Assembly: GCA_013538805.1 (NCBI GenBank)
Contig: JABXGR010000002.1
Location: forward strand, 124,001 to 188,000
DNA from: Candidatus Nitrosocaldus schleperae
GTDB taxonomy: Archaea > Thermoproteota > Nitrososphaeria > Nitrososphaerales > Nitrosocaldaceae
Reading direction: 5' to 3'
Length of the DNA: 64,000 nucleotides
The position numbers and the translations under genes are program-made. Within the stretch, counting starts at the first letter, position 1; every line of letters starts with the position of its first letter. The notes beneath the pieces are model-generated. The model was not told the DNA's origin and searched no databases. It saw nothing but the letters and a program-made list of their open reading frames with translations. Positions 1 to 64,000 of the stretch are shown in pieces.

Positions 1-151
1 TGATCATATCCTCATCCTCCCTTGCAGCTATGGTATCCCCTTTAAATATGAGGTTATTACACTTATTATGACACACCTTTATATCAAGATATTTCACCAT
101 CTTTGCCTTGTTTAGATGTTTAATTAATAGATCGTTGGTTGGAATACGCAT
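1..151 (-). CDS. Partial CDS running off the left edge, unknown function
   Basis: Fifty codons are visible on the minus strand from an ATG, and the frame is still open at base 1. The protein begins MRIPTNDLLIKHLNKAKM and contains a C-x3-C pair (CHNKC) about residues 27-31. A weak purine-rich site (GCAGG) lies just before the ATG. It follows the S3Ae gene on the same strand after about 70 bases, so co-transcription is possible. I do not recognise the family from this fragment. Confidence 0.5.
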   Translation of the reverse strand, partial: MRIPTNDLLIKHLNKAKMVKYLDIKVCHNKCNNLIFKGDTIAAREDEDMI

Positions 152-220
152 CCTGCTATCTATTATTGTAGAATTTTAATTTAATCCTTTTCTCCTCCTT
201 CCCTATCCTCTATTCTTATG

Positions 221-850
221 CTACGCTGATCTCTGCTGCTCTTGCTGCATCTGGATTATGGGCTGCTTCCTACCAAGGAGTTTGGTCTTCCATACTGCAA
301 CGAACCTAACATTTACTATATCCTTGACCCTGCTATGTATATCTGCATTCAACTTTGGTCCAACTACTGCTTGAATGAACTGGTCTATGTTCAACATTGG
401 CACCTCCCTACTCAACACATCATCCATTACCTTCCTTATATCATGCTTCTTGGATGTGTTGACCTTCTTCTGCGTGAATGCTATTGTGTATATCCTGAAC
501 GTGTAGCCATCTGCAGTTGTATAATCCTTTATAAAGTTGATCATGGATGAACCCCTCCTAACCATGCTCTTTATGAACTCCTTGGTATACTCATGACCCT
601 TAAGATAGGTATAGGCATCTTCTCCTTCAACCCTCTCTATCTGGAAGTAGAGCTTTATTGCATGCTGTTGTGGATCTGTATGCCAGAGATCGAAGAGAGT
701 ACACTCTATAACCCTGCCTACAGCGTGCTCCTCATCAGTTATAGGTATGTATGCTATTGGTTGATTAGCAAATACATTTGGGGCATGTACAACAACCCAT
801 CTCTTATCCCTCCACTTATCCCTTACCTTCCCTCCCTTCTTTGTAGGCAT
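221..850 (-). CDS. rps3ae: 30S ribosomal protein S3Ae (eS1)
   Basis: The 209-residue protein matches the archaeal/eukaryotic S3Ae (eS1) family in length and in its basic N-terminus, central conserved block (YLKGHEYTKEFIKSMVRRG) and C-terminal region. eS1 is a small-subunit protein near the mRNA exit side. The C-terminus ends in a Gln-rich tail (QMQQEQQRS), which may be lineage specific. The gene diverges from nusA; the shared intergenic region carries AT-rich TATA-like boxes for both directions. Family identity is firm; ATG was taken because upstream sequence is pyrimidine-rich leader. Confidence 0.93.
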   Translation of the reverse strand: MPTKKGGKVRDKWRDKRWVVVHAPNVFANQPIAYIPITDEEHAVGRVIECTLFDLWHTDPQQHAIKLYFQIERVEGEDAYTYLKGHEYTKEFIKSMVRRGSSMINFIKDYTTADGYTFRIYTIAFTQKKVNTSKKHDIRKVMDDVLSREVPMLNIDQFIQAVVGPKLNADIHSRVKDIVNVRFVAVWKTKLLGRKQPIIQMQQEQQRSA

Positions 851-889
851 TCCCTTTCTTCCTCTCTCTTCTTGCTATCTCTGACCCTT

Positions 890-903
890 ACATATAAGTT
901 TAC
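890..903 (-). promoter_or_regulatory. Probable TATA promoter of the S3Ae gene
   Basis: Read on the minus strand this is GTAAACTTATATGT, an archaeal TATA-like element about 40 bases before the S3Ae ATG. It sits within a longer AT repeat (TTTACTTTAATT units) that continues to about 930. Assignment rests on position and composition only. Confidence 0.4.
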
Positions 904-1008
904 TTTACTTTAATTTACTTTAATTTAATTAATGCTAGACCAATGTTAAGGTTAATGCATGCTATTAATACTTATCAATCAATGGCTAGCATGATGCTAA
1001 GCCTCTTA

Positions 1009-1045
1009 TATATAGCCAAGTGTTATCTTTAAATGTGGCTATATA
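1009..1045. promoter_or_regulatory. Inverted repeat in the nusA promoter
   Basis: TATATAGCCA (1009-1018) and TGGCTATATA (1036-1045) are perfect 10-base inverted arms separated by 17 bases. The left arm overlaps a TATA-like box (TTATATATA) and the right arm falls close to the expected transcription start, 24 bases before the nusA ATG. It could be an operator or a leader hairpin of the nusA-S12-S7 unit. Confidence 0.4.
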
Positions 1046-1068
1046 GCAAAGGGATGTTATAAAGCGGT

Positions 1069-1521
1069 ATGACAGGTATAAGGTTAACATCAGATGAGTT
1101 GAGGTTGATGTCCCTCTTTCAGAGTATAACAACAGTTACTGCTAGGGACTGCGTTATAGATGAGAAGATGGACAGGGTTATATTCATAATAGATAAAGGA
1201 GATATGGGCTTAGCGATAGGAAGAAATGGTTCAACGATAAGGACATTGCAGAGTATGATAGGTAAGAGGATAGAACTTGTAGAGTATGCTGATGATCTTG
1301 CAGAGTTTGTGAAGAACATATTTGGAAGGGATGCTGTGCTTGATGTGAAGATAGGCAACCACTCATCCAATGGCAAGGTTGTAACAGTTATAGTTGATCC
1401 AAGGAAGAAAGGCATGGTTGTTGGCAGAGAAGGGAGGAATGTTGAGAAGGCTAGGCTTCTAACCAAACGTTACTTCGATGTTGCTAACGTTATAATAAGG
1501 GGTCAGGAGGCGAGTATCTGA
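1069..1521 (+). CDS. nusA: Archaeal NusA-like KH protein
   Basis: A 150-residue protein with two KH modules and no S1 or N-terminal RNAP-binding domain, the usual archaeal NusA form. The GXXG-type loops are GRNG (residues 51-54) and GREG (120-123). It binds RNA and is placed in transcription elongation/termination by analogy with bacterial NusA. Its stop overlaps the S12 ATG by one base, so translation of the two is probably coupled. The order nusA-S12-S7 is conserved downstream of RNA polymerase large-subunit genes in many archaea, but those genes are not upstream here. Confidence 0.93.
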
Positions 1522-1958
1522 TGGCAAACTCACCAGTAGGGATGTTTGCTGCTAGAACGCTTAAGCAGAAGAGACTCAAGTTCAGGTGGTCTGAGCGAAG
1601 GTTCAAGCGTAGAGTGCTCATGCTTGACAAGAAGGCAGATCCCCTAGAGGGTGCACCACAAGCAAGAGGCATAGTGCTTGAGAAGGTTGGGGTTGAGTCA
1701 AAGCAGCCAAACTCTGCTGTTAGAAAGTGTGTTAGAGTACAGTTGATAAAGAATGGCAAGGTAGTAACTGCATTCTGTCCTAGGGATGGTGCATTAAACT
1801 ACATAGATGAGCATGATGAGGTTGTGATAGAGGGTATAGGAGGCTCCATGGGAAGAGCAATGGGTGATATACCAGGTGTTAGGTGGAAGGTATCCAAGGT
1901 TAATGGCGTATCACTGAGGGAGCTTGTAAGGGGGAGGAAGGAGAAGCCAAGGCGATGA
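1521..1958 (+). CDS. rps12: 30S ribosomal protein S12 (uS12)
   Basis: 145 residues, normal for archaeal S12, with the signature [10 protein letters not shown] (residues 61-70) near the decoding centre. S12 monitors codon-anticodon geometry at the A site. The ATG overlaps the nusA stop by one base. S7 follows after 60 bases with its own AT-rich leader. Confidence 0.97.
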
Positions 1959-2018
1959 TACGTATCATTATAATAGCCTAGTTATGGGAAGATAAATAAG
2001 AGAGTATGATGGTGTTAG

Positions 2019-2627
2019 ATGGATATGGGTAAGGAAGAACCAAACCTCATGTTATTCAACAGATGGGACTTTAGAGAGGTGAAGGTTACAGATCCAGGGT
2101 TGCAGAGTACAATATCGCTCAAACCAATGTTAGTACCAATAAGCTTTGGGAGGCATGAGCATAAGAGGTTCGGTAAGGCTGATGTTAACATAGTTGAGCG
2201 TTTAGTTAACAGCATAATGCACTTTGGCAAGAGGTATGCGAAGAACACAGGCAGGATGGCTGGTAAGAAGGCAAGAGCAATAAATATCGTAAAGACCACA
2301 TTTGATATAATACACCTAAGGACTGGTCAGAACCCTATAGCAGTACTTGTTAAGGCAGTAGAGAATACATCACCAAACGAGGATACTACAAGGATAATAT
2401 ATGGAGGGGTTGTATACCATGTATCTGTTGATGTATCACCATTGAGGAGGGTCGATCTTGCATTAAGATTTATAGCAGAAGGGGCTAGAGAGGCAACATA
2501 CTCAAACCCAAAGACTATAGAGGAGGCTCTTGCAGATGAGATAATACTTGCTGCAAATAATGATCCAAACAGCTTTGCAATAAAGAAGAAGAATGAGCAG
2601 GAGAGGATTGCCATGGCATCACGTTAA
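2019..2627 (+). CDS. rps7: 30S ribosomal protein S7 (uS7)
   Basis: 202 residues, archaeal-type S7 with an extended N-terminus compared with bacteria. Conserved blocks include [15 protein letters not shown] and the C-terminal [14 protein letters not shown] region. S7 nucleates assembly of the 30S head and contacts the E-site tRNA. It is the last gene of the nusA-S12-S7 unit; the downstream spacer contains short ttac/caac tetranucleotide repeats and separates it from a convergent unknown gene. Confidence 0.96.
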
Positions 2628-2692
2628 ATAAACAACCTTACTTACTTACTTGCCAACCAACCAACTAATCTAAATAATCATCATAATCGTTG

Positions 2693-3037
2693 TTAAGCCT
2701 TCCTTGTTAGTATATTCCTTATCGTTATACCTGTAGATATGCCCAGTATGCTTAGAAGTAGTATGTATATGTGTGGTGCATCATGCTTAAGGTGCCCAAT
2801 TATACTAACCGAAGGATCAACCCTGTCCCAGTGCACCTTGTAGTGATTATTATACTCCCTAACATGTATGCTCTTGCCATCGTAAAGCCTTAACCTGTAG
2901 TCTGCACTCTGCCCATGTGGCTCCCCAATGGAACGCTTGAAGCCTACAACCGTTGGATGTACTACACTGCCCTTCTCTACCACCATATCCTTATGCATGG
3001 GTAGCCTTAGAACCTCGTATATTATCTTGCTCCACAT
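2693..3037 (-). CDS. Unknown 114-residue protein with C-terminal membrane segment
   Basis: I do not recognise the family. Residues 1-85 look soluble and beta-rich (YRLRLYDGKSIHVREYNNHYKVHWD), followed by one hydrophobic stretch near residues 88-107 and a short basic tail (NILTRKA), i.e. a tail-anchored arrangement with the N-terminus probably cytoplasmic. It lies between S7 (convergent) and an FMN-binding protein gene on the same strand upstream. Codon use resembles its neighbours, so it is probably a real lineage-specific gene. Confidence 0.6.
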   Translation of the reverse strand: MWSKIIYEVLRLPMHKDMVVEKGSVVHPTVVGFKRSIGEPHGQSADYRLRLYDGKSIHVREYNNHYKVHWDRVDPSVSIIGHLKHDAPHIYILLLSILGISTGITIRNILTRKA

Positions 3038-3104
3038 AACAGTATCAAATAAGATGGGAGATTAAAAGCTTGATGCCTTCCCTACCTACCATGCTGTTCC
3101 ATCT

Positions 3105-3731
3105 CTAAAAGCCTGGTTCATGAACGTACTCTAGCGTGTAAGGATCAAAGCCCATCAGTGCTACACTCTCCCTTGCTGTGGGTGAGCCTCTCTCAAGGAT
3201 CTTTGATGCTATGTACCTTCTATACTCTCTAGACCATTGCTGCCCTAACTTGTACTTGCCAGTCATTACTAAAGGCTCGACCTTTATCACAGTAACATGC
3301 TTAACACTGCTCATATCCTTGCTCAACCTCTTATAGTACCCTTCTTTCTGGTACTTCTCCATGAGGCTGTTCAATGCATATGCCTTCTCCTCTATATCTT
3401 CAACCAATGATGCTAGACCTTTAATCACTACGCTTATGTATAGGGTATCTGCACTACATGCATCCTCTGGATCAAAGAAGTATGATGGTAAGAACTCAAC
3501 ATGCTTGTGTGCCTCGAACCCTACCTTGTTGTTCCTCCTTATATTCTCTATCTTCTCTCCAACGTGGTGTGAGTGCATGTATATTGCATCATTTGCATAG
3601 ACAAAGTTCATCGGTATGAGTTGAGGAAATCCATTCTCATCTATGCTACCTAGAGTTCCTGAAGGTACGCTGTTTAGGAATCTTATGATACTCTCCTTTG
3701 ACTTTATCCTAAACCTCTCCACCAGCCTCAC
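3105..3731 (-). CDS. Pyridoxamine-5'-phosphate oxidase-like FMN-binding protein
   Basis: 208 residues with the split-barrel fold signature of the PPOX superfamily: an N-terminal strand set (GTLGSIDENGFPQLIPMNFVY), the short SHHVGEKIENIRRNNKVGF block that contacts flavin phosphate, and a C-terminal basic helix. Members bind FMN, F420 or heme and act as oxidoreductases; the substrate cannot be told. An F420 ligase (cofE) is encoded 7 kb away, so F420 is an alternative cofactor. It may be transcribed with the small membrane protein downstream (67-base gap). Confidence 0.75.
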   Translation of the reverse strand: MRLVERFRIKSKESIIRFLNSVPSGTLGSIDENGFPQLIPMNFVYANDAIYMHSHHVGEKIENIRRNNKVGFEAHKHVEFLPSYFFDPEDACSADTLYISVVIKGLASLVEDIEEKAYALNSLMEKYQKEGYYKRLSKDMSSVKHVTVIKVEPLVMTGKYKLGQQWSREYRRYIASKILERGSPTARESVALMGFDPYTLEYVHEPGF

Positions 3732-4079
3732 AGCGAGAATCTTGTATAAATTATAAATAACCTTTGCTATTTTAGTTAGCGATATATATTTAGATGTATC
3801 CTCCAGCCTATCAATAACTTAATAATGCAACTTGCAAGATCTAAATATACTTCTGTATCAATCTAGCCTCTAACTTATATGCAAGGATGGTGTTGGTTTC
3901 TAGCCATAACAAATAAGGTCTCTTCATCTATACTGCAGATGCAAGTGCTAAATAAATATTGTATTAACAACATAACTTGCAGATGGTTAGTATAAAGATG
4001 AGTTTAAGCAAAGGTTCAATGATGTTGATGTTATAAGGTTGCACCTTATGGTCATCATAGCATATCCTGCATGTTAATG
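3732..4079. other. Gene-free AT-rich spacer
   Basis: About 350 bases between the start of the FMN protein gene and the 3' end of tRNA-Arg. I see no open frame longer than about 22 codons on either strand, no GC-rich structured RNA candidate and no notable repeat. The right half may hold the 3' trailer of the tRNA; the left edge should contain the promoter of the FMN protein gene (TATAAATTATAAATAA on the minus side of 3745-3765). Confidence 0.5.
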
Positions 4080-4175
4080 CGGGCCCGGTGGGCTTCGATC
4101 CCACGACCTAGGGCTGTTTACTGAGCATAAAACCAACCGCAAGCCCTCGCCATATCCTGACTAGGCCACGGGCCC
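4080..4175 (-). tRNA. tRNA-Arg (GCG) with canonical anticodon-loop intron
   Basis: Minus strand. Acceptor GGGCCCG pairs with CGGGCCC, discriminator G, no encoded CCA. D-arm GCC...GGC contains GG followed by A20, an arginine identity base. Anticodon stem AGGGC/GCCCT encloses U32 U33 and anticodon GCG, then G37; a 21-base intron sits at the standard 37/38 position before A38. T-arm is GTGGG/CCCAC. Without the intron the molecule is 75 bases. Assignment to Arg rests on anticodon plus A20 and the GGGCCCG acceptor. Confidence 0.9.
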
Positions 4176-4195
4176 ATCAATACACCATCAGCATA

Positions 4196-4210
4196 CCTTT
4201 TAATTTATAG
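4196..4210 (-). promoter_or_regulatory. TATA promoter of tRNA-Arg
   Basis: Minus-strand CTATAAATTAAAAGG centred about 28 bases upstream of the tRNA 5' end, the spacing expected for archaeal TBP/TFB promoters. Confidence 0.5.
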
Positions 4211-4296
4211 TTATAGAAATGATCTGCATAATCTTCTCAGCCTATTGCTGATTAATCAAGAGAAGGTTTTAATCTCTATGCTATGAAGATGATCTG

Positions 4297-5586
4297 TTGA
4301 GGTTTGAACTACCAAGAGGGATGAGGGATATTGAGGATGAGGAGTACATGCTTATAGAGCATGCTAGAGATAGGTTCATAGAGAGTGCAAGGCTCTTCAA
4401 CTTCTCCATGGTTGAGCCATCGCCTATAGAACTACTCTCTACGCTAGAGGCAAAGAGCGGGCCTATGATAGCAGATGAGATCTATGCGTTCAAGGACAAG
4501 GCTGGGAGGGATATAGCATTAAGGTTCGATCTTACAGTTGGTATAACAAGATACGTTGCAGGGAGGAGGGATCTTAAGATGCCCATAAAGCTTGCAGCAT
4601 TTGGACCAGTATGGAGGTACGATGAGCCTCAGATGGGTAGGTATAGATGGTTCCATCAATGGGATGTTGAGATATATGATAACTTTAGCATAGAGTCTGA
4701 TGCTGAGGTTATAGAGTTCACAAAGCATTATCTTAACTCACTTGGAATACAGGCTAGGATAGAGGTATCTGATAGGATGGTGCTTGAAGGGATGATAAGG
4801 AAGAGGTTGGGCGTTGAGGATGAGCAGCAAGTGCTTGAGATGCTTAGAGCAGTTGACAAGTTATCCAAGAAGAGTAGGGATGCCATACTGCAAGAGTATA
4901 CATCAAAGGGTATAGATGCTGAGAGGCTAAGGTTACTGCTTGATGTAGCAGGATTGAAGGGGAGCCTTGATGATGTGTTAAGTAGTGACCATCTCAAAGG
5001 TGCTGGTGTTGATACATCTAGGTTAACTGCACTCATAGACTCTCTCAAGGCTAGAGGTGTAAGCGATGTAGTAGTGAACATGAGCATAGTTAGAGGCTTG
5101 GATTACTACTCTAGCATAGTCTTTGAGGTATTCTCTGGTAAGAGTAACCTTGCACTTGTTGGAGGGGGTAGATACGATATACTGCCAGAGGTCTTTGGGA
5201 GGAAGGATATGGGTGCAACTGGGGCTGCTGGGGGAGTTGAGAGGCTCATCCTCCTCCTCAAGGATATGCATAGTGATATACTGTATGGTAATGATAAGGC
5301 TAGGGCTAGTATCTTCGTAGCCTATGCAGATGATAGGTTGAAGGGCGATGCTATTATGCTGACATCTAATCTTAGAAGGAAGGGTGTGAAGAGTGAGTGT
5401 ATAGCAGCAAGCCTAAAGAGACAACTTGAGTATGCATCTAGTAAGGGATACAGATTTACTGCCATACTTACAGATAGGATGAGTAGAGAGAAGATAGTAG
5501 TGTTAAAGGATATGATCGATGGGAGTGAGAGAACAGTTCAGTTCAATGCATTGCTCACAGAGCCATCTGCTATTATAAGCATGTGA
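4297..5586 (+). CDS. hisS: Histidyl-tRNA synthetase
   Basis: 429 residues, class II synthetase. Motif 2 is the WRYDEPQMGRYRWFHQ region (107-121), the histidine-binding loop RGLDYY is at 266-271, GGGRYD at 289-294 and motif 3 (GATGAAGGVERL) at 307-318; the C-terminal anticodon-binding domain follows. The reading frame opens with TTG at 4297 and gives MRFELPRGMRDI, which matches where the family begins; no in-frame ATG lies before the RGMRDI block. Usually motif 2 reads FRAERP; here FGPVWRYDEP is a variant. Confidence 0.96.
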   Translation: MRFELPRGMRDIEDEEYMLIEHARDRFIESARLFNFSMVEPSPIELLSTLEAKSGPMIADEIYAFKDKAGRDIALRFDLTVGITRYVAGRRDLKMPIKLAAFGPVWRYDEPQMGRYRWFHQWDVEIYDNFSIESDAEVIEFTKHYLNSLGIQARIEVSDRMVLEGMIRKRLGVEDEQQVLEMLRAVDKLSKKSRDAILQEYTSKGIDAERLRLLLDVAGLKGSLDDVLSSDHLKGAGVDTSRLTALIDSLKARGVSDVVVNMSIVRGLDYYSSIVFEVFSGKSNLALVGGGRYDILPEVFGRKDMGATGAAGGVERLILLLKDMHSDILYGNDKARASIFVAYADDRLKGDAIMLTSNLRRKGVKSECIAASLKRQLEYASSKGYRFTAILTDRMSREKIVVLKDMIDGSERTVQFNALLTEPSAIISM

Positions 5587-5651
5587 TCGCTAACTAACTA
5601 AGTATATACATAGATGAACCAAGCATGCACGCATTATTGTAATCATCGTTA

Positions 5652-6314
5652 TCATGCCTTGAATGCCCTACCAAGCATAACCATCTCTGGACCAGTTGTG
5701 AGTGATCCTACCACTACTGCCTTTGAGTTTGCTACTATGCCAGAGGATACGAATGGTACCCCTCCATTAACAGTTGCTGGCTCTACATCAACCTCTAGTA
5801 TGCTACTAACCCTCTCTATCTCCTCATCACTTGCATTTGGATGTACCACTGCTCCCTTGTTTGTGCATGAGAGTACTGCTCCTACTTGATGGTAGGATGC
5901 TATGCTCATCTGTACCACCTTCACGCTTAGAGTATCCTTGATAAGATCTACACACCCATCTAGCAGTGTTGATACTATAGCTGCCCTATCATTGACTGCT
6001 ACAAGGTTGCCTACTGCAGTAAGCCTAGAGTTGAGCCTAGCAACCTTCAAGCCAGTAGATCTCTTAAGTGTATTGAGTTCATCCTCATCAACTATACTTG
6101 CAACAACTATGCCATGGTTATTGGCAACCATCAAGGGCCCAAGCAATCTAGTATAGGCTAGAGATACCCTAACACTCTTTGCAGATAGGAACTCCTCTAA
6201 CTTAGAGGCTTTTGTATGTGCAAAGCCTTTGGGTACGAAGATGTAATAGTCATTAGCTCTCATGAATATTCCTATGTTAGCGCTCCTATACACCATATAC
6301 TTGTATATCGACAT
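5652..6314 (-). CDS. eif6: Translation initiation factor aIF6
   Basis: 220 residues, the pentein-fold anti-association factor that binds the 50S subunit and keeps it from joining 30S until mature. Repeating modules are visible (VVASIVDEDELNTLKRSTG, AVVHPNASDEEIERVSSIL, AVVVGSLTTGPEM). Partner functions (SBDS, exosome, Nob1) are encoded elsewhere in the window. An AT-rich box lies 20-30 bases before the ATG, suggesting a short or absent leader. Alternative starts exist at Met7 and Met18. Confidence 0.95.
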   Translation of the reverse strand: MSIYKYMVYRSANIGIFMRANDYYIFVPKGFAHTKASKLEEFLSAKSVRVSLAYTRLLGPLMVANNHGIVVASIVDEDELNTLKRSTGLKVARLNSRLTAVGNLVAVNDRAAIVSTLLDGCVDLIKDTLSVKVVQMSIASYHQVGAVLSCTNKGAVVHPNASDEEIERVSSILEVDVEPATVNGGVPFVSSGIVANSKAVVVGSLTTGPEMVMLGRAFKA

Positions 6315-6447
6315 ATTATTACATTCAATTAATACAAATATGAACTTATAGCACAGGCAGGCTAGATAGGAGCAAGATCTCTCGATTGTTCACTCTACAA
6401 TATCGTTTATATAGCATTACAACATAAGAGGCATGAGGTAAAGACAT

Positions 6448-6984
6448 ATGCCTATAGATCCAGACTTTCCAAAGGGGCTGCAGGTGATAGGGAAGCACTA
6501 CAACAAGGATGGGGAGCACTTCCACTTCGTCTGGGGTCCTGGAAGGCTCAAGGATGCTGCAGAGAATGAGGAGGCTAAGCATGACTTTGCTGCTAGAGGA
6601 GAGGAGATAGTGCCTATAGGGGTACATGGCACTATGGTTGCAGTTGATTGGGATGCATGCTACGCTGATGGTGCGTGCATAGAGGCATGCCCTGTGCAGG
6701 TGTATGAGTGGTATAGAACTGCTAACGATGTACCAGCGATAGAGGCATGGAAGTATCCAGGAGGTAATGGTGAGACTGTCAAGGATCATAGGAAGGACCA
6801 TACTGATAAAGCAGACCCAATAAGGGAGCATGACTGCATATGGTGCATGGCGTGTGTATCTGTATGCCCACCCCAGGCAATAAAGGTTGATCAGTCGAAC
6901 CTAGAGTACCATGAGAAGGCTGCTGGAACGTACAATCCAGAACTTGCAAAGAGTGCACAGCCTCCACCACACGGCCACCATTAA
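6448..6984 (+). CDS. Zinc-ferredoxin-like 2x[Fe-S] protein
   Basis: 178 residues. The N-terminal extension holds a His cluster (GKHYNKDGEHFHFVWG, residues 15-30) like the zinc-binding part of Sulfolobus-type ferredoxins. Cluster motif I is C71-x2-D74-x2-C77-x3-C81-P, with Asp replacing the second Cys, and motif II is C130-x2-C133-x2-C136-x3-C140-P. Asp at that position usually gives a [3Fe-4S] or labile [4Fe-4S] cluster. Likely a low-potential electron carrier for 2-oxoacid oxidoreductases. A site GAGGT precedes the ATG by 9 bases. C-terminus ends PPPHGHH. Confidence 0.92.
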   Translation: MPIDPDFPKGLQVIGKHYNKDGEHFHFVWGPGRLKDAAENEEAKHDFAARGEEIVPIGVHGTMVAVDWDACYADGACIEACPVQVYEWYRTANDVPAIEAWKYPGGNGETVKDHRKDHTDKADPIREHDCIWCMACVSVCPPQAIKVDQSNLEYHEKAAGTYNPELAKSAQPPPHGHH

Positions 6985-7007
6985 TTAATTAATGAGTAGT
7001 AACCATT

Positions 7008-7619
7008 TCAAATTTTTTCATTATCAATGCCTAGAGTCCTTATCATCCTCTTAACATCTAGCACGACAACCTGCGTTGGTATGTTTATGTTGAACATCCT
7101 CTCATCTGGTTGATTGAATCTTAGTATATGAACCAATATACTATTATTGCTACTGTTGGGTGATGGTGATGATGAGCCTATCCCTATCCTTCTCCTCATC
7201 CTACCTGTAGGTAACCTTCTCTTCTCTATTACAACCTCTGGCTCAAAGAGCACATCGAACGTGTAGATGTATGAGTTGCCCCATAGCGAGAATGAGTACT
7301 CAACTCTGTAGTATGGTATTGATAGCCTAGGAGTGCTTAGACTACTGGATGAGTGTAGTATCTCTTCAGCATAATAGAACCTGTTATGGAACTCATCTAT
7401 GAATGGTATCTTTGCATAAACACTCCTCTTTACACCCTTCCTCTCCATTATGCTTGCATACTTTGCAAACTCCTGCTCTGGCAGTATTGAAGGGCCATAC
7501 TTATGGTCGTCGCATAGCGTTATCCTTCTATTGACTATCAACCTGTTATCGCTAAGAGCGTTTAAGAGTCTAACTATATTCTCTATGAACTGCTGTTCAT
7601 TGCATTCATATACTGCCAA
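7008..7619 (-). CDS. Unknown 203-residue protein
   Basis: Not recognised. Mixed alpha/beta composition, no membrane segment, no obvious catalytic motif. A low-complexity Ser/Pro/Asn stretch (SSSPSPNSSNNS, about residues 149-160) interrupts the C-terminal third, resembling the tracts seen in other genes of this window. The start overlaps the end of the upstream 91-residue gene by 14 bases, so the two are almost certainly co-transcribed and possibly functionally linked. Confidence 0.6.
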   Translation of the reverse strand: MAVYECNEQQFIENIVRLLNALSDNRLIVNRRITLCDDHKYGPSILPEQEFAKYASIMERKGVKRSVYAKIPFIDEFHNRFYYAEEILHSSSSLSTPRLSIPYYRVEYSFSLWGNSYIYTFDVLFEPEVVIEKRRLPTGRMRRRIGIGSSSPSPNSSNNSILVHILRFNQPDERMFNINIPTQVVVLDVKRMIRTLGIDNEKI

Positions 7620-7881
7620 GTCTAAGCACCTCGCCTATCCTGCCTATGGTATAATCACTAGCATACATACTTATGATAGGATCTCTAGGGTATGCATCGC
7701 CTACCTCCTCAGATACACTTACGCACTCACTACCCTTTATGAAGAGCATCTTCCTCCAGAACTTGCCATTGCTAACTATCAGTGCATCCTTCTCCAAGGC
7801 AAACCCTAGCTCTAGTAGGCATGATGTAACCTTCTCTATGGGTATAAGTACTGCAACCGACTTTGCCCTCAGCTCAGCCAT
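7606..7881 (-). CDS. Unknown 91-residue protein
   Basis: Not recognised. A small soluble alpha/beta protein (MAELRAKSVAVLIPIEKV start) with a central basic segment (SNGKFWRKMLFIKG). Its 3' end overlaps the following unknown gene by 14 bases. The ATG sits 20-30 bases from an AT-rich box shared with the divergent HDAC-family gene. Confidence 0.55.
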   Translation of the reverse strand: MAELRAKSVAVLIPIEKVTSCLLELGFALEKDALIVSNGKFWRKMLFIKGSECVSVSEEVGDAYPRDPIISMYASDYTIGRIGEVLRLGSI

Positions 7882-8009
7882 CGTATAGTATTAGATGAAT
7901 ACAAAATATAAATTTGCCCTTAGTAGTAATGATACATACAAAGCAAGGCCACGCTATGATTAATAATGGGTTGGTTAATAGACCTATCATTAGAGTGATC
8001 GATGGTAGA

Positions 8010-9008
8010 ATGGTGAAGGATATGGTGTGTAAGGTAGCGGTCATGTATGGTAGGGAACTCGCAAGGTATGGATTCACTGATGCACATCCTTTTGGAAGCG
8101 ATAGGCTAGATGCGTTCTGGTCGAGGTTCACAACCACTATGCTAAACAATAACAATAGTAGTAGCATAAACGACTACAACTCTTCTATAATTGTAGAGAA
8201 GCCTTTGCTAATAGATGAGCAGATACTCCTTGAGTTCCATACAAGGGAGTATGTTGAGTTTGTGAAGAGGGCATCACAGTTCGGTATAGGCTACCTTGAT
8301 TATGGTGATACCCCTGCTTACAAAGGCATATTTGAGGCAGCATGTTATGTTGTTGGTACTACTGTAAGAGCACTAGATATGGTACTTACTGGAAGGGTAG
8401 ATCATGCATTCAACCCTATAGGAGGATTACATCATGCTAGAAGAGGATCTGCTGGAGGCTTCTGCGTATTCAACGATATAGGCATAGCAGTTATGCTTGC
8501 AAGGAAGGTCTATGGGCTCAAGAGGATAGCGTATGTTGATATAGATGCACATCATGGCGATGGGGTATACTATGAGTTTGAGGATGATCCATTGCTGTTC
8601 ATAGCAGATATACATGAGGATGGTAGATACCTCTACCCTGGGACTGGGTTCGAGTATGAGGATGGCAAGGGTGAAGCAAAGGGTACCAAACTGAATATAC
8701 CACTCAAGCCTTACTCAACTAGCAAGGAGTTTATAGATGCATTCAAGAGGGTTGAGAGGTTTGTAGAGGATGCTAGACCAGAACTTATCATAATGCAATG
8801 TGGTGCAGATGGTATAGAAGGGGATCCATTGACGCATCTATGCTATGGAAGTGATGTGCATTATTATGCTACCAGTGTATTGCATAGTATAGCACATGAG
8901 TACTGCAATGGAAGGATCGTAGTATTGGGAGGGGGAGGCTATAATAGGAGAAACCTTGCCAATGCATGGGTAGATGCTGTTAGAGCACTTGCTAGCAATA
9001 AATGGTAG
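8010..9008 (+). CDS. Histone deacetylase/AcuC-family zinc amidohydrolase
   Basis: The arginase-deacetylase fold is clear: catalytic His pair in IGGLHHARR, the GFCVFNDIG block, zinc ligands in DIDAHHGDG and the third Asp in QCGADGIEGD, and a final GGGGYN glycine loop. Substrates in archaea are unproven (acetyl-lysine, acetylpolyamines or acyl groups). The frame is open further upstream (TTG 7914, ATG 7929), but the family begins around VCKVAVMYGRELARYGF, so ATG 8010 (or 8022) is preferred. An Asn/Ser tract (NNNNSSS) sits in a loop after the first helix. It diverges from the two unknown genes. Confidence 0.88.
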   Translation: MVKDMVCKVAVMYGRELARYGFTDAHPFGSDRLDAFWSRFTTTMLNNNNSSSINDYNSSIIVEKPLLIDEQILLEFHTREYVEFVKRASQFGIGYLDYGDTPAYKGIFEAACYVVGTTVRALDMVLTGRVDHAFNPIGGLHHARRGSAGGFCVFNDIGIAVMLARKVYGLKRIAYVDIDAHHGDGVYYEFEDDPLLFIADIHEDGRYLYPGTGFEYEDGKGEAKGTKLNIPLKPYSTSKEFIDAFKRVERFVEDARPELIIMQCGADGIEGDPLTHLCYGSDVHYYATSVLHSIAHEYCNGRIVVLGGGGYNRRNLANAWVDAVRALASNKW

Positions 9009-9075
9009 ATAGGGGTTGGTGTGATGTGAATTACTATATATATCATATAGCCTTCAATCTTATAGGCGCCGGTCT

Positions 9076-9192
9076 GCCGGGATGCATCAATAGATTTAGT
9101 TCATGACCGAGGGCAGAGTGGACTAATGCGCCGGCCTTGAGAGCCGGTGAGCCGCAAGGCTCGCAGGGGTTCGAATCCCCTTCCCGGCGCCA
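9076..9192 (+). tRNA. tRNA-Ser (TGA) with non-canonical D-arm intron and encoded CCA
   Basis: Acceptor GCCGGGA pairs with TCCCGGC; discriminator G; CCA is encoded (9190-9192). Anticodon stem CCGGC/GCCGG holds loop CTTGAGA with anticodon TGA; a long variable arm (GAGCCGCAAGGCTC) and T-arm AGGGG/CCCCT complete a type II serine tRNA. Between position 8 and the D-stem (GCA...TGC) lie 28 extra bases, roughly 9084-9111 or 9085-9112, which must be removed to leave T8-G9-G10; I read this as an intron near position 9/10. The leader 9065-9072 is exactly complementary to the 3' acceptor end. Confidence 0.85.
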
Positions 9193-9383
9193 TTATGTAT
9201 TGGTATGAGCGTGTGCAGCATACACAAGGGGATAACGGAGTACTGGCTTAAGCGTATAAATGGGAGGAAGGATATTACAAATGCTGCTATTGCTACAACA
9301 ACTACTATGACCTTGCTTGTAGGATAATAGCAAGAATAACTATATTATAGAGATAGGAATACAGTGATACTTAATTGATAATC

Positions 9384-9406
9384 TTTATTAATTAATAATC
9401 AATTCC
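9384..9406 (+). promoter_or_regulatory. Probable promoter of the AIM24-family gene
   Basis: A TTTATTAATTAATAATC box lies 15-30 bases before the ATG at 9417, implying a leaderless or nearly leaderless transcript. No ribosome-binding site is seen in the short remaining spacer. Confidence 0.4.
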
Positions 9407-9416
9407 TGCTAGTAAT

Positions 9417-10190
9417 ATGGAGTGGAGGGTAAGTAAGAACCCATTAGGCATGTTAGAGGTTGTAATGGATAAAGGCGAGGTTATAACAGCAGAGCCAGGT
9501 GCGCTAGTGTATATGCAGGGTGATGTTGATATTAAGACAAGTACTAAGATAAAGGAGCAGGGATTACTAAGCAGGGTTAAGAGTACAATCCTTGGAGGCG
9601 AATCATTCTTCTTGAATGATTACATAGCAAATGGGAGATGCATGTTAGGCTTTGCTGGTCCAATGATAGGGGATATTGAGGGCATAAATATAGATGGTAG
9701 TTACATAGTTCAATCTAGGGCGTATATAGCATCAACAGGCGATATATCACTAGATACAAAGTTCCAAGGTATGGTAAAGGGGATATTTGGTACAGAACTC
9801 TTCATGCTCAAGGTATATGGGCGTGGTATGCTCTTCGTTAACGCATACGGCAGCCTATTCAGAAAGGAGTTGAAAGAGGGCGAGAGGATGGTTATAGATA
9901 ACTACCATCTAGTTGCCATGAATGAGCAGCAAGGGTACAATGTAGTGAAGATAGGCAAACTTAAGACGTTCCTACTAGGGGGAGAGGGTCTTGGTATTGA
10001 GGTGAAGGGACCAGCAACACTCTACCTTCAGAGTAAGAATATGTTAGAACTGAAGGCTGAACTAACAAGACTGCTTGATCTTGAGAAGTATATGCAGAAG
10101 GGTTCGCAGTTCAATATTGGTATAGGACCAGGAGGAGGAAGGGAGGATAAGGATACGCAAGGATGGAGATGGGGCGTACCAAGGATATAA
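9417..10190 (+). CDS. AIM24 / TIGR00266-family protein
   Basis: 257 residues matching the AIM24 family: ITAEPGALVYMQGDV near the N-terminus, repeated glycine-containing beta-strands, and a Gly-rich end (NIGIGPGGGREDKDTQG). These proteins form beta-helical barrels; the yeast member acts in mitochondrial membrane organisation, while prokaryotic functions are unknown. No signal peptide or membrane segment. It stands alone between tRNA-Ser and the convergent cofE. Confidence 0.85.
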   Translation: MEWRVSKNPLGMLEVVMDKGEVITAEPGALVYMQGDVDIKTSTKIKEQGLLSRVKSTILGGESFFLNDYIANGRCMLGFAGPMIGDIEGINIDGSYIVQSRAYIASTGDISLDTKFQGMVKGIFGTELFMLKVYGRGMLFVNAYGSLFRKELKEGERMVIDNYHLVAMNEQQGYNVVKIGKLKTFLLGGEGLGIEVKGPATLYLQSKNMLELKAELTRLLDLEKYMQKGSQFNIGIGPGGGREDKDTQGWRWGVPRI

Positions 10191-10326
10191 TTAGTATTAG
10201 CATTAGCATACATAGTTACCGAATAATAGATATGCTGATGTATGTATAGATAAGTTCATAGTGTAGAATGGGTAAATGTTAAGATTGGTATTGGTGATGA
10301 GGCTATCTACTAGCACTTACTAGCAT

Positions 10327-11091
10327 TCACTTGCTAGTACTAAGCCCCCTAACGTATATGCATTGTTCATATCCTATAGCAAGATCATCCCAATCGTACT
10401 CGATCTGGCTCATCTTAACACTCAACCCTCTAACTATTGCTACTGGCATAGACTCATCTGTCTCGCCCATGACTAGATTTGCTGCAGATGCTATGCAATC
10501 TGCTACTGCATGTAATGTAACACGCATAACATTACCGAAGAGATCCTTACTCCCCCTTCTATCCTTCACAGGCTCGAAGCCAGAAACTGCTACTGCTACT
10601 CCAGATGTTCCTATCCTAGTTGGCATAAGCCTGCTATCTGTTATCACAATACCTACCCTCTTCCCTTCATACATTAAGAACTTGTCCCTTAGCATATCAG
10701 CAATCCTGAAAGCCTCTACTGGATATAGTATGGATAGCCCATGCATAACATTTGATCTATCTATCCCAGCATTTGGAGCAAGCATACCATCCTTGACTGT
10801 GAGCAGGAATCCTGGGACACCACTGAATACATGATCAGCCTCTCTCAGCACCAACTCAACCATCTTTGCATCCATGTTATGCCTTGATGCTATAGCATAT
10901 GCATCCCTTGCTGGTACAACACTGCTCATATCTATAACCCTGCCTTGGCTCATGGCAGCAAACTTGCTAGATACAACTATTATATCATCATCCTCTACAT
11001 GCTCATCACACTCCTTTATGCTATCTACCATAACCTTGAAGAGATCAAACCTCTCATGCCTAGGCTTAACCTTTATACCTATAACCTTCAT
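10327..11091 (-). CDS. cofE: Coenzyme F420-0:L-glutamate ligase
   Basis: 254 residues of the CofE family, which adds gamma-linked glutamates to F420-0 using GTP. Visible family blocks are DDDIIVVSSKFAAMSQGR (residues 38-55), APNAGIDRSN and the VGIVITDSRLMPTRIGTSG segment. The presence of this gene indicates F420 production, in line with other members of the phylum. It diverges from leuC with a roughly 50-base shared promoter. Bacterial CofE is fused to a nitroreductase-like domain; this is the short archaeal form. Confidence 0.92.
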   Translation of the reverse strand: MKVIGIKVKPRHERFDLFKVMVDSIKECDEHVEDDDIIVVSSKFAAMSQGRVIDMSSVVPARDAYAIASRHNMDAKMVELVLREADHVFSGVPGFLLTVKDGMLAPNAGIDRSNVMHGLSILYPVEAFRIADMLRDKFLMYEGKRVGIVITDSRLMPTRIGTSGVAVAVSGFEPVKDRRGSKDLFGNVMRVTLHAVADCIASAANLVMGETDESMPVAIVRGLSVKMSQIEYDWDDLAIGYEQCIYVRGLSTSK

Positions 11092-11143
11092 AGATGTTAG
11101 ACTTCAAAAGCATTATTAATGGCTTATCATATAAGCATCTGCT

Positions 11144-12427
11144 ATGTGCGGGATGACCATAACTGAGAAGATACTTGCTAGAGCATCCAATAGAGAGAGG
11201 GTTGCAGCAGGGGATGTTGTATTTGCAAATGTTGATAAGGTTATGGTGCATGATGTCTCTGGTCCTGGGGTTATGATGGTACTTAGAGAACTTGAGAGGA
11301 GGGGCAAGAGGATAGAGAAGGTATGGGACCCTGATAGAGTATGGATAGCAGAGGATCACTTCGTACCTGCAGTAGATAAGATAGCAGCAGAGAATATAAT
11401 CACGCTAGAGAGGATGAGTGAGAGGTTTGGTATAAAGAAGCACTTCAGATACGGGATGGGGCAGTATGGAATATGCCATACACTCTCACATGAAGAAGCA
11501 ATGGTACTCCCAGGGGAGGTGTATGTTGGAGGCGATTCACATACAAATACAACAGGGGCATTAGGATGCTTTGCTACTGGCATGGGGCATACAGATATAG
11601 CCTATGTACTCATGCATGGTAAGATATGGTTCAGAGTACCAGAGACATTGCTCTTCAAGTTGGAAGGTCATATACCTCCTTACATAATGGCTAAAGATAT
11701 CATCCTTAAGATAATAGGTGATAATGGGACTGATGTTGCAAACTACAAGGCAATGCAGTTTGCAGGTTCTGCAATTGCAGAGATGCCTATGGATGAGCGC
11801 TTCACCCTAACGAATATGACTACAGAGGCTGGTGCAAAGAATGGCATAATAGAGCCAGATGAGAGGACTATAGCATATGTGAAGGAGAGAACAGATAGAC
11901 CATTCAAGGCTGTAAAGGGTGATGAGGATGCTGAGTATGAGGAGGTATTCACATATGAGGTTGATAAACTTGAGCCTATAGTTGCAAAGCCATACTCTCC
12001 AGCAAACATAGCATATGCTAGGGAGTTGAGCAGTGTAGAGATAGATAAAGCGTATATAGGCTCATGTACAGGGGCAAAGTACACAGATCTGCTAGAGGCA
12101 GCAAGGATGATCAAGGGGAAGAAGGCAAAGGTTAGGCTTGAGGTGCTACCAGCATCACAGAGCATATACATGAGAGCATTGAATGATGGTTTGCTGAGCA
12201 TATTCCTTGAGGCTGGAGCAGTTATAGGTCCACCAACGTGTGGCGCATGTTGTGGTGCACACATGGGTGTATTGGCAAAGGATGAGGTATGCATAAGCAC
12301 TACTAACAGGAACTTCCCAGGTAGGATGGGTCATGTTGAGTCAAAGACTTATCTTGCATCTCCAAAGGTTGTTGCTGCATCAGCAGTAACAGGGAGGATA
12401 ACAGATCCTAGAGATGTTGTTGGATGA
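11144..12427 (+). CDS. leuC: 3-isopropylmalate dehydratase large subunit (LeuC/HacA-type)
   Basis: 427 residues, aconitase superfamily large subunit in the short archaeal form. Cluster ligands are the Cys in GSCTGAKYTD and the two in PPTCGACCGAH; the VGGDSHTNTTGALG block binds substrate. Together with leuD it isomerises 2-isopropylmalate in leucine synthesis; a role in related 2-oxoacid elongation is possible. Met4 (MTITEKILARAS) is an equally likely start. leuD follows after 45 bases. Confidence 0.92.
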   Translation: MCGMTITEKILARASNRERVAAGDVVFANVDKVMVHDVSGPGVMMVLRELERRGKRIEKVWDPDRVWIAEDHFVPAVDKIAAENIITLERMSERFGIKKHFRYGMGQYGICHTLSHEEAMVLPGEVYVGGDSHTNTTGALGCFATGMGHTDIAYVLMHGKIWFRVPETLLFKLEGHIPPYIMAKDIILKIIGDNGTDVANYKAMQFAGSAIAEMPMDERFTLTNMTTEAGAKNGIIEPDERTIAYVKERTDRPFKAVKGDEDAEYEEVFTYEVDKLEPIVAKPYSPANIAYARELSSVEIDKAYIGSCTGAKYTDLLEAARMIKGKKAKVRLEVLPASQSIYMRALNDGLLSIFLEAGAVIGPPTCGACCGAHMGVLAKDEVCISTTNRNFPGRMGHVESKTYLASPKVVAASAVTGRITDPRDVVG

Positions 12428-12472
12428 AGGTGATGGTATGATGATGATGGTAGCCATGCGTGGTGATATTCA

Positions 12473-12961
12473 ATGATGAGGGGCAAGGTACACAAATATG
12501 CTAGGGATAACATAGATACAGATGTTATAATACCTGGACCATACCTCAAGATAATGGACCATAACGAGCTTGCAAAGCATGCTATGGAGGGTCTTGATAG
12601 GGAGTTTGTGAAGAAGGTAAAGAAGGGGGACTTTATACTTGCTGGGAGGAACTTTGGCTGTGGCTCAAGTAGGGAGCACGCACCTATAGCATTGAGCTAT
12701 GCTGGTATAAGTGCTGTCCTTGCACTATCATTTGCAAGGATATTCTACAGGAATGCTGTAGATGGTGCATATCTGCTCCCAATAGAGGTAGGTGAGGATG
12801 CATACAATGGGATAGAGGATGGTGATGAGTTGGAGATAGATGTTGAGAGGAATGAGGTGAGGAATCTTAGCAAGGGGAAGGTATATGCGATGAAACCATT
12901 CCCTCCTCTGATAAAGAGGATAGTAGATGCTGGAGGGTTATTCAACTACACACCAGAATGA
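12473..12961 (+). CDS. leuD: 3-isopropylmalate dehydratase small subunit
   Basis: 162 residues, swivel domain. Signature DTDVIIPGPYL (residues 15-25) and GRNFGCGSSREHAP (about 59-72) are those of LeuD/HacB. It completes the active site of LeuC and shares its operon. Length is normal for archaeal small subunits. Confidence 0.94.
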   Translation: MMRGKVHKYARDNIDTDVIIPGPYLKIMDHNELAKHAMEGLDREFVKKVKKGDFILAGRNFGCGSSREHAPIALSYAGISAVLALSFARIFYRNAVDGAYLLPIEVGEDAYNGIEDGDELEIDVERNEVRNLSKGKVYAMKPFPPLIKRIVDAGGLFNYTPE

Positions 12962-12997
12962 AGCAAGCATGTGATGAGTTATATGTAAGTACATTTT

Positions 12998-13018
12998 ATT
13001 AATAAAAAGATTATTAAT
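12998..13018. promoter_or_regulatory. Palindrome upstream of the AbrB/PIN pair
   Basis: ATTAATA (12998-13004) and TATTAAT (13012-13018) form perfect 7-base arms around a 7-base spacer, 24-44 bases before the AbrB-like ATG and overlapping the region where the TATA box should be. Antitoxins of this class normally repress their own promoter by binding palindromes, so this is the best operator candidate. Confidence 0.45.
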
Positions 13019-13041
13019 ATGCATCACCTATTTATTATATC

Positions 13042-13383
13042 ATGGATAATAATATGGATGATATAACAAGGTATGTGGGTGATGAGGAGGCTGGGTATGA
13101 TGAGGATGAGTATAGGGAAGAGTATGGAGAAGGTAAGGGAAGAAAGAGGGAGTACATACATACAGTTACTAAACTTGGTACCATATCCATACCAATTCCA
13201 TTGAGGCGTAAGTATGGGATAACCAAGGGCTCAAAGATGAAGTTTATAGATGATGATGATGGGATAAGACTGATACCTCTGGTATCTCTAAGAGGTATGT
13301 TTGGTATAGATAAGGAGAACAGAGATGTTGTTATGCGTATGCTTAAGGAGATACTAGATGGTAGGAGGGCGATGATCGCTTGA
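13042..13383 (+). CDS. AbrB/SpoVT-type swapped-hairpin DNA-binding protein (VapB-like)
   Basis: 113 residues. A very acidic, Tyr/Glu-rich N-terminal tail (1-35) precedes an AbrB domain at about 38-80 (TVTKLGTISIPIPLRRKYGI then KGSKMKFIDDDDGIRLIP) and a short C-terminal helix that could hold a PIN partner. It lies 97 bases before a PIN-domain gene, the usual antitoxin-toxin order, and behind a palindrome. It could instead be a stand-alone regulator; the acidic tail is unusual for VapB. Confidence 0.75.
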   Translation: MDNNMDDITRYVGDEEAGYDEDEYREEYGEGKGRKREYIHTVTKLGTISIPIPLRRKYGITKGSKMKFIDDDDGIRLIPLVSLRGMFGIDKENRDVVMRMLKEILDGRRAMIA

Positions 13384-13480
13384 TCCATCTACTCCATCAT
13401 CGTATGGTTATAGTGAATCTCAAGCCTATACAGGTTGGAAGGAATACGAGCAAGCAAAGGAAGGAGGATGTAGATGGGTT

Positions 13481-13891
13481 ATGGGTATGGCAAGTTCACA
13501 AGCATACATAATAGATCCTACAGTGCTCCTCCTCTACTTCATAGGCAATGAGGATGCAAAGATGATAGTAGAGAGCATCATGGATGAGCATGCCTATGGC
13601 TATATACTTGAACCCATGCTGGCAGAGTTGTTCCAGAAGATGGTTGAGCACTTTGGTTATACAGTAGCAAGCAGCAGGCTAGAGGCAATAAAGAACTCAA
13701 ATATAAGGCTCATCAATATCGACTTTGAGTTGATAAGGGATGCTGGTAGGATAAAGACCTCAAACCCTAGCATGCCAATGGTCTATGCGTATATGATAGC
13801 ATTGGCAAAGAAGTTCAACGCAACAATAGTTACAACAGATACAAGGCTTAAGGTTAGCAACATCAATATAAAGTATATAAATCTAGAATGA
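13481..13891 (+). CDS. PIN-domain protein with incomplete active site (VapC-like)
   Basis: 136 residues with PIN fold landmarks: D12 in IIDPTVLLLYF, E49 in EPMLAELF and D120 in ATIVTTD. The third conserved acid, normally in a D-A-x-I-A helix start 18 residues before the last Asp, is missing; the site reads PMVYAYMIALA with Tyr at that place. Activity as a ribonuclease is therefore doubtful. GGAGG lies 13 bases before the ATG. It pairs with the AbrB-like gene; the 97-base gap between them is longer than in typical toxin-antitoxin operons. Confidence 0.75.
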   Translation: MGMASSQAYIIDPTVLLLYFIGNEDAKMIVESIMDEHAYGYILEPMLAELFQKMVEHFGYTVASSRLEAIKNSNIRLINIDFELIRDAGRIKTSNPSMPMVYAYMIALAKKFNATIVTTDTRLKVSNINIKYINLE

Positions 13892-13900
13892 GTTGATCAT

Positions 13901-16129
13901 CTAACTACTACCAACCCTCTCACTCTCAACATCCTCTAACCTCTCTATTCTGGCTTTGCTTCTCTTCATAAGCGTGAATATTGCAAGTATAACTGTTATC
14001 CAGATAGCGCTAAGCACAACGTTCTGGAAGCTCACATACACGTACGGTACAGCCTCCCTTATGTTATCCTCAAGTTGTGCTAGTTGACCTCTAACATCAC
14101 TCATGCCAGTGTTGAATGCCTCGCTATCTCTAGGCAGTGTAGCTATAACCTTTAACCTCTCCTTTATCTCATCTATGCTCTTGTGCATCATACCAAAGTC
14201 TGTTCTTGGGGTTGGGAACACCCATACTGGATTCCCCTTCTCTGGTACCAACTGCTCTATCTCAAGAACATACTCAAGCATGGTTGTTGGAGAGTTTGAG
14301 GTTACTGCTACAGCTATGTAACCTCTAGCCTTCTCTAGGGGGTATACGCTGGATGCATAGCCTATGTATGCCATTACAACACCAAACATAAGGAGTGCTA
14401 GTATGCCTCCAAGCACAAGTCTATAGTGCTTCATGCCATAACCAACCCCCGCCTCCACCCCCCTCTCTATATTGTCATTACCTTTATCCTTATCTCCATC
14501 TCTTCCTTTCCCAATCCCCCCAACATAACTATAATCGACCTCGCTTCTGATGCTAGATCCATCCCTAACCCTACCTCTAGCACCATTATCAACCCTACTC
14601 CTGTTATTAAATATTGAGTGTGATATGCTCAATGCTGCTATGTATATGAAGCCAGATGTCTGGAGTGCAAGCAATGGTGCATATACAGCATTGCCATTGA
14701 ATATGGATATGAATATACCAACTATACCATAGCCAGCGAAGAATATCTCCAGTAGAGTTGTCTTGGTGAATGGAAGAACGTAATCTTTGCCCCTCCAATC
14801 CTCCCCTCTCTTCACTATACCAAACTTTGGCGTTCTATGGAACTCTGATCTACTCCCAAGTAAAGCATCGAATACTGCTATGGTATTGCTTACAGATATC
14901 CCTGTGAAGAACAGGATGAGGAAGAAGTAAGCCTTCATCCTTGAGAGCCATCTATCTGGCCAGAGCCTCCTCATAACGTACATGTAGAACCCTGGACCAA
15001 GTATGGCATATGCTATCAAGGGGGATAATGGGGCACTCTGGATAGGGTAGATGTTGTAATTCATTGCAAGGAGGAGAGGGAGGAGGAGGAACTGTATAAG
15101 TAGTAATGGATGAACAACATGCCTTGTAAGTTGTATGAATGCTTGAACCTTTGTATCTATAGAGAGATGCTTACTCAATATTATCTTATCAAGAAGCTTA
15201 ATTGCACACTGTATAGAGCCTTTTGCCCATCTATACTGCTGCCTCTTTGCAGCATTTATCTGCACTGGGAGTTCAGCATTTATAACCACATCATCAAGGT
15301 ACATGCACTTCCATCCCTTCATCTGTGCCCTATAACTTAGATCAAGATCCTCTACCAATGTACCAATATGCCATCCCCCACTATCATCTATGCATGATCT
15401 CCTCCACACCCCTGCTGTGCCATTGAAGTTCATGAAGAGGTGTGTTAGGCTCTTAGCCTTCTGCTCAACAGTGAAGTGGAAGTCAAGGCTCAATGCTTGT
15501 GCCTGCGTAAGTGTAGAGTAATCCTCATTCAGATGCCCCCATTTGCACTGCACAAGCCCAATCCTTTTGTCAGCAAAGTATGGTATTACACGCTTTAGGA
15601 ACCATGGAGGAGGTACAAAGTCAGCATCGAATATTGCTATGAACTCACCATCAGCCTTCTTCAACCCTTCCTTGAGTGCACCTGCCTTGTAACCTGCCCT
15701 ATTACTCCTCCATATATGCTCTATCCTATACCCTCTTGCCTTGTAGTACTCTACAAGCTCAGAGCATATCTCTCTAGTCTCATCTGTAGAGTCATCTAGA
15801 ACCTGTATCTGCATCCTATCCTTGGGATAGTCCATCCTGCATACTGCCTTTATTAGCCTTTCAGCAACGTACTTCTCATTGTATATTGGTAGTTGTATTG
15901 TTACGTATGGAAGGTTTAGATCGTGATTATTGTTATTGTTATTGTTAAGGCTTAACACCATTTCACCATTGCCTTTTCCATCACCATTGTAACTACTATT
16001 CTTCATGATCAACTGTTTACCATTCTTATTGTTAATTGAACGGAAGAAGAGATAGTAGAAGTTGAAACCATAGATACTCATCATCCATGAAACCGTAACA
16101 AATATTACATATGCAAGGTATTCTATCAC
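13901..16129 (-). CDS. Membrane family-2 glycosyltransferase (cellulose/mannan-synthase-like) with extra C-terminal domain
   Basis: 742 residues. An N-terminal membrane helix (1-30) and an Asn-rich linker with seven consecutive Asn (62-68) precede a GT2 domain: LDDSTD (111-116), FDAD (167-170), TLVEDLDLS (257-265) and QQYRW (297-301), the D,D,D,Q-x-x-R-W set of processive glycosyltransferases. Several membrane helices follow (about 325-500). A second charged Ser/Gly/Asp linker leads to a C-terminal part with another helix, a soluble segment of about 110 residues (EKARGYIAVAVTSNSPTT onward) and a last membrane helix, not usual for the family. Probably makes a beta-linked exopolysaccharide or transfers a sugar to lipid. 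Confidence 0.88.
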   Translation of the reverse strand: MIEYLAYVIFVTVSWMMSIYGFNFYYLFFRSINNKNGKQLIMKNSSYNGDGKGNGEMVLSLNNNNNNNHDLNLPYVTIQLPIYNEKYVAERLIKAVCRMDYPKDRMQIQVLDDSTDETREICSELVEYYKARGYRIEHIWRSNRAGYKAGALKEGLKKADGEFIAIFDADFVPPPWFLKRVIPYFADKRIGLVQCKWGHLNEDYSTLTQAQALSLDFHFTVEQKAKSLTHLFMNFNGTAGVWRRSCIDDSGGWHIGTLVEDLDLSYRAQMKGWKCMYLDDVVINAELPVQINAAKRQQYRWAKGSIQCAIKLLDKIILSKHLSIDTKVQAFIQLTRHVVHPLLLIQFLLLPLLLAMNYNIYPIQSAPLSPLIAYAILGPGFYMYVMRRLWPDRWLSRMKAYFFLILFFTGISVSNTIAVFDALLGSRSEFHRTPKFGIVKRGEDWRGKDYVLPFTKTTLLEIFFAGYGIVGIFISIFNGNAVYAPLLALQTSGFIYIAALSISHSIFNNRSRVDNGARGRVRDGSSIRSEVDYSYVGGIGKGRDGDKDKGNDNIERGVEAGVGYGMKHYRLVLGGILALLMFGVVMAYIGYASSVYPLEKARGYIAVAVTSNSPTTMLEYVLEIEQLVPEKGNPVWVFPTPRTDFGMMHKSIDEIKERLKVIATLPRDSEAFNTGMSDVRGQLAQLEDNIREAVPYVYVSFQNVVLSAIWITVILAIFTLMKRSKARIERLEDVESERVGSS
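15926..15946. repeat. Triplet repeat coding poly-Asn
   Basis: ATTATTGTTATTGTTATTGTT on the plus strand (AAC/AAT codons on the minus strand) gives the Asn run of the GT2 protein. One of many in-frame triplet tracts in this window. Confidence 0.85.
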
Positions 16130-16250
16130 GCCTAATGCTCATGTGGAATAACAATATAAGTAATACTACAAAAATTATTAAAGAGATTGGGAGAAAGATA
16201 ACCTATATTTATAATTGTAATTGATAAAAATCATCTATATAGACCATATT

Positions 16251-17350
<1,100 letters not shown>

Positions 17351-17366
17351 ATTACTATCGCTATAT

Positions 17367-18557
17367 GTGAGGCTATTACGCTTGCTAAGACTCTTTGGTC
17401 CTGCTACCATAGTTAGCGTAGCATATATGGATCCTGGGAACTTTGGGAGCAACATAGCCTCTGGCTCGCTCCATGGATTGGATCTACTATGGGTTGTATG
17501 GATGGCAAGTGCTGTAGCGATGCTGTTACAGTACCTCTCTGGCAAGCTTGGTATAATGACTGGTAGATCGTTGGTTGACCTAACCCTATCTAGACTCAAC
17601 AGTATACACGCTAGGAGAGCATACTCCATACCCTTGCTTGGAGTGATAATAGCAACTGATATGGCTGAGTTCCTAGGCATAGCGTTGGGGCTACATCTAC
17701 TCTTTGCAATACCATTGCATGTAGCAGCAGGAGTAGCAGTGCTTGATGTGTTGATACTCCTACTAGCATCTGAGAAGAGAGGTAGGCTTGAACTCTTGAT
17801 AGGCTTGCTTGTCGTTATAATAGGGTTGAGTTATGTTGTGCAACTCTACTTGATTGCTCCAGAACCTAGTGTGGTTCTTGAGAAGAGTGTAAGAATAACG
17901 CTTGATGGGGAGCAGGTGCTCTTGGCAGCAAGCATACTAGGTGCAACTGTGATGCCTCATGCCATCATCCTCCATGGGTATCTTACTGCTGAGAAGTGGA
18001 ATGGGATGAGGGAGAAGGTCAGGAGGCATACAAAGGAGACCATAGTATATCTAGCAGTAGCAGCCATGATAAATGCATCGCTCCAGATAGCAGCATATGG
18101 AGCATTCTACACAAAGGGTATAGAGGTTGTGGATATGGCTGAAGCATACAATACACTCATCCCACTCTATGGCTCACTTGCTGCCTATGCATTTGGTATA
18201 GCACTATTAGCATCTGGCATATCATCATCCCTAGTAAGTGTAGTTACAGGACAGAAGGTAATTGAGAGCATAAGGGGCAAGAGCATAACACAGTGGAAGG
18301 TAAGGTTAGTTGTTAGGATGATCAACATGGTACCATTGCTTATAGCCTTATCCATAGGTATAAAGGCTATAGATGTACTTGTGTACTCACAAGTAGCACT
18401 ATCATTACTTCTACCATTTGTGGTAGTACCACTGGTAGTACTGGTATCAAGGTTGGGTATGGTAAAGAATTATACAATGGTAGCAGGGATAGTTGCAGTC
18501 ATACTCATAATCGTAATAAACATCATGCTAATAACATCTGGGCAGATCATGCACTGA
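17367..18557 (+). CDS. mntH: Nramp-family divalent metal transporter (Mn/Fe)
   Basis: 396 residues, about eleven membrane helices. The metal-binding signatures are DPGN in helix 1 (D22-N25) and MPH in helix 6 (196-198). It imports Mn2+ or Fe2+ with protons. The frame starts with GTG; the ATG two bases earlier is out of frame and stops at once. Upstream lie two tandem palindromes fitting a metal-dependent repressor site. The gene diverges from the ferredoxin fusion gene. Confidence 0.93.
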   Translation: MRLLRLLRLFGPATIVSVAYMDPGNFGSNIASGSLHGLDLLWVVWMASAVAMLLQYLSGKLGIMTGRSLVDLTLSRLNSIHARRAYSIPLLGVIIATDMAEFLGIALGLHLLFAIPLHVAAGVAVLDVLILLLASEKRGRLELLIGLLVVIIGLSYVVQLYLIAPEPSVVLEKSVRITLDGEQVLLAASILGATVMPHAIILHGYLTAEKWNGMREKVRRHTKETIVYLAVAAMINASLQIAAYGAFYTKGIEVVDMAEAYNTLIPLYGSLAAYAFGIALLASGISSSLVSVVTGQKVIESIRGKSITQWKVRLVVRMINMVPLLIALSIGIKAIDVLVYSQVALSLLLPFVVVPLVVLVSRLGMVKNYTMVAGIVAVILIIVINIMLITSGQIMH

Positions 18558-18602
18558 TCATCATATGGATTAACAAGTAATGTTGCGATTATAATGGACA
18601 GA

Positions 18603-18914
18603 TCAGTCTGGGCATGTCTCTTCCCTTAACCTTCTATAGAACTCCTCTATACCCTTTGCTACATTTAGCACATCATCTAACCTGAACCTAGCCTTTGGGA
18701 AGTACCATCTTATACTCACCCTATGCCCTCTCCCATCTGCATCATATATTATGCCCTTATCTGCCTCAACACCATACCTATCATCTATAGAGATCTCAAG
18801 TACAGTAAGATTCCTCTTGGTCTTATCCTCTAGCACAAATACATCATCAACATCATATAGGATAAAGAACTGTCCACTCTTCAGAACATCTCCATTACTA
18901 TTCATAGTAAGCAA
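18603..18914 (-). CDS. Unknown 103-residue protein
   Basis: Not recognised. Acidic alpha/beta protein, with several beta-strand-like segments (GQFFILYDVDDVFVLED, VSIRWYFP) followed by a C-terminal helix (RLDDVLNVAKGIEEFYRRL). Codon use matches neighbours. Tail-to-tail with the Nramp gene and divergent from nadK, sharing a short promoter region. Confidence 0.55.
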   Translation of the reverse strand: MLTMNSNGDVLKSGQFFILYDVDDVFVLEDKTKRNLTVLEISIDDRYGVEADKGIIYDADGRGHRVSIRWYFPKARFRLDDVLNVAKGIEEFYRRLREETCPD

Positions 18915-18980
18915 GAGGTAAGCACAATTCTATATAAGTGTAAGGCATAGTTTTTATCTTCTATTACAGGAAGAGGATAT

Positions 18981-19793
18981 GTGCAGATAAGAAGCGTGTT
19001 GGTAGCAACAAGGTATGGTAGTGCAAGGGCATCAGAAATAGCATCAAGCATAGTAGGTATGATACATGCTAAAGGCTGTAGCATATATACAGTTAACCCA
19101 CTTGAGGTTGATGGTGCAAGAGAAGTTGATGAGAACGCTATAAGGACTCTTGATATAGATCTAGCAGTAGCAGTAGGAGGGGATGGTACAGTACTTAGAA
19201 TTGCTAGGTGGTTATCAAAGCAGGTACCAATACTTGCAATAAAGCTACCTACAAGCAAGGGCATGCTTGCAGAGGTTACTGCAGAGAGGTCTGATATAGA
19301 GCATGCTATACACAGACTATTCTCAAACTCATTCTATATAGAGAGGAGGATGCGCATAATTGCAAGTATAGATGGTAGAGAACTACAGCCAGCACTCAAC
19401 GAGATGCTGATAATAAGGGATAGTCTTACAAGGACACCAACGTACAGGATAAGGCTAATCGATACAGAACTAGCATATAGGATGGATGGGCTGATAGTCT
19501 CAACACCAACTGGCTCAACTGGACACTCACTATCCCTTGGAGGCTCGATAGTGTATGAGGGGTTAGATGCTATGATGATAACCCCAATAGCACCAATAAA
19601 CAGGATGCCAAGCATAGTAATCCCTGTTAGTGATGTGGAGGTTAGGAGCAACATGGATGCAAAGGTGGTCATAGATGGGCAAGTAGTGTATGATGTAAAG
19701 CAGGAGCAAGTGGTAAGTATAGGAAGGTATAAGCATGATGCACTCTTCATAAGGTTTGAGCCTAGAGGGCTCAGACAACTTGCAAACATATAA
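18981..19793 (+). CDS. nadK: NAD kinase
   Basis: 270 residues with the two signature blocks: GGDGTVLR (66-73) and NE (140-141) in ALNEMLIIRD, plus the STPTGSTGHSLSLGG phosphate-binding loop. Makes NADP+ from NAD+ with ATP or polyphosphate. The frame begins with GTG; an ATG two bases upstream is out of frame. Nob1 follows on the same strand after 34 bases. Confidence 0.95.
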   Translation: MQIRSVLVATRYGSARASEIASSIVGMIHAKGCSIYTVNPLEVDGAREVDENAIRTLDIDLAVAVGGDGTVLRIARWLSKQVPILAIKLPTSKGMLAEVTAERSDIEHAIHRLFSNSFYIERRMRIIASIDGRELQPALNEMLIIRDSLTRTPTYRIRLIDTELAYRMDGLIVSTPTGSTGHSLSLGGSIVYEGLDAMMITPIAPINRMPSIVIPVSDVEVRSNMDAKVVIDGQVVYDVKQEQVVSIGRYKHDALFIRFEPRGLRQLANI

Positions 19794-19827
19794 GGTTAGG
19801 ATAACATATACATTGGATAGATAGGTT

Positions 19828-20373
19828 ATGAGCATTGATATTAAAAATAAAGTTGCAGTATTGGATGCAACAGCATTTTATGCTGGCATACCACTATCCT
19901 CATCCTCATCATCCTCCCCTTCATCAATACAGTATTACACTACAACTGCAGTAATAAATGAGGTTAAGCATATAAAGCAGAGTATAGATGCTATCGACCT
20001 TCTAGTAAAGACAGGCAGGCTAAGAGTCGTTGATCCTACTCAAGAGTATATAGAAGAGGTTAGAGCATATGCAAAAGATGTAGGAGAATACGATCTATCT
20101 GATGCAGATATCTCTATAATAGCATTGGCACTGATGATGCACCAACGATCCTCTGAGTATGGGGTTACAATAGTTACTGATGATTATAGCATAGCTAATG
20201 TAGCAATGGTTATAGGATTAAGCATATCCTACACAATTAGTAAGGGCATAAGATATTCTGGTAAGTGGGTTAGATACTGTAAGGTATGTAGAATAACTTA
20301 CAGCGATGCAAGCAAGGTATGCAGGATATGCGGAAACGAACTTAGATCTAGACTTGTGAGTAGGTTGAAGTGA
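19828..20373 (+). CDS. nob1: rRNA maturation endonuclease Nob1
   Basis: 181 residues: a PIN nuclease domain with acidic residues D13, E45, D92/D94 and D118, then a zinc ribbon C151-x2-C154...C165-x2-C168. Nob1 cleaves the 3' end of pre-16S rRNA. A run of seven Ser plus Pro-Ser-Ser (24-33) lies in the loop after the first strand, encoded by TCC/TCA triplets. It appears co-transcribed with nadK. Unlike the PIN protein at 13481, its catalytic set is complete. Confidence 0.93.
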   Translation: MSIDIKNKVAVLDATAFYAGIPLSSSSSSSPSSIQYYTTTAVINEVKHIKQSIDAIDLLVKTGRLRVVDPTQEYIEEVRAYAKDVGEYDLSDADISIIALALMMHQRSSEYGVTIVTDDYSIANVAMVIGLSISYTISKGIRYSGKWVRYCKVCRITYSDASKVCRICGNELRSRLVSRLK

Positions 20374-20436
20374 AGTAGGGAAGGAAGGAATAAGAAGAAG
20401 AACTATGATTTACAGTTAATATAGCAAGGATACACT

Positions 20437-21177
20437 TCATCCATCTTCCTTATCCATATCCATATCCATAACATTGGTATAATCATCAAGCAGATGATAT
20501 CCTGTAGACTTGCTACTCTCAGCATCAAGAGCATATCTTATCTTCCTTGCTTTGGCATACCCTATGCCCTCAACCCTTGCTAGATCTGTAATAGAAGCAT
20601 TGAATATGTTTATTGGAGACCCAAACCTCTCAAGCAGTCTTGATGCTAATCTACCCCCTATCCCTGGAAGAGATGCAACTATGTTTAACTGTTGTTCTCT
20701 TAGCAATCCATCCTTGCTCTTCCTTATCCTCTTAATCAAAGGCTCCCTATACGCATCATCCTTGCTACTACAATGCTTTGCCAATGCAAGTATGGCAAGT
20801 GCTGTATGCAAATAGGATGGGGTGTATACAACTGGTACTCTATACTCAACTGCTAACGATGCTAAAGCACCATATAGTACATTTGGCTTATCAATACCTG
20901 CTATATCTTCAGATGAACCCTCAACTATAACTACAGATCTTGAATAGTGCTTTAGCATCTCATCCACCTGTATGAACAGCCTAGCATCATATATGGAGTT
21001 GATGAGGTCATCAACACTCTTACGCTCGATACAGCAGTCCCCATACACTACATAATCGCCAACATCCAATAACGCATACTCAACATCAGCACCAAGCTCC
21101 TTAAGTGCATCTGGCACCTTGCTCCTCTTCTCCCTCTCATCAACTACTACCCTTAATCTTGCCTTCTTACTACCCAT
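20437..21177 (-). CDS. xpf: XPF/ERCC4-type structure-specific nuclease with helix-hairpin-helix
   Basis: About 246 residues. The ERCC4 nuclease core is explicit: VVVDEREKRS, GDYVVYGDCCIERKSVDD (the GD-Xn-ERK-X3-D motif). A C-terminal (HhH)2 domain follows (IVASLPGIGGRLASRLLERF and LARVEGIGYAKARKI). No helicase domain, so this is the short crenarchaeal/thaumarchaeal form that needs PCNA. GGAGG lies 9 bases before the chosen ATG; an ATG three codons earlier abuts that site. The C-terminus (DMDMDKEDG) has no obvious PCNA box. Confidence 0.9.
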   Translation of the reverse strand: MGSKKARLRVVVDEREKRSKVPDALKELGADVEYALLDVGDYVVYGDCCIERKSVDDLINSIYDARLFIQVDEMLKHYSRSVVIVEGSSEDIAGIDKPNVLYGALASLAVEYRVPVVYTPSYLHTALAILALAKHCSSKDDAYREPLIKRIRKSKDGLLREQQLNIVASLPGIGGRLASRLLERFGSPINIFNASITDLARVEGIGYAKARKIRYALDAESSKSTGYHLLDDYTNVMDMDMDKEDG

Positions 21178-21240
21178 CTCCCACATCCTCCTGCATTGAT
21201 CATTTCTATGCTATGCTATATTATTACATTATAAGCAGAT

Positions 21241-22368
21241 TTATAATGGATCAAGCCTTCCAAGCCTCTCCTTAATAAGTTGGAGGATGCTTCTTATCAG
21301 CCCCTCCTCATCCATCTCCAATGCTATCGATGCTGCTGTGGGATGTCCACCTCCAGCACTGCTGATCCTTGCAAGTATATCAGTGCCTAGATGGAGTCTG
21401 GTTCTTGCATAGAAACTCTGTGTTGATCTTAGGCTTGCCTTTGCTATAGAACCTTCGCTACTAACAACTATCGATAGATCTGCTCCAAGGTCAATGAGTG
21501 CCTTGGCTGCAGATGCATGATGGGAACCAACCTTGGATACTGCTATTATAATGAGGGATTGGTTACTGTTACTGTTACTATTACTGTTACTATCAACACC
21601 TACTGCATTACCAACCTTAACCCTGTATAATCTACACCTCTGCGCTGCCTTCAACCTTGCAACCCTCTCAGAGTAATCCCTTTCTACTGCTATTATGCTC
21701 CTGCACTCCTCAAGTGATGTAAACCTGCAGATATCTGCTACCATGGATATAGTACTGCACCTTGCTATTGCGAGGTTCTGTGTATCTGTTAGCACCCCTA
21801 AGAGTAATGCCGTAGCAACATCCCTGCTCAACCTCCTCCTCATCTCCTTGAATAGCCTATAGACCATCTCACATGCTGAGGAGGCATTAACATCAACACG
21901 CATCTCATCAATACCTAGCATAGATGCCTCTACTGCTATAGGATGGTGATCTATCACAACCTTCCTAGCCTTGCTCCTTGCTACTCCCTCAGATATACCT
22001 GCTAGCATAACAGGGTTGTTTGTATCAACTATAAGTATAAGATCATCCTTATCATATTGGTTCAATACATCAACAATATACTCTACATCCCTTTCACTAA
22101 TAATGCTACCACTATTTACATCATTGCCATTAGCACCACTACCATCCCTCACCTCATCTATAATTAGAGGTGTTACATCCAATGGGATGTGTTGCATAAC
22201 CTTGGTTGCTATAGCATTCAATCCTGCTGGGAATACAATAGTGATATCCCTAGCATGCCTCTTGAATAGCGATGAGAGAGCATAGGCTGAGCAGTATGCA
22301 TCAACATCAGCAAGCCTATGTGTAATTATACATAGATGTCTTATCCTCTTCCCCATCATCATAATCAA
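21241..22368 (-). CDS. DHH-family phosphoesterase (RecJ/NrnA-like)
   Basis: 375 residues. N-terminal DHH domain with HRLADVDAYCSAYAL and VIDHHP motifs (metal binding) and a C-terminal DHHA1 domain with SAGGGHPTAASI. Members degrade nanoRNA, pAp or single-stranded DNA; which one cannot be told. An Asn/Ser tract (SNSNSNSNQS) encoded by TTACTG-like triplets lies between the domains. It is downstream of the prefoldin gene after a 206-base spacer with TGT/TGC repeats. Confidence 0.88.
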   Translation of the reverse strand: MIMMMGKRIRHLCIITHRLADVDAYCSAYALSSLFKRHARDITIVFPAGLNAIATKVMQHIPLDVTPLIIDEVRDGSGANGNDVNSGSIISERDVEYIVDVLNQYDKDDLILIVDTNNPVMLAGISEGVARSKARKVVIDHHPIAVEASMLGIDEMRVDVNASSACEMVYRLFKEMRRRLSRDVATALLLGVLTDTQNLAIARCSTISMVADICRFTSLEECRSIIAVERDYSERVARLKAAQRCRLYRVKVGNAVGVDSNSNSNSNSNQSLIIIAVSKVGSHHASAAKALIDLGADLSIVVSSEGSIAKASLRSTQSFYARTRLHLGTDILARISSAGGGHPTAASIALEMDEEGLIRSILQLIKERLGRLDPL

Positions 22369-22574
22369 ATCAGCCTATTGCAGTAATACGTATGATCATA
22401 CTTACCTTATAAACTAATAATATGTGCAATATGTTGTAATCCCTAGCAAATGACAGATATAGATTGCTATTATTATTGTTGTTGCTGCTGTTGTCTTGCT
22501 ATTCTTACTATCATTGCTGGTTAACAGTTGGTATTTCATTAATTCCTTCATTACTCATTTATTTATTTATTCAT

Positions 22575-22946
22575 TCATTCAGCCCTAGCACCAGTACTCT
22601 GCCCTCTTATCATCTCATCTATCCTGCTCTGCACATCCTTAAGGTTCTCCTTCAATCTGTTCTCCTGCTTGCTGAGTACCATTATCCTAGTGCTGAGCAG
22701 TTCCTTCTTCTCCTCCAACTCTTTGAGTAGATCATCCCTCTTGCCCTTTATCAGTACTGGTCCAGCACTCTTGTATACAGCATCATCAACTCCAACCTTC
22801 TTCAACTCCTCTATTGCCTTATCTATCTCAACAGACTCTATCTCTAACTGCTGTTTCTGCATCAGTATAGCCTGTAGGTTCTGCTGTAGTTGGTTCAACC
22901 TTGCAAGTTGCTCCCTCAACCATGGTGGTAGTTCTTGCTCGCTCAT
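22575..22946 (-). CDS. pfdB: Prefoldin beta subunit
   Basis: 123 residues from the internal ATG giving MSEQELPPWL; the open frame extends 11 codons further with a Cys/Phe-rich sequence not typical of the family. Two long heptad helices flank the short beta hairpin region (AVYKSAGPVLIKG). With prefoldin alpha it forms the jellyfish-shaped hexamer that hands unfolded proteins to the thermosome. Last gene of the exosome superoperon, as in other archaea. Confidence 0.92.
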   Translation of the reverse strand: MSEQELPPWLREQLARLNQLQQNLQAILMQKQQLEIESVEIDKAIEELKKVGVDDAVYKSAGPVLIKGKRDDLLKELEEKKELLSTRIMVLSKQENRLKENLKDVQSRIDEMIRGQSTGARAE

Positions 22947-23015
22947 GCTAGAGCATACACAGAACTGAAATAAATTCATATAGGATTGAACCTATGCTAA
23001 CGCTCCTAAAATAAA

Positions 23016-23366
23016 CTACTTGGTAACTATCAATGATCTGTATGCAGCATCTATAAACCTTAGGTATGAGTTTAGCACAGCTCTGATAGTTGATACATCA
23101 TTTGCATATATAGTAACCCTAATTCTTGAATCCTCAAACACTATACTAGACTCAAAGCCCTCATCTCTACCCTTACCGCTTGCCCTACATTCAGGTTCAA
23201 GTGCAACATAGATGGATCTTATTAAACTACTGCTACCACTATTGCTATTACTGCTGTTGCTACTACTGCTACTGTTGCTACTAACGCTGTTGCTACCAGC
23301 CCCTCTCTCCATCTCACTCCCCAAATACTCCTCTACCTCTATTGTAGCATTAATGCTAGAGATCAT
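23016..23366 (-). CDS. pcc1: KEOPS subunit Pcc1-like protein with Ser/Asn insertion
   Basis: 116 residues. The end of the protein (RVTIYANDVSTIRAVLNSYLRFIDAAYRSL) is the typical Pcc1/CTAG helix that dimerises in the KEOPS complex for t6A tRNA modification. A Ser/Asn run of about 25 residues is inserted between the first strand and the YVALEPECR strand. GGAGG sits 5 bases before the chosen ATG, which overlaps the L37Ae stop by 11 bases; an earlier ATG exists five codons upstream. Confidence 0.85.
   Translation of the reverse strand: MISSINATIEVEEYLGSEMERGAGSNSVSSNSSSSSNSSNSNSGSSSLIRSIYVALEPECRASGKGRDEGFESSIVFEDSRIRVTIYANDVSTIRAVLNSYLRFIDAAYRSLIVTK
23227..23296. repeat. Triplet repeat coding Ser/Asn run in Pcc1
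   Basis: About 70 bases of CTA/CTG/TTG/TTA-type triplets (AGC/AGT/AAC codons on the minus strand) inside the pcc1 gene, the longest such tract in the window. Confidence 0.85.
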
Positions 23367-23571
23367 ATGCTCCTCCAGCAACCTTATAGTTACACTTGTC
23401 GCACTTCCATATTCCTATTGCTTCACGCTTGAACCTCATCGAGCCACACATTGGACAGTTACGCCTCTTCTTTAGCATCAAGTAGATCTTGGTATATCTC
23501 CTCCTTAATGTAGCACCATACTTTGCACCTAAACCCTTTAAACTCTCGCTCTTTGCCTTCATACCACTCAC
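23356..23571 (-). CDS. rpl37ae: 50S ribosomal protein L37Ae (eL43)
   Basis: 71 residues, short basic zinc-ribbon protein with C-P-M-C and C-D-K-C pairs (about residues 39-60), the eL43 family. It lies between rrp42 and pcc1 as in the conserved archaeal exosome superoperon, with a 42-base gap upstream and a short overlap downstream. Confidence 0.95.
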   Translation of the reverse strand: MSGMKAKSESLKGLGAKYGATLRRRYTKIYLMLKKRRNCPMCGSMRFKREAIGIWKCDKCNYKVAGGAYDL

Positions 23572-23613
23572 TCTAGTATAGCCATACTTATATTATTTGC
23601 CCTATTCATTCAT

Positions 23614-24435
23614 TCATTCTCTTGCAGCAAGATTACTTATCTTCTCCCTTCTCTCCTTCCCTATACTTATTGCTATGTTTGCTATTTCAGTCAACTGCTC
23701 TGGTGAGAATGTGCCACTACCTCCCTTCTGGATTGCGCATATCCTTCCATGCTCATCTGTAGCCATTGTTATCCTAGCATCCATGCATGCCTCTTCCTCA
23801 GCTGTTGGGTCAACTATTATGCTATCCCCTATCTTTGCCATGGTAACAGATATTGGTATGGTGTTTATTGGTAGAGGTATGGTCTCTTCGCTCTTAACTA
23901 GCATCTCATTCTGCACATCATACTTTGGTATCCTTGCTGTTAGGAGTGCTGCTACTACAGCATATGATGTTGCATCGAATAGGTTACCATCTGAGTTGAG
24001 TACGCTAACATCAGCAAATACAGCATAGACCTTCTTCCCACTTATAATCACTAGTTTGTCCAATGCTATCATCTCTGACTCCCTTATCCCTCTATCAACA
24101 ACTCTAGCAAGTTCTATTGCATCCTCATCTGGAGGTCCTGGCTCTGCATATGGCGATGCCAATGGTAGAACCTCTGCATTGCATATGAACAGCCCTTTAT
24201 CTGGCATATCTGGGAAGGGCTCATCAACCTCAACCTTTATGCCTGCTATAACCTGTGTATTGCCAAGAGAGACTAGTGCGGAGCCGTTAGCCTTCTTTAT
24301 CAACCCAACATCTATCCTCAACTCCCTGTAATCCCTCAGCCCTCTCCCATCTAGCCTCTTGTTCATTGCAAGAAGTTCGCTCATCTGTGCCCTCCTTAGT
24401 TGCTCTACTATGGTAGTAGTCTTCTTCACACTCAT
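23614..24435 (-). CDS. rrp42: Exosome complex protein Rrp42
   Basis: 273 residues, RNase PH fold. Starts with RLDGRGLRDYRELRIDVG and retains the FPDMPDKGLF and EPGPPDEDAIELARVVDRG blocks of Rrp42. It alternates with Rrp41 in the hexameric ring; the catalytic residues are contributed by Rrp41. Located directly after rrp41. Confidence 0.96.
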   Translation of the reverse strand: MSVKKTTTIVEQLRRAQMSELLAMNKRLDGRGLRDYRELRIDVGLIKKANGSALVSLGNTQVIAGIKVEVDEPFPDMPDKGLFICNAEVLPLASPYAEPGPPDEDAIELARVVDRGIRESEMIALDKLVIISGKKVYAVFADVSVLNSDGNLFDATSYAVVAALLTARIPKYDVQNEMLVKSEETIPLPINTIPISVTMAKIGDSIIVDPTAEEEACMDARITMATDEHGRICAIQKGGSGTFSPEQLTEIANIAISIGKERREKISNLAARE

Positions 24436-24498
24436 GTTACTCTACAACCTCCTCTTCTTCCTCCCATCAAACTACCAGCATCACCCATTCTCCTGCAC

Positions 24499-25236
24499 CT
24501 ACTCTTCCTCATCTTCTCCTCCCTTATCTGCTGTACTGAAGTACTTCTTCATCAACGCTTCCCTCTGCATGTTGTATACCTGCATGCATCCACTTATGGC
24601 TAAGTTAAGGCACTCTCTATACTCATCTGCTGTCAACTTGCCATCCAACTGGAGTAGTGAGATCTGCTTTAGGTTTGGTAGATATGCTACTGGCATATCT
24701 GCTTCGCCCATCTTATCCTCCTCATCATTTATATCTAGCACTATCCTTCCTCCAACCTTGCCAGCAGCACATGCAGCAACAAGGTCACGCATGTTTATGC
24801 CAGCATCAGCAAGCGCTACAGATGCAGCAGTTATACCAGCACACCTCGATCCTCCATCTGACTGGAGCACTTCTATGAACACATCTATAACAGTTCTAGG
24901 ATAATCCTCAAGGATCAGTGCTGGCTCTAATGCCTCTCTAGTTATCTTTGATATCTCTATCTCCCTCCTCGATGGCGCAGGGTTCTTCCTCTCCTCAACT
25001 GAGAATGGGAGCATATGATACCTGCACCTCAGCACACTTCGATCTGGAAGTGCCATATGCTTTGGATGCACCTCCTTGGGCCCATATACAGCAACAACTA
25101 TCTTGTTCTTTCCAAACTCTATGTATGATGAGCCATCTGCATTCTTGAGAACTCCAACCTCTATCTTCACTGGCCTTAACTCATTCCATCTCCTCCCATC
25201 TATCCTTATACCCTCTTCACTCATCAACCTACTCAT
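24499..25236 (-). CDS. rrp41: Exosome complex exonuclease Rrp41
   Basis: 245 residues, RNase PH fold, catalytic subunit of the archaeal exosome. [18 protein letters not shown] start, [25 protein letters not shown]-binding loop, and [14 protein letters not shown] phosphate loop; Asp of the active site in [21 protein letters not shown]. Acidic tail. Its ATG overlaps the rrp4 stop by four bases. Confidence 0.97.
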
Positions 25237-25919
25237 CTTCCTACTTGCACCCCATGAAGCATCTCTTTGACCCTCTCTGTTAAGTTTGCTGTATGTGCAC
25301 CTTCCTCAATCATCCTTATAGCCTTAACTGCTACATGCATTGCATCCTTGTTTGTTCCTGTAACTATAAGTACACCATTCTGTCCAACCAGTATCCTGCA
25401 CCTTGTCAACTGCTCTATCATCTGTATCATTGAACCCCTCTTACCTATAAGCCTTGGCACCTTGGTTGGGCTTATCTTCACTATCTCCCCTTCGCTTATC
25501 TTGCCTAGATCCTTATCTGCAACTGTAAGCAATGGGTCTCTAGTCCTATCAAAGTTGAGTATCCTGCATGCTATAACATCACCTATATTGAACCTCTTCG
25601 TTAGATCATCCCTGCCTGGTGAGAACTCCTTCCCAAATACATCCTGTGCTGGGAGATGGCCCAGGAAGCATGAGTTTATATCAACCTCCCATGCAAGTGC
25701 TGAGTAGTCTATTATCTTACCTATCACAAGATCACCAACCCTTGGTATGTATATGCCAGATAGCGGGATGACCTTGACACCATTCTGGCTGATCTCAACT
25801 ATCCCTATCCTTGTAGAATGGAGCCTATCCCCTACCTTTATAACGTTTGCTAATGGCTTAAGATGAGGGTTGCCCTCAACTATCAGATCTCCTGGAAGCA
25901 CATACCTCTTTGCTATCAT
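25233..25919 (-). CDS. rrp4: Exosome complex RNA-binding protein Rrp4
   Basis: 228 residues: N-terminal domain ([11 protein letters not shown]), S1 domain (about 60-140) and KH domain with the GKRG loop ([20 protein letters not shown]). Forms the cap that feeds RNA into the Rrp41/42 ring. Overlaps both neighbours by four bases, indicating tight translational coupling with SBDS and rrp41. Confidence 0.96.
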
Positions 25920-26605
25920 CTCATCATCACCGCCTGTGCTGTACCCTTTGTTATCGCTGCTAGCCTATCCATCATATTCGCCTGTATTGCAGCAGGTATC
26001 TCTATTATAACCTTTAGAGAACCATCTGCCTGCCACTCCTCCTTGATTATCTCACCCATACCCTTTATCACACTGTATGATTGTGCAGCGTACTGTGCTG
26101 GCACTATAAGAGTAAACTTTAGCCTCTCAGACTTCATTGGGAGTACACTCCTTAGAGCATCAACAATACTCTTAACCTGATCCTCAGCCTTCTTGAATGG
26201 GTCTATTGAGACCTTGCACTCCTCCATAGCCTGCTCTATCCTTAATGGTGGATGGGGTAGATGGGTCTTTGGATCAACGTATGATCTGGTTATTATATTT
26301 ATTATCTGCTTCCTCTTCTCCTCCACAAGCCTCCTCCTCTGCTCACTTGTAAGGTTGAGTTCACCCTTCTCAAGTATGATCCTTGCAACATCTATAGTGT
26401 TGGAGGTTCTAAAGTACTTCTCCAACTTCTCCCTTGATGCTCTATTACCCTTGCTAGAGTCAGTGTATATCTCATCACTTGCAAGTATGTTTGATACATC
26501 AGTCCTCTTGCCCATCTTGTACTCTAGTGCTGGATCTGGCTTGACCAGTATCTCAAACTTCTCTCCATCTATAATGAGCCTAACTACGCTTAATCTATCT
26601 GCCAT
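25916..26605 (-). CDS. sbds: Ribosome maturation protein SBDS (Sdo1 homologue)
   Basis: 229 residues in the three-domain SBDS layout, with the conserved [16 protein letters not shown] block in domain I and [17 protein letters not shown] in domain II. With aIF6 (encoded at 5652) it acts in late 50S maturation. First gene of the exosome superoperon; a TATA-like box lies 25-40 bases upstream. Confidence 0.95.
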
Positions 26606-26627
26606 AGTTTAAATCTTATTGCACACC

Positions 26628-26700
26628 TATATTAATATACAAACCATACGTATAGTGTTTGATCTCTTCTAACGGTAGATTTTTAAATGGTTCCCTAGAT
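26628..26700. promoter_or_regulatory. Divergent promoters of the exosome and rpo3 operons
   Basis: On the minus strand GTATATTAATATAGG (26629-26643) precedes SBDS by about 25-38 bases. On the plus strand GATTTTTAAATGG (26685-26697) precedes the rpo3 ATG by about 25 bases. Both look like archaeal BRE/TATA elements. Confidence 0.45.
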
Positions 26701-26721
26701 TGCAGAAGAGAAGAGGTTAGT

Positions 26722-27384
26722 ATGATAGAGGTGATTGAGCATTCAGAGCATAGGATAGCGGTTAGGTTCATAGGCTACCCTATCCAGTATCTCAACTCCT
26801 TGAGGAGGATTGCAATGGTAGAGGTACCAATAATGGCAATAGATGATGTTGTTATATATGAGAACTCATCTGTTATGCATGATGAGATACTTGCACATAG
26901 GCTAGGGCTTATACCATTATCTACACCCCTACACAGGTTTGTTATGCAGGAGGAGTGTGAGTGTAAGAGTCCTTTAGGATGTCCAAAGTGTAGAGTGTTG
27001 CTCTACCTTGATGTTACTGCAGATGAGAGGGGTAGAACTGTACTATCTTCAGATCTTGTATCTGAGGATGAGTCTGTCAAGCCTATAAGCGAGAATATAC
27101 CAATAGTAACACTTGCAAAGGGGCAGAGTATAAGGCTTGAGGCATATGCAAGGCTAGGTATAGGGAAGATGCATGCTAAATGGCAGCCTACAACCATATC
27201 TGTTGTGAAGGAGGTTGATAGCAGTAGGGATGATTACATACTCGAGTTGGAGTCTATAGGCTCATTACATGCAAGGGATATACTACTTGAGGCTATAAAC
27301 ATATTAGAGAATAAGATAACCAGGATTGGTGATAGCATAGGAGGGTTGAGGGCATATGCAGATGCAAAACCCAGTATTGGTTGA
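26722..27384 (+). CDS. rpo3: RNA polymerase subunit D (Rpo3)
   Basis: 220 residues from the ATG preceded by GAGGTTAGT; an in-frame extension of 21 codons exists upstream but lies over the promoter. Homologous to Rpb3/alpha. The insertion domain carries four Cys (C-x-C-x5-C-x2-C in CECKSPLGCPKC), comparable with the zinc loop of Rpb3 or the Fe-S site of other archaeal D subunits. It heads the conserved rpo3-L18e-L13-S9 operon and overlaps L18e by 29 bases. Confidence 0.95.
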   Translation: MIEVIEHSEHRIAVRFIGYPIQYLNSLRRIAMVEVPIMAIDDVVIYENSSVMHDEILAHRLGLIPLSTPLHRFVMQEECECKSPLGCPKCRVLLYLDVTADERGRTVLSSDLVSEDESVKPISENIPIVTLAKGQSIRLEAYARLGIGKMHAKWQPTTISVVKEVDSSRDDYILELESIGSLHARDILLEAINILENKITRIGDSIGGLRAYADAKPSIG

Positions 27385-27739
27385 GTGTATAAAGATGCTC
27401 AGGAAGGCAGCAAAGGAGCATGATGCTCCTATATGGAGTAGGGTAGCGGAGTTGCTTGCTAGGCCTAGGAGTAGGAGGGCAGAGGTTAATGTATCAAAGA
27501 TAGCAAGGTACAGTAGTAGCAAGGGTAGTAGTAGTGGCAACGGTAACACTATAAGCACTGTAGTAGTGCCAGGAAAGGTATTGGGCTCTGGCATCATAGA
27601 ATATCCAGTTGCTGTAGCAGCATTCTCATTCTCCAACACCGCTGCAAAGAAGATACTAGATGCAAAGGGTAAGGTGTTGAGTATAGATGAGTTGGTTAGG
27701 ATGAACCCAAAGGGTACTGGGGTGAGGATAATTGTCTAG
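27356..27739 (+). CDS. rpl18e: 50S ribosomal protein L18e (eL18)
   Basis: 127 residues, archaeal eL18 with the NPKGTGVRIIV C-terminal signature. A loop that is short in relatives carries a Ser/Gly/Asn tract (SSSKGSSSGNGN, about 48-59) encoded by AGT/GGC triplets. The start overlaps the end of rpo3; L13 follows after one base. Confidence 0.94.
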   Translation: MQMQNPVLVECIKMLRKAAKEHDAPIWSRVAELLARPRSRRAEVNVSKIARYSSSKGSSSGNGNTISTVVVPGKVLGSGIIEYPVAVAAFSFSNTAAKKILDAKGKVLSIDELVRMNPKGTGVRIIV

Positions 27740-27740
27740 C

Positions 27741-28241
27741 ATGAGTGATGTTAAGCAGGATCTTAAGGGTAAGGATAAGGGTAAAGATAAGGATGATGTT
27801 AATGACAATGACAACCATATAGTTGTTGATGCTACAGGGCATATAGCAGGTAGGCTATGCTCATACGTAGCAAAGTTACTCTTAGAAGGCAAGAGTGTAG
27901 TTATAGTTAATGCAGAGAAGGCATTTATAAGTGGTAAACGAAGTTCTGTCATAAAGGAGTGGCATGAGTTCCTAGAGATAGCAAGTGTTGTGCATCCAAA
28001 GCATGGTCCATTCCATCCAAGGAGGCCAGATAATATAGTGAAGAGGATGGTAAGAGGTATGCTACCAAGGAAGAGACCAAAGGGTATAAGCGCAATGAAG
28101 AGGCTTAGAGTATACATAGGCGTGCCAGAGGAGTATGCAGGTGCAGAGTTTAAGGTATTTGAGGATGCAAAGATAAGGAAGCCAGAGTCATACTACATAA
28201 GTATATATGATCTTGCAAGATCAATAGGGTGGAGTCCATGA
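27741..28241 (+). CDS. rpl13: 50S ribosomal protein L13 (uL13)
   Basis: 166 residues from the ATG (MSDVKQDLKG); a TTG three codons earlier is less likely. The N-terminus is an additional Lys/Asp-rich tail of about 25 residues (KGKDKGKDKDD) before the conserved VVDATGHIAGRLCSYVAK. Its TGA overlaps the S9 ATG (ATGA), typical of this operon. Confidence 0.95.
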   Translation: MSDVKQDLKGKDKGKDKDDVNDNDNHIVVDATGHIAGRLCSYVAKLLLEGKSVVIVNAEKAFISGKRSSVIKEWHEFLEIASVVHPKHGPFHPRRPDNIVKRMVRGMLPRKRPKGISAMKRLRVYIGVPEEYAGAEFKVFEDAKIRKPESYYISIYDLARSIGWSP

Positions 28242-28690
28242 GCAGTAGTAGTATGATGGAACTATACCCAGGGGCTAGGAAGACTGCTAGAGCAGTAGCA
28301 GTGATAAGCGAGGGTAAAGGAAGGGTATGGATAAACAATACCCCCTTAGAGATACTTGAGCCAGAGGTTGCTAGATATATCATATTAACCCCCTTGGTCC
28401 TTGCTGGGAGTGCCAGGGATAAGGTTGATCTTAAGGTTAAGGTTGAAGGTGGAGGAGTTATTGGCCAAGCATTGGCATCTGCAATAGCCATAGCAAGAGC
28501 GTTAACTGGCTATGCTAAAGGCAAGAGGGAGGTTAAGGATCATCCACTACCAAAGAGTGTTAGAGAAGAGATAAGGAAGAGGATAATGGAGTATGATAGG
28601 CATCTACTCATAGGGGATCCAAGACAGAAGGAGCCAAAGAAGTTTGGCGGTCCTGGAGCAAGGAGGAGGAGGCAGAAGTCGTACAGGTAA
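28238..28690 (+). CDS. rps9: 30S ribosomal protein S9 (uS9)
   Basis: 150 residues ending in the basic RRRRQKSYR tail that reaches the P-site tRNA anticodon loop. The ATG chosen overlaps the L13 stop; a GTG three codons earlier is possible. GARKTARA near the N-terminus and KFGGPGARRRRQ near the C-terminus are diagnostic. In many archaea rpo10 follows, but here the next gene is convergent. Confidence 0.95.
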   Translation: MSSSSMMELYPGARKTARAVAVISEGKGRVWINNTPLEILEPEVARYIILTPLVLAGSARDKVDLKVKVEGGGVIGQALASAIAIARALTGYAKGKREVKDHPLPKSVREEIRKRIMEYDRHLLIGDPRQKEPKKFGGPGARRRRQKSYR

Positions 28691-28707
28691 GACTCCCTGT
28701 ATATAAA

Positions 28708-29004
28708 TTACTCTTCTTGCTCTACCCTTGCTCTTGATGAGGAATATACCTCATTCCCATATCTCTTAACATAAACTATCCTGCTTGCAGGTATGCTCTG
28801 AAAGTTCTCAGATAGCCTAAGGAACTCCTCAAGGCTCACCTCCTTCAGCATATCCTTATCCCTGTAGACTATGGTGTAGGCATTGATATCATCTGCATGT
28901 ATTGCCTTGCTGAGAAGTTCCTCAAGTATGCCTTTCCTCTTCTTCCTTCTCCTACTTCCTCTTCTCCTTCCTCCTCCTCCACTCATCTCCTTCAATCTTT
29001 CCAT
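28708..29004 (-). CDS. DUF504/MJ1316-like (RNA cyclic group end recognition) domain protein
   Basis: 98 residues. A very basic Gly/Arg/Lys N-terminal tail (about 8-25) precedes the compact domain ILEELLSK...YTIVYRDKD...IPASRIVYVKRYGNEVY, which resembles DUF504/MJ1316 proteins (IPxHRIxYxKRxGxxVW). That family is associated with RNA end recognition or repair. The assignment is by motif memory and should be treated as probable. It ends close to the S9 operon (convergent) and lies just after the regulator gene on the same strand. Confidence 0.65.
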   Translation of the reverse strand: MERLKEMSGGGGRRRGSRRRKKRKGILEELLSKAIHADDINAYTIVYRDKDMLKEVSLEEFLRLSENFQSIPASRIVYVKRYGNEVYSSSRARVEQEE

Positions 29005-29022
29005 CCACCTTTCTCAAACATG

Positions 29023-29853
29023 CTACTCAACCACCTTAACTAGTCTCTCTACATCCCTTGCTTCATCAGCATTATTCCAATAATGCATGAAGAGATCGTT
29101 GCACCAGTTGTGAAAGTGCTTACTCTCGCTTAGAAGGAGCATGTTCATATCGAACATGCCAGAATTGTTTGGTAGCATAAGTCCTGCTTGCTTCTCTGAG
29201 ATGTATAATGCTGCACCAGTACTACTAACTATCCTTGTCTGGAGCATACCCTTGTGCTTGAATTCACGCATGATCTTTGGTATGCTAGAATCTATTATCT
29301 CCTTAGGCACTATAGTAGTACTGGCGAGGATCATCCTTATATTGATAGCATCATTCAACTTCTCTATTAGGATACGGCCCTCCTCATACCATGCCTGTGC
29401 AACTATTATGTTTAGATACTCCTCTGCTCCAGTCTCCAGTACCTTTAACTTCTCAAGTACAACGGATACACCTTGAACAACCTTGCAATCAACTAGTTCA
29501 TTCAACCTGTTTATGAATACATCTGGCAATCCCCTTAGAGTGTATGATCTCAACAGATCTCTATGCCTTGCTATGAACCTAAAATAATCTAGTTGCCTAG
29601 AAGCAAGCATACCATACTCTGTAAGCATGAACTTGCCAATGGTATTCTTTACTACAAGACCTGCATCAACAAGCCTTGCCATGTTCCTATGAGCCTCCTG
29701 CATTGTTATGCTCAGTGCTTTTGCAACCTCGCCAAGTCTAACTTCTCCTTTCCTGCTCAACTCGTAGAGTATTGCATACCTGCTTGTGCTTGCAAGTTCA
29801 AAGAGCAGATCTGTTGTAGCATGTATATCTTCATAATTGTTGTCATCTTGCAT
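29023..29853 (-). CDS. Winged-helix transcriptional regulator, FilR1-like architecture
   Basis: 276 residues. Residues 10-80 are an ArsR-type winged helix (RYAILYELSRKGEVRLGEVAKALSITMQEAHRN). The rest resembles the ligand-sensing middle/C-terminal domain of FilR1-like regulators, with the FDMNMLLLSESKHFHNWCNDLF end. A paralogue with the same layout is encoded at 59314-60141. Upstream lie a near-perfect AT palindrome and ATCAC-TGT-GTGAT, possible own operators. Confidence 0.82.
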   Translation of the reverse strand: MQDDNNYEDIHATTDLLFELASTSRYAILYELSRKGEVRLGEVAKALSITMQEAHRNMARLVDAGLVVKNTIGKFMLTEYGMLASRQLDYFRFIARHRDLLRSYTLRGLPDVFINRLNELVDCKVVQGVSVVLEKLKVLETGAEEYLNIIVAQAWYEEGRILIEKLNDAINIRMILASTTIVPKEIIDSSIPKIMREFKHKGMLQTRIVSSTGAALYISEKQAGLMLPNNSGMFDMNMLLLSESKHFHNWCNDLFMHYWNNADEARDVERLVKVVE

Positions 29854-29872
29854 GATTAAATCTATGCATAAG

Positions 29873-29908
29873 ATTTATTTAAAAATAAATAAAGGATCAC
29901 TGTGTGAT
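29873..29908. promoter_or_regulatory. Two palindromes in the regulator promoter
   Basis: ATTTATTT-AA-AAATAAAT (29873-29890) coincides with the TATA region of the winged-helix gene. ATCAC-TGT-GTGAT (29896-29908) is a perfect 5-base-arm palindrome just upstream, touching the stop codon of the PepSY-like gene. The second could be an operator or a short terminator hairpin. Confidence 0.4.
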
Positions 29909-30621
29909 TAGCGCTTCCATTCATGCTTTAATCCATAACTATATTCGTGACCATGACCATGACCATGACCATAACCATAGCCTTCATGACCATGCCAGTA
30001 TCCTTGCCAGTACTTTGCACGAGTCTCAACCACCTCTATGATGCTACCATCTACTGCACTAACCCTTATCTTATAGAACTTGCCTTCACCATCCCTAACT
30101 ATGAAGGTGTATGTTGCATTACCCTCCTTATCAATTATTAATCTGCCAGACTCTACAGTAGCATCTGCAACCTCCTTAACTGCATTAGATGCTGCAGTAG
30201 ACATACTTATTGCTATATTAGCATTTGAGTACTTGGATGATCTGAATGTTACTGGTTCTGATGTGTAGAGCACTGAGCCGTTGCCAGCATCTATTATCAT
30301 GCTATAGAGTTCGCCATTTGTAGGATCTACTACTCTAAAAGCATAGACGAGATAACCTTGCATAACAGTGAACCTTCCATCAATAACTATGGTATCTGCT
30401 CTGCTAGCCTCTGCAGTCTTTGTTGCAGATTCAAATGTTACCTTTCTATTCTCCTTTATGAAGTTCTCTATTACAGCAGCAAGGTTTGCTGAGCCCTGTA
30501 TCTCTGGTGTAGAGGTGTACTTGTACGCTGTTGCTATACCTACAGCTGCAATAACCATTGCAGCAGATACTGCTATTATCATAGCATGTCTCTTACTTAA
30601 CATCACCAATATTCTACTCAC
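29908..30621 (-). CDS. Membrane-anchored PepSY-like protein with His/Gly-rich tail
   Basis: 237 residues. A basic N-terminus and one hydrophobic segment (about 13-33) form a signal anchor, placing the rest outside the membrane. Two PepSY-type repeats are visible, with strand patterns LVYAFRVVDPTNGELYSMIIDAGNGSVLY and TYTFIVRDGEGKFYKIRVSAVDGSII. The last 30 residues are GH-rich (GYGYGHGHGHGHEYSYG), a likely Ni/Zn/Cu-binding tail. It precedes the regulator gene by 54 bases on the same strand. Function unknown; metal storage or sensing at the surface is possible. Confidence 0.75.
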   Translation of the reverse strand: MSRILVMLSKRHAMIIAVSAAMVIAAVGIATAYKYTSTPEIQGSANLAAVIENFIKENRKVTFESATKTAEASRADTIVIDGRFTVMQGYLVYAFRVVDPTNGELYSMIIDAGNGSVLYTSEPVTFRSSKYSNANIAISMSTAASNAVKEVADATVESGRLIIDKEGNATYTFIVRDGEGKFYKIRVSAVDGSIIEVVETRAKYWQGYWHGHEGYGYGHGHGHGHEYSYGLKHEWKR

Positions 30622-30708
30622 ATGCCATCAAATACCTTGCTTCTTCTCACCATTAAGAGTTCATCATGGTAGAAAGAATAAACTGCAATTGATAGAATAA
30701 GCTTAAGA

Positions 30709-31140
30709 GTGTATAGTAAGCTGAGGATGATAGATATATTCATAATAAGCAATACCTCTAATATATTCATGAGAGGCATAATCTATGCTGCAGCAGCATG
30801 CACTGCCATAGGAGGTATACTCCATCTCATCATGGCCCCTAGACTGCTAGAGTTCAACGTTGCAAGTGGTGCATTCTTCATAATAGCAGGGATACTGCAA
30901 CTCTTCTGGGTATTACCAACAATAAAGCAGTACTCAACTATATTCAACTATATAGGTATTGGAGGTACAATAGGCTTGATAGTACTTTGGGCTATAACTA
31001 GGGTCCCAAACCCCATAACCAATAGAGGAGGTCCAGTGAATGAGATGGGTATAGCAGTACAGGTATTCCAAGTTGCATTCGTTGCACTTCTAGCAGTTAT
31101 AATAGCAAAGAAGAGAAAGGCAGAGCATAGGATAGCATAG
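30709..31140 (+). CDS. Small polytopic membrane protein, unknown
   Basis: 143 residues or fewer with four predicted membrane helices (roughly 22-42, 48-68, 80-98 and 115-133) and a basic C-terminus (KKRKAEHRIA). No family recognised. The frame opens with GTG; ATG 30727 and ATG 30769 (MRGIIYAAAAC, directly at helix 1) are alternative starts and the last may be true. Divergent from the PepSY-like gene. Confidence 0.6.
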   Translation: MYSKLRMIDIFIISNTSNIFMRGIIYAAAACTAIGGILHLIMAPRLLEFNVASGAFFIIAGILQLFWVLPTIKQYSTIFNYIGIGGTIGLIVLWAITRVPNPITNRGGPVNEMGIAVQVFQVAFVALLAVIIAKKRKAEHRIA

Positions 31141-32014
31141 GTAGTGATGATCAAAGCATATTTTACACTCAATATCTCATAGCCTAATAGATGAGATATG
31201 AAGATCATGGTTGTAATACTATAGCCTATAGTATAGTAACGTATAAGTGCTTATAGAGGAGGATAGAGAAGCATCTAATCTTTTTTATACATCTTGTGCA
31301 AGAACAAAGTGATGAACTTGCTATAGTATCTCATCCAGCATCAGAACACTTAAGAGATGTATAGCAAGGTAGATTATGATATAATGGAGCATGTACTTGA
31401 ATCTTTCATAAAAGTATAGATGAGTTTAGAGATGAGGAGGCATCATCATACATAATGGGCTATTTCATGATGCTGTATTCAACTAGTGAGAAGAGAGGAT
31501 GCGATATGAGGTTCTAGGCTACAGTTATTCTAATATGCTTCATACAGAATGAGTATACTTAGCCAAGACAAGATGATGTATGTATGGATTTATGCATGTA
31601 TGTATATCACTCAGGGAAGTGTACCTCTCCAGATCAGATACAGGGAAGGTAGGAACTCTTACTCTTGTATTGAAGAGCACTAATACAGGAGGAGTAAGGA
31701 AAGAGGAGTACTTGCATTTGCAGACTAGCTTATATGAAGTACTTCCAAGTGTACATATGGATATCTGATAATACGATGCGATGGAATAGTGCGCATCTGT
31801 TGAAGAGGCAGAGGAGATAGGCAAGGATGTAGATGGGAGCAGGTGAGGTTTCCAACATGGCAGTTATACTATACATAACTTGAATAAACGCTGGCAGTAT
31901 AACATATACAACTAACTAGCATGCAATATCTCTACATCTATTGATTAAATTAAATTAACATGATTAGCAAATAGTGCTTACACCTTTGCATAAATAATCT
32001 TCTCTAAAAGCATA
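31141..32014. other. 875-base gap without an intact gene
   Basis: No frame on either strand looks like a conserved gene. The longest candidate (31580-31768 plus, 62 codons) is opposed by an equal one on the minus strand. Short frame segments with ordinary codon composition (for example DEFRDEEASSYIMGYFMM near 31420-31470) are broken by stops, which could mean a decayed gene. AT-rich, so a structured RNA of a thermophile is unlikely. The right end (31950-32014) should carry the promoter of the coiled-coil operon (AAATTAAATTAAC near 31947). Confidence 0.5.
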
Positions 32015-33223
32015 GTGATGACAAGTGAGGTTTACAGGAGAATAGAGGCAGCAGGTATATACGGTGTGAGAAGGACAGAGCTAAGAAAAGAGTTTGGTGA
32101 AGATGTTGATAAGCATGTTGAAGAGTTAATCTCATCTGGTCTTATCTTCTCTGACAAGAAGAGTGGAGCAATAACATACTGGACAAGGGATAACTACATC
32201 AAGTATGTTGTGGATAATGATCCAAAGTTCAAGTTGATTCAGGTTATGATTAACTCTATGAGCAATGGTAATAGAGATGAAGAGTGTAAAGGGATGCATG
32301 ATGCACTTGAGGAGAGGATGGTGAATACGATGCATAACACTATAGATGAAAGGATTAGAGATCTAAATAGGTATGTAGATGAGCATATCTCCTTGATCAA
32401 GAACGATTATTCTAACATAAACAACCACATTATGCAAGAGATAGCAAGTATTAAAGAGGAGTTAAACAATAAACTATCCCTACTCAACACAATTATAGAG
32501 GAGAGGGTATCATCAGCAAACAACGATCTTAATCTAAGGTTAGAGAGTGTAAAGAATGAGTTTAATACTTCAACTAGCAGGTTGGAGGAGAAGATCAACT
32601 CCATCATAACGGATGTGGAGAGAAGGATTTCAAGCATGGATGTTACTCATGAGATTCAAGATATCAGGAGTGTTATGAATGAGAATATCTCATCTATAAG
32701 AGAGGAGATGGATAAGATGTTGAATAACATTCATCTAGAGATAGAGAGTAGGATCTCCGCATTGAAGGATGATCTATCATCTAGGATAATAAGGATAGAT
32801 GAGAGTATACATGATGAACTTACAAGGATAAAGGTTGAGATAGGTGAGAGGATCTCTTCTCTAAGTGATGAGATCAAGGCTATAGGTAGTATGTTGGAGG
32901 AGGTTAAGGTTGTAACAAATGGCAATGGTCATACTAATGGAAATGGTAAAACTAACAATAATGCTAGAGAGCATATAACGCTAGAGCAGTTCAGGATAGA
33001 CTTTGATAGGATGCTTGCTGAGGCATCATCATCCATAGGCTGGGTTGAGTTGGTAAGCATAAGGGAGAGGATGTGCAGGAAGTATGATATCACAGCACAT
33101 GAGTTCTACTCACTTGTAGCACAACTGTTAGAACGATTCAGCAACAGATATGAACTCTCATCTGGAGGGCAGGAGGGTATAGTGATCAGGGGATTAGTGC
33201 ATGGATTCGTTAGGAGGATATAG
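32015..33223 (+). CDS. Winged-helix / long coiled-coil / winged-helix protein
   Basis: 402 residues. Residues 1-62 are a winged-helix-like domain (GIYGVRRTELRKEFGEDVDKHVEELISSGLI). Residues about 85-300 are an almost uninterrupted coiled coil with a recurring I-x2-I/L heptad pattern and phrases such as EISSLSDEIKAIGS-type repeats. A Gly/Asn/Thr linker (303-320) leads to a C-terminal helical domain (LEQFRIDFDRMLAEASS... YELSSGGQEGIVIRGLVHGF) that looks like a second winged helix. Two bases separate it from the AAA+ ATPase gene. Likely a DNA-binding, filamentous or bridging partner of that ATPase; no known family recognised. Confidence 0.8.
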   Translation: MMTSEVYRRIEAAGIYGVRRTELRKEFGEDVDKHVEELISSGLIFSDKKSGAITYWTRDNYIKYVVDNDPKFKLIQVMINSMSNGNRDEECKGMHDALEERMVNTMHNTIDERIRDLNRYVDEHISLIKNDYSNINNHIMQEIASIKEELNNKLSLLNTIIEERVSSANNDLNLRLESVKNEFNTSTSRLEEKINSIITDVERRISSMDVTHEIQDIRSVMNENISSIREEMDKMLNNIHLEIESRISALKDDLSSRIIRIDESIHDELTRIKVEIGERISSLSDEIKAIGSMLEEVKVVTNGNGHTNGNGKTNNNAREHITLEQFRIDFDRMLAEASSSIGWVELVSIRERMCRKYDITAHEFYSLVAQLLERFSNRYELSSGGQEGIVIRGLVHGFVRRI

Positions 33224-33225
33224 GC

Positions 33226-34851
33226 ATGAGTATGAGCCTCTACCCTTATGGATTGGAGCAGAACCCATTCCCTAGCAGTCCAACACCAACCATACATGAT
33301 GCTAGAGTGCTAGGAGGCAAGAGGCATAGAGAGGCTAGGGATGCTATAGTTGATTGCATAGATGATCTCTACTCAAAGTTGAAGGCAAAGGATGGTAACT
33401 ACGATGCAAGAGACTTTAGGTTGGTTACTGTAGTACAGGATATAGGCTCTGGCAAGACACACCTTGCATTGCATATAAAGAGTACAAGAGAGGATGTGAT
33501 ATGCTCCTATGTTGATCTCAGCACGATCTCACCAAAGAGCATGCATGGTCTCTTCTCCAGCATACTGAAAGGGTTTGATTCAGAGTATGTAGAGCATCTA
33601 AGATCGATTATAGTTAATGAGTTGAAGAGAAGTGCAATTGAAGGAAACAAGCATGCAAGGAAGTTCTTCAGACCATCGCTCTTCTTCAGTAACATAGAGA
33701 GGCTTGCTGATGAGGTTATGAAGGGTAAGAGGGAGCCAGACTTTAGGTACCTGAATAATGCACTTGCTGATATGGGTATGGATATTGATGAGTATGAACT
33801 CCTTGTAATTAAGAAGATAGTAGAGAAGAGGTTCGCAGATGTATCTGATCTAAGTAGCCTTGAGGATATGCTATCGTTCCTTGCTTCCCTAGCAAGGATA
33901 AACCAGAGGTTCTTAAGCAAGATTACAATGATAGAGATAGATGAGTTCGATTCCAACATGGACTCCATAGAATTTGTTAAAGCTATAATAAATGCACACC
34001 TCCCATCAACAATAGTGCTCCTTATAACAACACCATCCATCTATGACTCGATAAGGAGCATAAGCCCATCTCTCTTCGATAGACTTGAGAAGGCTAACTA
34101 CAAGATAGACCTTGTAGGCTCAAGCACATTTGATGAGATTGCTGATATAGCATTAGAGTATATAAGGAAGGATGTGAAGGATCTTAGGTTCAGCATGCAG
34201 GAGAGTGATATAACAAGCAAGATAAGGGTTGTGTACGATGAGTTCATAGAGTTCAGGAATATAAGATCGCTCCTAAACATACTCTACCATGCAATGGAGA
34301 TAGCAGCAAGGAGGAATGATAAGGTGCTAAGCGAGGAGGCTATAGAGGAGGCTATAAAGCAGGCATATCCAGGGCTTAGGGTGAGGGGTAGCCTTATGAA
34401 CGTTCCTATAGCAGAGTACATGAGGATAAGGAGGGAGCATTCAAGCATTGATCTACTTGAGCATGGTGTTAAGCAGGCAGTGAAGAACCTCCTGGCACTT
34501 ATACAGGAGCATGGCAAGATATCAAGGGTTGAGTACGATACCGCAATAAACAGTATAAGTGCTGATGCCGTATACATGGATGCAAATATGAGGAGGGTTG
34601 GTGTAATGGTAACCCTTGGCAAGGACTATGCAAGCATGAAGGATCTGTATCATGAAGGTATAAGTGTTGATAAACTGCTAGTTATCAACAACATAGGCAA
34701 CAATAGCAGCAATGGAGCAGTATTTGTAAGTATTGATAAGTATAAGATAGCAGATCTAATCTACTTCAGCCAGAAGTACAGTAAGAAAGAAATAACTGAT
34801 ATAGATGTAGAGAAGGCATTGTTACTTGCAAGATCGATAACACTGTATTGA
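33226..34851 (+). CDS. AAA+ ATPase partner of the coiled-coil protein
   Basis: 541 residues. The N-terminus (YPYGLEQNPFPSSPTPT, 6-22) resembles the lead-in of ExeA/Orc-like ATPases. Walker A is GSGKT (74-78), Walker B IEIDEFD (236-242) and sensor 1 LLITTPS (265-271); a helical lid follows (to about 385). Between Walker A and B there is an unusually long helical insertion. The C-terminal 150 residues are unassigned alpha/beta. It is sandwiched between the coiled-coil gene (2-base gap) and a HAD gene (4-base overlap), so the three act together. Orc1/Cdc6-like function is an alternative. Confidence 0.85.
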   Translation: MSMSLYPYGLEQNPFPSSPTPTIHDARVLGGKRHREARDAIVDCIDDLYSKLKAKDGNYDARDFRLVTVVQDIGSGKTHLALHIKSTREDVICSYVDLSTISPKSMHGLFSSILKGFDSEYVEHLRSIIVNELKRSAIEGNKHARKFFRPSLFFSNIERLADEVMKGKREPDFRYLNNALADMGMDIDEYELLVIKKIVEKRFADVSDLSSLEDMLSFLASLARINQRFLSKITMIEIDEFDSNMDSIEFVKAIINAHLPSTIVLLITTPSIYDSIRSISPSLFDRLEKANYKIDLVGSSTFDEIADIALEYIRKDVKDLRFSMQESDITSKIRVVYDEFIEFRNIRSLLNILYHAMEIAARRNDKVLSEEAIEEAIKQAYPGLRVRGSLMNVPIAEYMRIRREHSSIDLLEHGVKQAVKNLLALIQEHGKISRVEYDTAINSISADAVYMDANMRRVGVMVTLGKDYASMKDLYHEGISVDKLLVINNIGNNSSNGAVFVSIDKYKIADLIYFSQKYSKKEITDIDVEKALLLARSITLY

Positions 34852-35540
34852 AGGTTGTATCCTTAGATCTAGACGGTACAATCTTCAAGAAGGGGTTGGA
34901 TGATATCTTCTGGAATAGATTGATACCAGAGTTGGTTGCTAGAGAGAAGGGCATGAGCATGGATGAGGCTGTAAGATGGGTTATTAAAGAGTATGACTCT
35001 ATAGGCCCAAATGATATAAGATGGTATATACCAGAGTACTGGTTCTCTAGATTTGGACTTGCTGATACCTTGCTTGATCACTTACTTAACGTAATGGAAG
35101 AGCAATACTATGCCAATGGCATGTATGATGATGTGCCTTTACTTGCAGAGATGAGCAAGAGGTATAAAGTGATCATATCAACATGCAACCCACCAGCAAT
35201 GGCAAAGAAGAAACTCTCCATAATAAAGAGAAGCAATGTTAGTGTAGATGCACTATTCTCCTCCATATCATACAATATGGTCAAGAGCAAAGAGTTCTAT
35301 AGCATAATCTGTAAGGAGATGAATGTTAATGCACAGAGTATATTGCATGTAGGCGATGATCCTATACAGGATCTTAAGGTACCAAGATCTATTGGTATGC
35401 AAGCAATACTTATGGATAGAAGGTGTGAAGGGAATCATAATGGCGAAGTTCTAATTAATAAAAGTATTAGCAACATGGATGATGGTGTAGAATGTATAGT
35501 CCGCTCCATCAAGGAACTCATTGATATGATTATGCAATAG
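34848..35540 (+). CDS. HAD-superfamily phosphatase
   Basis: 230 residues. DLDGT (7-11) supplies nucleophile and acid/base Asp, STC is motif II, a Lys before the last loop motif III, and HVGDDPIQDL motif IV. A helical cap lies between about 15 and 95. Starts with TTG inside the end of the ATPase frame (TTGA overlap); this start places DLDGT exactly where the family has it. Substrate unknown; co-transcription with the ATPase may mean phosphoprotein or nucleotide turnover. Confidence 0.88.
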   Translation: MKVVSLDLDGTIFKKGLDDIFWNRLIPELVAREKGMSMDEAVRWVIKEYDSIGPNDIRWYIPEYWFSRFGLADTLLDHLLNVMEEQYYANGMYDDVPLLAEMSKRYKVIISTCNPPAMAKKKLSIIKRSNVSVDALFSSISYNMVKSKEFYSIICKEMNVNAQSILHVGDDPIQDLKVPRSIGMQAILMDRRCEGNHNGEVLINKSISNMDDGVECIVRSIKELIDMIMQ

Positions 35541-35593
35541 TAGTAGGTTGTTAATGATGGATGAGTTGATGAATGAGGAGGGAGTGATATGCT

Positions 35594-35767
35594 ATGAACC
35601 CTTTGCTTGCATTGCCTGGTTATATAACATTGCTTATAGCAGGTCTGATAATAGTTGGTATAGGCTTTCTTATCGATGAGTCTGAGATAGTGTTAAGGTT
35701 CATCATTGGCTTTATAGGTCTAGGGTTTATAGCAGTTGCAATACTTGCCATAGTAGTTGTAAGATGA
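35594..35767 (+). CDS. Small two-helix membrane protein
   Basis: 57 residues, two hydrophobic helices separated by a short acidic/basic turn (LIDESEIVLRF). GGAGGGA lies about 9 bases before the ATG. It follows the HAD gene by 53 bases on the same strand and may belong to the same transcript. Unknown function. Confidence 0.6.
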   Translation: MNPLLALPGYITLLIAGLIIVGIGFLIDESEIVLRFIIGFIGLGFIAVAILAIVVVR

Positions 35768-35825
35768 TCTTTAATATTGCTGCTATAGGTAAAAGGTTAA
35801 ATTTACAGCTTAGTATAGGTAGCAG

Positions 35826-37004
35826 ATGAGTAGCAAGGCTGATGATGGGCAAGGTAATAATGATGATGCTCTTGCTCTACACAAGAGGCTGAGAGGTAAG
35901 ATAGAGGTTAGAAGCAGGCTAATTATAAGGTCCATGCGTGATCTAAGCCTATTATACACCCCTGGGGTAGCAAGTGTTGCAGTGGATATAGCAAGAGATA
36001 AGAAGAATGCTTACACATACACATCAAAGTGGAATAACGTAGCAATAGTTACTGATGGTTCAAGGGTACTAGGGCTAGGAAACATAGGTGCAGAAGCTGC
36101 ACTCCCAGTCATGGAAGGTAAGGCAGTAATATTCAGGCAGTTTGGAGGAGTCTATGCATTCCCCATATGCTTGGCAACACAGGATAAGGATGAGATAATC
36201 AGGATAGTCAAGGGTATAAGCCCATCATTTGCAGCAATAAGCATAGAGGATATAGAGTCGCCAAAGTGTTTGATGATAGTTGATGAACTCAAGAGCAGTT
36301 TAGATATCCCAGTATTTCATGATGATCAGCACGGTACTGCAGTAGTAGTACTTGCAGCACTAATCAATGCATTAAGAATTGTTGGAAAGAGCATTAATGA
36401 TGCAAGGATAACTATAATAGGTGCAGGAGCAGCAGGTTATGGGATAACCAACATACTGCATAGGGCTAACGCAACAAATTTGTTGGTAGTTGACTCCACA
36501 GGTATAATAAGTAGAGATAGGAAGGAGAATATGAATGATTACAAGTTGAGGATAGCAGAGCTTAGCAATCCAGAACAGGTTAGAGGCTCGCTAGAGGATG
36601 CTGTAAGAGGTGCAGATGTGCTTATAGGGGTATCTGGTAGAGCTGGTTTGGTGAGTAGCAAGATGGTTAGAGCCATGAGTAAGGATGCTATAGTATTTGC
36701 ACTAACCAACCCAGAGCCAGAGATAATGCCTTACATAGCAAAGAAGTCTGGTGCAAGGATAGTTGCTACTGGTAGATCAGACTATTATAACCAGATAAAT
36801 AATGCTATAGTCTTTCCATATCTGATGAGAGCATTGCTTGATAACAACATAAAGAGTATAGAGTGGGATATGCTAGTCAGTGTAGCAAATGCTATAGCAG
36901 ATCTTGTTGGCTCCAACATTAGTGAGAGGTATATAATACCAAGCATCATGGATAGAAGGCTCATAGATGCTGTGAATGATGCTGTTAAGATCTTTAGAGG
37001 ATGA
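35826..37004 (+). CDS. Malic enzyme (NAD(P)-dependent malate dehydrogenase, decarboxylating)
   Basis: 392 residues. Blocks LLYTPGVASVA, FHDDQHGTAVVVLAAL and the GAGAAGYGI dinucleotide loop identify the short prokaryotic malic enzyme. Converts malate to pyruvate and CO2 with NAD(P)H. A TATA-like stretch (AAAAGGTTAAATTTA) lies 20-35 bases upstream. Monocistronic by spacing. Confidence 0.94.
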   Translation: MSSKADDGQGNNDDALALHKRLRGKIEVRSRLIIRSMRDLSLLYTPGVASVAVDIARDKKNAYTYTSKWNNVAIVTDGSRVLGLGNIGAEAALPVMEGKAVIFRQFGGVYAFPICLATQDKDEIIRIVKGISPSFAAISIEDIESPKCLMIVDELKSSLDIPVFHDDQHGTAVVVLAALINALRIVGKSINDARITIIGAGAAGYGITNILHRANATNLLVVDSTGIISRDRKENMNDYKLRIAELSNPEQVRGSLEDAVRGADVLIGVSGRAGLVSSKMVRAMSKDAIVFALTNPEPEIMPYIAKKSGARIVATGRSDYYNQINNAIVFPYLMRALLDNNIKSIEWDMLVSVANAIADLVGSNISERYIIPSIMDRRLIDAVNDAVKIFRG

Positions 37005-37125
37005 ATTATTCGTATTGTCAGTAATTAATCATTATATAATATCATATAGATGTGTTGGAGCATGTCATATACTCCTCTCCTCTACCCTCTCCCCTCCTAT
37101 CTACTAGATATGAAATCAGTAGATG

Positions 37126-37275
37126 TGCCGGGGGCGGGATTCGAGCCCGCGACCTCCAGATTATGAGTCTTGCCCCTCTTGTGGAGGTCTGGCGCTCTAA
37201 CCAGGCTAAGCTCTCAGGCTTACTCCTCTTCTCTCCTCTTTTCTTCTCTTCTCTTCTACTCTTCAGTACCCCGGC
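37126..37275 (-). tRNA. Elongator tRNA-Met (CAT) with two non-canonical introns
   Basis: Minus strand. Acceptor GCCGGGG/CCCCGGC, discriminator A, no encoded CCA; T-arm GCGGG/CCCGC; D-arm GCT...AGC; anticodon stem CCAGA/TCTGG with loop CTCATAA. To reach this cloverleaf about 55 bases must be removed between positions 8/9 and 10 (about 37212-37266, almost pure purine) and 20 bases within the 5' side of the anticodon stem (37168-37187 or, given the repeated GA, 37170-37189, i.e. position 31/32 or 29/30). The anticodon loop itself has no canonical intron. Mature length 75 bases. Elongator rather than Ile2 or initiator by its acceptor and CCAGACTCATAATCTGG stem-loop. Confidence 0.85.
37212..37266 (-). 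other. Purine-rich intron of tRNA-Met
   Basis: The presumed D-arm intron is about 55 bases and nearly homopurine (GAAGAGAAGAGAAG type repeats) on the tRNA strand. Such tracts favour triplex formation in DNA; pyrimidine-rich sequence is also present on the plus strand beyond the other end of the tRNA (37070-37110). Confidence 0.6.
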
Positions 37276-37385
37276 TTCTCCCGGCATATAGAGGTTGTAG
37301 AAAGCATTTAATTTACTTTATCATAGATAGCAAGTATCATGCATAACATCTCTCCTATAAATCATCTAATGTTAACCTAATCTAA

Positions 37386-38993
37386 TCAATCTTTGCCATA
37401 CGCCTTTACTATAGCATCCCATCTAGCATTGCTACGCTTCACCCACTGGAACTTCCTTTGTAGTGACGCTGTGTATATGCTAGTCCAATCTATCCCAACG
37501 TACTTGCACCATGCATAGAATAGCCTAGGATCTATGTAGTTCCTTAGCGAGGTTGCTAGATTATAGTCCTTGCACTGCTTTGCAAGTTCTATCTGTAATT
37601 TCAACTTCTCTATCCTCTCCTTCAACCTTTCTTCCTGCTTCTTGGTCTTCACCTCCTTGCTCATCAACTCCTTAAGCCTCTCCTCCTTCTTCCTCAAAGA
37701 CTCTTCAAAGTTCTTTGGTATTGCTCTCTTATGGTTGCATGTTATTGCTGCCTGAAGGTTTGCCATCTTTGCATGGTATACCTTGATGTAATCACCATGC
37801 CCATCGATCTTACCATCAACGCTCAGCAGGTAATCCTTAACTACATCTGTAGCAAGGTATGTTCTGAATGCCTTTGCTGTTAACCCATCCATTATGCTAC
37901 TCAAGAACCTGTTTACATGCCTTGATGTTATCCCAGCAAATATCTCCTCCCCTTCCTTCTTGTTTGCTACAAACTCCTCGAGGTTCTTGTATGCTATCTC
38001 ATCCATAGCATCCTCCACACTTATGCTCTTCTGCCATCTCACAGAGTCCTTGCCTAGAAAGTCAAACTCTATGCTCTTACCATTACCATTACCATTGTTA
38101 TTGAACCTGATATGCTCAACCCTTAGAGTAGTTGCACCAACTGTATCTGCCTCATCAGCATCCTTCTCATCCCCTACCCTCATAGCCAACTTGTAGATGA
38201 GGTAGCATACAGTTGCAACCTTCCTCCTCTTCTCATCACTAGCCTTCATCTCCTTCTCTATCCTTCCTACAACCTTCTCTATCCTCTTTGCAAGCATCAT
38301 TGCAGTATCGTACTTTGCCTTATCCCTCTCCTGCCTTATCCTTGAAGAGTCTGCTAGCCATACATACTTCTCCTTGCCTGTCAACTTGTCTATCCACTTT
38401 GCAAGCCATATGGAGTCATGATCATGCACTATAGCCTTCCACTCTGCTTCTGGTACTGGTGCATCCTCACCAAGGTTAAGGATGATATCACTAGCATAAA
38501 CCCTTGGCTTCCATCTTCCCCTTAATGGGTGCTCACCTCTACCCATGAATATGCCTGGTGGTTCTACCATCCAGTTGGCTACCTCATACCTCTCCCCATC
38601 GACTATAGCATAACCATATATGGACTTCAACTGCTCCCTAAGCCTCTTCCTCTCACTTGCTAGCCTCTTCTTAGTCTCCTTATCCATAGTGCTCTTCATC
38701 TCCTTCTCCCTATCAACATACGCATACACCTCGCTGAAGTCTATATCCTCTATTCTTGCATCTCTATACTGCTCAGGGAAGAGTTTGAGGAAATCGTTAA
38801 GGAAGTTGAGTAGGAATACAGGATCCTTCACATATTGAGTATCCTTCTTCTTTGCAAATGCATATGCCATCTCCTCCTGCTCTGGTGTAAGCCTTATCAT
38901 CTCGCCCTTTATCCTTATGCTGAGCCCTTTAGGCTCATAGGGAGGAGGTAGTGCTACACCATTATGTTGTAGTTGCCTCCACTTCATCCCCAA
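37386..38993 (-). CDS. top1: Eukaryote-type DNA topoisomerase IB
   Basis: 535 residues, closely following eukaryotic Top1 core, linker and C-terminal domains. Early block IFMGRGEHPLRGRWKPR, the catalytic tyrosine in NYIDPR (Tyr486) and the following AWCKYVG are diagnostic; the linker coiled coil is at about 405-460. TopoIB of this type is a marker of Thaumarchaeota among archaea. A short Asn/Gly run (NNNGNGNGKS) comes from triplet repeats at 38079-38103. Monocistronic. Confidence 0.97.
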   Translation of the reverse strand: MGMKWRQLQHNGVALPPPYEPKGLSIRIKGEMIRLTPEQEEMAYAFAKKKDTQYVKDPVFLLNFLNDFLKLFPEQYRDARIEDIDFSEVYAYVDREKEMKSTMDKETKKRLASERKRLREQLKSIYGYAIVDGERYEVANWMVEPPGIFMGRGEHPLRGRWKPRVYASDIILNLGEDAPVPEAEWKAIVHDHDSIWLAKWIDKLTGKEKYVWLADSSRIRQERDKAKYDTAMMLAKRIEKVVGRIEKEMKASDEKRRKVATVCYLIYKLAMRVGDEKDADEADTVGATTLRVEHIRFNNNGNGNGKSIEFDFLGKDSVRWQKSISVEDAMDEIAYKNLEEFVANKKEGEEIFAGITSRHVNRFLSSIMDGLTAKAFRTYLATDVVKDYLLSVDGKIDGHGDYIKVYHAKMANLQAAITCNHKRAIPKNFEESLRKKEERLKELMSKEVKTKKQEERLKERIEKLKLQIELAKQCKDYNLATSLRNYIDPRLFYAWCKYVGIDWTSIYTASLQRKFQWVKRSNARWDAIVKAYGKD

Positions 38994-39057
38994 ATCTTAT
39001 ACCTTGTACTATAATATAAGTGCAGTTAAGTTCCCTAATATAATTATCTTTGAATGA

Positions 39058-39471
39058 TCAATATGCCTTGTAGAGGCATGACTTTAGAGCCTCCTTAAGC
39101 ATAGGCACTGTATCAAATGATGAGATCTCTTCAGGCTTTATCCAGAGGTATGAGTCATGCTCCCAATCAAGCCTTACCTCATCTATACTAGACTCAAATA
39201 GGTATGGGTGTACAATCCATATCGTATCATTATCCTTATCCACAACCTCTACTGCTCTTCCACTGCTTACAAGCCTGAGGCATGCTCTATTTATGCCAGT
39301 CTCCTCCTCTATCTCCCTGTACGCCCTCTCCAAACCATCCTCCCCCTCCTCTATATAGCCTGAGATCCCAGCCCACTTCTGCTTCATGGTCTTAACCTTC
39401 ATGCTCCTCCTTAGTATTAGTATCCTACCTTTATGCATAAGAAATGAGGTTACAACATGAACTCTCCTCAT
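39058..39471 (-). CDS. Nudix hydrolase
   Basis: 137 residues with a full Nudix box (G-x5-E-x7-REIEEETG) around GYIEEGEDGLERAYREIEEE. Hydrolyses a nucleoside-diphosphate-linked substrate that cannot be named. Its ATG overlaps the tyrA stop by four bases, so it belongs to the aromatic operon; a link such as clearing a mutagenic or dihydroneopterin-type compound is speculation. Confidence 0.88.
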   Translation of the reverse strand: MRRVHVVTSFLMHKGRILILRRSMKVKTMKQKWAGISGYIEEGEDGLERAYREIEEETGINRACLRLVSSGRAVEVVDKDNDTIWIVHPYLFESSIDEVRLDWEHDSYLWIKPEEISSFDTVPMLKEALKSCLYKAY

Positions 39472-40421
39472 AACGCACTCTTACTATTTATCTCCCTTAA
39501 TACCCTGTACATGAGCCTGTATGAGCCCTCTATATCACTGCACCCTGCTATCTTGTATCTTACATTACTATAGATTCTTTCTAGCGTAGCCTTATCATCT
39601 GCATCTATACAGGAGAGGAGATGCTCATTACTTGCTATGAACCTCTTGAGGTAGTGCTTAACATGCCTATTCATTAGTAGGGAGGAGAATAACCTTGGAT
39701 CATCATTAAGTATACCCTCAAATATAAGGGATTGTAATGTGAACGTGCTCCCTGCAAGTTCTTTACATAGAGGTATATCCTTACACTCCAACATGTCAGC
39801 AAATGCTATGTTCATTGCATATACCATGCCTAGCACTATAGCCATGATCCTATCATGCTCATCCGCATCCTCAACTATTACAAGTTTAGCATTGGGTAGT
39901 ATCTCTCTTGCAATACCCTCCTCATCCCTCCCATCTATTACAGGGATTAGTACAAACCTATTCGTTGCATTTACATCTGCACCAGGACCAAAGAGAGGGT
40001 GTAGGGAGAGTGGCTTTATACCATACCTCTCTACCACATCCCTTAATGCTTTATGTACATCATGCTTGAGTGATGCTATCTCTACAAGTACTGAGCCTCT
40101 ATGCATGTACCTTGCTACCTCATCTACTGCCTTTGGTATAACATCCATGGGGAGGGAGAGCATCACTATATTTGAGTTGTTAATTGCATCAATTATAGAT
40201 TCAACACCTCCTCCTCCATTATCAGCATTTAGTATTGATCTATGGAGTAGTGTTACCCTCTTACTCTCCTCTCCAACTCCATGATTAAGCAGGGATGATG
40301 CTAGTGCTTGTAGAGCATGAGCATCTTTATCGTTGAGGTATATGCTATGCCCTCTCATGTAGAAGTATCTAGCAAACCAAGAACCCATCCTTCCCCCCGC
40401 ACCTATTATGGTTATCTTCAT
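39468..40421 (-). CDS. tyrA: Prephenate dehydrogenase
   Basis: 317 residues. NAD(P) loop GAGGRMGSW (7-15), the catalytic LSLHPLFGPG segment (His) and helical C-terminal dimer domain. Oxidises prephenate to 4-hydroxyphenylpyruvate for tyrosine. A stretch NADNGGGG near 66-73 again looks like a repeat-derived insert. The next upstream gene encodes the chorismate mutase that makes its substrate. Confidence 0.93.
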   Translation of the reverse strand: MKITIIGAGGRMGSWFARYFYMRGHSIYLNDKDAHALQALASSLLNHGVGEESKRVTLLHRSILNADNGGGGVESIIDAINNSNIVMLSLPMDVIPKAVDEVARYMHRGSVLVEIASLKHDVHKALRDVVERYGIKPLSLHPLFGPGADVNATNRFVLIPVIDGRDEEGIAREILPNAKLVIVEDADEHDRIMAIVLGMVYAMNIAFADMLECKDIPLCKELAGSTFTLQSLIFEGILNDDPRLFSSLLMNRHVKHYLKRFIASNEHLLSCIDADDKATLERIYSNVRYKIAGCSDIEGSYRLMYRVLREINSKSAL

Positions 40422-40505
40422 AGCGATGCCCCCTCGATGCTTCCTCCTATCCCATCTCCTCTACCTATACCTTTGCTTGCCTTCCTTGCCTACCTTCTCC
40501 TCCAC

Positions 40506-40545
40506 ATTCATCCATCCATTCATCCATCAATCCATCCATCCATAC
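40506..40545. repeat. Tetranucleotide (CATC) repeat between tyrA and the mutase gene
   Basis: About ten units of ATCC/ATTC type in the 190-base spacer, forming part of a pyrimidine-rich stretch on the plus strand. Confidence 0.7.
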
Positions 40546-40610
40546 CCCTCTATCATTCCCTTAATCCTTTCATATCCCATCCCTTCCATCTTGCCTCCAA
40601 CCAATCCAAT

Positions 40611-42095
40611 CTACTCATTCTCTCTATCTCTACCCATCATATTCAGCACATCACCAATTATATCAAGCCCTTTACTTAGAACTCTCTCATCTACCCCTGC
40701 AGATATCCTTATGAACCTATCATAGCAGGAACCAAACCCACTCCCAGGAGCAACAGCAACACCCTTCTCAAGTAATGCATCTACAAACCTCTTCATATCA
40801 GAGTTGATATCAACCTTAGCAAAGACATACATTGCTCCATCTGGCCTATAGAAGGATAATTGCATATCCATGAGCCTTCTGCATATTAGATCAAGCCTAG
40901 ACTTTATTATTGTAGCATTGCTCCTAACATGATCCATGCTGGAGAGTGCAGCAAGTGCGGAGTACTGTATAGGTTCTGCAACGCATGTTAGCATCATGCT
41001 TTGCAACCTACTCATCCCATCTATAATCTGCTTTGATGTAGTAGCAGCATAGCCTATCCTGAAGCCCGTCATAGATGGTCCCTTTGAGAATGATGATACC
41101 ATTATACTCTTATCATAATTGTATTGCAAGATGCTATTGAAGTCCTTGAATGCAAGATCAGCATATACCTCATCGCTCAGTATCATCATACCTTTGCTCC
41201 TTGCAACATCAACTATAGCATCTAGAGTATCCTTCTCTATTATCTTGCCAGTAGGGTTGTTTGGATAGTTAAGTATGAGCATCCTTGTATTTTGGTTCAT
41301 TATGCTCTTTAACTTCCCAATATCTATACTCCATCCATCCTCAAGCCTTGTACTTAACCTCCTTACCTTCACACCTATGAACTCAGCAATATCGATGTAT
41401 GCAGGCCATGCTGGCTCTACAACAAGCACCTCATCCCCTGGCTTCAACGATGCTAGCATTGCAAGGTATACTGCAAACCTTCCTCCAGGAGTAATGATGA
41501 CATCATCCTTGCTTAGTGATGCACTATATCTAACATTGAGTATATCTGCAATTGCAGACCTCAACTCCTCTAAGCCCTTGCTCTCAGTGTAATGGTACCT
41601 GCCCTTATCCAACGCATCTATGAGCGACTGCCTAACCTTGGATGGTATGGTAAGCCTTGGCTCCCCTATCTCCATGTGTATTATCTCCCTTCCCATTCGT
41701 TCAAGCACCCTTGCTTTGGAGAATATATCCACTGGCCTCATCCTTGCTCTACCTACACTACTCTCATCCCCTCCTCCCCCACTCTTACTCCTCTCCTCCT
41801 TCTCCTCTACTCTACCCATCTCTTCATACATAGCCTCCTGCACTCTTGTTGACTCTGCAAACAGCAGGTTGAGCATCCTGTTAACAAAGATTCTATCAAG
41901 GGATAGAGCATCACACATGCTCAGTATATGACTTCTCAACTCATCCTCTGCCTTCTCATCTACTATCCCAAGACCATGCCTCATCTTTACCATGCCTATC
42001 CTCTTTGCAACCTCAAGCCTCTTGCTAAGCAACCTAACAAGATCCTCTGTTAGGCTCCTTATATCTGCCCTAAGCTCATCTAGTTCATTGCTCAT
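40611..42095 (-). CDS. Chorismate mutase-aminotransferase fusion
   Basis: 494 residues from MSNELDELRADI. Residues 1-85 are an AroQ chorismate mutase helix bundle (LLSKRLEVAKRIGMVKMRHG, DEKAEDEL). A Glu/Ser/Gly linker (about 90-120) joins a class I/II PLP aminotransferase with NYPNNPTGK and the PLP lysine in SFSKGPSMTGFRIGY. The fusion channels chorismate to prephenate and then to amino acids (via phenylpyruvate/hydroxyphenylpyruvate or arogenate). Start chosen because GTGATC precedes this ATG; an upstream ATG would overlap aroC. Confidence 0.92.
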   Translation of the reverse strand: MSNELDELRADIRSLTEDLVRLLSKRLEVAKRIGMVKMRHGLGIVDEKAEDELRSHILSMCDALSLDRIFVNRMLNLLFAESTRVQEAMYEEMGRVEEKEERSKSGGGGDESSVGRARMRPVDIFSKARVLERMGREIIHMEIGEPRLTIPSKVRQSLIDALDKGRYHYTESKGLEELRSAIADILNVRYSASLSKDDVIITPGGRFAVYLAMLASLKPGDEVLVVEPAWPAYIDIAEFIGVKVRRLSTRLEDGWSIDIGKLKSIMNQNTRMLILNYPNNPTGKIIEKDTLDAIVDVARSKGMMILSDEVYADLAFKDFNSILQYNYDKSIMVSSFSKGPSMTGFRIGYAATTSKQIIDGMSRLQSMMLTCVAEPIQYSALAALSSMDHVRSNATIIKSRLDLICRRLMDMQLSFYRPDGAMYVFAKVDINSDMKRFVDALLEKGVAVAPGSGFGSCYDRFIRISAGVDERVLSKGLDIIGDVLNMMGRDRENE

Positions 42096-42111
42096 GTAGA
42101 TCACGCATTCA

Positions 42112-43224
42112 CTAACTAACAGCATTAAGCACTGGCTTTATCATACCAGCCCTTATGGCATGGTCAGCAAGTACAAATGCAACCATTGCTTCAACTACTG
42201 GTACCGCTCTAGGCACTACGCATGGATCATGCCTCCCTGCAACTACTATCTCAGTACTTTGCATGCTTTCAAGATCCACCGTACTTTGGGTCTTTGCTAT
42301 TGATGATGCTGGCTTGAATGCAACCCTTAGCAGTAATGGCATGCCATTGCTGAGCCCTCCAAGTATACCACCAGCGTTGTTGCTTATAGTAACAACCTTA
42401 CCATCCTTTACAGTGTAAGGATCGTTATTCTCTGAGCCCCTCAACCTTGAGCCATCAAAGCCTGAACCGAACTCAACACCTTTAACTGCTGGTATGGAGA
42501 AGAGTGCTCTGCTTAGATCAGACTCTAGTGCACCAAATATAGGCTCCCCTAACCCTACTGGCATGTTCAGTGCCATACACTCTACAACACCACCAAGGGA
42601 GTCACCATCATGCCTTGCTCTTACTATCGCTTCCCTCATAAGTTCAGCAGCACTCTGATCTGGGCATCTTACATCATTACTATACCTTAGCCTCTTTGCA
42701 TCTATAGACAGGTTCTTATCCATCCTTATACCCCCTATCTCTAGCGTGTATGCTATAACCTCCATCCCAAGGGTATAGGATAGTAACTTCTCCGCCAATG
42801 CTCCTGCCATTACAAGTGCTGCAGTAAGCCTGCCAGAGAACCTGCCCCCTCCCCTGTAATCGTTATAGCCAGAGTACTTGATGTATGCTGGGTAATCTGC
42901 ATGTCCTGGTCTAGGCTTAAGCCTGATCTGCTCATATGCTCTAGAATCCTGATCCTTGTTCCAGATGAGCATGCATATGGGTGCACCAGTAGTGTACCCA
43001 TTGAATACTCCAGAGAGTATCTCAACCCTATCCTCCTCCTTCCTTTGTGTAGTAACTATTGATTGACCAGGCCTCCTAAGATCCAACTTCCTCTGTATAT
43101 CCTCTTCCTTCAAAGGGAGGCCTGCAGGACAACCATCAACCACCACCCCTACACACCTACCATGGCTCTCTCCAAATGTTATCATGGTGAGACGCTCCCC
43201 TAACAGATTGCCAAGCATATGCAA
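42112..43224 (-). CDS. aroC: Chorismate synthase
   Basis: 370 residues with TFGESHGRCVGVVVDGCPAG and GGGRFSGRLTAALVMAG motifs and a late RHDPCVVPRAVPVVEAM block. Needs reduced FMN; converts EPSP to chorismate. First gene of the second half of the aro cluster, with TATA-like CTTTTAAAAGATATA about 25-35 bases upstream. Confidence 0.96.
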   Translation of the reverse strand: MHMLGNLLGERLTMITFGESHGRCVGVVVDGCPAGLPLKEEDIQRKLDLRRPGQSIVTTQRKEEDRVEILSGVFNGYTTGAPICMLIWNKDQDSRAYEQIRLKPRPGHADYPAYIKYSGYNDYRGGGRFSGRLTAALVMAGALAEKLLSYTLGMEVIAYTLEIGGIRMDKNLSIDAKRLRYSNDVRCPDQSAAELMREAIVRARHDGDSLGGVVECMALNMPVGLGEPIFGALESDLSRALFSIPAVKGVEFGSGFDGSRLRGSENNDPYTVKDGKVVTISNNAGGILGGLSNGMPLLLRVAFKPASSIAKTQSTVDLESMQSTEIVVAGRHDPCVVPRAVPVVEAMVAFVLADHAIRAGMIKPVLNAVS

Positions 43225-43396
43225 GGCTTATCTATATAGAGACATATATCTTTTAAAAGAGGGATACCAATACCTTATACATGCTAATCTCCTAATCGAG
43301 ATCCCGTTGTAACAATATTATGATTTTGTTTATATCGGAGTTGGGTTTGCATACTTCTATACATTTAAAAGCAAAGGGTGAAATAGAATAGCAGTA

Positions 43397-44152
43397 ATGC
43401 TCAAGTGCAGATCAGATAATATAGTGAAGGTGGATGAGGATCATATAATAGTCTTTGATGACTTTCGCAATGTTGAACTTACTGAGAAGGCAGATATGGT
43501 ATTTGCAGATCCTCCATTTGGCATAGGCTTCAAGGCAAACATGGCAACATACAACAGGAGTCCAGATGCACTATCATATGTTGAGGTACCAAGTAAAGAG
43601 TATCCAGCATTCATAAAGAGCCTTGTTGAGTGGTGCTATACTAACCTTAAGGATGATGGGAGTATGTGGCTGGTCTCAGGCTGGAACAACCTTAGGCATG
43701 TGCTTGATGCTGTTGAGGATGTAGGGTTCATAACATTGAACCATGTTATATGGAAGTACCAGTTTGGCGTATTTACACGCAGGAGATTTGTAACATCCCA
43801 CTACCATCTCCTACTCCTTGTAAAGGATAAGGATAGATACGTATTCAACAAGCCAGAACATTATGCTGAGGATGTATGGATTATAAAGAGGCAATATCAG
43901 CATGGTGAGGCTACTGCTGGCAATGAGCTCCCAGATGAGTTGGTTGAGAGATGCATATACACCTCATCAAACAAGGATGATCTGATCGTTGATCCAGTGC
44001 TTGGCTCTGGCACAACCATGAAAGTATGCAGGAAGATGGGTAGAAGGTGTATAGGGATAGAGATAAACCCTGCACTTAAGGGAAGGATTATGAGAAAACT
44101 TGAAAATACTAGGTTACATGGTGTAAATCTCAATCTCAATCTCAGCCTATGA
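43397..44152 (+). CDS. DNA methyltransferase, beta-type (N6-adenine or N4-cytosine)
   Basis: 251 residues. Catalytic ADPPFGIGF (motif IV) near residue 37 comes before the SAM-binding DPVLGSGTT (motif I, about 198-206), the order of beta-class amino-methyltransferases. DPPF favours adenine. No restriction enzyme is adjacent. It is on the opposite strand inside the shikimate cluster and its 3' end overlaps the aroA (EPSP synthase) 3' end by 11 bases. Possible solitary regulatory methylase. Confidence 0.88.
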   Translation: MLKCRSDNIVKVDEDHIIVFDDFRNVELTEKADMVFADPPFGIGFKANMATYNRSPDALSYVEVPSKEYPAFIKSLVEWCYTNLKDDGSMWLVSGWNNLRHVLDAVEDVGFITLNHVIWKYQFGVFTRRRFVTSHYHLLLLVKDKDRYVFNKPEHYAEDVWIIKRQYQHGEATAGNELPDELVERCIYTSSNKDDLIVDPVLGSGTTMKVCRKMGRRCIGIEINPALKGRIMRKLENTRLHGVNLNLNLSL

Positions 44153-45521
44153 TCCCTTTCTTACTTACATCTGCACCTATCCTTACAAGATCATCTAGGA
44201 ACGATGGATATGAGACATCAACGCTGCTAAGCCCTCTAACTATTGAGTGCTCTGTGAGCATTGATGCTATGCAGAGTACCATGAACAGTCTATGATCATC
44301 ATAAGACTCTAGCATAGCATTCTTGAGAACCTTTGGGGGTGTTATGATGAGACCATCATCCAACTCTTTTACAACTGCTCCAAACTTACTCAACTCCCTA
44401 GCAAGGTTTGCTATCCTATCTGTCTCCTTGAACCTTGCATGTGCAACCCCCCTTATCTCAACACTGCCCTTGCTCTTTAATGCTAGTATAGCAAGAACAG
44501 GCAGTAGATCTGGTGTATCAGCAAGGTTAAATGCTCCACCATCAAGCATGCTTTCCTCAACATGAACCATACCTCTTCCAGTATCAACATGGATCCTAGC
44601 ACCCATATCCCTGAGTATATCAACTATCCTTGCATCCCCCTGAGGCAGTGTAAAGTCTAGGCCTTCAACCCTAACACTCCCACCAGCAAGTACACCAGCA
44701 GCAAGCATTATTGCTGCGCTAGAGAAGTCTCCTGGTACTGTAAAGTTTGCATGCTTGTACTCCTGTCTTGCTACTATATAATGCTTGTAATCATCGTTAT
44801 CAACTCTCGCTGAGAATGCTCTCATGACTGCTATTGTTGAGTCTATGTATGGTCTTGATACCTGCTCTCCCATGATACTCAACTCCACATCATGCATTGC
44901 GTATACAGATGGGATAAGGAGTGCAGAGATGAACTGGCTTGATATGCTACCAGTTATCCTTGCCTCTCCCCCTTTCATGCCGCCTCCATTGATGAGCAAT
45001 GGAGGGGTGCCATATGCAAGGGACCTACACTGTACTCCTAGTTGGTTAAGTGCATCAAGCAGAGGCTGCATAGGCCTCCTGTTAAGGCTAGCATCACCAT
45101 AGAGTAGAGTACTCCCTTCCTTTACCAATGATGATACTGCTGAGAGCATCCTTATAGTCGTGCCAGAGTTCTCTGCATCTATCTCCCTGTAACCAATGGT
45201 AAACTCCCTTCTTCCATGAACTATAAGCATCCTGCCCCTTCTCATGCTAGCATCACTATTGCTACTATTGCTACTACTACTGCTATTGCTACTACTATTG
45301 CTACTATCCTCATCATCCAACTCTATGTAGGAACCAAGTACCCTGCATCCATGTATTGTAGCATTAGTATCTCTGGCAAGTAGTGCATTCCTTATTATCG
45401 ATGCCTTGCCATCATCAACAAGCGAAGAGATAACTATTGCTCTATGCGTATAGCTCTTGCTTGGAGGGCATACTATGCTACCATCTATCCTTGAACGTTT
45501 AACCTCAACGCTATCCCTCAA
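44142..45521 (-). CDS. aroA: 3-phosphoshikimate 1-carboxyvinyltransferase (EPSP synthase)
   Basis: 459 residues. CPPSKSYTHRAIV near the N-terminus, GDFSSAAIMLAAGVL, RFKETDRI and SYDDHRLFM are EPSP synthase signatures. An insertion of some 25 Ser/Asn residues (about 76-100) interrupts the first domain, encoded by a triplet tract at 45252-45318. Start overlaps aroK end by 11 bases. 3' end meets the methyltransferase. Confidence 0.95.
   Translation of the reverse strand: MRDSVEVKRSRIDGSIVCPPSKSYTHRAIVISSLVDDGKASIIRNALLARDTNATIHGCRVLGSYIELDDEDSSNSSSNSSSSSNSSNSDASMRRGRMLIVHGRREFTIGYREIDAENSGTTIRMLSAVSSLVKEGSTLLYGDASLNRRPMQPLLDALNQLGVQCRSLAYGTPPLLINGGGMKGGEARITGSISSQFISALLIPSVYAMHDVELSIMGEQVSRPYIDSTIAVMRAFSARVDNDDYKHYIVARQEYKHANFTVPGDFSSAAIMLAAGVLAGGSVRVEGLDFTLPQGDARIVDILRDMGARIHVDTGRGMVHVEESMLDGGAFNLADTPDLLPVLAILALKSKGSVEIRGVAHARFKETDRIANLARELSKFGAVVKELDDGLIITPPKVLKNAMLESYDDHRLFMVLCIASMLTEHSIVRGLSSVDVSYPSFLDDLVRIGADVSKKGIIG
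45252..45318. repeat. Triplet repeat coding Ser/Asn run in EPSP synthase
   Basis: About 65 bases of GCTACT/ATTGCT-type triplets, read as AGC/AGT/AAT codons on the minus strand, between two conserved strands of the enzyme. Confidence 0.85.
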
Positions 45522-46419
45522 CTATGCTCACCGTTACCCTTGCCTTCTCATTACTTGCCTTACTCCTTATAACCTCTCCGTAGTTCTGCCATACAGATGC
45601 TATATCCTTAGCCTTGCTCTCGCTATCTGTTATTGCAGTAACTGCTGGACCATTACCACTTATACCTGCTGCTAGAGCACCTTGCTCAAGAGCATCCAAG
45701 ACAAGGTTGTATGGGATGGATAGGAGGGATGAGATTAGCACACCATTTAGTACCATAGCATCCCAATACCTCCCATCCTCTGCAAGCCTTAAAGCATGGT
45801 TGAAGTGCTCTACAAGCATGGGATGCCTAAGCCTCATAGGATCACTCCTCTTCACCCCCATAGGGAGGAGTATAACCACCTCTATCCTATCATCTACCTT
45901 CTCATGCTTGATTATCCTCCTAGCATGGTTATCAGTAATGAATATGCCACCAAAGTAGCATGCACAAGCATCATCGAATGCCCCAGTTATGCTCACCTTA
46001 CTCTCTATAGAGGCTGAGACAGCAGCATCTATAACCTTAAGATCTCTAGCAGTTATATCATCGCTCCCCTCCATGTTATCATCAACTAGACTATAGCATG
46101 CGAGTGCTATAGCATTTGATACAGCACTAGAACTCTTGAGACCATAGCCCATAGGTATACGTGATCTTATCTCTACAGCAATATCCTTATGCTTGAGCAT
46201 ATCATCTGGAATGATCCTCTTGATTATGTTATGGATGAATACTGCATCTCCTGTATTAGATACGATCCTACCTTCTCCATGGCCCATCCTTACAGCAACG
46301 TTGACCCCTAACCCTATACCAAGGGTTGAACCCTTGCCAGTTGGTATTGCATTAACTATGGATATTGCACCATGCATCTTCACCATTGCAATCCTAGCAC
46401 TGCTATCTGCTCTAGCCAT
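45511..46419 (-). CDS. aroK: Archaeal GHMP-type shikimate kinase
   Basis: 302 residues from MARADSSARI. HGAISIVNAIPTGKGSTLGI and the ATP loop IPMGYGLKSSSAVSNA define the archaeal GHMP shikimate kinase, unrelated to bacterial AroK. GGTGAT lies about 11 bases before this ATG; earlier ATGs at 46428 and 46443 overlap aroE. Phosphorylates shikimate for EPSP synthase, the next gene. Confidence 0.92.
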   Translation of the reverse strand: MARADSSARIAMVKMHGAISIVNAIPTGKGSTLGIGLGVNVAVRMGHGEGRIVSNTGDAVFIHNIIKRIIPDDMLKHKDIAVEIRSRIPMGYGLKSSSAVSNAIALACYSLVDDNMEGSDDITARDLKVIDAAVSASIESKVSITGAFDDACACYFGGIFITDNHARRIIKHEKVDDRIEVVILLPMGVKRSDPMRLRHPMLVEHFNHALRLAEDGRYWDAMVLNGVLISSLLSIPYNLVLDALEQGALAAGISGNGPAVTAITDSESKAKDIASVWQNYGEVIRSKASNEKARVTVSIVEG

Positions 46420-46420
46420 G

Positions 46421-47350
46421 CTATCCATGCCTATCACCAACATTATGCAAGTATCTTAGCACGGCATTGCTCATAACATCTCTAGGTGCATCTATACCAA
46501 GCCAGATATCCAATGCCTTTGCACCCTGCTCTACAAGCATCTCATAGCCATATATGACCATAGCATTTGCGTTTAGAGCATTCCTTATCAGTCTAGTCTC
46601 CATAGGCCTATAGACTAGATCATAGACTATGCTCTTACTATCTATATCACTGCTAGCAAGTATGCTAAGATCCTCATAACCATGGTAGCCTTGCATGCCT
46701 ATGGGGGTAGCATTAACTATGAGATGTGATTGCTTGGAGTACATCTTAGCATATTCAAGTTGTACTATCCTACATTCTATACCATTGCTAACTGCCATCT
46801 CGTATAATGCCTTAGCCTTAGCATTATCATCAACACTCCTGCTAGCAATTATCACCTCGCCAACATGCTCATCAATCAATGCTATAAGAACTGCCCTAGC
46901 AGCACCACCAGCACCCATGATCATCACACTCTTACCCCTCAATTCTATACCTCTCCTCCTCAATGGCTGGATGAAGCCATAAACATCTGTATTGTAGCCC
47001 TTAAGCCTTGTACCATCAACCTTAACAGTGTTTACTGCATTTACCCTCTTGCAGAGAGTGTCTAGATCATCAAGCATATCCATTATCCTTATCTTGTGAG
47101 GTATGGTTACATTGAAGCCTAATGCTCTCTCCCTAAGCATCTTAATGGTAGTAGCCAACTCATGCTCCTTAACCCTCATAGCGATGTACCTATAACCAAG
47201 CCCTAGAGAAGAGAATACGGCATTATGCATCACTGGGGATAGAGAATGCTCTACAGGGTCACCGATGACACAGAAGATCTTGCCATTGTTCTTACAAAGA
47301 CTATTGCTACTGTTACTACTGCTACCAATGCAACTTTTATTATCTATCAT
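46421..47350 (-). CDS. aroE: Shikimate dehydrogenase
   Basis: 309 residues. DPVEHSLSPVMHN substrate site, NVTIPHKIRI (catalytic Lys), GYNTDVYGF (Asp) and the NADP loop GAGGAARAVL. The first 20 residues include a Ser/Asn run (SSSNSSNS) from triplet repeats at 47301-47325. Follows aroD after 122 bases. Confidence 0.95.
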   Translation of the reverse strand: MIDNKSCIGSSSNSSNSLCKNNGKIFCVIGDPVEHSLSPVMHNAVFSSLGLGYRYIAMRVKEHELATTIKMLRERALGFNVTIPHKIRIMDMLDDLDTLCKRVNAVNTVKVDGTRLKGYNTDVYGFIQPLRRRGIELRGKSVMIMGAGGAARAVLIALIDEHVGEVIIASRSVDDNAKAKALYEMAVSNGIECRIVQLEYAKMYSKQSHLIVNATPIGMQGYHGYEDLSILASSDIDSKSIVYDLVYRPMETRLIRNALNANAMVIYGYEMLVEQGAKALDIWLGIDAPRDVMSNAVLRYLHNVGDRHG

Positions 47351-47472
47351 AATGCTACTACTGCACTCCTTCTTCTCCTTCTATTACTACCTTTATTTAT
47401 CATTACTCATCATATACCATCTTTGGCTGGGTTGGGTTGGGTTGATTGATTGATCCATCACTCCCTTACCAT

Positions 47473-48246
47473 CTATACATGCATCTCATGCAATACAGAG
47501 CCTATAAGCCCTGCTACCATATCTATGGTAGATCTGTCATTCCTTATGCCTTTTGCATAACCCTTCTCATCCATGACCTTGTATATCATTCTCATCTGCT
47601 TTAGCGTAAGTTGGGATGGTGCTAGAGGTTTGTCTAGGGCAGCGTATGTGAATGGTGCACCAAGCATTGTGCATAGTACCCTTGATGCTAATCCATGCTC
47701 CCCCATACAGAATGCTACCAGTCTGATGCTATCATTTATCACATCATAGAGTGAGAGTATGCTCTCATTATCTTCAATACTCTTTGCCATAGTTACCATC
47801 TTCACATTCTTGCTATACTTTAACATCCCATCCATTATCTCTGCAAGTCTATTCCTGCCTGGTGTATGGTTGAAGTCATGGTATGATATGAGAAGATCAC
47901 AGTTGAGTGCCCTCAGATGATCATACAACTCCTCATCCCTCTCTAAAGTCTTGTACTCAACATCAAGCAGCATTGGTCTGAACGATGCTAACCTCTTCAG
48001 CACCATAAGCCTCTCAGCCTCACTACCGTTGAAGGCTCCTCCTTCATCCCTGCTTCTGCATGTGAAGATCATCCTATCTCTATGCTCCATAACCACATCT
48101 AGCATATCGCTTATAGCATCCTTGCTGGAGTAATCGAACCTAACCTCTACCATATCTGAACCCTCGTTGAATGCTCTTGCTACATCTACTGCAAGGTTCT
48201 TGCTGTTATCTCTTGCCTGTATGCTTGTACATATCCTAATACTCAT
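47473..48246 (-). CDS. aroD: 3-dehydroquinate dehydratase, type I
   Basis: 257 residues. MVEVRFDY strand, the ISYHDFNHTPG segment with catalytic His, and the Schiff-base Lys in VKMVTMAKS define the type I enzyme. Converts 3-dehydroquinate to 3-dehydroshikimate. Spaced 91 bases from aroB'. Confidence 0.95.
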   Translation of the reverse strand: MSIRICTSIQARDNSKNLAVDVARAFNEGSDMVEVRFDYSSKDAISDMLDVVMEHRDRMIFTCRSRDEGGAFNGSEAERLMVLKRLASFRPMLLDVEYKTLERDEELYDHLRALNCDLLISYHDFNHTPGRNRLAEIMDGMLKYSKNVKMVTMAKSIEDNESILSLYDVINDSIRLVAFCMGEHGLASRVLCTMLGAPFTYAALDKPLAPSQLTLKQMRMIYKVMDEKGYAKGIRNDRSTIDMVAGLIGSVLHEMHV

Positions 48247-48337
48247 CGTTGATCACCATATGCTCTAAATACATGCTAGTGCATCAACCATACATGTAAC
48301 CAACCCATATAACCAACAACTACTTTCATCTATAGTG

Positions 48338-49468
48338 TTACTTCTCAAGGATGAACTCATCAACCTCTATGCCAAAGTGCCTCCCCTTACTACCCTTTGC
48401 ATATACAAGCACTTCATCCCCAACCTTAAGATCTGTAACAGATATTAGCCTGTTATCCTTGCCTACAAGCCTTATAGTCTCTGCATTCTGAACTATTATG
48501 CTACCCTCCTCCTTTACCCCATCTAGATCAACCTCAGCCTTAACAAGCCTCATAGGTCTAGTCTCTATCTTAACCCTTCCAACTATAGCATTCCTAGCCT
48601 TCCCATCCTTATTCACTATGAGCACCTCATCCCCAGCCTCGATCTCTGAGAGGTACTTTGTCTTGCCATCTGGCATGAGTGTGTAGCAGTGCACTGCCCC
48701 AGCATTAACCCTGAACGGTCTTGGCGATGTGAACTCAGAGCCTATAGCCTCATTATGCATGAGGAATAGAAAGTTTGCCCTACTTCCTATAAGCATCCCC
48801 TCTCCAACCTTCAGCATCGATGCTGTATCTATGCATGCTCTCTCTCCAACACCAGAGTCCCTCACATCCTTCACTATTGCATATACAAGTTTGAACTCCT
48901 TACTCTGCATATAAACAAGACTCTGTCTAACACTTGCTATATCACTAGCCTCTAGCACAACACCATCAACTCCTACTTGGAGCACGTTGAGCAATGTTCT
49001 AACCTCATTGGCATCCCTTGCATATGCTAGTATCATACTCTTCATACCCTGTAACTTTGCTATTATATTCTCTAGCGGTATTATCTTCCAATCATCAGCA
49101 TCTACAAGCACAAAATCAGCATCATGCTTTGCTGCATCAACTATGGTATCCTCATCACTCTTGCTCTTTACCTTTACAAGTAATCCAGCCTTCTTGCCAT
49201 TGCTCTTTGCCTTGATGAGTTCATCAATGCTTGAGCATACCTTCATATGAGCATCATCACTATCATACACTGTTATAAAGTAATCAAGTGATGAGGGAGA
49301 TAATGATGATAATGATAATGATGATGGATCTATGTAGATGTGCTTTATACCCTCATCCCTAAGTTGGGATAGGAGAGATTCTATCTTACCTAGAGGCTTA
49401 ACTATCAGGATTTTACCTTTGCCAATACCGTCTGACATGCTCTTACTAACTGACATGCTCTTACTCAC
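48338..49468 (-). CDS. aroB': 3-dehydroquinate synthase II
   Basis: 376 residues of the archaeal AroB' family (MJ1249 type), using 2-amino-3,7-dideoxy-D-threo-hept-6-ulosonate and NAD+. Conserved [11 protein letters not shown] and [24 protein letters not shown] regions. The N-terminus [12 protein letters not shown] is a tandem duplication of an 18-base unit (49432-49467); Met11 could be the ancestral start. ATG overlaps the previous gene by four bases. Confidence 0.94.
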
Positions 49469-50250
49469 TCACCTATCTCCTTCAACGCCTCTTTAACACT
49501 TGCATTCTCAAATATTATGCTTGCTAGAGCCCTTATCATGGCTGGAGGGTCTCTATGCTGGAATATGTTCCTGCCAAATGTAACACCTACTGCTCCAGCC
49601 TCCATTGCCCCTTTTGTCATCTCCAACACCTCCTCATCACTGCTTGCCTTTGGGCCCCCTGCAATAACTATGGGTACAGGACATCCCTTGACTACCCTCC
49701 TAAAGCTGTCAGGATCTCCAGTATATACAGTCTTCACAATATCTGCACCAGCCTCAGCACCAACCCTTGCTGTATGTGCAACAACATCTGGATCGTGTGG
49801 GTTCTTTATATTCTCGCCTCTAGGATACATCATTGCTATGAATGGCATATTCCACTCTATGCATTTGCTTGCTACATGCCCTAGCTTGATGAGCATCTCA
49901 GGCTCCTCTTTGGAGCCTATGTTTATATGCACAGATACACCATCAGCACCAAGCCTAACAGCATCCTCAACGCTACCCATAAGCACTTTCCTGTTCGGTG
50001 CAGGACCAAGGCTTGTGCTGCCTGAGAGATGGACTATTATACCAACCTTGCTTGGTCTAGGCATGCTCCTTAATATACCCTTGTTAACTAGCACGCTTGT
50101 AAGCCCAGAATCCTCACACCTGTATATCATGCTATGGATATCATCTATCCCTGCTATTGGGCCAGATGATATGCCATGGTCCATTGGGATGCAGAGCATC
50201 TTCCCATCCCTGAGTATCCTGCTTAGCCTAACCTCCCTCCCAGTAACCAT
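49465..50250 (-). CDS. aroA': 2-amino-3,7-dideoxy-D-threo-hept-6-ulosonate synthase
   Basis: 261 residues, class I aldolase fold of the archaeal AroA' type (MJ0400-like); CIPMDHGISSGPIAGI near the N-terminus, MMYPRGE and VIAGGPKAS blocks. Starts the archaeal pathway from aspartate semialdehyde and a 6-deoxy-5-ketofructose derivative, bypassing DAHP. First gene of the aro operon; promoter at about 50268-50285. Confidence 0.93.
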   Translation of the reverse strand: MVTGREVRLSRILRDGKMLCIPMDHGISSGPIAGIDDIHSMIYRCEDSGLTSVLVNKGILRSMPRPSKVGIIVHLSGSTSLGPAPNRKVLMGSVEDAVRLGADGVSVHINIGSKEEPEMLIKLGHVASKCIEWNMPFIAMMYPRGENIKNPHDPDVVAHTARVGAEAGADIVKTVYTGDPDSFRRVVKGCPVPIVIAGGPKASSDEEVLEMTKGAMEAGAVGVTFGRNIFQHRDPPAMIRALASIIFENASVKEALKEIGE

Positions 50251-50267
50251 AGGGAAGAAGAAAAATG

Positions 50268-50285
50268 AACCTATTTAAAAAAGTT
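50268..50285 (-). promoter_or_regulatory. Promoter of the aro operon
   Basis: Minus-strand ACTTTTTTAAATAGGTTC, a strong BRE/TATA-like element 20-35 bases before the first aro ATG. Confidence 0.5.
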
Positions 50286-50359
50286 GTTAAGGTTGAAAAG
50301 CATTAGTCCTTTTACCTTACCTTGCCTTATGTTATGATAGCCTATCTACAAGCTGTAAC

Positions 50360-50595
50360 CTAAGATACGATCTCTGCTGTTGCAAATCTGTTTGCAACAT
50401 TGGATATCCTTATCTTGTACTCCTTACCAATCTCTGCTCCATGCACGAATATAACAAACCCCTTGATCCTTGCAACACCATCGCCCTTCTTGCTCATCTC
50501 ATCTATCCTTACTGTGTACTCCTGTCCCTTCTCTACTGGCTTTGGTCTTATATCGAAGCCTGTATTTCTTTTCGTACGTTACACCTCCTACTCAT
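50360..50595 (-). CDS. TRAM-domain RNA-binding protein with no standard start in frame
   Basis: The minus-strand frame ending at 50360 codes a clear TRAM domain (KPVEKGQEYTVRIDEMSKKG, GDGVARIKGFVIFVHGAE, NVANRFATAEIVS). The open part reaches back to 50578, where a stop occurs, and holds no ATG, GTG or TTG before the domain; an ACG at 50575 is the only near-cognate. An ATG at 50595 opens another frame (MSRRCNVRKEIQ) that would join the domain after a one-base frameshift. GGAGGTG is at about 50584-50590. Either a sequencing or natural frameshift, or an unusual start. TRAM proteins bind RNA. Confidence 0.65.
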
Positions 50596-50735
50596 CTTCT
50601 AGGTACCTAAATATAAATTAATGGATAGGATGATGTGTGTAGTGAGGTAAAAGGTTAACATCACATATGTTGATGCTGGTTACTGCAATGTATATATGGT
50701 AAACGTTAAATATGATATAGTGATGGTGCATATCA

Positions 50736-50978
50736 ATGAGTAGTGAAGTTAGTCAGGATGTAAAGACTATAGATGTTAGAGGCTTATTCTGCCCAGAACC
50801 AGTGTTTAGAACAAAGATTGCAATGGAGAGGCTCTCCGTTGGTAGTATGCTTAAGGTTATTGCTGATGATCCAGATGCTGAAGAGGATATAAAGCGATGG
50901 GTTCAAAGAACTGGTCATGAACTGATCAGCCTAAGTAAGGAAGGGAGCAATCTGATCTTCCTTATAAAGAAGAAGTAG
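50736..50978 (+). CDS. tusA: TusA/SirA-like sulfur carrier
   Basis: 80 residues, with the CPEP motif (Cys19) and the beta-alpha-beta TusA fold (IDVRGLFCPEPV ... LKVIADDPDAEEDIKRW). Carries persulfide sulfur in tRNA thiolation or sulfur transfer. Directly upstream of the cysteine synthase gene (18-base gap), so probably in one transcript. Confidence 0.92.
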   Translation: MSSEVSQDVKTIDVRGLFCPEPVFRTKIAMERLSVGSMLKVIADDPDAEEDIKRWVQRTGHELISLSKEGSNLIFLIKKK

Positions 50979-50996
50979 CAAGAGAGGAGATATAAG

Positions 50997-52019
50997 ATGA
51001 AGGTATTGACACCAGAACTCCTGAATAAGATAGGGAATACACCATTGATAGAGTTGAGATCATTCTCAAGTAACAGGGTAAGGATACTTGCAAAGTTGGA
51101 GTGGTTCAATCCCTTTGGTTCTGTTAAGGATAGAGCAGCATACTGGATGTTCAAGGATGCAGAGGGTAAAGGCTTGATAGCAAGAGGCAAGCATGTTATA
51201 ATAGAGCCAACATCTGGCAACACTGGTATAGCACTTACAGGGATAGCAAGGCTCTTAGGCTATGAGGTTGAGATAGTCATACCTGAGAAGGCTAGTGAAG
51301 AGACAAAGAACATCCTTAGATCGTTAGGGGCAAACCTATACGAGACATCAGATGATCTCTGCCCTAGGGTTGGTGTTGGCACTGATCAGAGCATCTCTCT
51401 AGCAAAGGCTATAGCAAGGGCAAGGCCAGACAAGTACTATATGCCCAACCAGTATGAGAATGATGCCAACTTCCTTGCACACTACGAGGGTACTGGTCCT
51501 GAGATATGGATGCAGACGAATGGTATGGTAACACACTTTGTAGCAGGGGTTGGTACTGGAGGCACTATAACTGGTGTAGGGCTATACTTGAAGGAGAGGA
51601 GCAAGGCTATAAGGGTTATAGCAGTTCAGCCCCAGAGGCAGCATCTTATCCAAGGGCTCAGGAACTTTGAAGAGTCAAATGTGCCAGCACTATTTGAGCG
51701 TAGAGCAGGTGTTGTTGATGAATGGTATACTATAACAAATGAGGAGTCATTCAAGATGGTTAAGGAACTGTATGAGAGGGAGAGGCTTCTAGTAGGACCA
51801 TCATCTGGCTGTGTAATGGCTGCAGCATGCAAGGTTAAGGATAGGCTAGAGTCTGTAGCAGAGGATGGTGATGGTAGAGGGGAGAAGATAATAGTTGTAG
51901 TATTTGCAGATAATGGTAGAAAGTTCAGAAGCCTTTATGCCCAGCAGGGCGTATTCAGTGATGAGGAGTTTGATGATGCATTAAGGAATGCTGTTATGCT
52001 TGGTGAATCTTTCTTCTAA
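50997..52019 (+). CDS. Cysteine synthase-family PLP enzyme
   Basis: 340 residues. GNTPLIEL, PLP lysine K44 in PFGSVKDRA, PTSGNTGIAL and GVGTGGTITG are the O-acetylserine sulfhydrylase signatures. Archaeal relatives use O-phosphoserine or O-acetylserine; the choice is not visible. A Cys-containing stretch ETSDDLCPRVG and the ending YAQQGVFSDEEFD resemble CysM-type enzymes fed by a sulfur carrier, in keeping with tusA just before it. Confidence 0.9.
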   Translation: MKVLTPELLNKIGNTPLIELRSFSSNRVRILAKLEWFNPFGSVKDRAAYWMFKDAEGKGLIARGKHVIIEPTSGNTGIALTGIARLLGYEVEIVIPEKASEETKNILRSLGANLYETSDDLCPRVGVGTDQSISLAKAIARARPDKYYMPNQYENDANFLAHYEGTGPEIWMQTNGMVTHFVAGVGTGGTITGVGLYLKERSKAIRVIAVQPQRQHLIQGLRNFEESNVPALFERRAGVVDEWYTITNEESFKMVKELYERERLLVGPSSGCVMAAACKVKDRLESVAEDGDGRGEKIIVVVFADNGRKFRSLYAQQGVFSDEEFDDALRNAVMLGESFF

Positions 52020-52099
52020 TTTATTATACAGAGATAAAGATGTTAATGAACAACCATCTTTAAGTACAGGCTAGGGTATTAGGGTATTGCAATTTGCAA

Positions 52100-53092
52100 T
52101 CATCTGTTGTTATGATGATACTTCTCAGCAAGGTATCTTTCAGCATCTAGGGCAGCCATGCATCCAAACCCAGCAGCAGTTATAGCCTGCCTATACACTG
52201 GATCATGCACATCCCCAGCAACGAATACCCCATCTATGTTGCTCTTTGTGCGTTCTCTAACCCTTATGTAGCCATACTCATCCATATCTATCTGACCCTT
52301 GAATATCTGTGTGTTAGGCTCATGCCCTATAGCAATGAATATACCTCCACACTTCAACTCATACCTCTTATCACTAGTCAGATCCCTTATGAGTACAGCA
52401 TTAACCTTTCTATCCCCAAGTATATCCTCAACGATAGAGTTCCATACAAAGCTTATCTTGGGGTTTGTGAATGCCCTCTCCTGCAGTATCTTGCTTGCCC
52501 TCAACCTATCCCTCCTATGCACTATCTGAACCTTGTTTGCAAACTTTGTTAGGAAGAGCGCCTCCTCAACTGCACTATCCCCTCCTCCTACTACAACCAA
52601 ATCCTCGCCCTTGAAGAATGGACCATCGCATGTTGCACAGTACGATACACCTTTGCCAGCAAACCTCTCCTCACTCTTAAGTCCTAACTTCCTTGGTGAT
52701 GCTCCAGTAGCAATTATAACTGCATCTGCCTCAAACCTCTTATCCACAGTGTTTATTATGAATGGATTGTGCATGAAATCAACGCTTGTAGCAACATCAT
52801 CCAGTATAGTTGCTCCAAACCTCTCTGCCTGAGCACGCATATTCATCATCAACTCTGGTCCAAATATCCCATGGGGAAAGCCTGGGAAGTTCTCTACAGT
52901 GCCTGTATTCATCAACTGCCCTCCTGGAAGGTTTCCACTTATCACAAGCGTATCCAACTTTGCCCTTGCAGTGTATATTGCAGCAGTAAGACCTGCAGGA
53001 CCAGAGCCAAGGATTATAACTGAGTACTTATCCTTGAGCTCTCCACCACCCTCCTCCATCGATATTGTTGATAGTTGTATGGAGTTGGACAT
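52100..53092 (-). CDS. trxB: Thioredoxin reductase
   Basis: 330 residues. FAD loop GSGPAG (29-34), redox pair C152-A-T-C155 (SYCATCDGPFF), NADPH loop GGGDSAVEEA and the FVAGDVHDP FAD block near the end. The first 20 residues are an extra Ser/Gly-rich tail. Diverges from the DCC-type gene over an AATTTAAAT-rich bidirectional promoter. Confidence 0.94.
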   Translation of the reverse strand: MSNSIQLSTISMEEGGGELKDKYSVIILGSGPAGLTAAIYTARAKLDTLVISGNLPGGQLMNTGTVENFPGFPHGIFGPELMMNMRAQAERFGATILDDVATSVDFMHNPFIINTVDKRFEADAVIIATGASPRKLGLKSEERFAGKGVSYCATCDGPFFKGEDLVVVGGGDSAVEEALFLTKFANKVQIVHRRDRLRASKILQERAFTNPKISFVWNSIVEDILGDRKVNAVLIRDLTSDKRYELKCGGIFIAIGHEPNTQIFKGQIDMDEYGYIRVRERTKSNIDGVFVAGDVHDPVYRQAITAAGFGCMAALDAERYLAEKYHHNNR

Positions 53093-53148
53093 GGGAGAGC
53101 ATCAAAGCAAACCTTATTTAAATCATGATATGATATTACTCATAAGTG

Positions 53149-53637
53149 ATGGTCTCACAATCTCCTCCACTACTACTGTATGATGATGGTTGCTACTACT
53201 GTACAAGGTTTGCCTTCTTAGTGTATAGGCTCTATGCTTGGATGGGGAGCATGATCATGCTTGTAGGGTTTAACAGCACAGAGGGTTACAGGATTAGGTC
53301 TATACTATCTAAGCACTGTAGTAATGATCCAGATAGTATGTTCTGGCTACTGTACATCAACCACGATCGTATCAAGGCATATGGGGGTAGGGTTGCATTA
53401 TTCAGGCTTGTTATAGAACTTATCAGGTCAGCATACACGGTAGTTGTAAGAAGGTGTGTAATAAACAACCATAACCATAATCTACGCATCATGGATTATG
53501 GATACTATAGTAATGCTGATGCATGTAGGGTATTAATGCAAGGGAGATGTACTATCCTATCGAGAGTGATAAGCCTACTTGGTAAGGGCGAGAGTATAAC
53601 CATCGAGTATAACCATATGCTATCAAAAATAGATTAG
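53149..53637 (+). CDS. DCC-type (DUF393-like) thiol protein
   Basis: About 162 residues. Near the N-terminus LLLYDDGCYYCTRFA gives a thioredoxin-like strand and CxxC motif as in DUF393/DCC proteins (consensus YDGxCxxC); here DDGCYYC is a variant. A hydrophobic stretch spans about 25-42. The sequence GTGATG allows GTG or the chosen ATG. Divergent from trxB, so reduction by thioredoxin is plausible. Assignment is moderate. Confidence 0.65.
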   Translation: MVSQSPPLLLYDDGCYYCTRFAFLVYRLYAWMGSMIMLVGFNSTEGYRIRSILSKHCSNDPDSMFWLLYINHDRIKAYGGRVALFRLVIELIRSAYTVVVRRCVINNHNHNLRIMDYGYYSNADACRVLMQGRCTILSRVISLLGKGESITIEYNHMLSKID

Positions 53638-53727
53638 TTATTCTTTAGGCTAGTAGTAGTTATGGGTTATGGCAGTATTTACATGACAGGAGGTTGTTCT
53701 TTATCCTGTGGAGCAAGTAGCATCTTC

Positions 53728-53765
53728 TTAAGGTTCTACGCTTACCTTAAGGTTCTACGCTTACC
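53728..53765. repeat. Perfect tandem duplication at the 3' end of thi4
   Basis: The 19-base unit TTAAGGTTCTACGCTTACC occurs twice head to tail (53728-53746 and 53747-53765). The thi4 stop codon lies at the start of the second copy, so the first copy is a non-coding remnant of the gene end: a recent slippage duplication. Confidence 0.9.
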
Positions 53766-54565
53766 TCGCTTACCTCAACCTCCTCCTTCAACTTCATTGC
53801 TGCTATCTCTGCTGCCCTCCTTCCAGATAGTAGCATGGCACCAAACGTTGGTCCCATCCTTGGGAGCCCAAATGTCTCAGCAACGCTCATCCCAGCAACT
53901 ATGAGTCCTGGGTAAACTTCAGATGTATGCTCAACCACCAAGTCTTCAGACTGCTCAACCCACATTGGGTTCATGCCAGAGAACTTCACTAGCCCTCTAT
54001 CCATGAGCCTCTTAACAGCAACTGCATCATGGCCAGATGCATCTATAACAACCTTAGCCTCAAGTGCTACTGGATCAACACATGTTATGTTCCTTGGGAG
54101 TGCAGATACTGGCATCCAGTTAACAACAACACCAGCAACCCTATTCTTCCTAAGCACTAGATCATCGAACTTTGTTAGGTTAAGGAACTTCACTCCAGCA
54201 TCGCATGCAGATGCTATCAACTTTGAGCATGCGTTGGGACCAGGTGTTGCGTATAGACCATCGCTAACCTCCTTGTACTTTACACCCAACTCATCTAGAA
54301 CCTTGTTTGCTGGGGCCCTGATAGTTATAGGGTTCATCATGAAGCCTCCAATCCAGAACCCCCCTCCAAGGTAGTTGTTCTGCTCAACTATGAGCGTCTT
54401 GAAGCCTCTTCTTGCAAGATCCCTTCCAGCCATAAGCCCTGCAGGACCAGCACCTATTATTATAACATCGCTATCAGCATACTCCATGAACGTCTCATGG
54501 AACATCTCTGCTATAGCTCTGGTTATCTCCTTCTCGCTCACCTTTGCAAATATAGGCATAGGCAT
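53747..54565 (-). CDS. thi4: Thiamine thiazole synthase (Thi4)
   Basis: 272 residues. FAD/NAD loop [10 protein letters not shown] (38-47), [13 protein letters not shown], and the [18 protein letters not shown]-terminus define Thi4. The active-site position that is His in Methanocaldococcus and Cys in yeast reads TCVDP here (Cys162), hinting that the enzyme may donate its own sulfur (single turnover), or may tolerate both. Makes ADP-thiazole from NAD and glycine. Confidence 0.93.
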
Positions 54566-54688
54566 ACTCCTCAGTAGTGATATTTAATGGTTGATATACC
54601 ATAAGATATTGGATGAGATACTTAATAATAAGGCTTAGGGTAAAATCTTATATAGCATGCTGGATAATCTAATCCTGTACTAGAAGTT

Positions 54689-55630
54689 ATGGATAGCGAT
54701 AGTAGTGGTAGTGATGATCATACCTTGGGCTTTGATGCTGGTAGAAGGGTATCCAAGATAACATTCATAACCCTATTTGCTATTGGTGTTGCTGAGGTAG
54801 CCATAGGATTAATAAGTAATAGTGTAGTGCTCATAGCAGATGGTATAGACTCGTTTGGTGATTCTGCAATAACACTCATAGTGTTGCTTGGCTTATTCTT
54901 TGCTACTAAGCAGAATAATAATAATAGTAGTAAGGGAAGCAATAATGGTTCAGATAATGATGCAAATAGACCTTGGTTAAGCCACTACAAGATAGAGAGC
55001 TTTGCTGCATTCGTTGCTGCAATAGGCATGGTTGGGATGGGTATAGTGATAATAGTTAGAGCAGTAGAGGCACTGATAGATCCTATAGAGATAGTGCATC
55101 CAGAGATAGCATTGATGACCCTTGCATTTGCTGCTGGTATATCTGGCTATAGGGCAGTACAGATGAATAGGATAGCAGGTAGGTATAATCTGCTCTCACT
55201 GAAGGCTGGAGCAAGGAATGCAATAAAGGATAGCATGGCCTCAGTGATAGGGTTCTTCAGCATACTCGTAGCAGCGTACCTTGGTTTCCCACAGGCAGAT
55301 CCAATAGGCGCTATAATAATAGCAGTATTCATCTTCTCCATATCATACTACATACTCAAGGAATCCTCATTGGTGCTGCTGGATGTAATAAATAATCCCC
55401 AGATTGCTGAGCAGGTAAAGGCTCTCATAGAGAAGAGTCATGGTGTAAGAGTAAGTAGCATATCATTCCGCCCAATGGGACCATTCTTATATGCTGATAT
55501 AAGCATAGTTCTTGATGGTAGCATGACTGTTGCTGAATTCAAGAGACTTGCTGGTAGTATAAAGAGTAGCGTAAGGAAGAGATTCCCAAATATTCAGAGG
55601 ATGGCAGTTATAATAGAGGAGCACTCCTAA
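54689..55630 (+). CDS. Cation diffusion facilitator (CDF) metal exporter
   Basis: 313 residues with six membrane helices; D-x3-D pairs in ADGIDSFGDS (helix 2) and the usual SHYKIESFAA segment after helix 3, then a cytoplasmic C-terminal domain (RVSSISFRPMGPFLYADISIVLDG). An Asn/Ser/Gly tract (residues 76-92, triplets at 54914-54948) occupies the loop before SHYKIES. Exports Zn, Fe, Mn or Co. Monocistronic with TATA TCTTATATAGC upstream. Confidence 0.92.
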   Translation: MDSDSSGSDDHTLGFDAGRRVSKITFITLFAIGVAEVAIGLISNSVVLIADGIDSFGDSAITLIVLLGLFFATKQNNNNSSKGSNNGSDNDANRPWLSHYKIESFAAFVAAIGMVGMGIVIIVRAVEALIDPIEIVHPEIALMTLAFAAGISGYRAVQMNRIAGRYNLLSLKAGARNAIKDSMASVIGFFSILVAAYLGFPQADPIGAIIIAVFIFSISYYILKESSLVLLDVINNPQIAEQVKALIEKSHGVRVSSISFRPMGPFLYADISIVLDGSMTVAEFKRLAGSIKSSVRKRFPNIQRMAVIIEEHS

Positions 55631-55721
55631 CAGATTGAGTTTGAGATAGGCCAATTGCATATCATTTAGAATCTTACCCTTATCTACCTATCTACCTACT
55701 ACTATTATTATTATTCACTCT

Positions 55722-57548
55722 TCACTCACCCTCCCTACCTACATCCTCTTCAATACCAGTCTGAGTCTGTCTTATAACCTTCAACTGCCTCCTATACATA
55801 GATACTATCTCATCCACGCTTGTAGCATCCTCAGCACTCTTATCATCCCTTATCCTCCCAGTGAACTTTGGGAACCTCAATGCTAGCCCATTGCCTTCCC
55901 TTATAACATTCAGTGCACATGTATGCAATGGGCTTAGTGTTATCTCTGATGCTATAACCTCTATAACCATCCTAGGCTCGAACCATACATCAGCATCAAG
56001 CCTAGAGTTTACCCTTGCATGCCTATGCTTGATGATGTATGGGTTGAGCATTGCATGGAACCTCTCCAGATCCTCATCAGTGAACCCTGTGCCAACCTTG
56101 CATGTCGTGTAGAATGTATCATCCTCCCTATTGTATGATGCTAAGAGCAGTGCACCATACCTTCCAGCCCTTCTGCCTCTACCATGGAATGCACCAACTA
56201 TAACAAGGTCTAGGGTATCTGCCAACTCACTCTTATACTCTCTCTTCAACTTTATCCATGCATAGCCCCTTGCACCAGCCCTGTATGGGCTGTTAAGATC
56301 CTTGATCATCAACCCTTCGCATCCCTCATTTATTGCCTTGAACATGTAATCCTCTATGCTCTTTGCATCGCTTACAATAAGCATAGGTACTATACTGACT
56401 ATACTACTATTGATACTATTACTACTATTGCTACTCTCTACACCAGAGATGAGATTCTCAAGTATCCTCCTCCTCTCCATGTATGGAAGATCTATGCACT
56501 CCTTCCCATCTATGTAGAGTATATCGAATAGGTTCAAGGCTATAGGATACTCCTTCATAGCCTCCTCTATACCATACTTCCTACGCCTATGCATCAACTC
56601 CTGGAAAGGTAGATACTCCTGAGTATCCTGATTTATTGCAACTGCCTCCCCCTCCACTATTAGGTCCCTTGCTCTTATACCTGCTATAGCATCTACAGCA
56701 TCAGGATAATGGCTGGTTATATCCTCAAGCCTCCTTGAGAATATCTTAACCCTACCATCATGCTTGTGTATTTGCAGTCTCTCACCATCAAGCTTGTACT
56801 CAGCAGCACATCTTCCTCCCATCCTCTCAAGTGCCTCTTCAGCACTTGAGACCCTCTCAGCAAGCATTGGCCTTATGGGCCTGAATAGTTCCATCCTTAT
56901 TGCTTTAACAGCATCAAGCCCTCCATACACTAGCATCTTTGCTACAAATCCAAGATCGCTTGTAAGGTTATAGGCTCTCTCAAGTATGCTTCTATTCTCC
57001 TTGCTATCTGTGAATGCTACTGCTAGTGCATCAAGGAGTGTGTAATCTGCTATGCCTAGCCTAAGCCTACCAGTAACTATCTTAAGTATGTACTTACCCT
57101 CTCTAGGCTCAGCATCGTTAAGCAGGTTGCATATGTACCTTATCTTTGCATCCTGAGAACCCTCACCTTTGAGCATTGCAACCTTCTCTAGTGTAGAGTA
57201 GACCCTCTCTACAGTTAGCCTATCCTTGAAGAGTACTGCTTGAAGCCTCTTGCTTAATGCTTCCTCAGCAGCCTCACCTATATCCCCTCTCCTTACATAC
57301 ATCTCCTCAACCCTCTTCATATCAATGCCAGATGATATGGATAATGCTCTAAGGGCCATCTTATCCGCTATGCCTAGTTCTATACCCTCATACTCTGGCC
57401 TTAGCCTTCCAAGCATGAGATATACAACCTTGTCTATGAGTTCCTTTGGGGTGCTCTTGAGCAATCTAACGATGAGATCTGTAAGCTCTGTTCTCTTGCT
57501 TGTAGCCTCCATCTCGTTGAATATATCTACTATTGTAGAGTAGTCCAT
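55722..57548 (-). CDS. lig: ATP-dependent DNA ligase
   Basis: 608 residues from MDYSTIVDIFNE; the frame extends 68 codons upstream with a Phe/Cys/Ser-rich sequence that overlaps the S25e gene on the other strand and is not credible. Catalytic Lys252 in EYKLDGERLQ, motif III YMERR region and the EGLMIKD motif IV are present. N-terminal DNA-binding domain, then adenylation and OB domains. A Ser/Asn insert (SSNSSNSINSS) at 56401-56436 precedes IVSIVPMLIV. Seals Okazaki fragments with PCNA. Confidence 0.95.
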   Translation of the reverse strand: MDYSTIVDIFNEMEATSKRTELTDLIVRLLKSTPKELIDKVVYLMLGRLRPEYEGIELGIADKMALRALSISSGIDMKRVEEMYVRRGDIGEAAEEALSKRLQAVLFKDRLTVERVYSTLEKVAMLKGEGSQDAKIRYICNLLNDAEPREGKYILKIVTGRLRLGIADYTLLDALAVAFTDSKENRSILERAYNLTSDLGFVAKMLVYGGLDAVKAIRMELFRPIRPMLAERVSSAEEALERMGGRCAAEYKLDGERLQIHKHDGRVKIFSRRLEDITSHYPDAVDAIAGIRARDLIVEGEAVAINQDTQEYLPFQELMHRRRKYGIEEAMKEYPIALNLFDILYIDGKECIDLPYMERRRILENLISGVESSNSSNSINSSIVSIVPMLIVSDAKSIEDYMFKAINEGCEGLMIKDLNSPYRAGARGYAWIKLKREYKSELADTLDLVIVGAFHGRGRRAGRYGALLLASYNREDDTFYTTCKVGTGFTDEDLERFHAMLNPYIIKHRHARVNSRLDADVWFEPRMVIEVIASEITLSPLHTCALNVIREGNGLALRFPKFTGRIRDDKSAEDATSVDEIVSMYRRQLKVIRQTQTGIEEDVGREGE

Positions 57549-57600
57549 ACAGGTGTTGTAGCATGATAGGTTAATAAGTTGGTTACCTTCATTCAGGGTC

Positions 57601-57927
57601 ATGGGTGGAGCAGGAAAGAAGTCGATAGGGGCAGAGGCAAAGAGGCAGATGAGGGAGCAGGAGCAAGAGGCAAGGAAGGAGAAGAGCAAGAAGGAGAAGG
57701 GTGAGGAGAGGCAGAAAGGTGCTGTTATTGTTGATGATAAGCAGGTTATCACTACCCTATCATCCCTTAAGGCTATAACTGCTCATGCACTAGCAAGGAG
57801 CATAGGGGTTAAGGTCTCAGTTGCAAACTCTCTGCTTAAGAGGTTAGAGGCTCAGGGTATGCTCAGGAGGTTTGGAGGCTATAGTGGGCACTATGTCTAT
57901 CAACTTGTAGATAAGACTGCCAAGTAG
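57601..57927 (+). CDS. rps25e: 30S ribosomal protein S25e (eS25)
   Basis: 108 residues: a highly charged Lys/Glu N-terminal tail (1-45) and the winged-helix core DKQVITTLSSLKAITAHALARSI...LEAQGMLRR typical of eS25. Divergent from the ligase gene with only about 50 bases between true starts. Confidence 0.93.
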   Translation: MGGAGKKSIGAEAKRQMREQEQEARKEKSKKEKGEERQKGAVIVDDKQVITTLSSLKAITAHALARSIGVKVSVANSLLKRLEAQGMLRRFGGYSGHYVYQLVDKTAK

Positions 57928-58034
57928 ATGATGTGTTATCTTATCTTGTCTTGCTGATTGATGGATGTTATGGCAAGGATTTATTTATTTATTTATGTTG
58001 GTATTGTATAGTATAGTTTAGCATGAGGTAATAG

Positions 58035-58403
58035 TTAGGTAGAAGCAAGTAAGAGCACATCCCCAGCACTTGCACCCTCCAGCAGTTCTATATTGTTGAT
58101 AACCCTTCCCAAGGGGTTGAACATCATACCCTTAACATCCTTTAGGAATATACATAGAGCCCCATTTGCAACCATGAACCCTATATCCCCTCTCTTGAAC
58201 TCATCCCTCTGCTTCTCCCTACCAATCGTTAGCCCTGTCTCCATGTAGATGAAGGCTCCATCATACCTATAAACCCTGCCTTCAATAGGCAATGCTCTAA
58301 GTATTGAGCCTACTGTGAGTGGGGCTAGGTGTCTAGCAAGCTCGCACTCACACCTGCCTTTACCTTTAATTTCTAGAACAAGTCTTATCCTAGATACGGA
58401 CAT
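58035..58403 (-). CDS. Cyclophilin-like (DUF369/TM1367-type) protein
   Basis: 122 residues. The all-beta pattern with LARHLAPLTVGSILRALPIEGRVYRYDGAFIYMETG and RGDIGFMVANGALCIFLKD is that of the small cyclophilin-like family (PF04126 type). Peptidyl-prolyl isomerase activity is not established for it. The ATG chosen lies about 25 bases from an ACAAATAAAC box; an in-frame GTG is five codons earlier. Divergent from rpo6. Confidence 0.8.
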   Translation of the reverse strand: MSVSRIRLVLEIKGKGRCECELARHLAPLTVGSILRALPIEGRVYRYDGAFIYMETGLTIGREKQRDEFKRGDIGFMVANGALCIFLKDVKGMMFNPLGRVINNIELLEGASAGDVLLLAST

Positions 58404-58461
58404 AGTGTAAACATTCACCAGTAGTAACGTTTATTTGTATTGTTAAGGATTCTTCATCTGC

Positions 58462-58968
58462 TTGGTAGAAGAGGGTAAACCTTCCAAGTCCAAGAAGGGT
58501 AAAGCATCCAAGAGGGAAGAGAAGGGAAGGAGTGATGATGTAGTTGTTACTATAGCAAGCGATGTTAAAGATGCAACTAGTGAGGTGAGTACTGGGGAGG
58601 TTCAATCAGGTTCTACACTTAGAACCCCTCAAGGCTATCAGCAAGTACAACTGCAACAGCAACAGGAGCAGTCATTGAAGAGTAGCAATGAGATAAGCAT
58701 CAACCTTGTAGAGGTTAGGGCAGAGGATGGAAAGGTTCTGATAGGTCCTTCTAGACTAACAAGGTTTGAGAAGGCTAGGATAATTGGTGCTAGAGCATTA
58801 CAACTCTCTCTAGGTGCACCAGCACTCATCAAGATACCAAAGGATGCTGTAGATCCCATCGTAATAGCAGAGCATGAACTTAACAGTAAAGCCTTGCCCA
58901 TATCCATAAGGCGGATACTCCCAGATGGACACTATCAGGATATTCCAATAGCATGGTTGATGAATTGA
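58462..58968 (+). CDS. rpo6: RNA polymerase subunit K (Rpo6) with long N-terminal tail
   Basis: 168 residues. The last 80 are the Rpb6/omega fold (SRLTRFEKARIIGARALQLSLGAP, then IAEHELNSKALPISIRRILPDG). The first 85 are low complexity: Lys/Ser-rich, then Gln-rich (QQVQLQQQQEQ). Starts with TTG; no ATG lies before the conserved domain, and the first internal Met is the third-last residue, so a non-ATG start is required. Eukaryotic Rpb6 also has an acidic tail. Confidence 0.9.
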   Translation: MVEEGKPSKSKKGKASKREEKGRSDDVVVTIASDVKDATSEVSTGEVQSGSTLRTPQGYQQVQLQQQQEQSLKSSNEISINLVEVRAEDGKVLIGPSRLTRFEKARIIGARALQLSLGAPALIKIPKDAVDPIVIAEHELNSKALPISIRRILPDGHYQDIPIAWLMN

Positions 58969-59068
58969 TCTTTCTTCTTTCTTTACTATCCATCTTTTTT
59001 GATGATGTGAATAAGAAGGCGAGATGGTCTGTATGGCTAATAAATAAAAAATAGAAAGGGTTTCTCTC

Positions 59069-59194
59069 TTACTTGCTCCTTACCATTGCAATGTTAGCCT
59101 TAGCCTTCCTCTTACTAATTATATCAAGTACTGTATATGTACCGAACATCCCTATCACGAACATGGCTATTGCGTATACCTCTATCATCTCCAT
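59069..59194 (-). CDS. Small single-helix membrane protein
   Basis: 41 residues: MEMIEVYAIAMFVIGMFGTY, rest basic (SKRKAKANIAMVRSK). One membrane helix with N-out/C-in orientation by the positive-inside rule. GGTGATG precedes the start; Met3 is an alternative. Too short for ordinary gene calling, but codon use and the clean helix-tail layout make it likely. Could be an accessory subunit; unknown. Confidence 0.5.
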   Translation of the reverse strand: MEMIEVYAIAMFVIGMFGTYTVLDIISKRKAKANIAMVRSK

Positions 59195-59313
59195 CACCAA
59201 CACTACAATACAATAATTTGAATATAAGCATGATTCATCATAAAATAATAGAAATTAATTCTCCTGAATAATCATCAAGAGGGCAGCTTATTATTCATAA
59301 TTTTACATATAGG

Positions 59314-60141
59314 TTAGACCTCCTTTAACTTGCTCTCATCAAATGAGCCAGAGGCATACCACTTGTACCTGAAGAAGTCTATGCACCACTCACGGAACAA
59401 TGGGTCGCTACCAAACAGCATATGGTTGAGATCTGTATTGCCATGCTGATCAGGGAAGAGTACAGCTGCATGCTTATCTGTTGCTATAACCATAACCTCA
59501 ACCCTCTCACACATCCTCCTCTCAACTATACCCTTCCTTATGTACTCCTGCCAGCCTAGCCTGTTGAGTATCTCCCTCCTGCCTTTTGGTACTATTGTGT
59601 TGTACCCAAATATGTATGAGAACCTTATACCTTGCTTGACCCTCTCTACTAGAGGTTCTATAAGGTCTAGAGGCACTTGAGCCATCAACTCCATTATATA
59701 CTCCTGAGCATTAGCATACATCATCTTCCACCTCTCAAGTACTGCAACTACACCATTGATCAATTCAGTATTGTTAAGTGCACCAATACGCTGTATGAAC
59801 TTCATTGGCAGATCTCCAAACGTATGCTCCTCAAAGTAGTGCTTGTTCTTTGCTAGGAACTCAAATGATGGTATCTGTGTTATCACACTCTTGCCATAGG
59901 TTGTTAGTGAGAGCATGCCATCAGCATCCTTCTTAACAAGCCCAGCATCTATTAGCCTGTTAGTATTTCTATGCACCTCTTGTACTGTAGCATCCAACTC
60001 TTTTGCAAGGGTTGAGAGCTTCATGCTCTTCTCACCCAACTTGAAGAGTATGCTCCTCCTTAACTCCCCAGCAAGCTCCCAGAATATATCGTATGGTGAC
60101 TCTTCATCCGTAATACTTTTACTCATATTGGCGAATAACAT
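59314..60141 (-). CDS. Second winged-helix regulator of the FilR1-like type
   Basis: 275 residues, same layout as the protein at 29023-29853: winged helix (RRSILFKLGEKSMKLSTLAKELDATVQEVHRNTNRL), middle YFEEHTFGDLPMKFIQRIG, and end NHMLFGSDPLFREWCIDFFRYKW. Shared phrases such as VQEVHRN/MQEAHRN and TIVPK show paralogy. The ligand is unknown. Stands between a small membrane protein gene and pyrophosphatase. Confidence 0.85.
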   Translation of the reverse strand: MLFANMSKSITDEESPYDIFWELAGELRRSILFKLGEKSMKLSTLAKELDATVQEVHRNTNRLIDAGLVKKDADGMLSLTTYGKSVITQIPSFEFLAKNKHYFEEHTFGDLPMKFIQRIGALNNTELINGVVAVLERWKMMYANAQEYIMELMAQVPLDLIEPLVERVKQGIRFSYIFGYNTIVPKGRREILNRLGWQEYIRKGIVERRMCERVEVMVIATDKHAAVLFPDQHGNTDLNHMLFGSDPLFREWCIDFFRYKWYASGSFDESKLKEV

Positions 60142-60178
60142 ATACTTGAATCTAAATTTTTTGATTGCATGATTCAGC

Positions 60179-60715
60179 TTAATGCTTCTTAGCGAACCTA
60201 TCTCTGTAGTTCTCTATAGCATTAAGGATTACCTGCTTAGCCTCATCAGCATCCTTCCAGCCTATAACCTCAACCTCCTTGCCTTCAAGATGCTTGTATA
60301 CTTGAAAGAAGTGTGCTATCTCCTTCAATACATGCTCCTCCATATCCATCATACTCTTGTACCCTTCATACCTAGGATCATCCTTTGCTACACATAGGAT
60401 CTTATCATCCTTCATGCCAGAGTCTACCATCCTCAGCAGCCCTATTGGTCTGGCTTGTATAAGCACCCCTGGATATGTTGGGTTGCTTACAAGCACTAGA
60501 GCATCAAGAGGGTCACCATCCTCTGCAAGGGTTCTTGGTATTAGTCCATAGTCACCAGGATAGTGGAGGGGGGAGAAGAGCACTCTATCAAGTTTTAGTA
60601 TATTCTTATCCTTATCATACTCATACTTGTTCTGTGAGCCCTTTGGTATCTCAACTATCACATTTACTATCTCTGGTATATGCTCTCCAGGCTCTATATC
60701 GTGCCATAGATGCAT
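60179..60715 (-). CDS. ppa: Inorganic pyrophosphatase, family I
   Basis: 178 residues; KYEYDKD, HYPGDYGLIPRT and EDGDPLDALVLV (metal-binding Asp triad) are family I signatures. Removes pyrophosphate from biosynthesis. Its ATG is about 25-34 bases from one arm of a perfect inverted repeat that probably serves both directions, with a leaderless message. Confidence 0.96.
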   Translation of the reverse strand: MHLWHDIEPGEHIPEIVNVIVEIPKGSQNKYEYDKDKNILKLDRVLFSPLHYPGDYGLIPRTLAEDGDPLDALVLVSNPTYPGVLIQARPIGLLRMVDSGMKDDKILCVAKDDPRYEGYKSMMDMEEHVLKEIAHFFQVYKHLEGKEVEVIGWKDADEAKQVILNAIENYRDRFAKKH

Positions 60716-60739
60716 AATACTAACATCTCTACAACCTAG

Positions 60740-60776
60740 GATAAATAATTACCTAATCAGAATAAGATTATTTATC
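60740..60776. promoter_or_regulatory. Symmetric bidirectional promoter
   Basis: GATAAATAAT (60740-60749) and ATTATTTATC (60767-60776) are perfect 10-base inverted arms around 17 bases. Each arm is TATA-like. Starts of ppa (60715, minus) and the 95-residue gene (60791, plus) lie 15-34 bases outside, suggesting shared control of two leaderless transcripts. Confidence 0.5.
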
Positions 60777-60790
60777 TCTTGGAAGAATAG

Positions 60791-61078
60791 ATGTATATGG
60801 GTTTGAATAAGCAACTCAGGGATGTGCTTGAGCAGTTGATAGATGATACGATAATGCAGAGTGCTGACTTTGTTAACATAGCAAGGTCGTTTAGACCATT
60901 GGTGAGCAATGATGCTGATTTTGCTTTAGGTATAGCGGTTGGGGAGATAATAGGCGGGTTCTACAACTACTTCACAGTTATGAATAGGAGGGTTATGAAC
61001 CAAGAGGAGTTGCTTGAGATGTACTACATAATAAGAGGTAGGGCAGAGGAGATGAAGAGGGCTATACTTGGCACATGA
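60791..61078 (+). CDS. Unknown 95-residue helical protein
   Basis: All-helical by composition (LRDVLEQLIDDTIMQSADFVNIARSF, EIIGGFYNYFTVMNRR). Soluble, no motif recognised. Shares a symmetric promoter with pyrophosphatase. Codon use is ordinary. Confidence 0.65.
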   Translation: MYMGLNKQLRDVLEQLIDDTIMQSADFVNIARSFRPLVSNDADFALGIAVGEIIGGFYNYFTVMNRRVMNQEELLEMYYIIRGRAEEMKRAILGT

Positions 61079-61178
61079 TATATAGATAGTATCTCTTCAG
61101 CATCAGTATTGCTTGTAAGAGATGGTTTATTGATAGATTGATAGATAGATAGAGAAAGTATATGTAAACTTGTCATAA

Positions 61179-61457
61179 TTACTTTATTGCATACTTATCC
61201 TTGAACTCCTTCACCTTCCCAACTATGGTATCCCAGTCCCAGAACCCAACGTTCTGGCTTGCAAGGGCAACCTTCCACTCGCCCTTCCTCATCTCCCATG
61301 AGTATAGCCTCAACTCCTTCCCATTGCTAGTCTCAACAACAACCAATGCAATCCAACGTTTGCTGCTCTTGTAGATAGTGTAACCATCTACAACCCTCTG
61401 CTCAAACCCTTCATAACTCTTGACTGGATATGCCTCCTCCCCTTTCCTATCTTCCAT
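61179..61457 (-). CDS. Unknown 92-residue protein
   Basis: Small charged alpha/beta protein with many Trp/Tyr (RLYSWEMRKGEWKVALASQ, GFWDWDTIVGKVKEFKDKY). No signal or helix of membrane type. Not recognised; probably conserved within the lineage. Convergent with the 95-residue gene; the spacer holds GATA tetranucleotide repeats (61131-61154). Confidence 0.6.
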   Translation of the reverse strand: MEDRKGEEAYPVKSYEGFEQRVVDGYTIYKSSKRWIALVVVETSNGKELRLYSWEMRKGEWKVALASQNVGFWDWDTIVGKVKEFKDKYAIK

Positions 61458-61597
61458 CCCTGTTATAATTCAGCCTCTTCTTTATTAATCATCTTCATAT
61501 ACTACATTCAACTATTTTGTTGTTATTTGCACACTATGATATACCTTACATGCTAGAGACCAAAACCTATTTATGTTTATAACCAATTAATAGGGAT

Positions 61598-62791
61598 ATG
61601 GGTAGATTCTTCTGGGGCTCTTCAAAGGGGGCTACCAAGAAGAGTAGCGAGAAGCAGGATGAAGGCGTTGGTGGTTATGAAGGTAGTAAGGGTAGAGAAG
61701 GAGAGAGGCAGGCTTCTAATGCTGCAGTACAGGACCTCTTCAAGAAGGGCTTGAATAAGATGGCTGATGAGAACCTAGATGAGGCTATACAGTACTTCGA
61801 CCTTGCTCTAAGGCTTGATCCAAACTTAATAGATGCATGGATAAAGAGGGGTTACTGCTTCTTCCACCTTAACAACTACTCCCAAGCAATAATCTCATAC
61901 GATAAGGCATTAGCAATAGAGCCAAATAACACTGAGGCATGGAACCTCAAGGCTCTAGCATTCTACAGGATGAAGAACTATGATAAGGCTATAGATTGTG
62001 TTAACAAGGTTATAGATATAGATCCAAACGATGGGATGGCATGGTACAACAAAGCCTGCTACCTCTCACTTGCAGGGAGGGTTGAGGAGGCTATAGATGC
62101 ATTGAAGAGAGCAATAGAGATAGATATAGCATATGCAAAGAAGGCTGTTAAGGATAGAGATCTTGATAATATAAAGCATGATATAGTCTTCAAGAGGATA
62201 GTAGAGGTTGTTGTTTTAGAAGCAATAAGGATGGGGCACAGCAATGTTGGTAAGATGATCTGGGTTACAGGACTGAATAGGCAAGAGGTAGAGGAGGCAT
62301 TGAACTCATTGATGCTGAAGGGGCTTATAGTTAAGAAGACAGGCATACAATTGGGTTTAACCATGGGTAAGGAGGATCAGTACGAACTTGCTCCAGAATT
62401 TGTAAGTAGAATAGGCTTAGAGAAGCCACAGACAATGCATACAGATGCAGATGATAATAGGAATAGGAACAGAAGCAAGGAGGTACTTGAGAGGGTTCAG
62501 GTATTCAAGGAGTTAAGCGAGGAGATAGACAAGGCAAGGAGTAGCGTTGAGAAGGGCGATGTTGATGGTGCAGTAGAGCATATAGGCAGGTTACTTGAAC
62601 CAAGGTTCTTTGGCTCAATACTTATAGAGCATGTACCAGATCTTCACAGGGATCTAAGGCTCTACCATATGAGGTTGAAGGATGTTGAGAGAGGAAAGAA
62701 CTACCTTAATGCAAACAAGCAGAACATACTTGAACTTATAGCAGAGTTGGAGGCAAAGGTGGATGAGAAGGTTAGGAAGAGTATAGCCTAA
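61598..62791 (+). CDS. TPR protein with winged-helix-like domain
   Basis: 397 residues. A Lys/Gly/Glu-rich tail (1-40), then four TPR repeats (about 43-180; A-x2-W/Y-x-K/N patterns such as NTEAWNLKALAFYRMKNYDKAI), a winged-helix-like segment (VEALNSLMLKGLIVKKTG around 240-250), and a C-terminal helical part. A scaffold or regulator; partner not visible. 37 bases before the dehydrogenase gene, perhaps co-transcribed. Confidence 0.85.
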   Translation: MGRFFWGSSKGATKKSSEKQDEGVGGYEGSKGREGERQASNAAVQDLFKKGLNKMADENLDEAIQYFDLALRLDPNLIDAWIKRGYCFFHLNNYSQAIISYDKALAIEPNNTEAWNLKALAFYRMKNYDKAIDCVNKVIDIDPNDGMAWYNKACYLSLAGRVEEAIDALKRAIEIDIAYAKKAVKDRDLDNIKHDIVFKRIVEVVVLEAIRMGHSNVGKMIWVTGLNRQEVEEALNSLMLKGLIVKKTGIQLGLTMGKEDQYELAPEFVSRIGLEKPQTMHTDADDNRNRNRSKEVLERVQVFKELSEEIDKARSSVEKGDVDGAVEHIGRLLEPRFFGSILIEHVPDLHRDLRLYHMRLKDVERGKNYLNANKQNILELIAELEAKVDEKVRKSIA

Positions 62792-62828
62792 CTCTATATT
62801 ATATATTAAACCATATCCCACTTCACAT

Positions 62829-63977
62829 ATGGCCATAGAGAGGATAACTGTTCTAGGCTCTGGCATAATGGGACATGGAATAGCACAGATATCAGCGATG
62901 GCTGGCTACAAGGTTGTTATGCGTGATGTGGAGCAGCAGTTCCTTGATAAGGCTATGGAGAGGATAAGATGGAGTCTAAGCAAACTTGTTGAGAAGGGTA
63001 GGTTATCAGGGGATGAGATGAATAACATCCTAGATAGGATAAGGGTAACGGTTGATATGGAAGAGGCTGTCAAGGGTGCTGATCTCATCATAGAGGCTAT
63101 ACCAGAGGATATGAGGCTTAAGAAGGAGACATTTGAGAAGATAGATAGCATAGCATCGTCCCATACAATATTTGCCTCTAACACAAGTACATTGCCTATA
63201 ACAGAGATGGCAAGTGCAACTAAGAGGGAGGATAGGTTCATAGGCATACACTTCTTCAACCCTCCCCAACTTATGCAACTGGTTGAGGTTATACCAGGAG
63301 CAAGGACATCAAAGCAGACTATAGATACAGCAATAAACTATGTTAAGAGTCTAAGGAAGGAGCCAATACTCTGCAGGAAGGATGTTGCTGGGTTCATAGT
63401 GAACAGGATATTCATCCCATTGGTGCATGAGGCTGCATGGGAACTAAAGGAGGGTAAGGCAGGGATGAGGGAGATAGATGCAGCATTCAAGTTCAAGCTT
63501 GGCTTCCCCATGGGCATATTTGAGTTGGCTGACTACACTGGCATAGATGTTGTGCATAAGGCAACGAAGGAGATGCATGCTAGGGATAGGAAGGTTGTGA
63601 ACCCATGCCCAATAATTGAGGATCTTTACAGTAAAGGGCACTATGGGCAGAAGTCTGGTAAAGGGTTCTATGAGTACAAGCAGGGTTCATATTCAAGGGT
63701 AGAGTTGAGTATGCAGGAGGCTGAGCGTTATGATCCTGTAAGGCTTCTAGCAGTTGCAGTAAATAATGCATCATGGCTTATAAGCAATGATGTTGCAGAG
63801 AAGGATGATGTTGAGAAGGCCCTTATGCTTGGTATGGGGCTTAAGGAAGGGATATTCAAGTTAGCAGAGCGTGCAGGTTATGCAAGGCTTGTAGATACAC
63901 TGAAGGGGTTAAGGGATAGTAGCAGGAACGACTTTTATGAGCCAGATGCATGGCTGCTCAACCTTGCTAAGGGCTAA
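62829..63977 (+). CDS. 3-hydroxyacyl-CoA dehydrogenase
   Basis: 382 residues. NAD loop GSGIMGHGI (10-18), catalytic IGIHFFNPPQLMQLVEVI, and the C-terminal 3HCDH repeat domain (DVAGFIVNRIFIPLV, GLYSKGHYGQKSGKGFYEY). Unlike many thaumarchaeal homologues of the 4-hydroxybutyrate cycle it has no fused crotonase domain, ending at a normal length for the stand-alone enzyme. It probably oxidises 3-hydroxybutyryl-CoA to acetoacetyl-CoA. Confidence 0.9.
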   Translation: MAIERITVLGSGIMGHGIAQISAMAGYKVVMRDVEQQFLDKAMERIRWSLSKLVEKGRLSGDEMNNILDRIRVTVDMEEAVKGADLIIEAIPEDMRLKKETFEKIDSIASSHTIFASNTSTLPITEMASATKREDRFIGIHFFNPPQLMQLVEVIPGARTSKQTIDTAINYVKSLRKEPILCRKDVAGFIVNRIFIPLVHEAAWELKEGKAGMREIDAAFKFKLGFPMGIFELADYTGIDVVHKATKEMHARDRKVVNPCPIIEDLYSKGHYGQKSGKGFYEYKQGSYSRVELSMQEAERYDPVRLLAVAVNNASWLISNDVAEKDDVEKALMLGMGLKEGIFKLAERAGYARLVDTLKGLRDSSRNDFYEPDAWLLNLAKG

Positions 63978-64000
63978 CCGTATAACACTCACACTTACTC

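Follow-up and report, generated by a model that had tools for sequence, protein, structure and literature searches.

AAA+ ATPases of the ORC/Cdc6-STAND class are recognised by Walker A and B motifs, a helical insert after strand 2, an arginine before strand 5 and a C-terminal helical bundle (PMC12839542). BrxC of the BREX system is an AAA+ protein with a lid bundle and fused winged-helix modules (PMC12839542). In Sulfolobus, the winged-helix protein WhiP is a replication factor (PMC4010727), and Cran1, an OLD-family ATPase of the Sulfolobales related to defence nucleases, works in the archaeal cell cycle (PMC12796447). The locus described here, from Candidatus Nitrosocaldus schleperae, pairs an AAA+ ATPase with a tandem winged-helix protein; no family in Pfam, NCBIfam or PADLOC covers this wH-AAA pair, and no description of it was found in the literature searched.

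The locus occupies positions 32015-35767 of the window (the whole 64,000-nucleotide stretch analysed) and consists of four open reading frames of 402, 541, 230 and 57 codons, all on the + strand, with gaps of +2, -4 and +53. The ORF coordinates confirm the three-gene cluster (32015-35540, gaps +2 and -4) described in the first-pass annotation and, as stated there, none of the three proteins fits an SMC, Cdv, ParA or restriction module, no standard family match of this kind having been found. Gene 1 starts at GTG 32015 or, more likely, at ATG 32018, one codon downstream. The 57-amino acid membrane peptide is outside the conserved unit. The features of the locus (coordinates, strand, description and basis) are:

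32015..33223, + strand, gene 1 (wH), tandem winged-helix protein, 402 aa (ORF; relatives followed by an AAA gene in 114/114)
32018..32239, + strand, N-terminal winged helix of gene 1, residues ~2-75 (AF2 model of a short orthologue)
32276..32920, + strand, coiled coil of gene 1, residues 88-302 (periodicity, no proline)
32966..33220, + strand, C-terminal winged helix of gene 1, residues 318-402 (conservation)
33226..34851, + strand, gene 2, AAA+ ATPase, 541 aa, with N-terminal YPYGLxxNPFPSSPTP motif (AF2, Foldseek)
33436..33459, + strand, Walker A of gene 2, QDIGSGKT, residues 71-78 (invariant residues)
33928..33945, + strand, Walker B of gene 2, residues 235-240, with D239 and E240 (invariant residues)
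34081..34083, + strand, R286 of gene 2, candidate arginine finger just before strand 5 (alignment and AF2)
34264..34266, + strand, R347 of gene 2, candidate sensor-2 arginine in the third lid helix (alignments)
34447..34848, + strand, C-terminal PD-(D/E)XK-like domain of gene 2, residues 408-541 (AF2 topology; motif in relatives)
34848..35540, + strand, gene 3, HAD-family hydrolase, 230 aa (PF00702)
35594..35767, + strand, two-helix membrane peptide, 57 aa (same position in several Nitrosocaldus genomes)

A profile of the gene 1 protein, spanning both winged helices and the variable helical linker between them, retrieves relatives from ammonia-oxidising archaea and from six further families of the Thermoproteota. 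The gene after the wH gene encodes a related AAA+ ATPase in 114 of 114 distinct cases, mostly at a spacing of -29 to +47 bp and almost always at no more than about 50 bp; this synteny makes genes 1 and 2 a conserved unit and to that extent supports the earlier proposal. The genes flanking the pair differ between families. Among 400 genomes of the class, the ATPase is present in 110 of the 111 that carry the wH gene, the exception being at a contig end. Profile-profile comparison of the ammonia-oxidiser and Thermocladiaceae families gives 97.7% (E 2e-12) for the wH protein and 97.7% (E 1.5e-12) for the AAA protein, and in the Sulfolobaceae each paralogue co-varies with its cognate partner (r = 0.90 versus 0.25-0.49 with the partners swapped). 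The wH-AAA pair appears to be old in the phylum, with a tight linkage that spans hot-spring Thermoproteales and Sulfolobales as well as the ammonia oxidisers of soil, and with paralogous cognate pairs of its own. A Methylarchaceae-like family, like some members of genus g37, has the ATPase but no wH gene, so the two subunits do not depend strictly on each other, and both genes are missing from many marine Nitrosopumilaceae-type genomes, so the pair is not essential to ammonia oxidisers.

In the gene 1 protein, residues 88-302 are helical and free of proline (0 Pro and 4 Gly among 216 residues), and their hydrophobic positions recur with a period of 3.6-3.7 (a peak of 3.68 versus a maximum of 2.37 among 1000 shuffles), which supports the coiled coil of about 215 residues noted previously. 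The AF2 model of a short gene 1 orthologue (mean pLDDT 81) is a single helix flanked by two winged-helix-like units, of which the N-terminal one has a pLDDT of ~94, in keeping with the DNA-binding-like domain that had been placed at each end of the coil. The N-terminal winged helix has weak matches to B-block TFIIIC and the Mnd1 HTH, while the fold matches of the wH protein include winged-helix subunits of RNA polymerase III, TFIIIC and the MarR and ArsR regulators, with ScpB among the weak ones. The most conserved part of the protein is the C-terminal winged helix, its hallmark domain (SIGW...YELSSGGQEGI..RGL.HGFVR), which is common to relatives in the Thermoproteaceae, Thermocladiaceae and Sulfolobaceae; within the genus its identity is 91-98%, compared with 51-84% for the fast-evolving coil. 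A coil of the 215-residue class is specific in length to Nitrosocaldus. The linker ranges from a few residues to ~40 in other ammonia oxidisers and reaches ~475 in Nitrosothermus, and this variation leaves the coiled-coil 'bridge' of the first-pass annotation unsupported as the core idea.

The AF2 model of the gene 2 protein (pLDDT 88) has GSGKT, IEIDEFD and LLITTPS in the places expected of an AAA+ protein, and residues ~106-230 form a helical insertion, in agreement with the original description of an AAA+ ATPase with a long helical insertion. Walker A residues G74, G76, K77 and T78 are invariant in 43 aligned sequences, as is R286, whose position before strand 5 is taken from the AF2 secondary structure; Walker B residues D239 and E240, together with R347, are invariant in both this alignment and a phylum-wide one. 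With its four-helix lid, the protein has the ORC/Cdc6-STAND features listed above, as judged from AF2 order and invariant residues, the insert being recognised by its position and helical nature. Matches to AAA_22 and Cdc6_lid (12.7 bits) are below cut-off. Foldseek returns BrxC, ORC and Cdc6, with TnsC and MuB lower, all of them distant (TM about 0.26-0.36 on the query). PDB sequence searches with the gene 2 protein and the family alignments gave only chance or generic P-loop matches, and a viral fold search gave only generic AAA proteins. Orc1/Cdc6, which the first-pass annotation named as an example of a known family that would count against its proposal, is rejected as the identity of the ATPase: gene 2 is not among the TIGR02928 matches in its own genome, where the true orc1/cdc6 is on another contig (397 bits), and every genome tested has its own Orc1/Cdc6 besides the pair ATPase.

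Residues 408-541 of the gene 2 protein follow, in the AF2 model, an alpha-beta-beta-beta-alpha-beta-beta-alpha order, in agreement with the alpha-beta-beta-beta-alpha-beta topology of PD-(D/E)XK nucleases. The assignment is based on this topology and on the motif in relatives, a PDB profile search having given nothing; two family members match Mrr_cat (best E 0.0028). The catalytic DxK is replaced by MxT in gene 2, and no true D...(D/E)xK motif is found in 74 ammonia-oxidiser-type proteins, in which two regex matches fall elsewhere. The catalytic D...DxK is intact in four Sulfolobaceae copies and in families f29 and f50, and the domain is absent from the ATPases of Thermoproteaceae and Caldivirga-type archaea. 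An active PD-(D/E)XK nuclease was probably part of the ancestral ATPase, and its repeated inactivation or loss suggests that DNA cleavage gave way to DNA handling, a change for which Cran1 offers a comparison.

Gene 3 encodes a HAD hydrolase, as annotated (PF00702, 30.2 bits; cut-off 26.4), and is linked to the pair only in the Nitrosocaldaceae (all seen) and one sister family. HAD homologues occur in genomes without the pair, and most pair-bearing genomes have none; the phosphatase is a local operon partner and not the third component of the 'bridge + motor + phosphatase' layout suggested previously. A 140-amino acid gene that follows the pair in other ammonia oxidisers (c2) was also rejected as a third component, being present in listed Nitrosopumilaceae-type genomes without the pair and absent from Nitrosocaldus. 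In the Thermoproteaceae, an endonuclease III gene divergently adjoins the pair. In four Caldivirga-type genomes, GINS and MCM directly follow the pair in one operon, a linkage seen in one genus only, the pair sitting elsewhere in other Thermocladiaceae. This operon provides a concrete replication hypothesis. Of the functions originally suggested, the replication link has thus gained one piece of evidence, nothing points to chromosome organisation, and defence is weakened by the vertical, fixed inheritance in ammonia oxidisers.

The reading that we prefer, tentatively and at slightly less than an even chance, is that the products of genes 1 and 2 are the two subunits of an AAA+ machine of the ORC/Cdc6 type that acts on DNA and serves genome maintenance, its precise process being an inference. 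The ATPase would oligomerise, as its candidate arginine finger, sensor-2 arginine and four-helix lid suggest, and ATP would change its hold on DNA. The tandem winged-helix protein, in physical complex with it, would be its dedicated DNA-contacting adaptor, with a linker of freely varying length, and the PD-(D/E)XK-like domain of ammonia oxidisers, devoid of catalytic residues, would be left for DNA or partner binding alone. The most likely process would be the loading or clearing of proteins on DNA at or near the replication fork. Winged helices may also bind protein or RNA, which counts against a DNA-acting pair. A bolder version, which we consider quite improbable, is that the pair descends from an ancestral ATPase-nuclease and represents a second, undescribed Cdc6/Cdt1-like system of the Thermoproteota, its ORC-type AAA+ protein and tandem winged-helix partner acting on MCM-GINS. 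The role of the pair is directly testable, as Sulfolobus is genetically tractable.

A defence or conflict module, in which an ATPase-nuclease with a winged-helix sensor attacks foreign DNA and the inactive copies are sensors or remnants, is unlikely but has several points in its favour. The closest AAA fold is that of BrxC, whose clade is ORC/Cdc6-like (PMC12839542), one relative has weak BrxD and mad8 matches, and, among the Sulfolobaceae copies with an intact PD-(D/E)XK domain, one is adjoined by an IS607-like resolvase/TnpB unit and another has a transposase nearby. Ammonia oxidisers, however, nearly always have one copy per genome, in a family-wide context and with a vertical pattern, and the active site is lost in all of their proteins read. 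No other defence genes were recognised beside the pair, PADLOC has no specific match for the gene 2 ATPase or its ammonia-oxidiser orthologues (those for gene 1 being low-scoring and coil-driven), and the pair is absent from plasmid, phage and viral collections (plasmid/phage tblastn; viral scans with query A1 and a Sulfolobaceae ATPase). The RNA polymerase III, TFIIIC, MarR and ArsR fold matches would suit an ATP-driven transcription regulator, a winged-helix protein on promoters switched by a STAND/ORC-like ATPase, and two-gene small operons are common among regulators; as the pair has neither a sensor domain nor a conserved adjoining target gene, and as the PD-(D/E)XK domain and GINS-MCM linkage would be left unexplained, this is rather unlikely.

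Archaeal STAND ATPases of the COG1672/SSO1545 type also combine AAA, winged-helix and PD-(D/E)XK domains, which counts for the pair being a distant branch of these proteins (PF01637) with a split-off winged helix. Sulfolobaceae members reach PF01637 below cut-off (25.9 and 19.7 versus 33.2 bits), but neither the gene 2 protein nor the ammonia-oxidiser table has a PF01637 match and no SSO1545-type entry is in the Foldseek top 50, making such an origin very improbable. The model first proposed, a bridge-like coiled-coil protein, a motor and a phosphatase acting jointly in chromosome organisation, merits hardly any credence. The three genes do adjoin in all Nitrosocaldaceae seen and one sister family, and the wH-coil-wH layout recalls kleisin/ScpB parts, ScpB being a weak fold match; the coil, however, is short or absent elsewhere, the ATPase is AAA+ and not SMC, and the distribution of HAD homologues largely refutes the phosphatase part.

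Of the known systems, SMC-ScpA/B and the Muk condensins have linker-joined winged helices like gene 1, but gene 2 has an AAA+ fold in place of an ABC-type head with hinge, and the long linker is dispensable. BREX provides the closest solved folds to gene 2 (BrxC/BrxD; 9zll_B, E 6.9e-6; 9zdx_C, E 2.5e-4), and gene 2 and BrxC are both AAA+ proteins with a lid bundle. Unlike in BrxC, the winged helices are on a separate gene and gene 2 has a C-terminal PD-(D/E)XK-like domain; the pair is also without a PglZ, BrxX or BrxL partner, its neighbours are unrelated, and gene 2 has no BrxC/BrxD family match above cut-off. Orc1/Cdc6 shares with gene 2 the AAA+ fold, the lid and the sensor-2 pattern (R347 in gene 2), with 7jgr and 5zr1 among the Foldseek matches, but has a fused C-terminal winged helix where gene 2 has the PD-(D/E)XK-like domain. 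Cran1 is a precedent for a defence-related ATPase in the cell cycle, although it is of the OLD family, not AAA+, with no winged-helix partner described. Eukaryotic Cdt1 and Sulfolobus WhiP are replication-linked proteins with winged helices to which gene 1 may be likened by analogy only, and the GINS-MCM linkage of the Caldivirga-type archaea parallels Cdc6-Cdt1-MCM.

The operon in the window consists of three open reading frames with gaps of +2 and −4 bases, as the first-pass annotation had described, and lies among the following features:

31540-31824, reverse strand, ORF c37
32015-33223, forward strand, gene 1, tandem winged-helix protein (402 amino acids)
33226-34851, forward strand, gene 2, AAA+ ATPase (541 amino acids)
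34848-35540, forward strand, gene 3, HAD-family hydrolase (230 amino acids)
37126-37219, reverse strand, 94-base tRNA (Rfam match, missed by ARAGORN)
37386-38993, reverse strand, protein resembling a type IB DNA topoisomerase (judged by eye)

The reading of the individual proteins also held: the coiled coil of gene 1 is real and lies between two winged-helix-like domains (modelled on a short orthologue), gene 2 encodes an AAA+ ATPase with a high-confidence structure model (pLDDT 88) and gene 3 a HAD hydrolase. The genome is 1.45 Mb in size and its closest named relative among the matches is Candidatus Nitrosothermus koennekii; the neighbours and matches make Nitrosocaldus the most likely genus. 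The spacer 5' of gene 1 (31141-32014) is 874 bp long, compared with ~220 bp in the fetched locus L032; it includes ORF c37, which has a counterpart in locus L033. Type IB DNA topoisomerase genes are typical of Thaumarchaeota, and the topoisomerase-like gene near the operon has a homologue in the same area of locus L035. The tRNA is possibly an intron-bearing archaeal tRNA.

When 400 genomes of the class were searched by profile, 127 contained the ATPase and 111 the winged-helix protein. Of these 111 genomes, 110 carry both genes; in the remaining one the locus is cut by a contig end. Among the named relatives are Nitrososphaera, Nitrosocosmicus, Nitrosotalea, Nitrosotenuis and Nitrosopumilus MAGs, and in almost every case the two genes abut or overlap. 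Both are absent from many marine-type genomes. The ATPase persists without the winged-helix gene in two lineages; lone ATPases at L049, L093, L100 (Methylarchaceae-like) and L172-L174 (genus g37) have intact Walker motifs in the sequences read. Genome G073 has a second, divergent ATPase copy (L048:7995-9713, reverse strand, 35% identity) with no winged-helix gene beside it.

The proposal that a coiled-coil bridge, a motor and a phosphatase act jointly fails for the phosphatase, as outside Nitrosocaldaceae the HAD gene adjoins the pair in just one genome, from family f2, and HAD homologues also occur in families without the pair. The flanking genes vary by family, being msrB, ferredoxin and glycosyltransferase in one group and HAD in Nitrosocaldaceae. 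The coil is the fastest-evolving part of the winged-helix protein. Most orthologues have a short coil or almost none, but in the Nitrosothermus protein (L037:6252-8132) it is ~475 residues long, and near-identical repeats within it (SLSNENSSITNMLSSLTNRIDTLTKD) are a sign of recent internal duplication. In other ammonia oxidisers a gene for a 140-residue protein (c2) lies close to the pair; it was rejected as a third component, as it is also present in pair-less Nitrosopumilaceae-type genomes. Many Nitrosopumilaceae-type genomes encode a long coiled-coil protein (c18; L041:5405-6811, reverse strand) in the vicinity of the pair.

Searches of the phylum, first with the ATPase profile and later with an extended profile of the winged-helix protein, revealed relatives beyond the ammonia oxidisers in families f29, f30, f33, f42, f45 and f50. 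We take f33 to include Pyrobaculum and Thermoproteus, f42 to be Sulfolobaceae and f45 to include Caldivirga and Vulcanisaeta. The AAA ATPase is the next gene after strong winged-helix matches in the fetched loci. Over all loci, 114 distinct winged-helix proteins have the AAA gene next (one via a longer overlap), a count that alone is biased because some loci entered through the ATPase query; 25 came from winged-helix queries or regions picked by such queries. The 400-genome tallies and the follow-up of the extended winged-helix profile matches were not conditioned on the ATPase. An independent profile-profile comparison of the two extremes, ammonia oxidisers and Thermocladiaceae, gave 97.7% for both subunits. 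Two weakly related tandem AAA genes with a ~277-residue gene upstream (L183 and L187, family f40) may represent another family.

Sulfolobaceae genomes carry up to three copies of the pair. Across 11 Sulfolobaceae pairs the winged-helix and ATPase distance matrices have a correlation of 0.90, which falls to 0.25-0.49 when partners are swapped within a genome, and cognate pairing is therefore told apart from shared species history. Resolvase and TnpB-like (Cas12f1-like TNB) genes directly adjoin an intact-motif Sulfolobaceae copy (L230:3396-5247, reverse strand).

The C-terminal domain of the ATPase has PD-(D/E)XK topology and was assigned as PD-(D/E)XK-like from topology and motif, an assignment not confirmed by a PDB profile search. 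The full motif is found in relatives from Sulfolobaceae (PDIYF...GDIK and similar) and from f29 and f50 (VDVYW...LDVK), while Methylarchaceae ATPases have D...NxK. The motif is lost in ammonia oxidisers and the domain is missing in Thermoproteaceae and Thermocladiaceae, so the shared function cannot rest on cutting by this domain.

In four Caldivirga-type genomes the pair is in one operon with GINS (PF05916, 27.7 bits, cut-off 22.3) and MCM (337.7 bits), and in Thermoproteaceae an endonuclease III gene lies beside it. These neighbours point to genome maintenance, but neither link extends beyond a single family or genus. In Crenarchaea, GINS and MCM genes are already known to lie next to each other (PMC2643942); no description of the pair joined to this neighbourhood was found in the open literature.

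The ATPase fold matches BrxC, ORC and Cdc6; TnsC and MuB rank below these. The AAA+ core of gene 2 has Walker A and B motifs, a helical insertion after strand 2 and two invariant arginines, R286 before strand 5 and R347 in the lid, features similar to those given as typical of the ORC/Cdc6 clade in PMC12839542.
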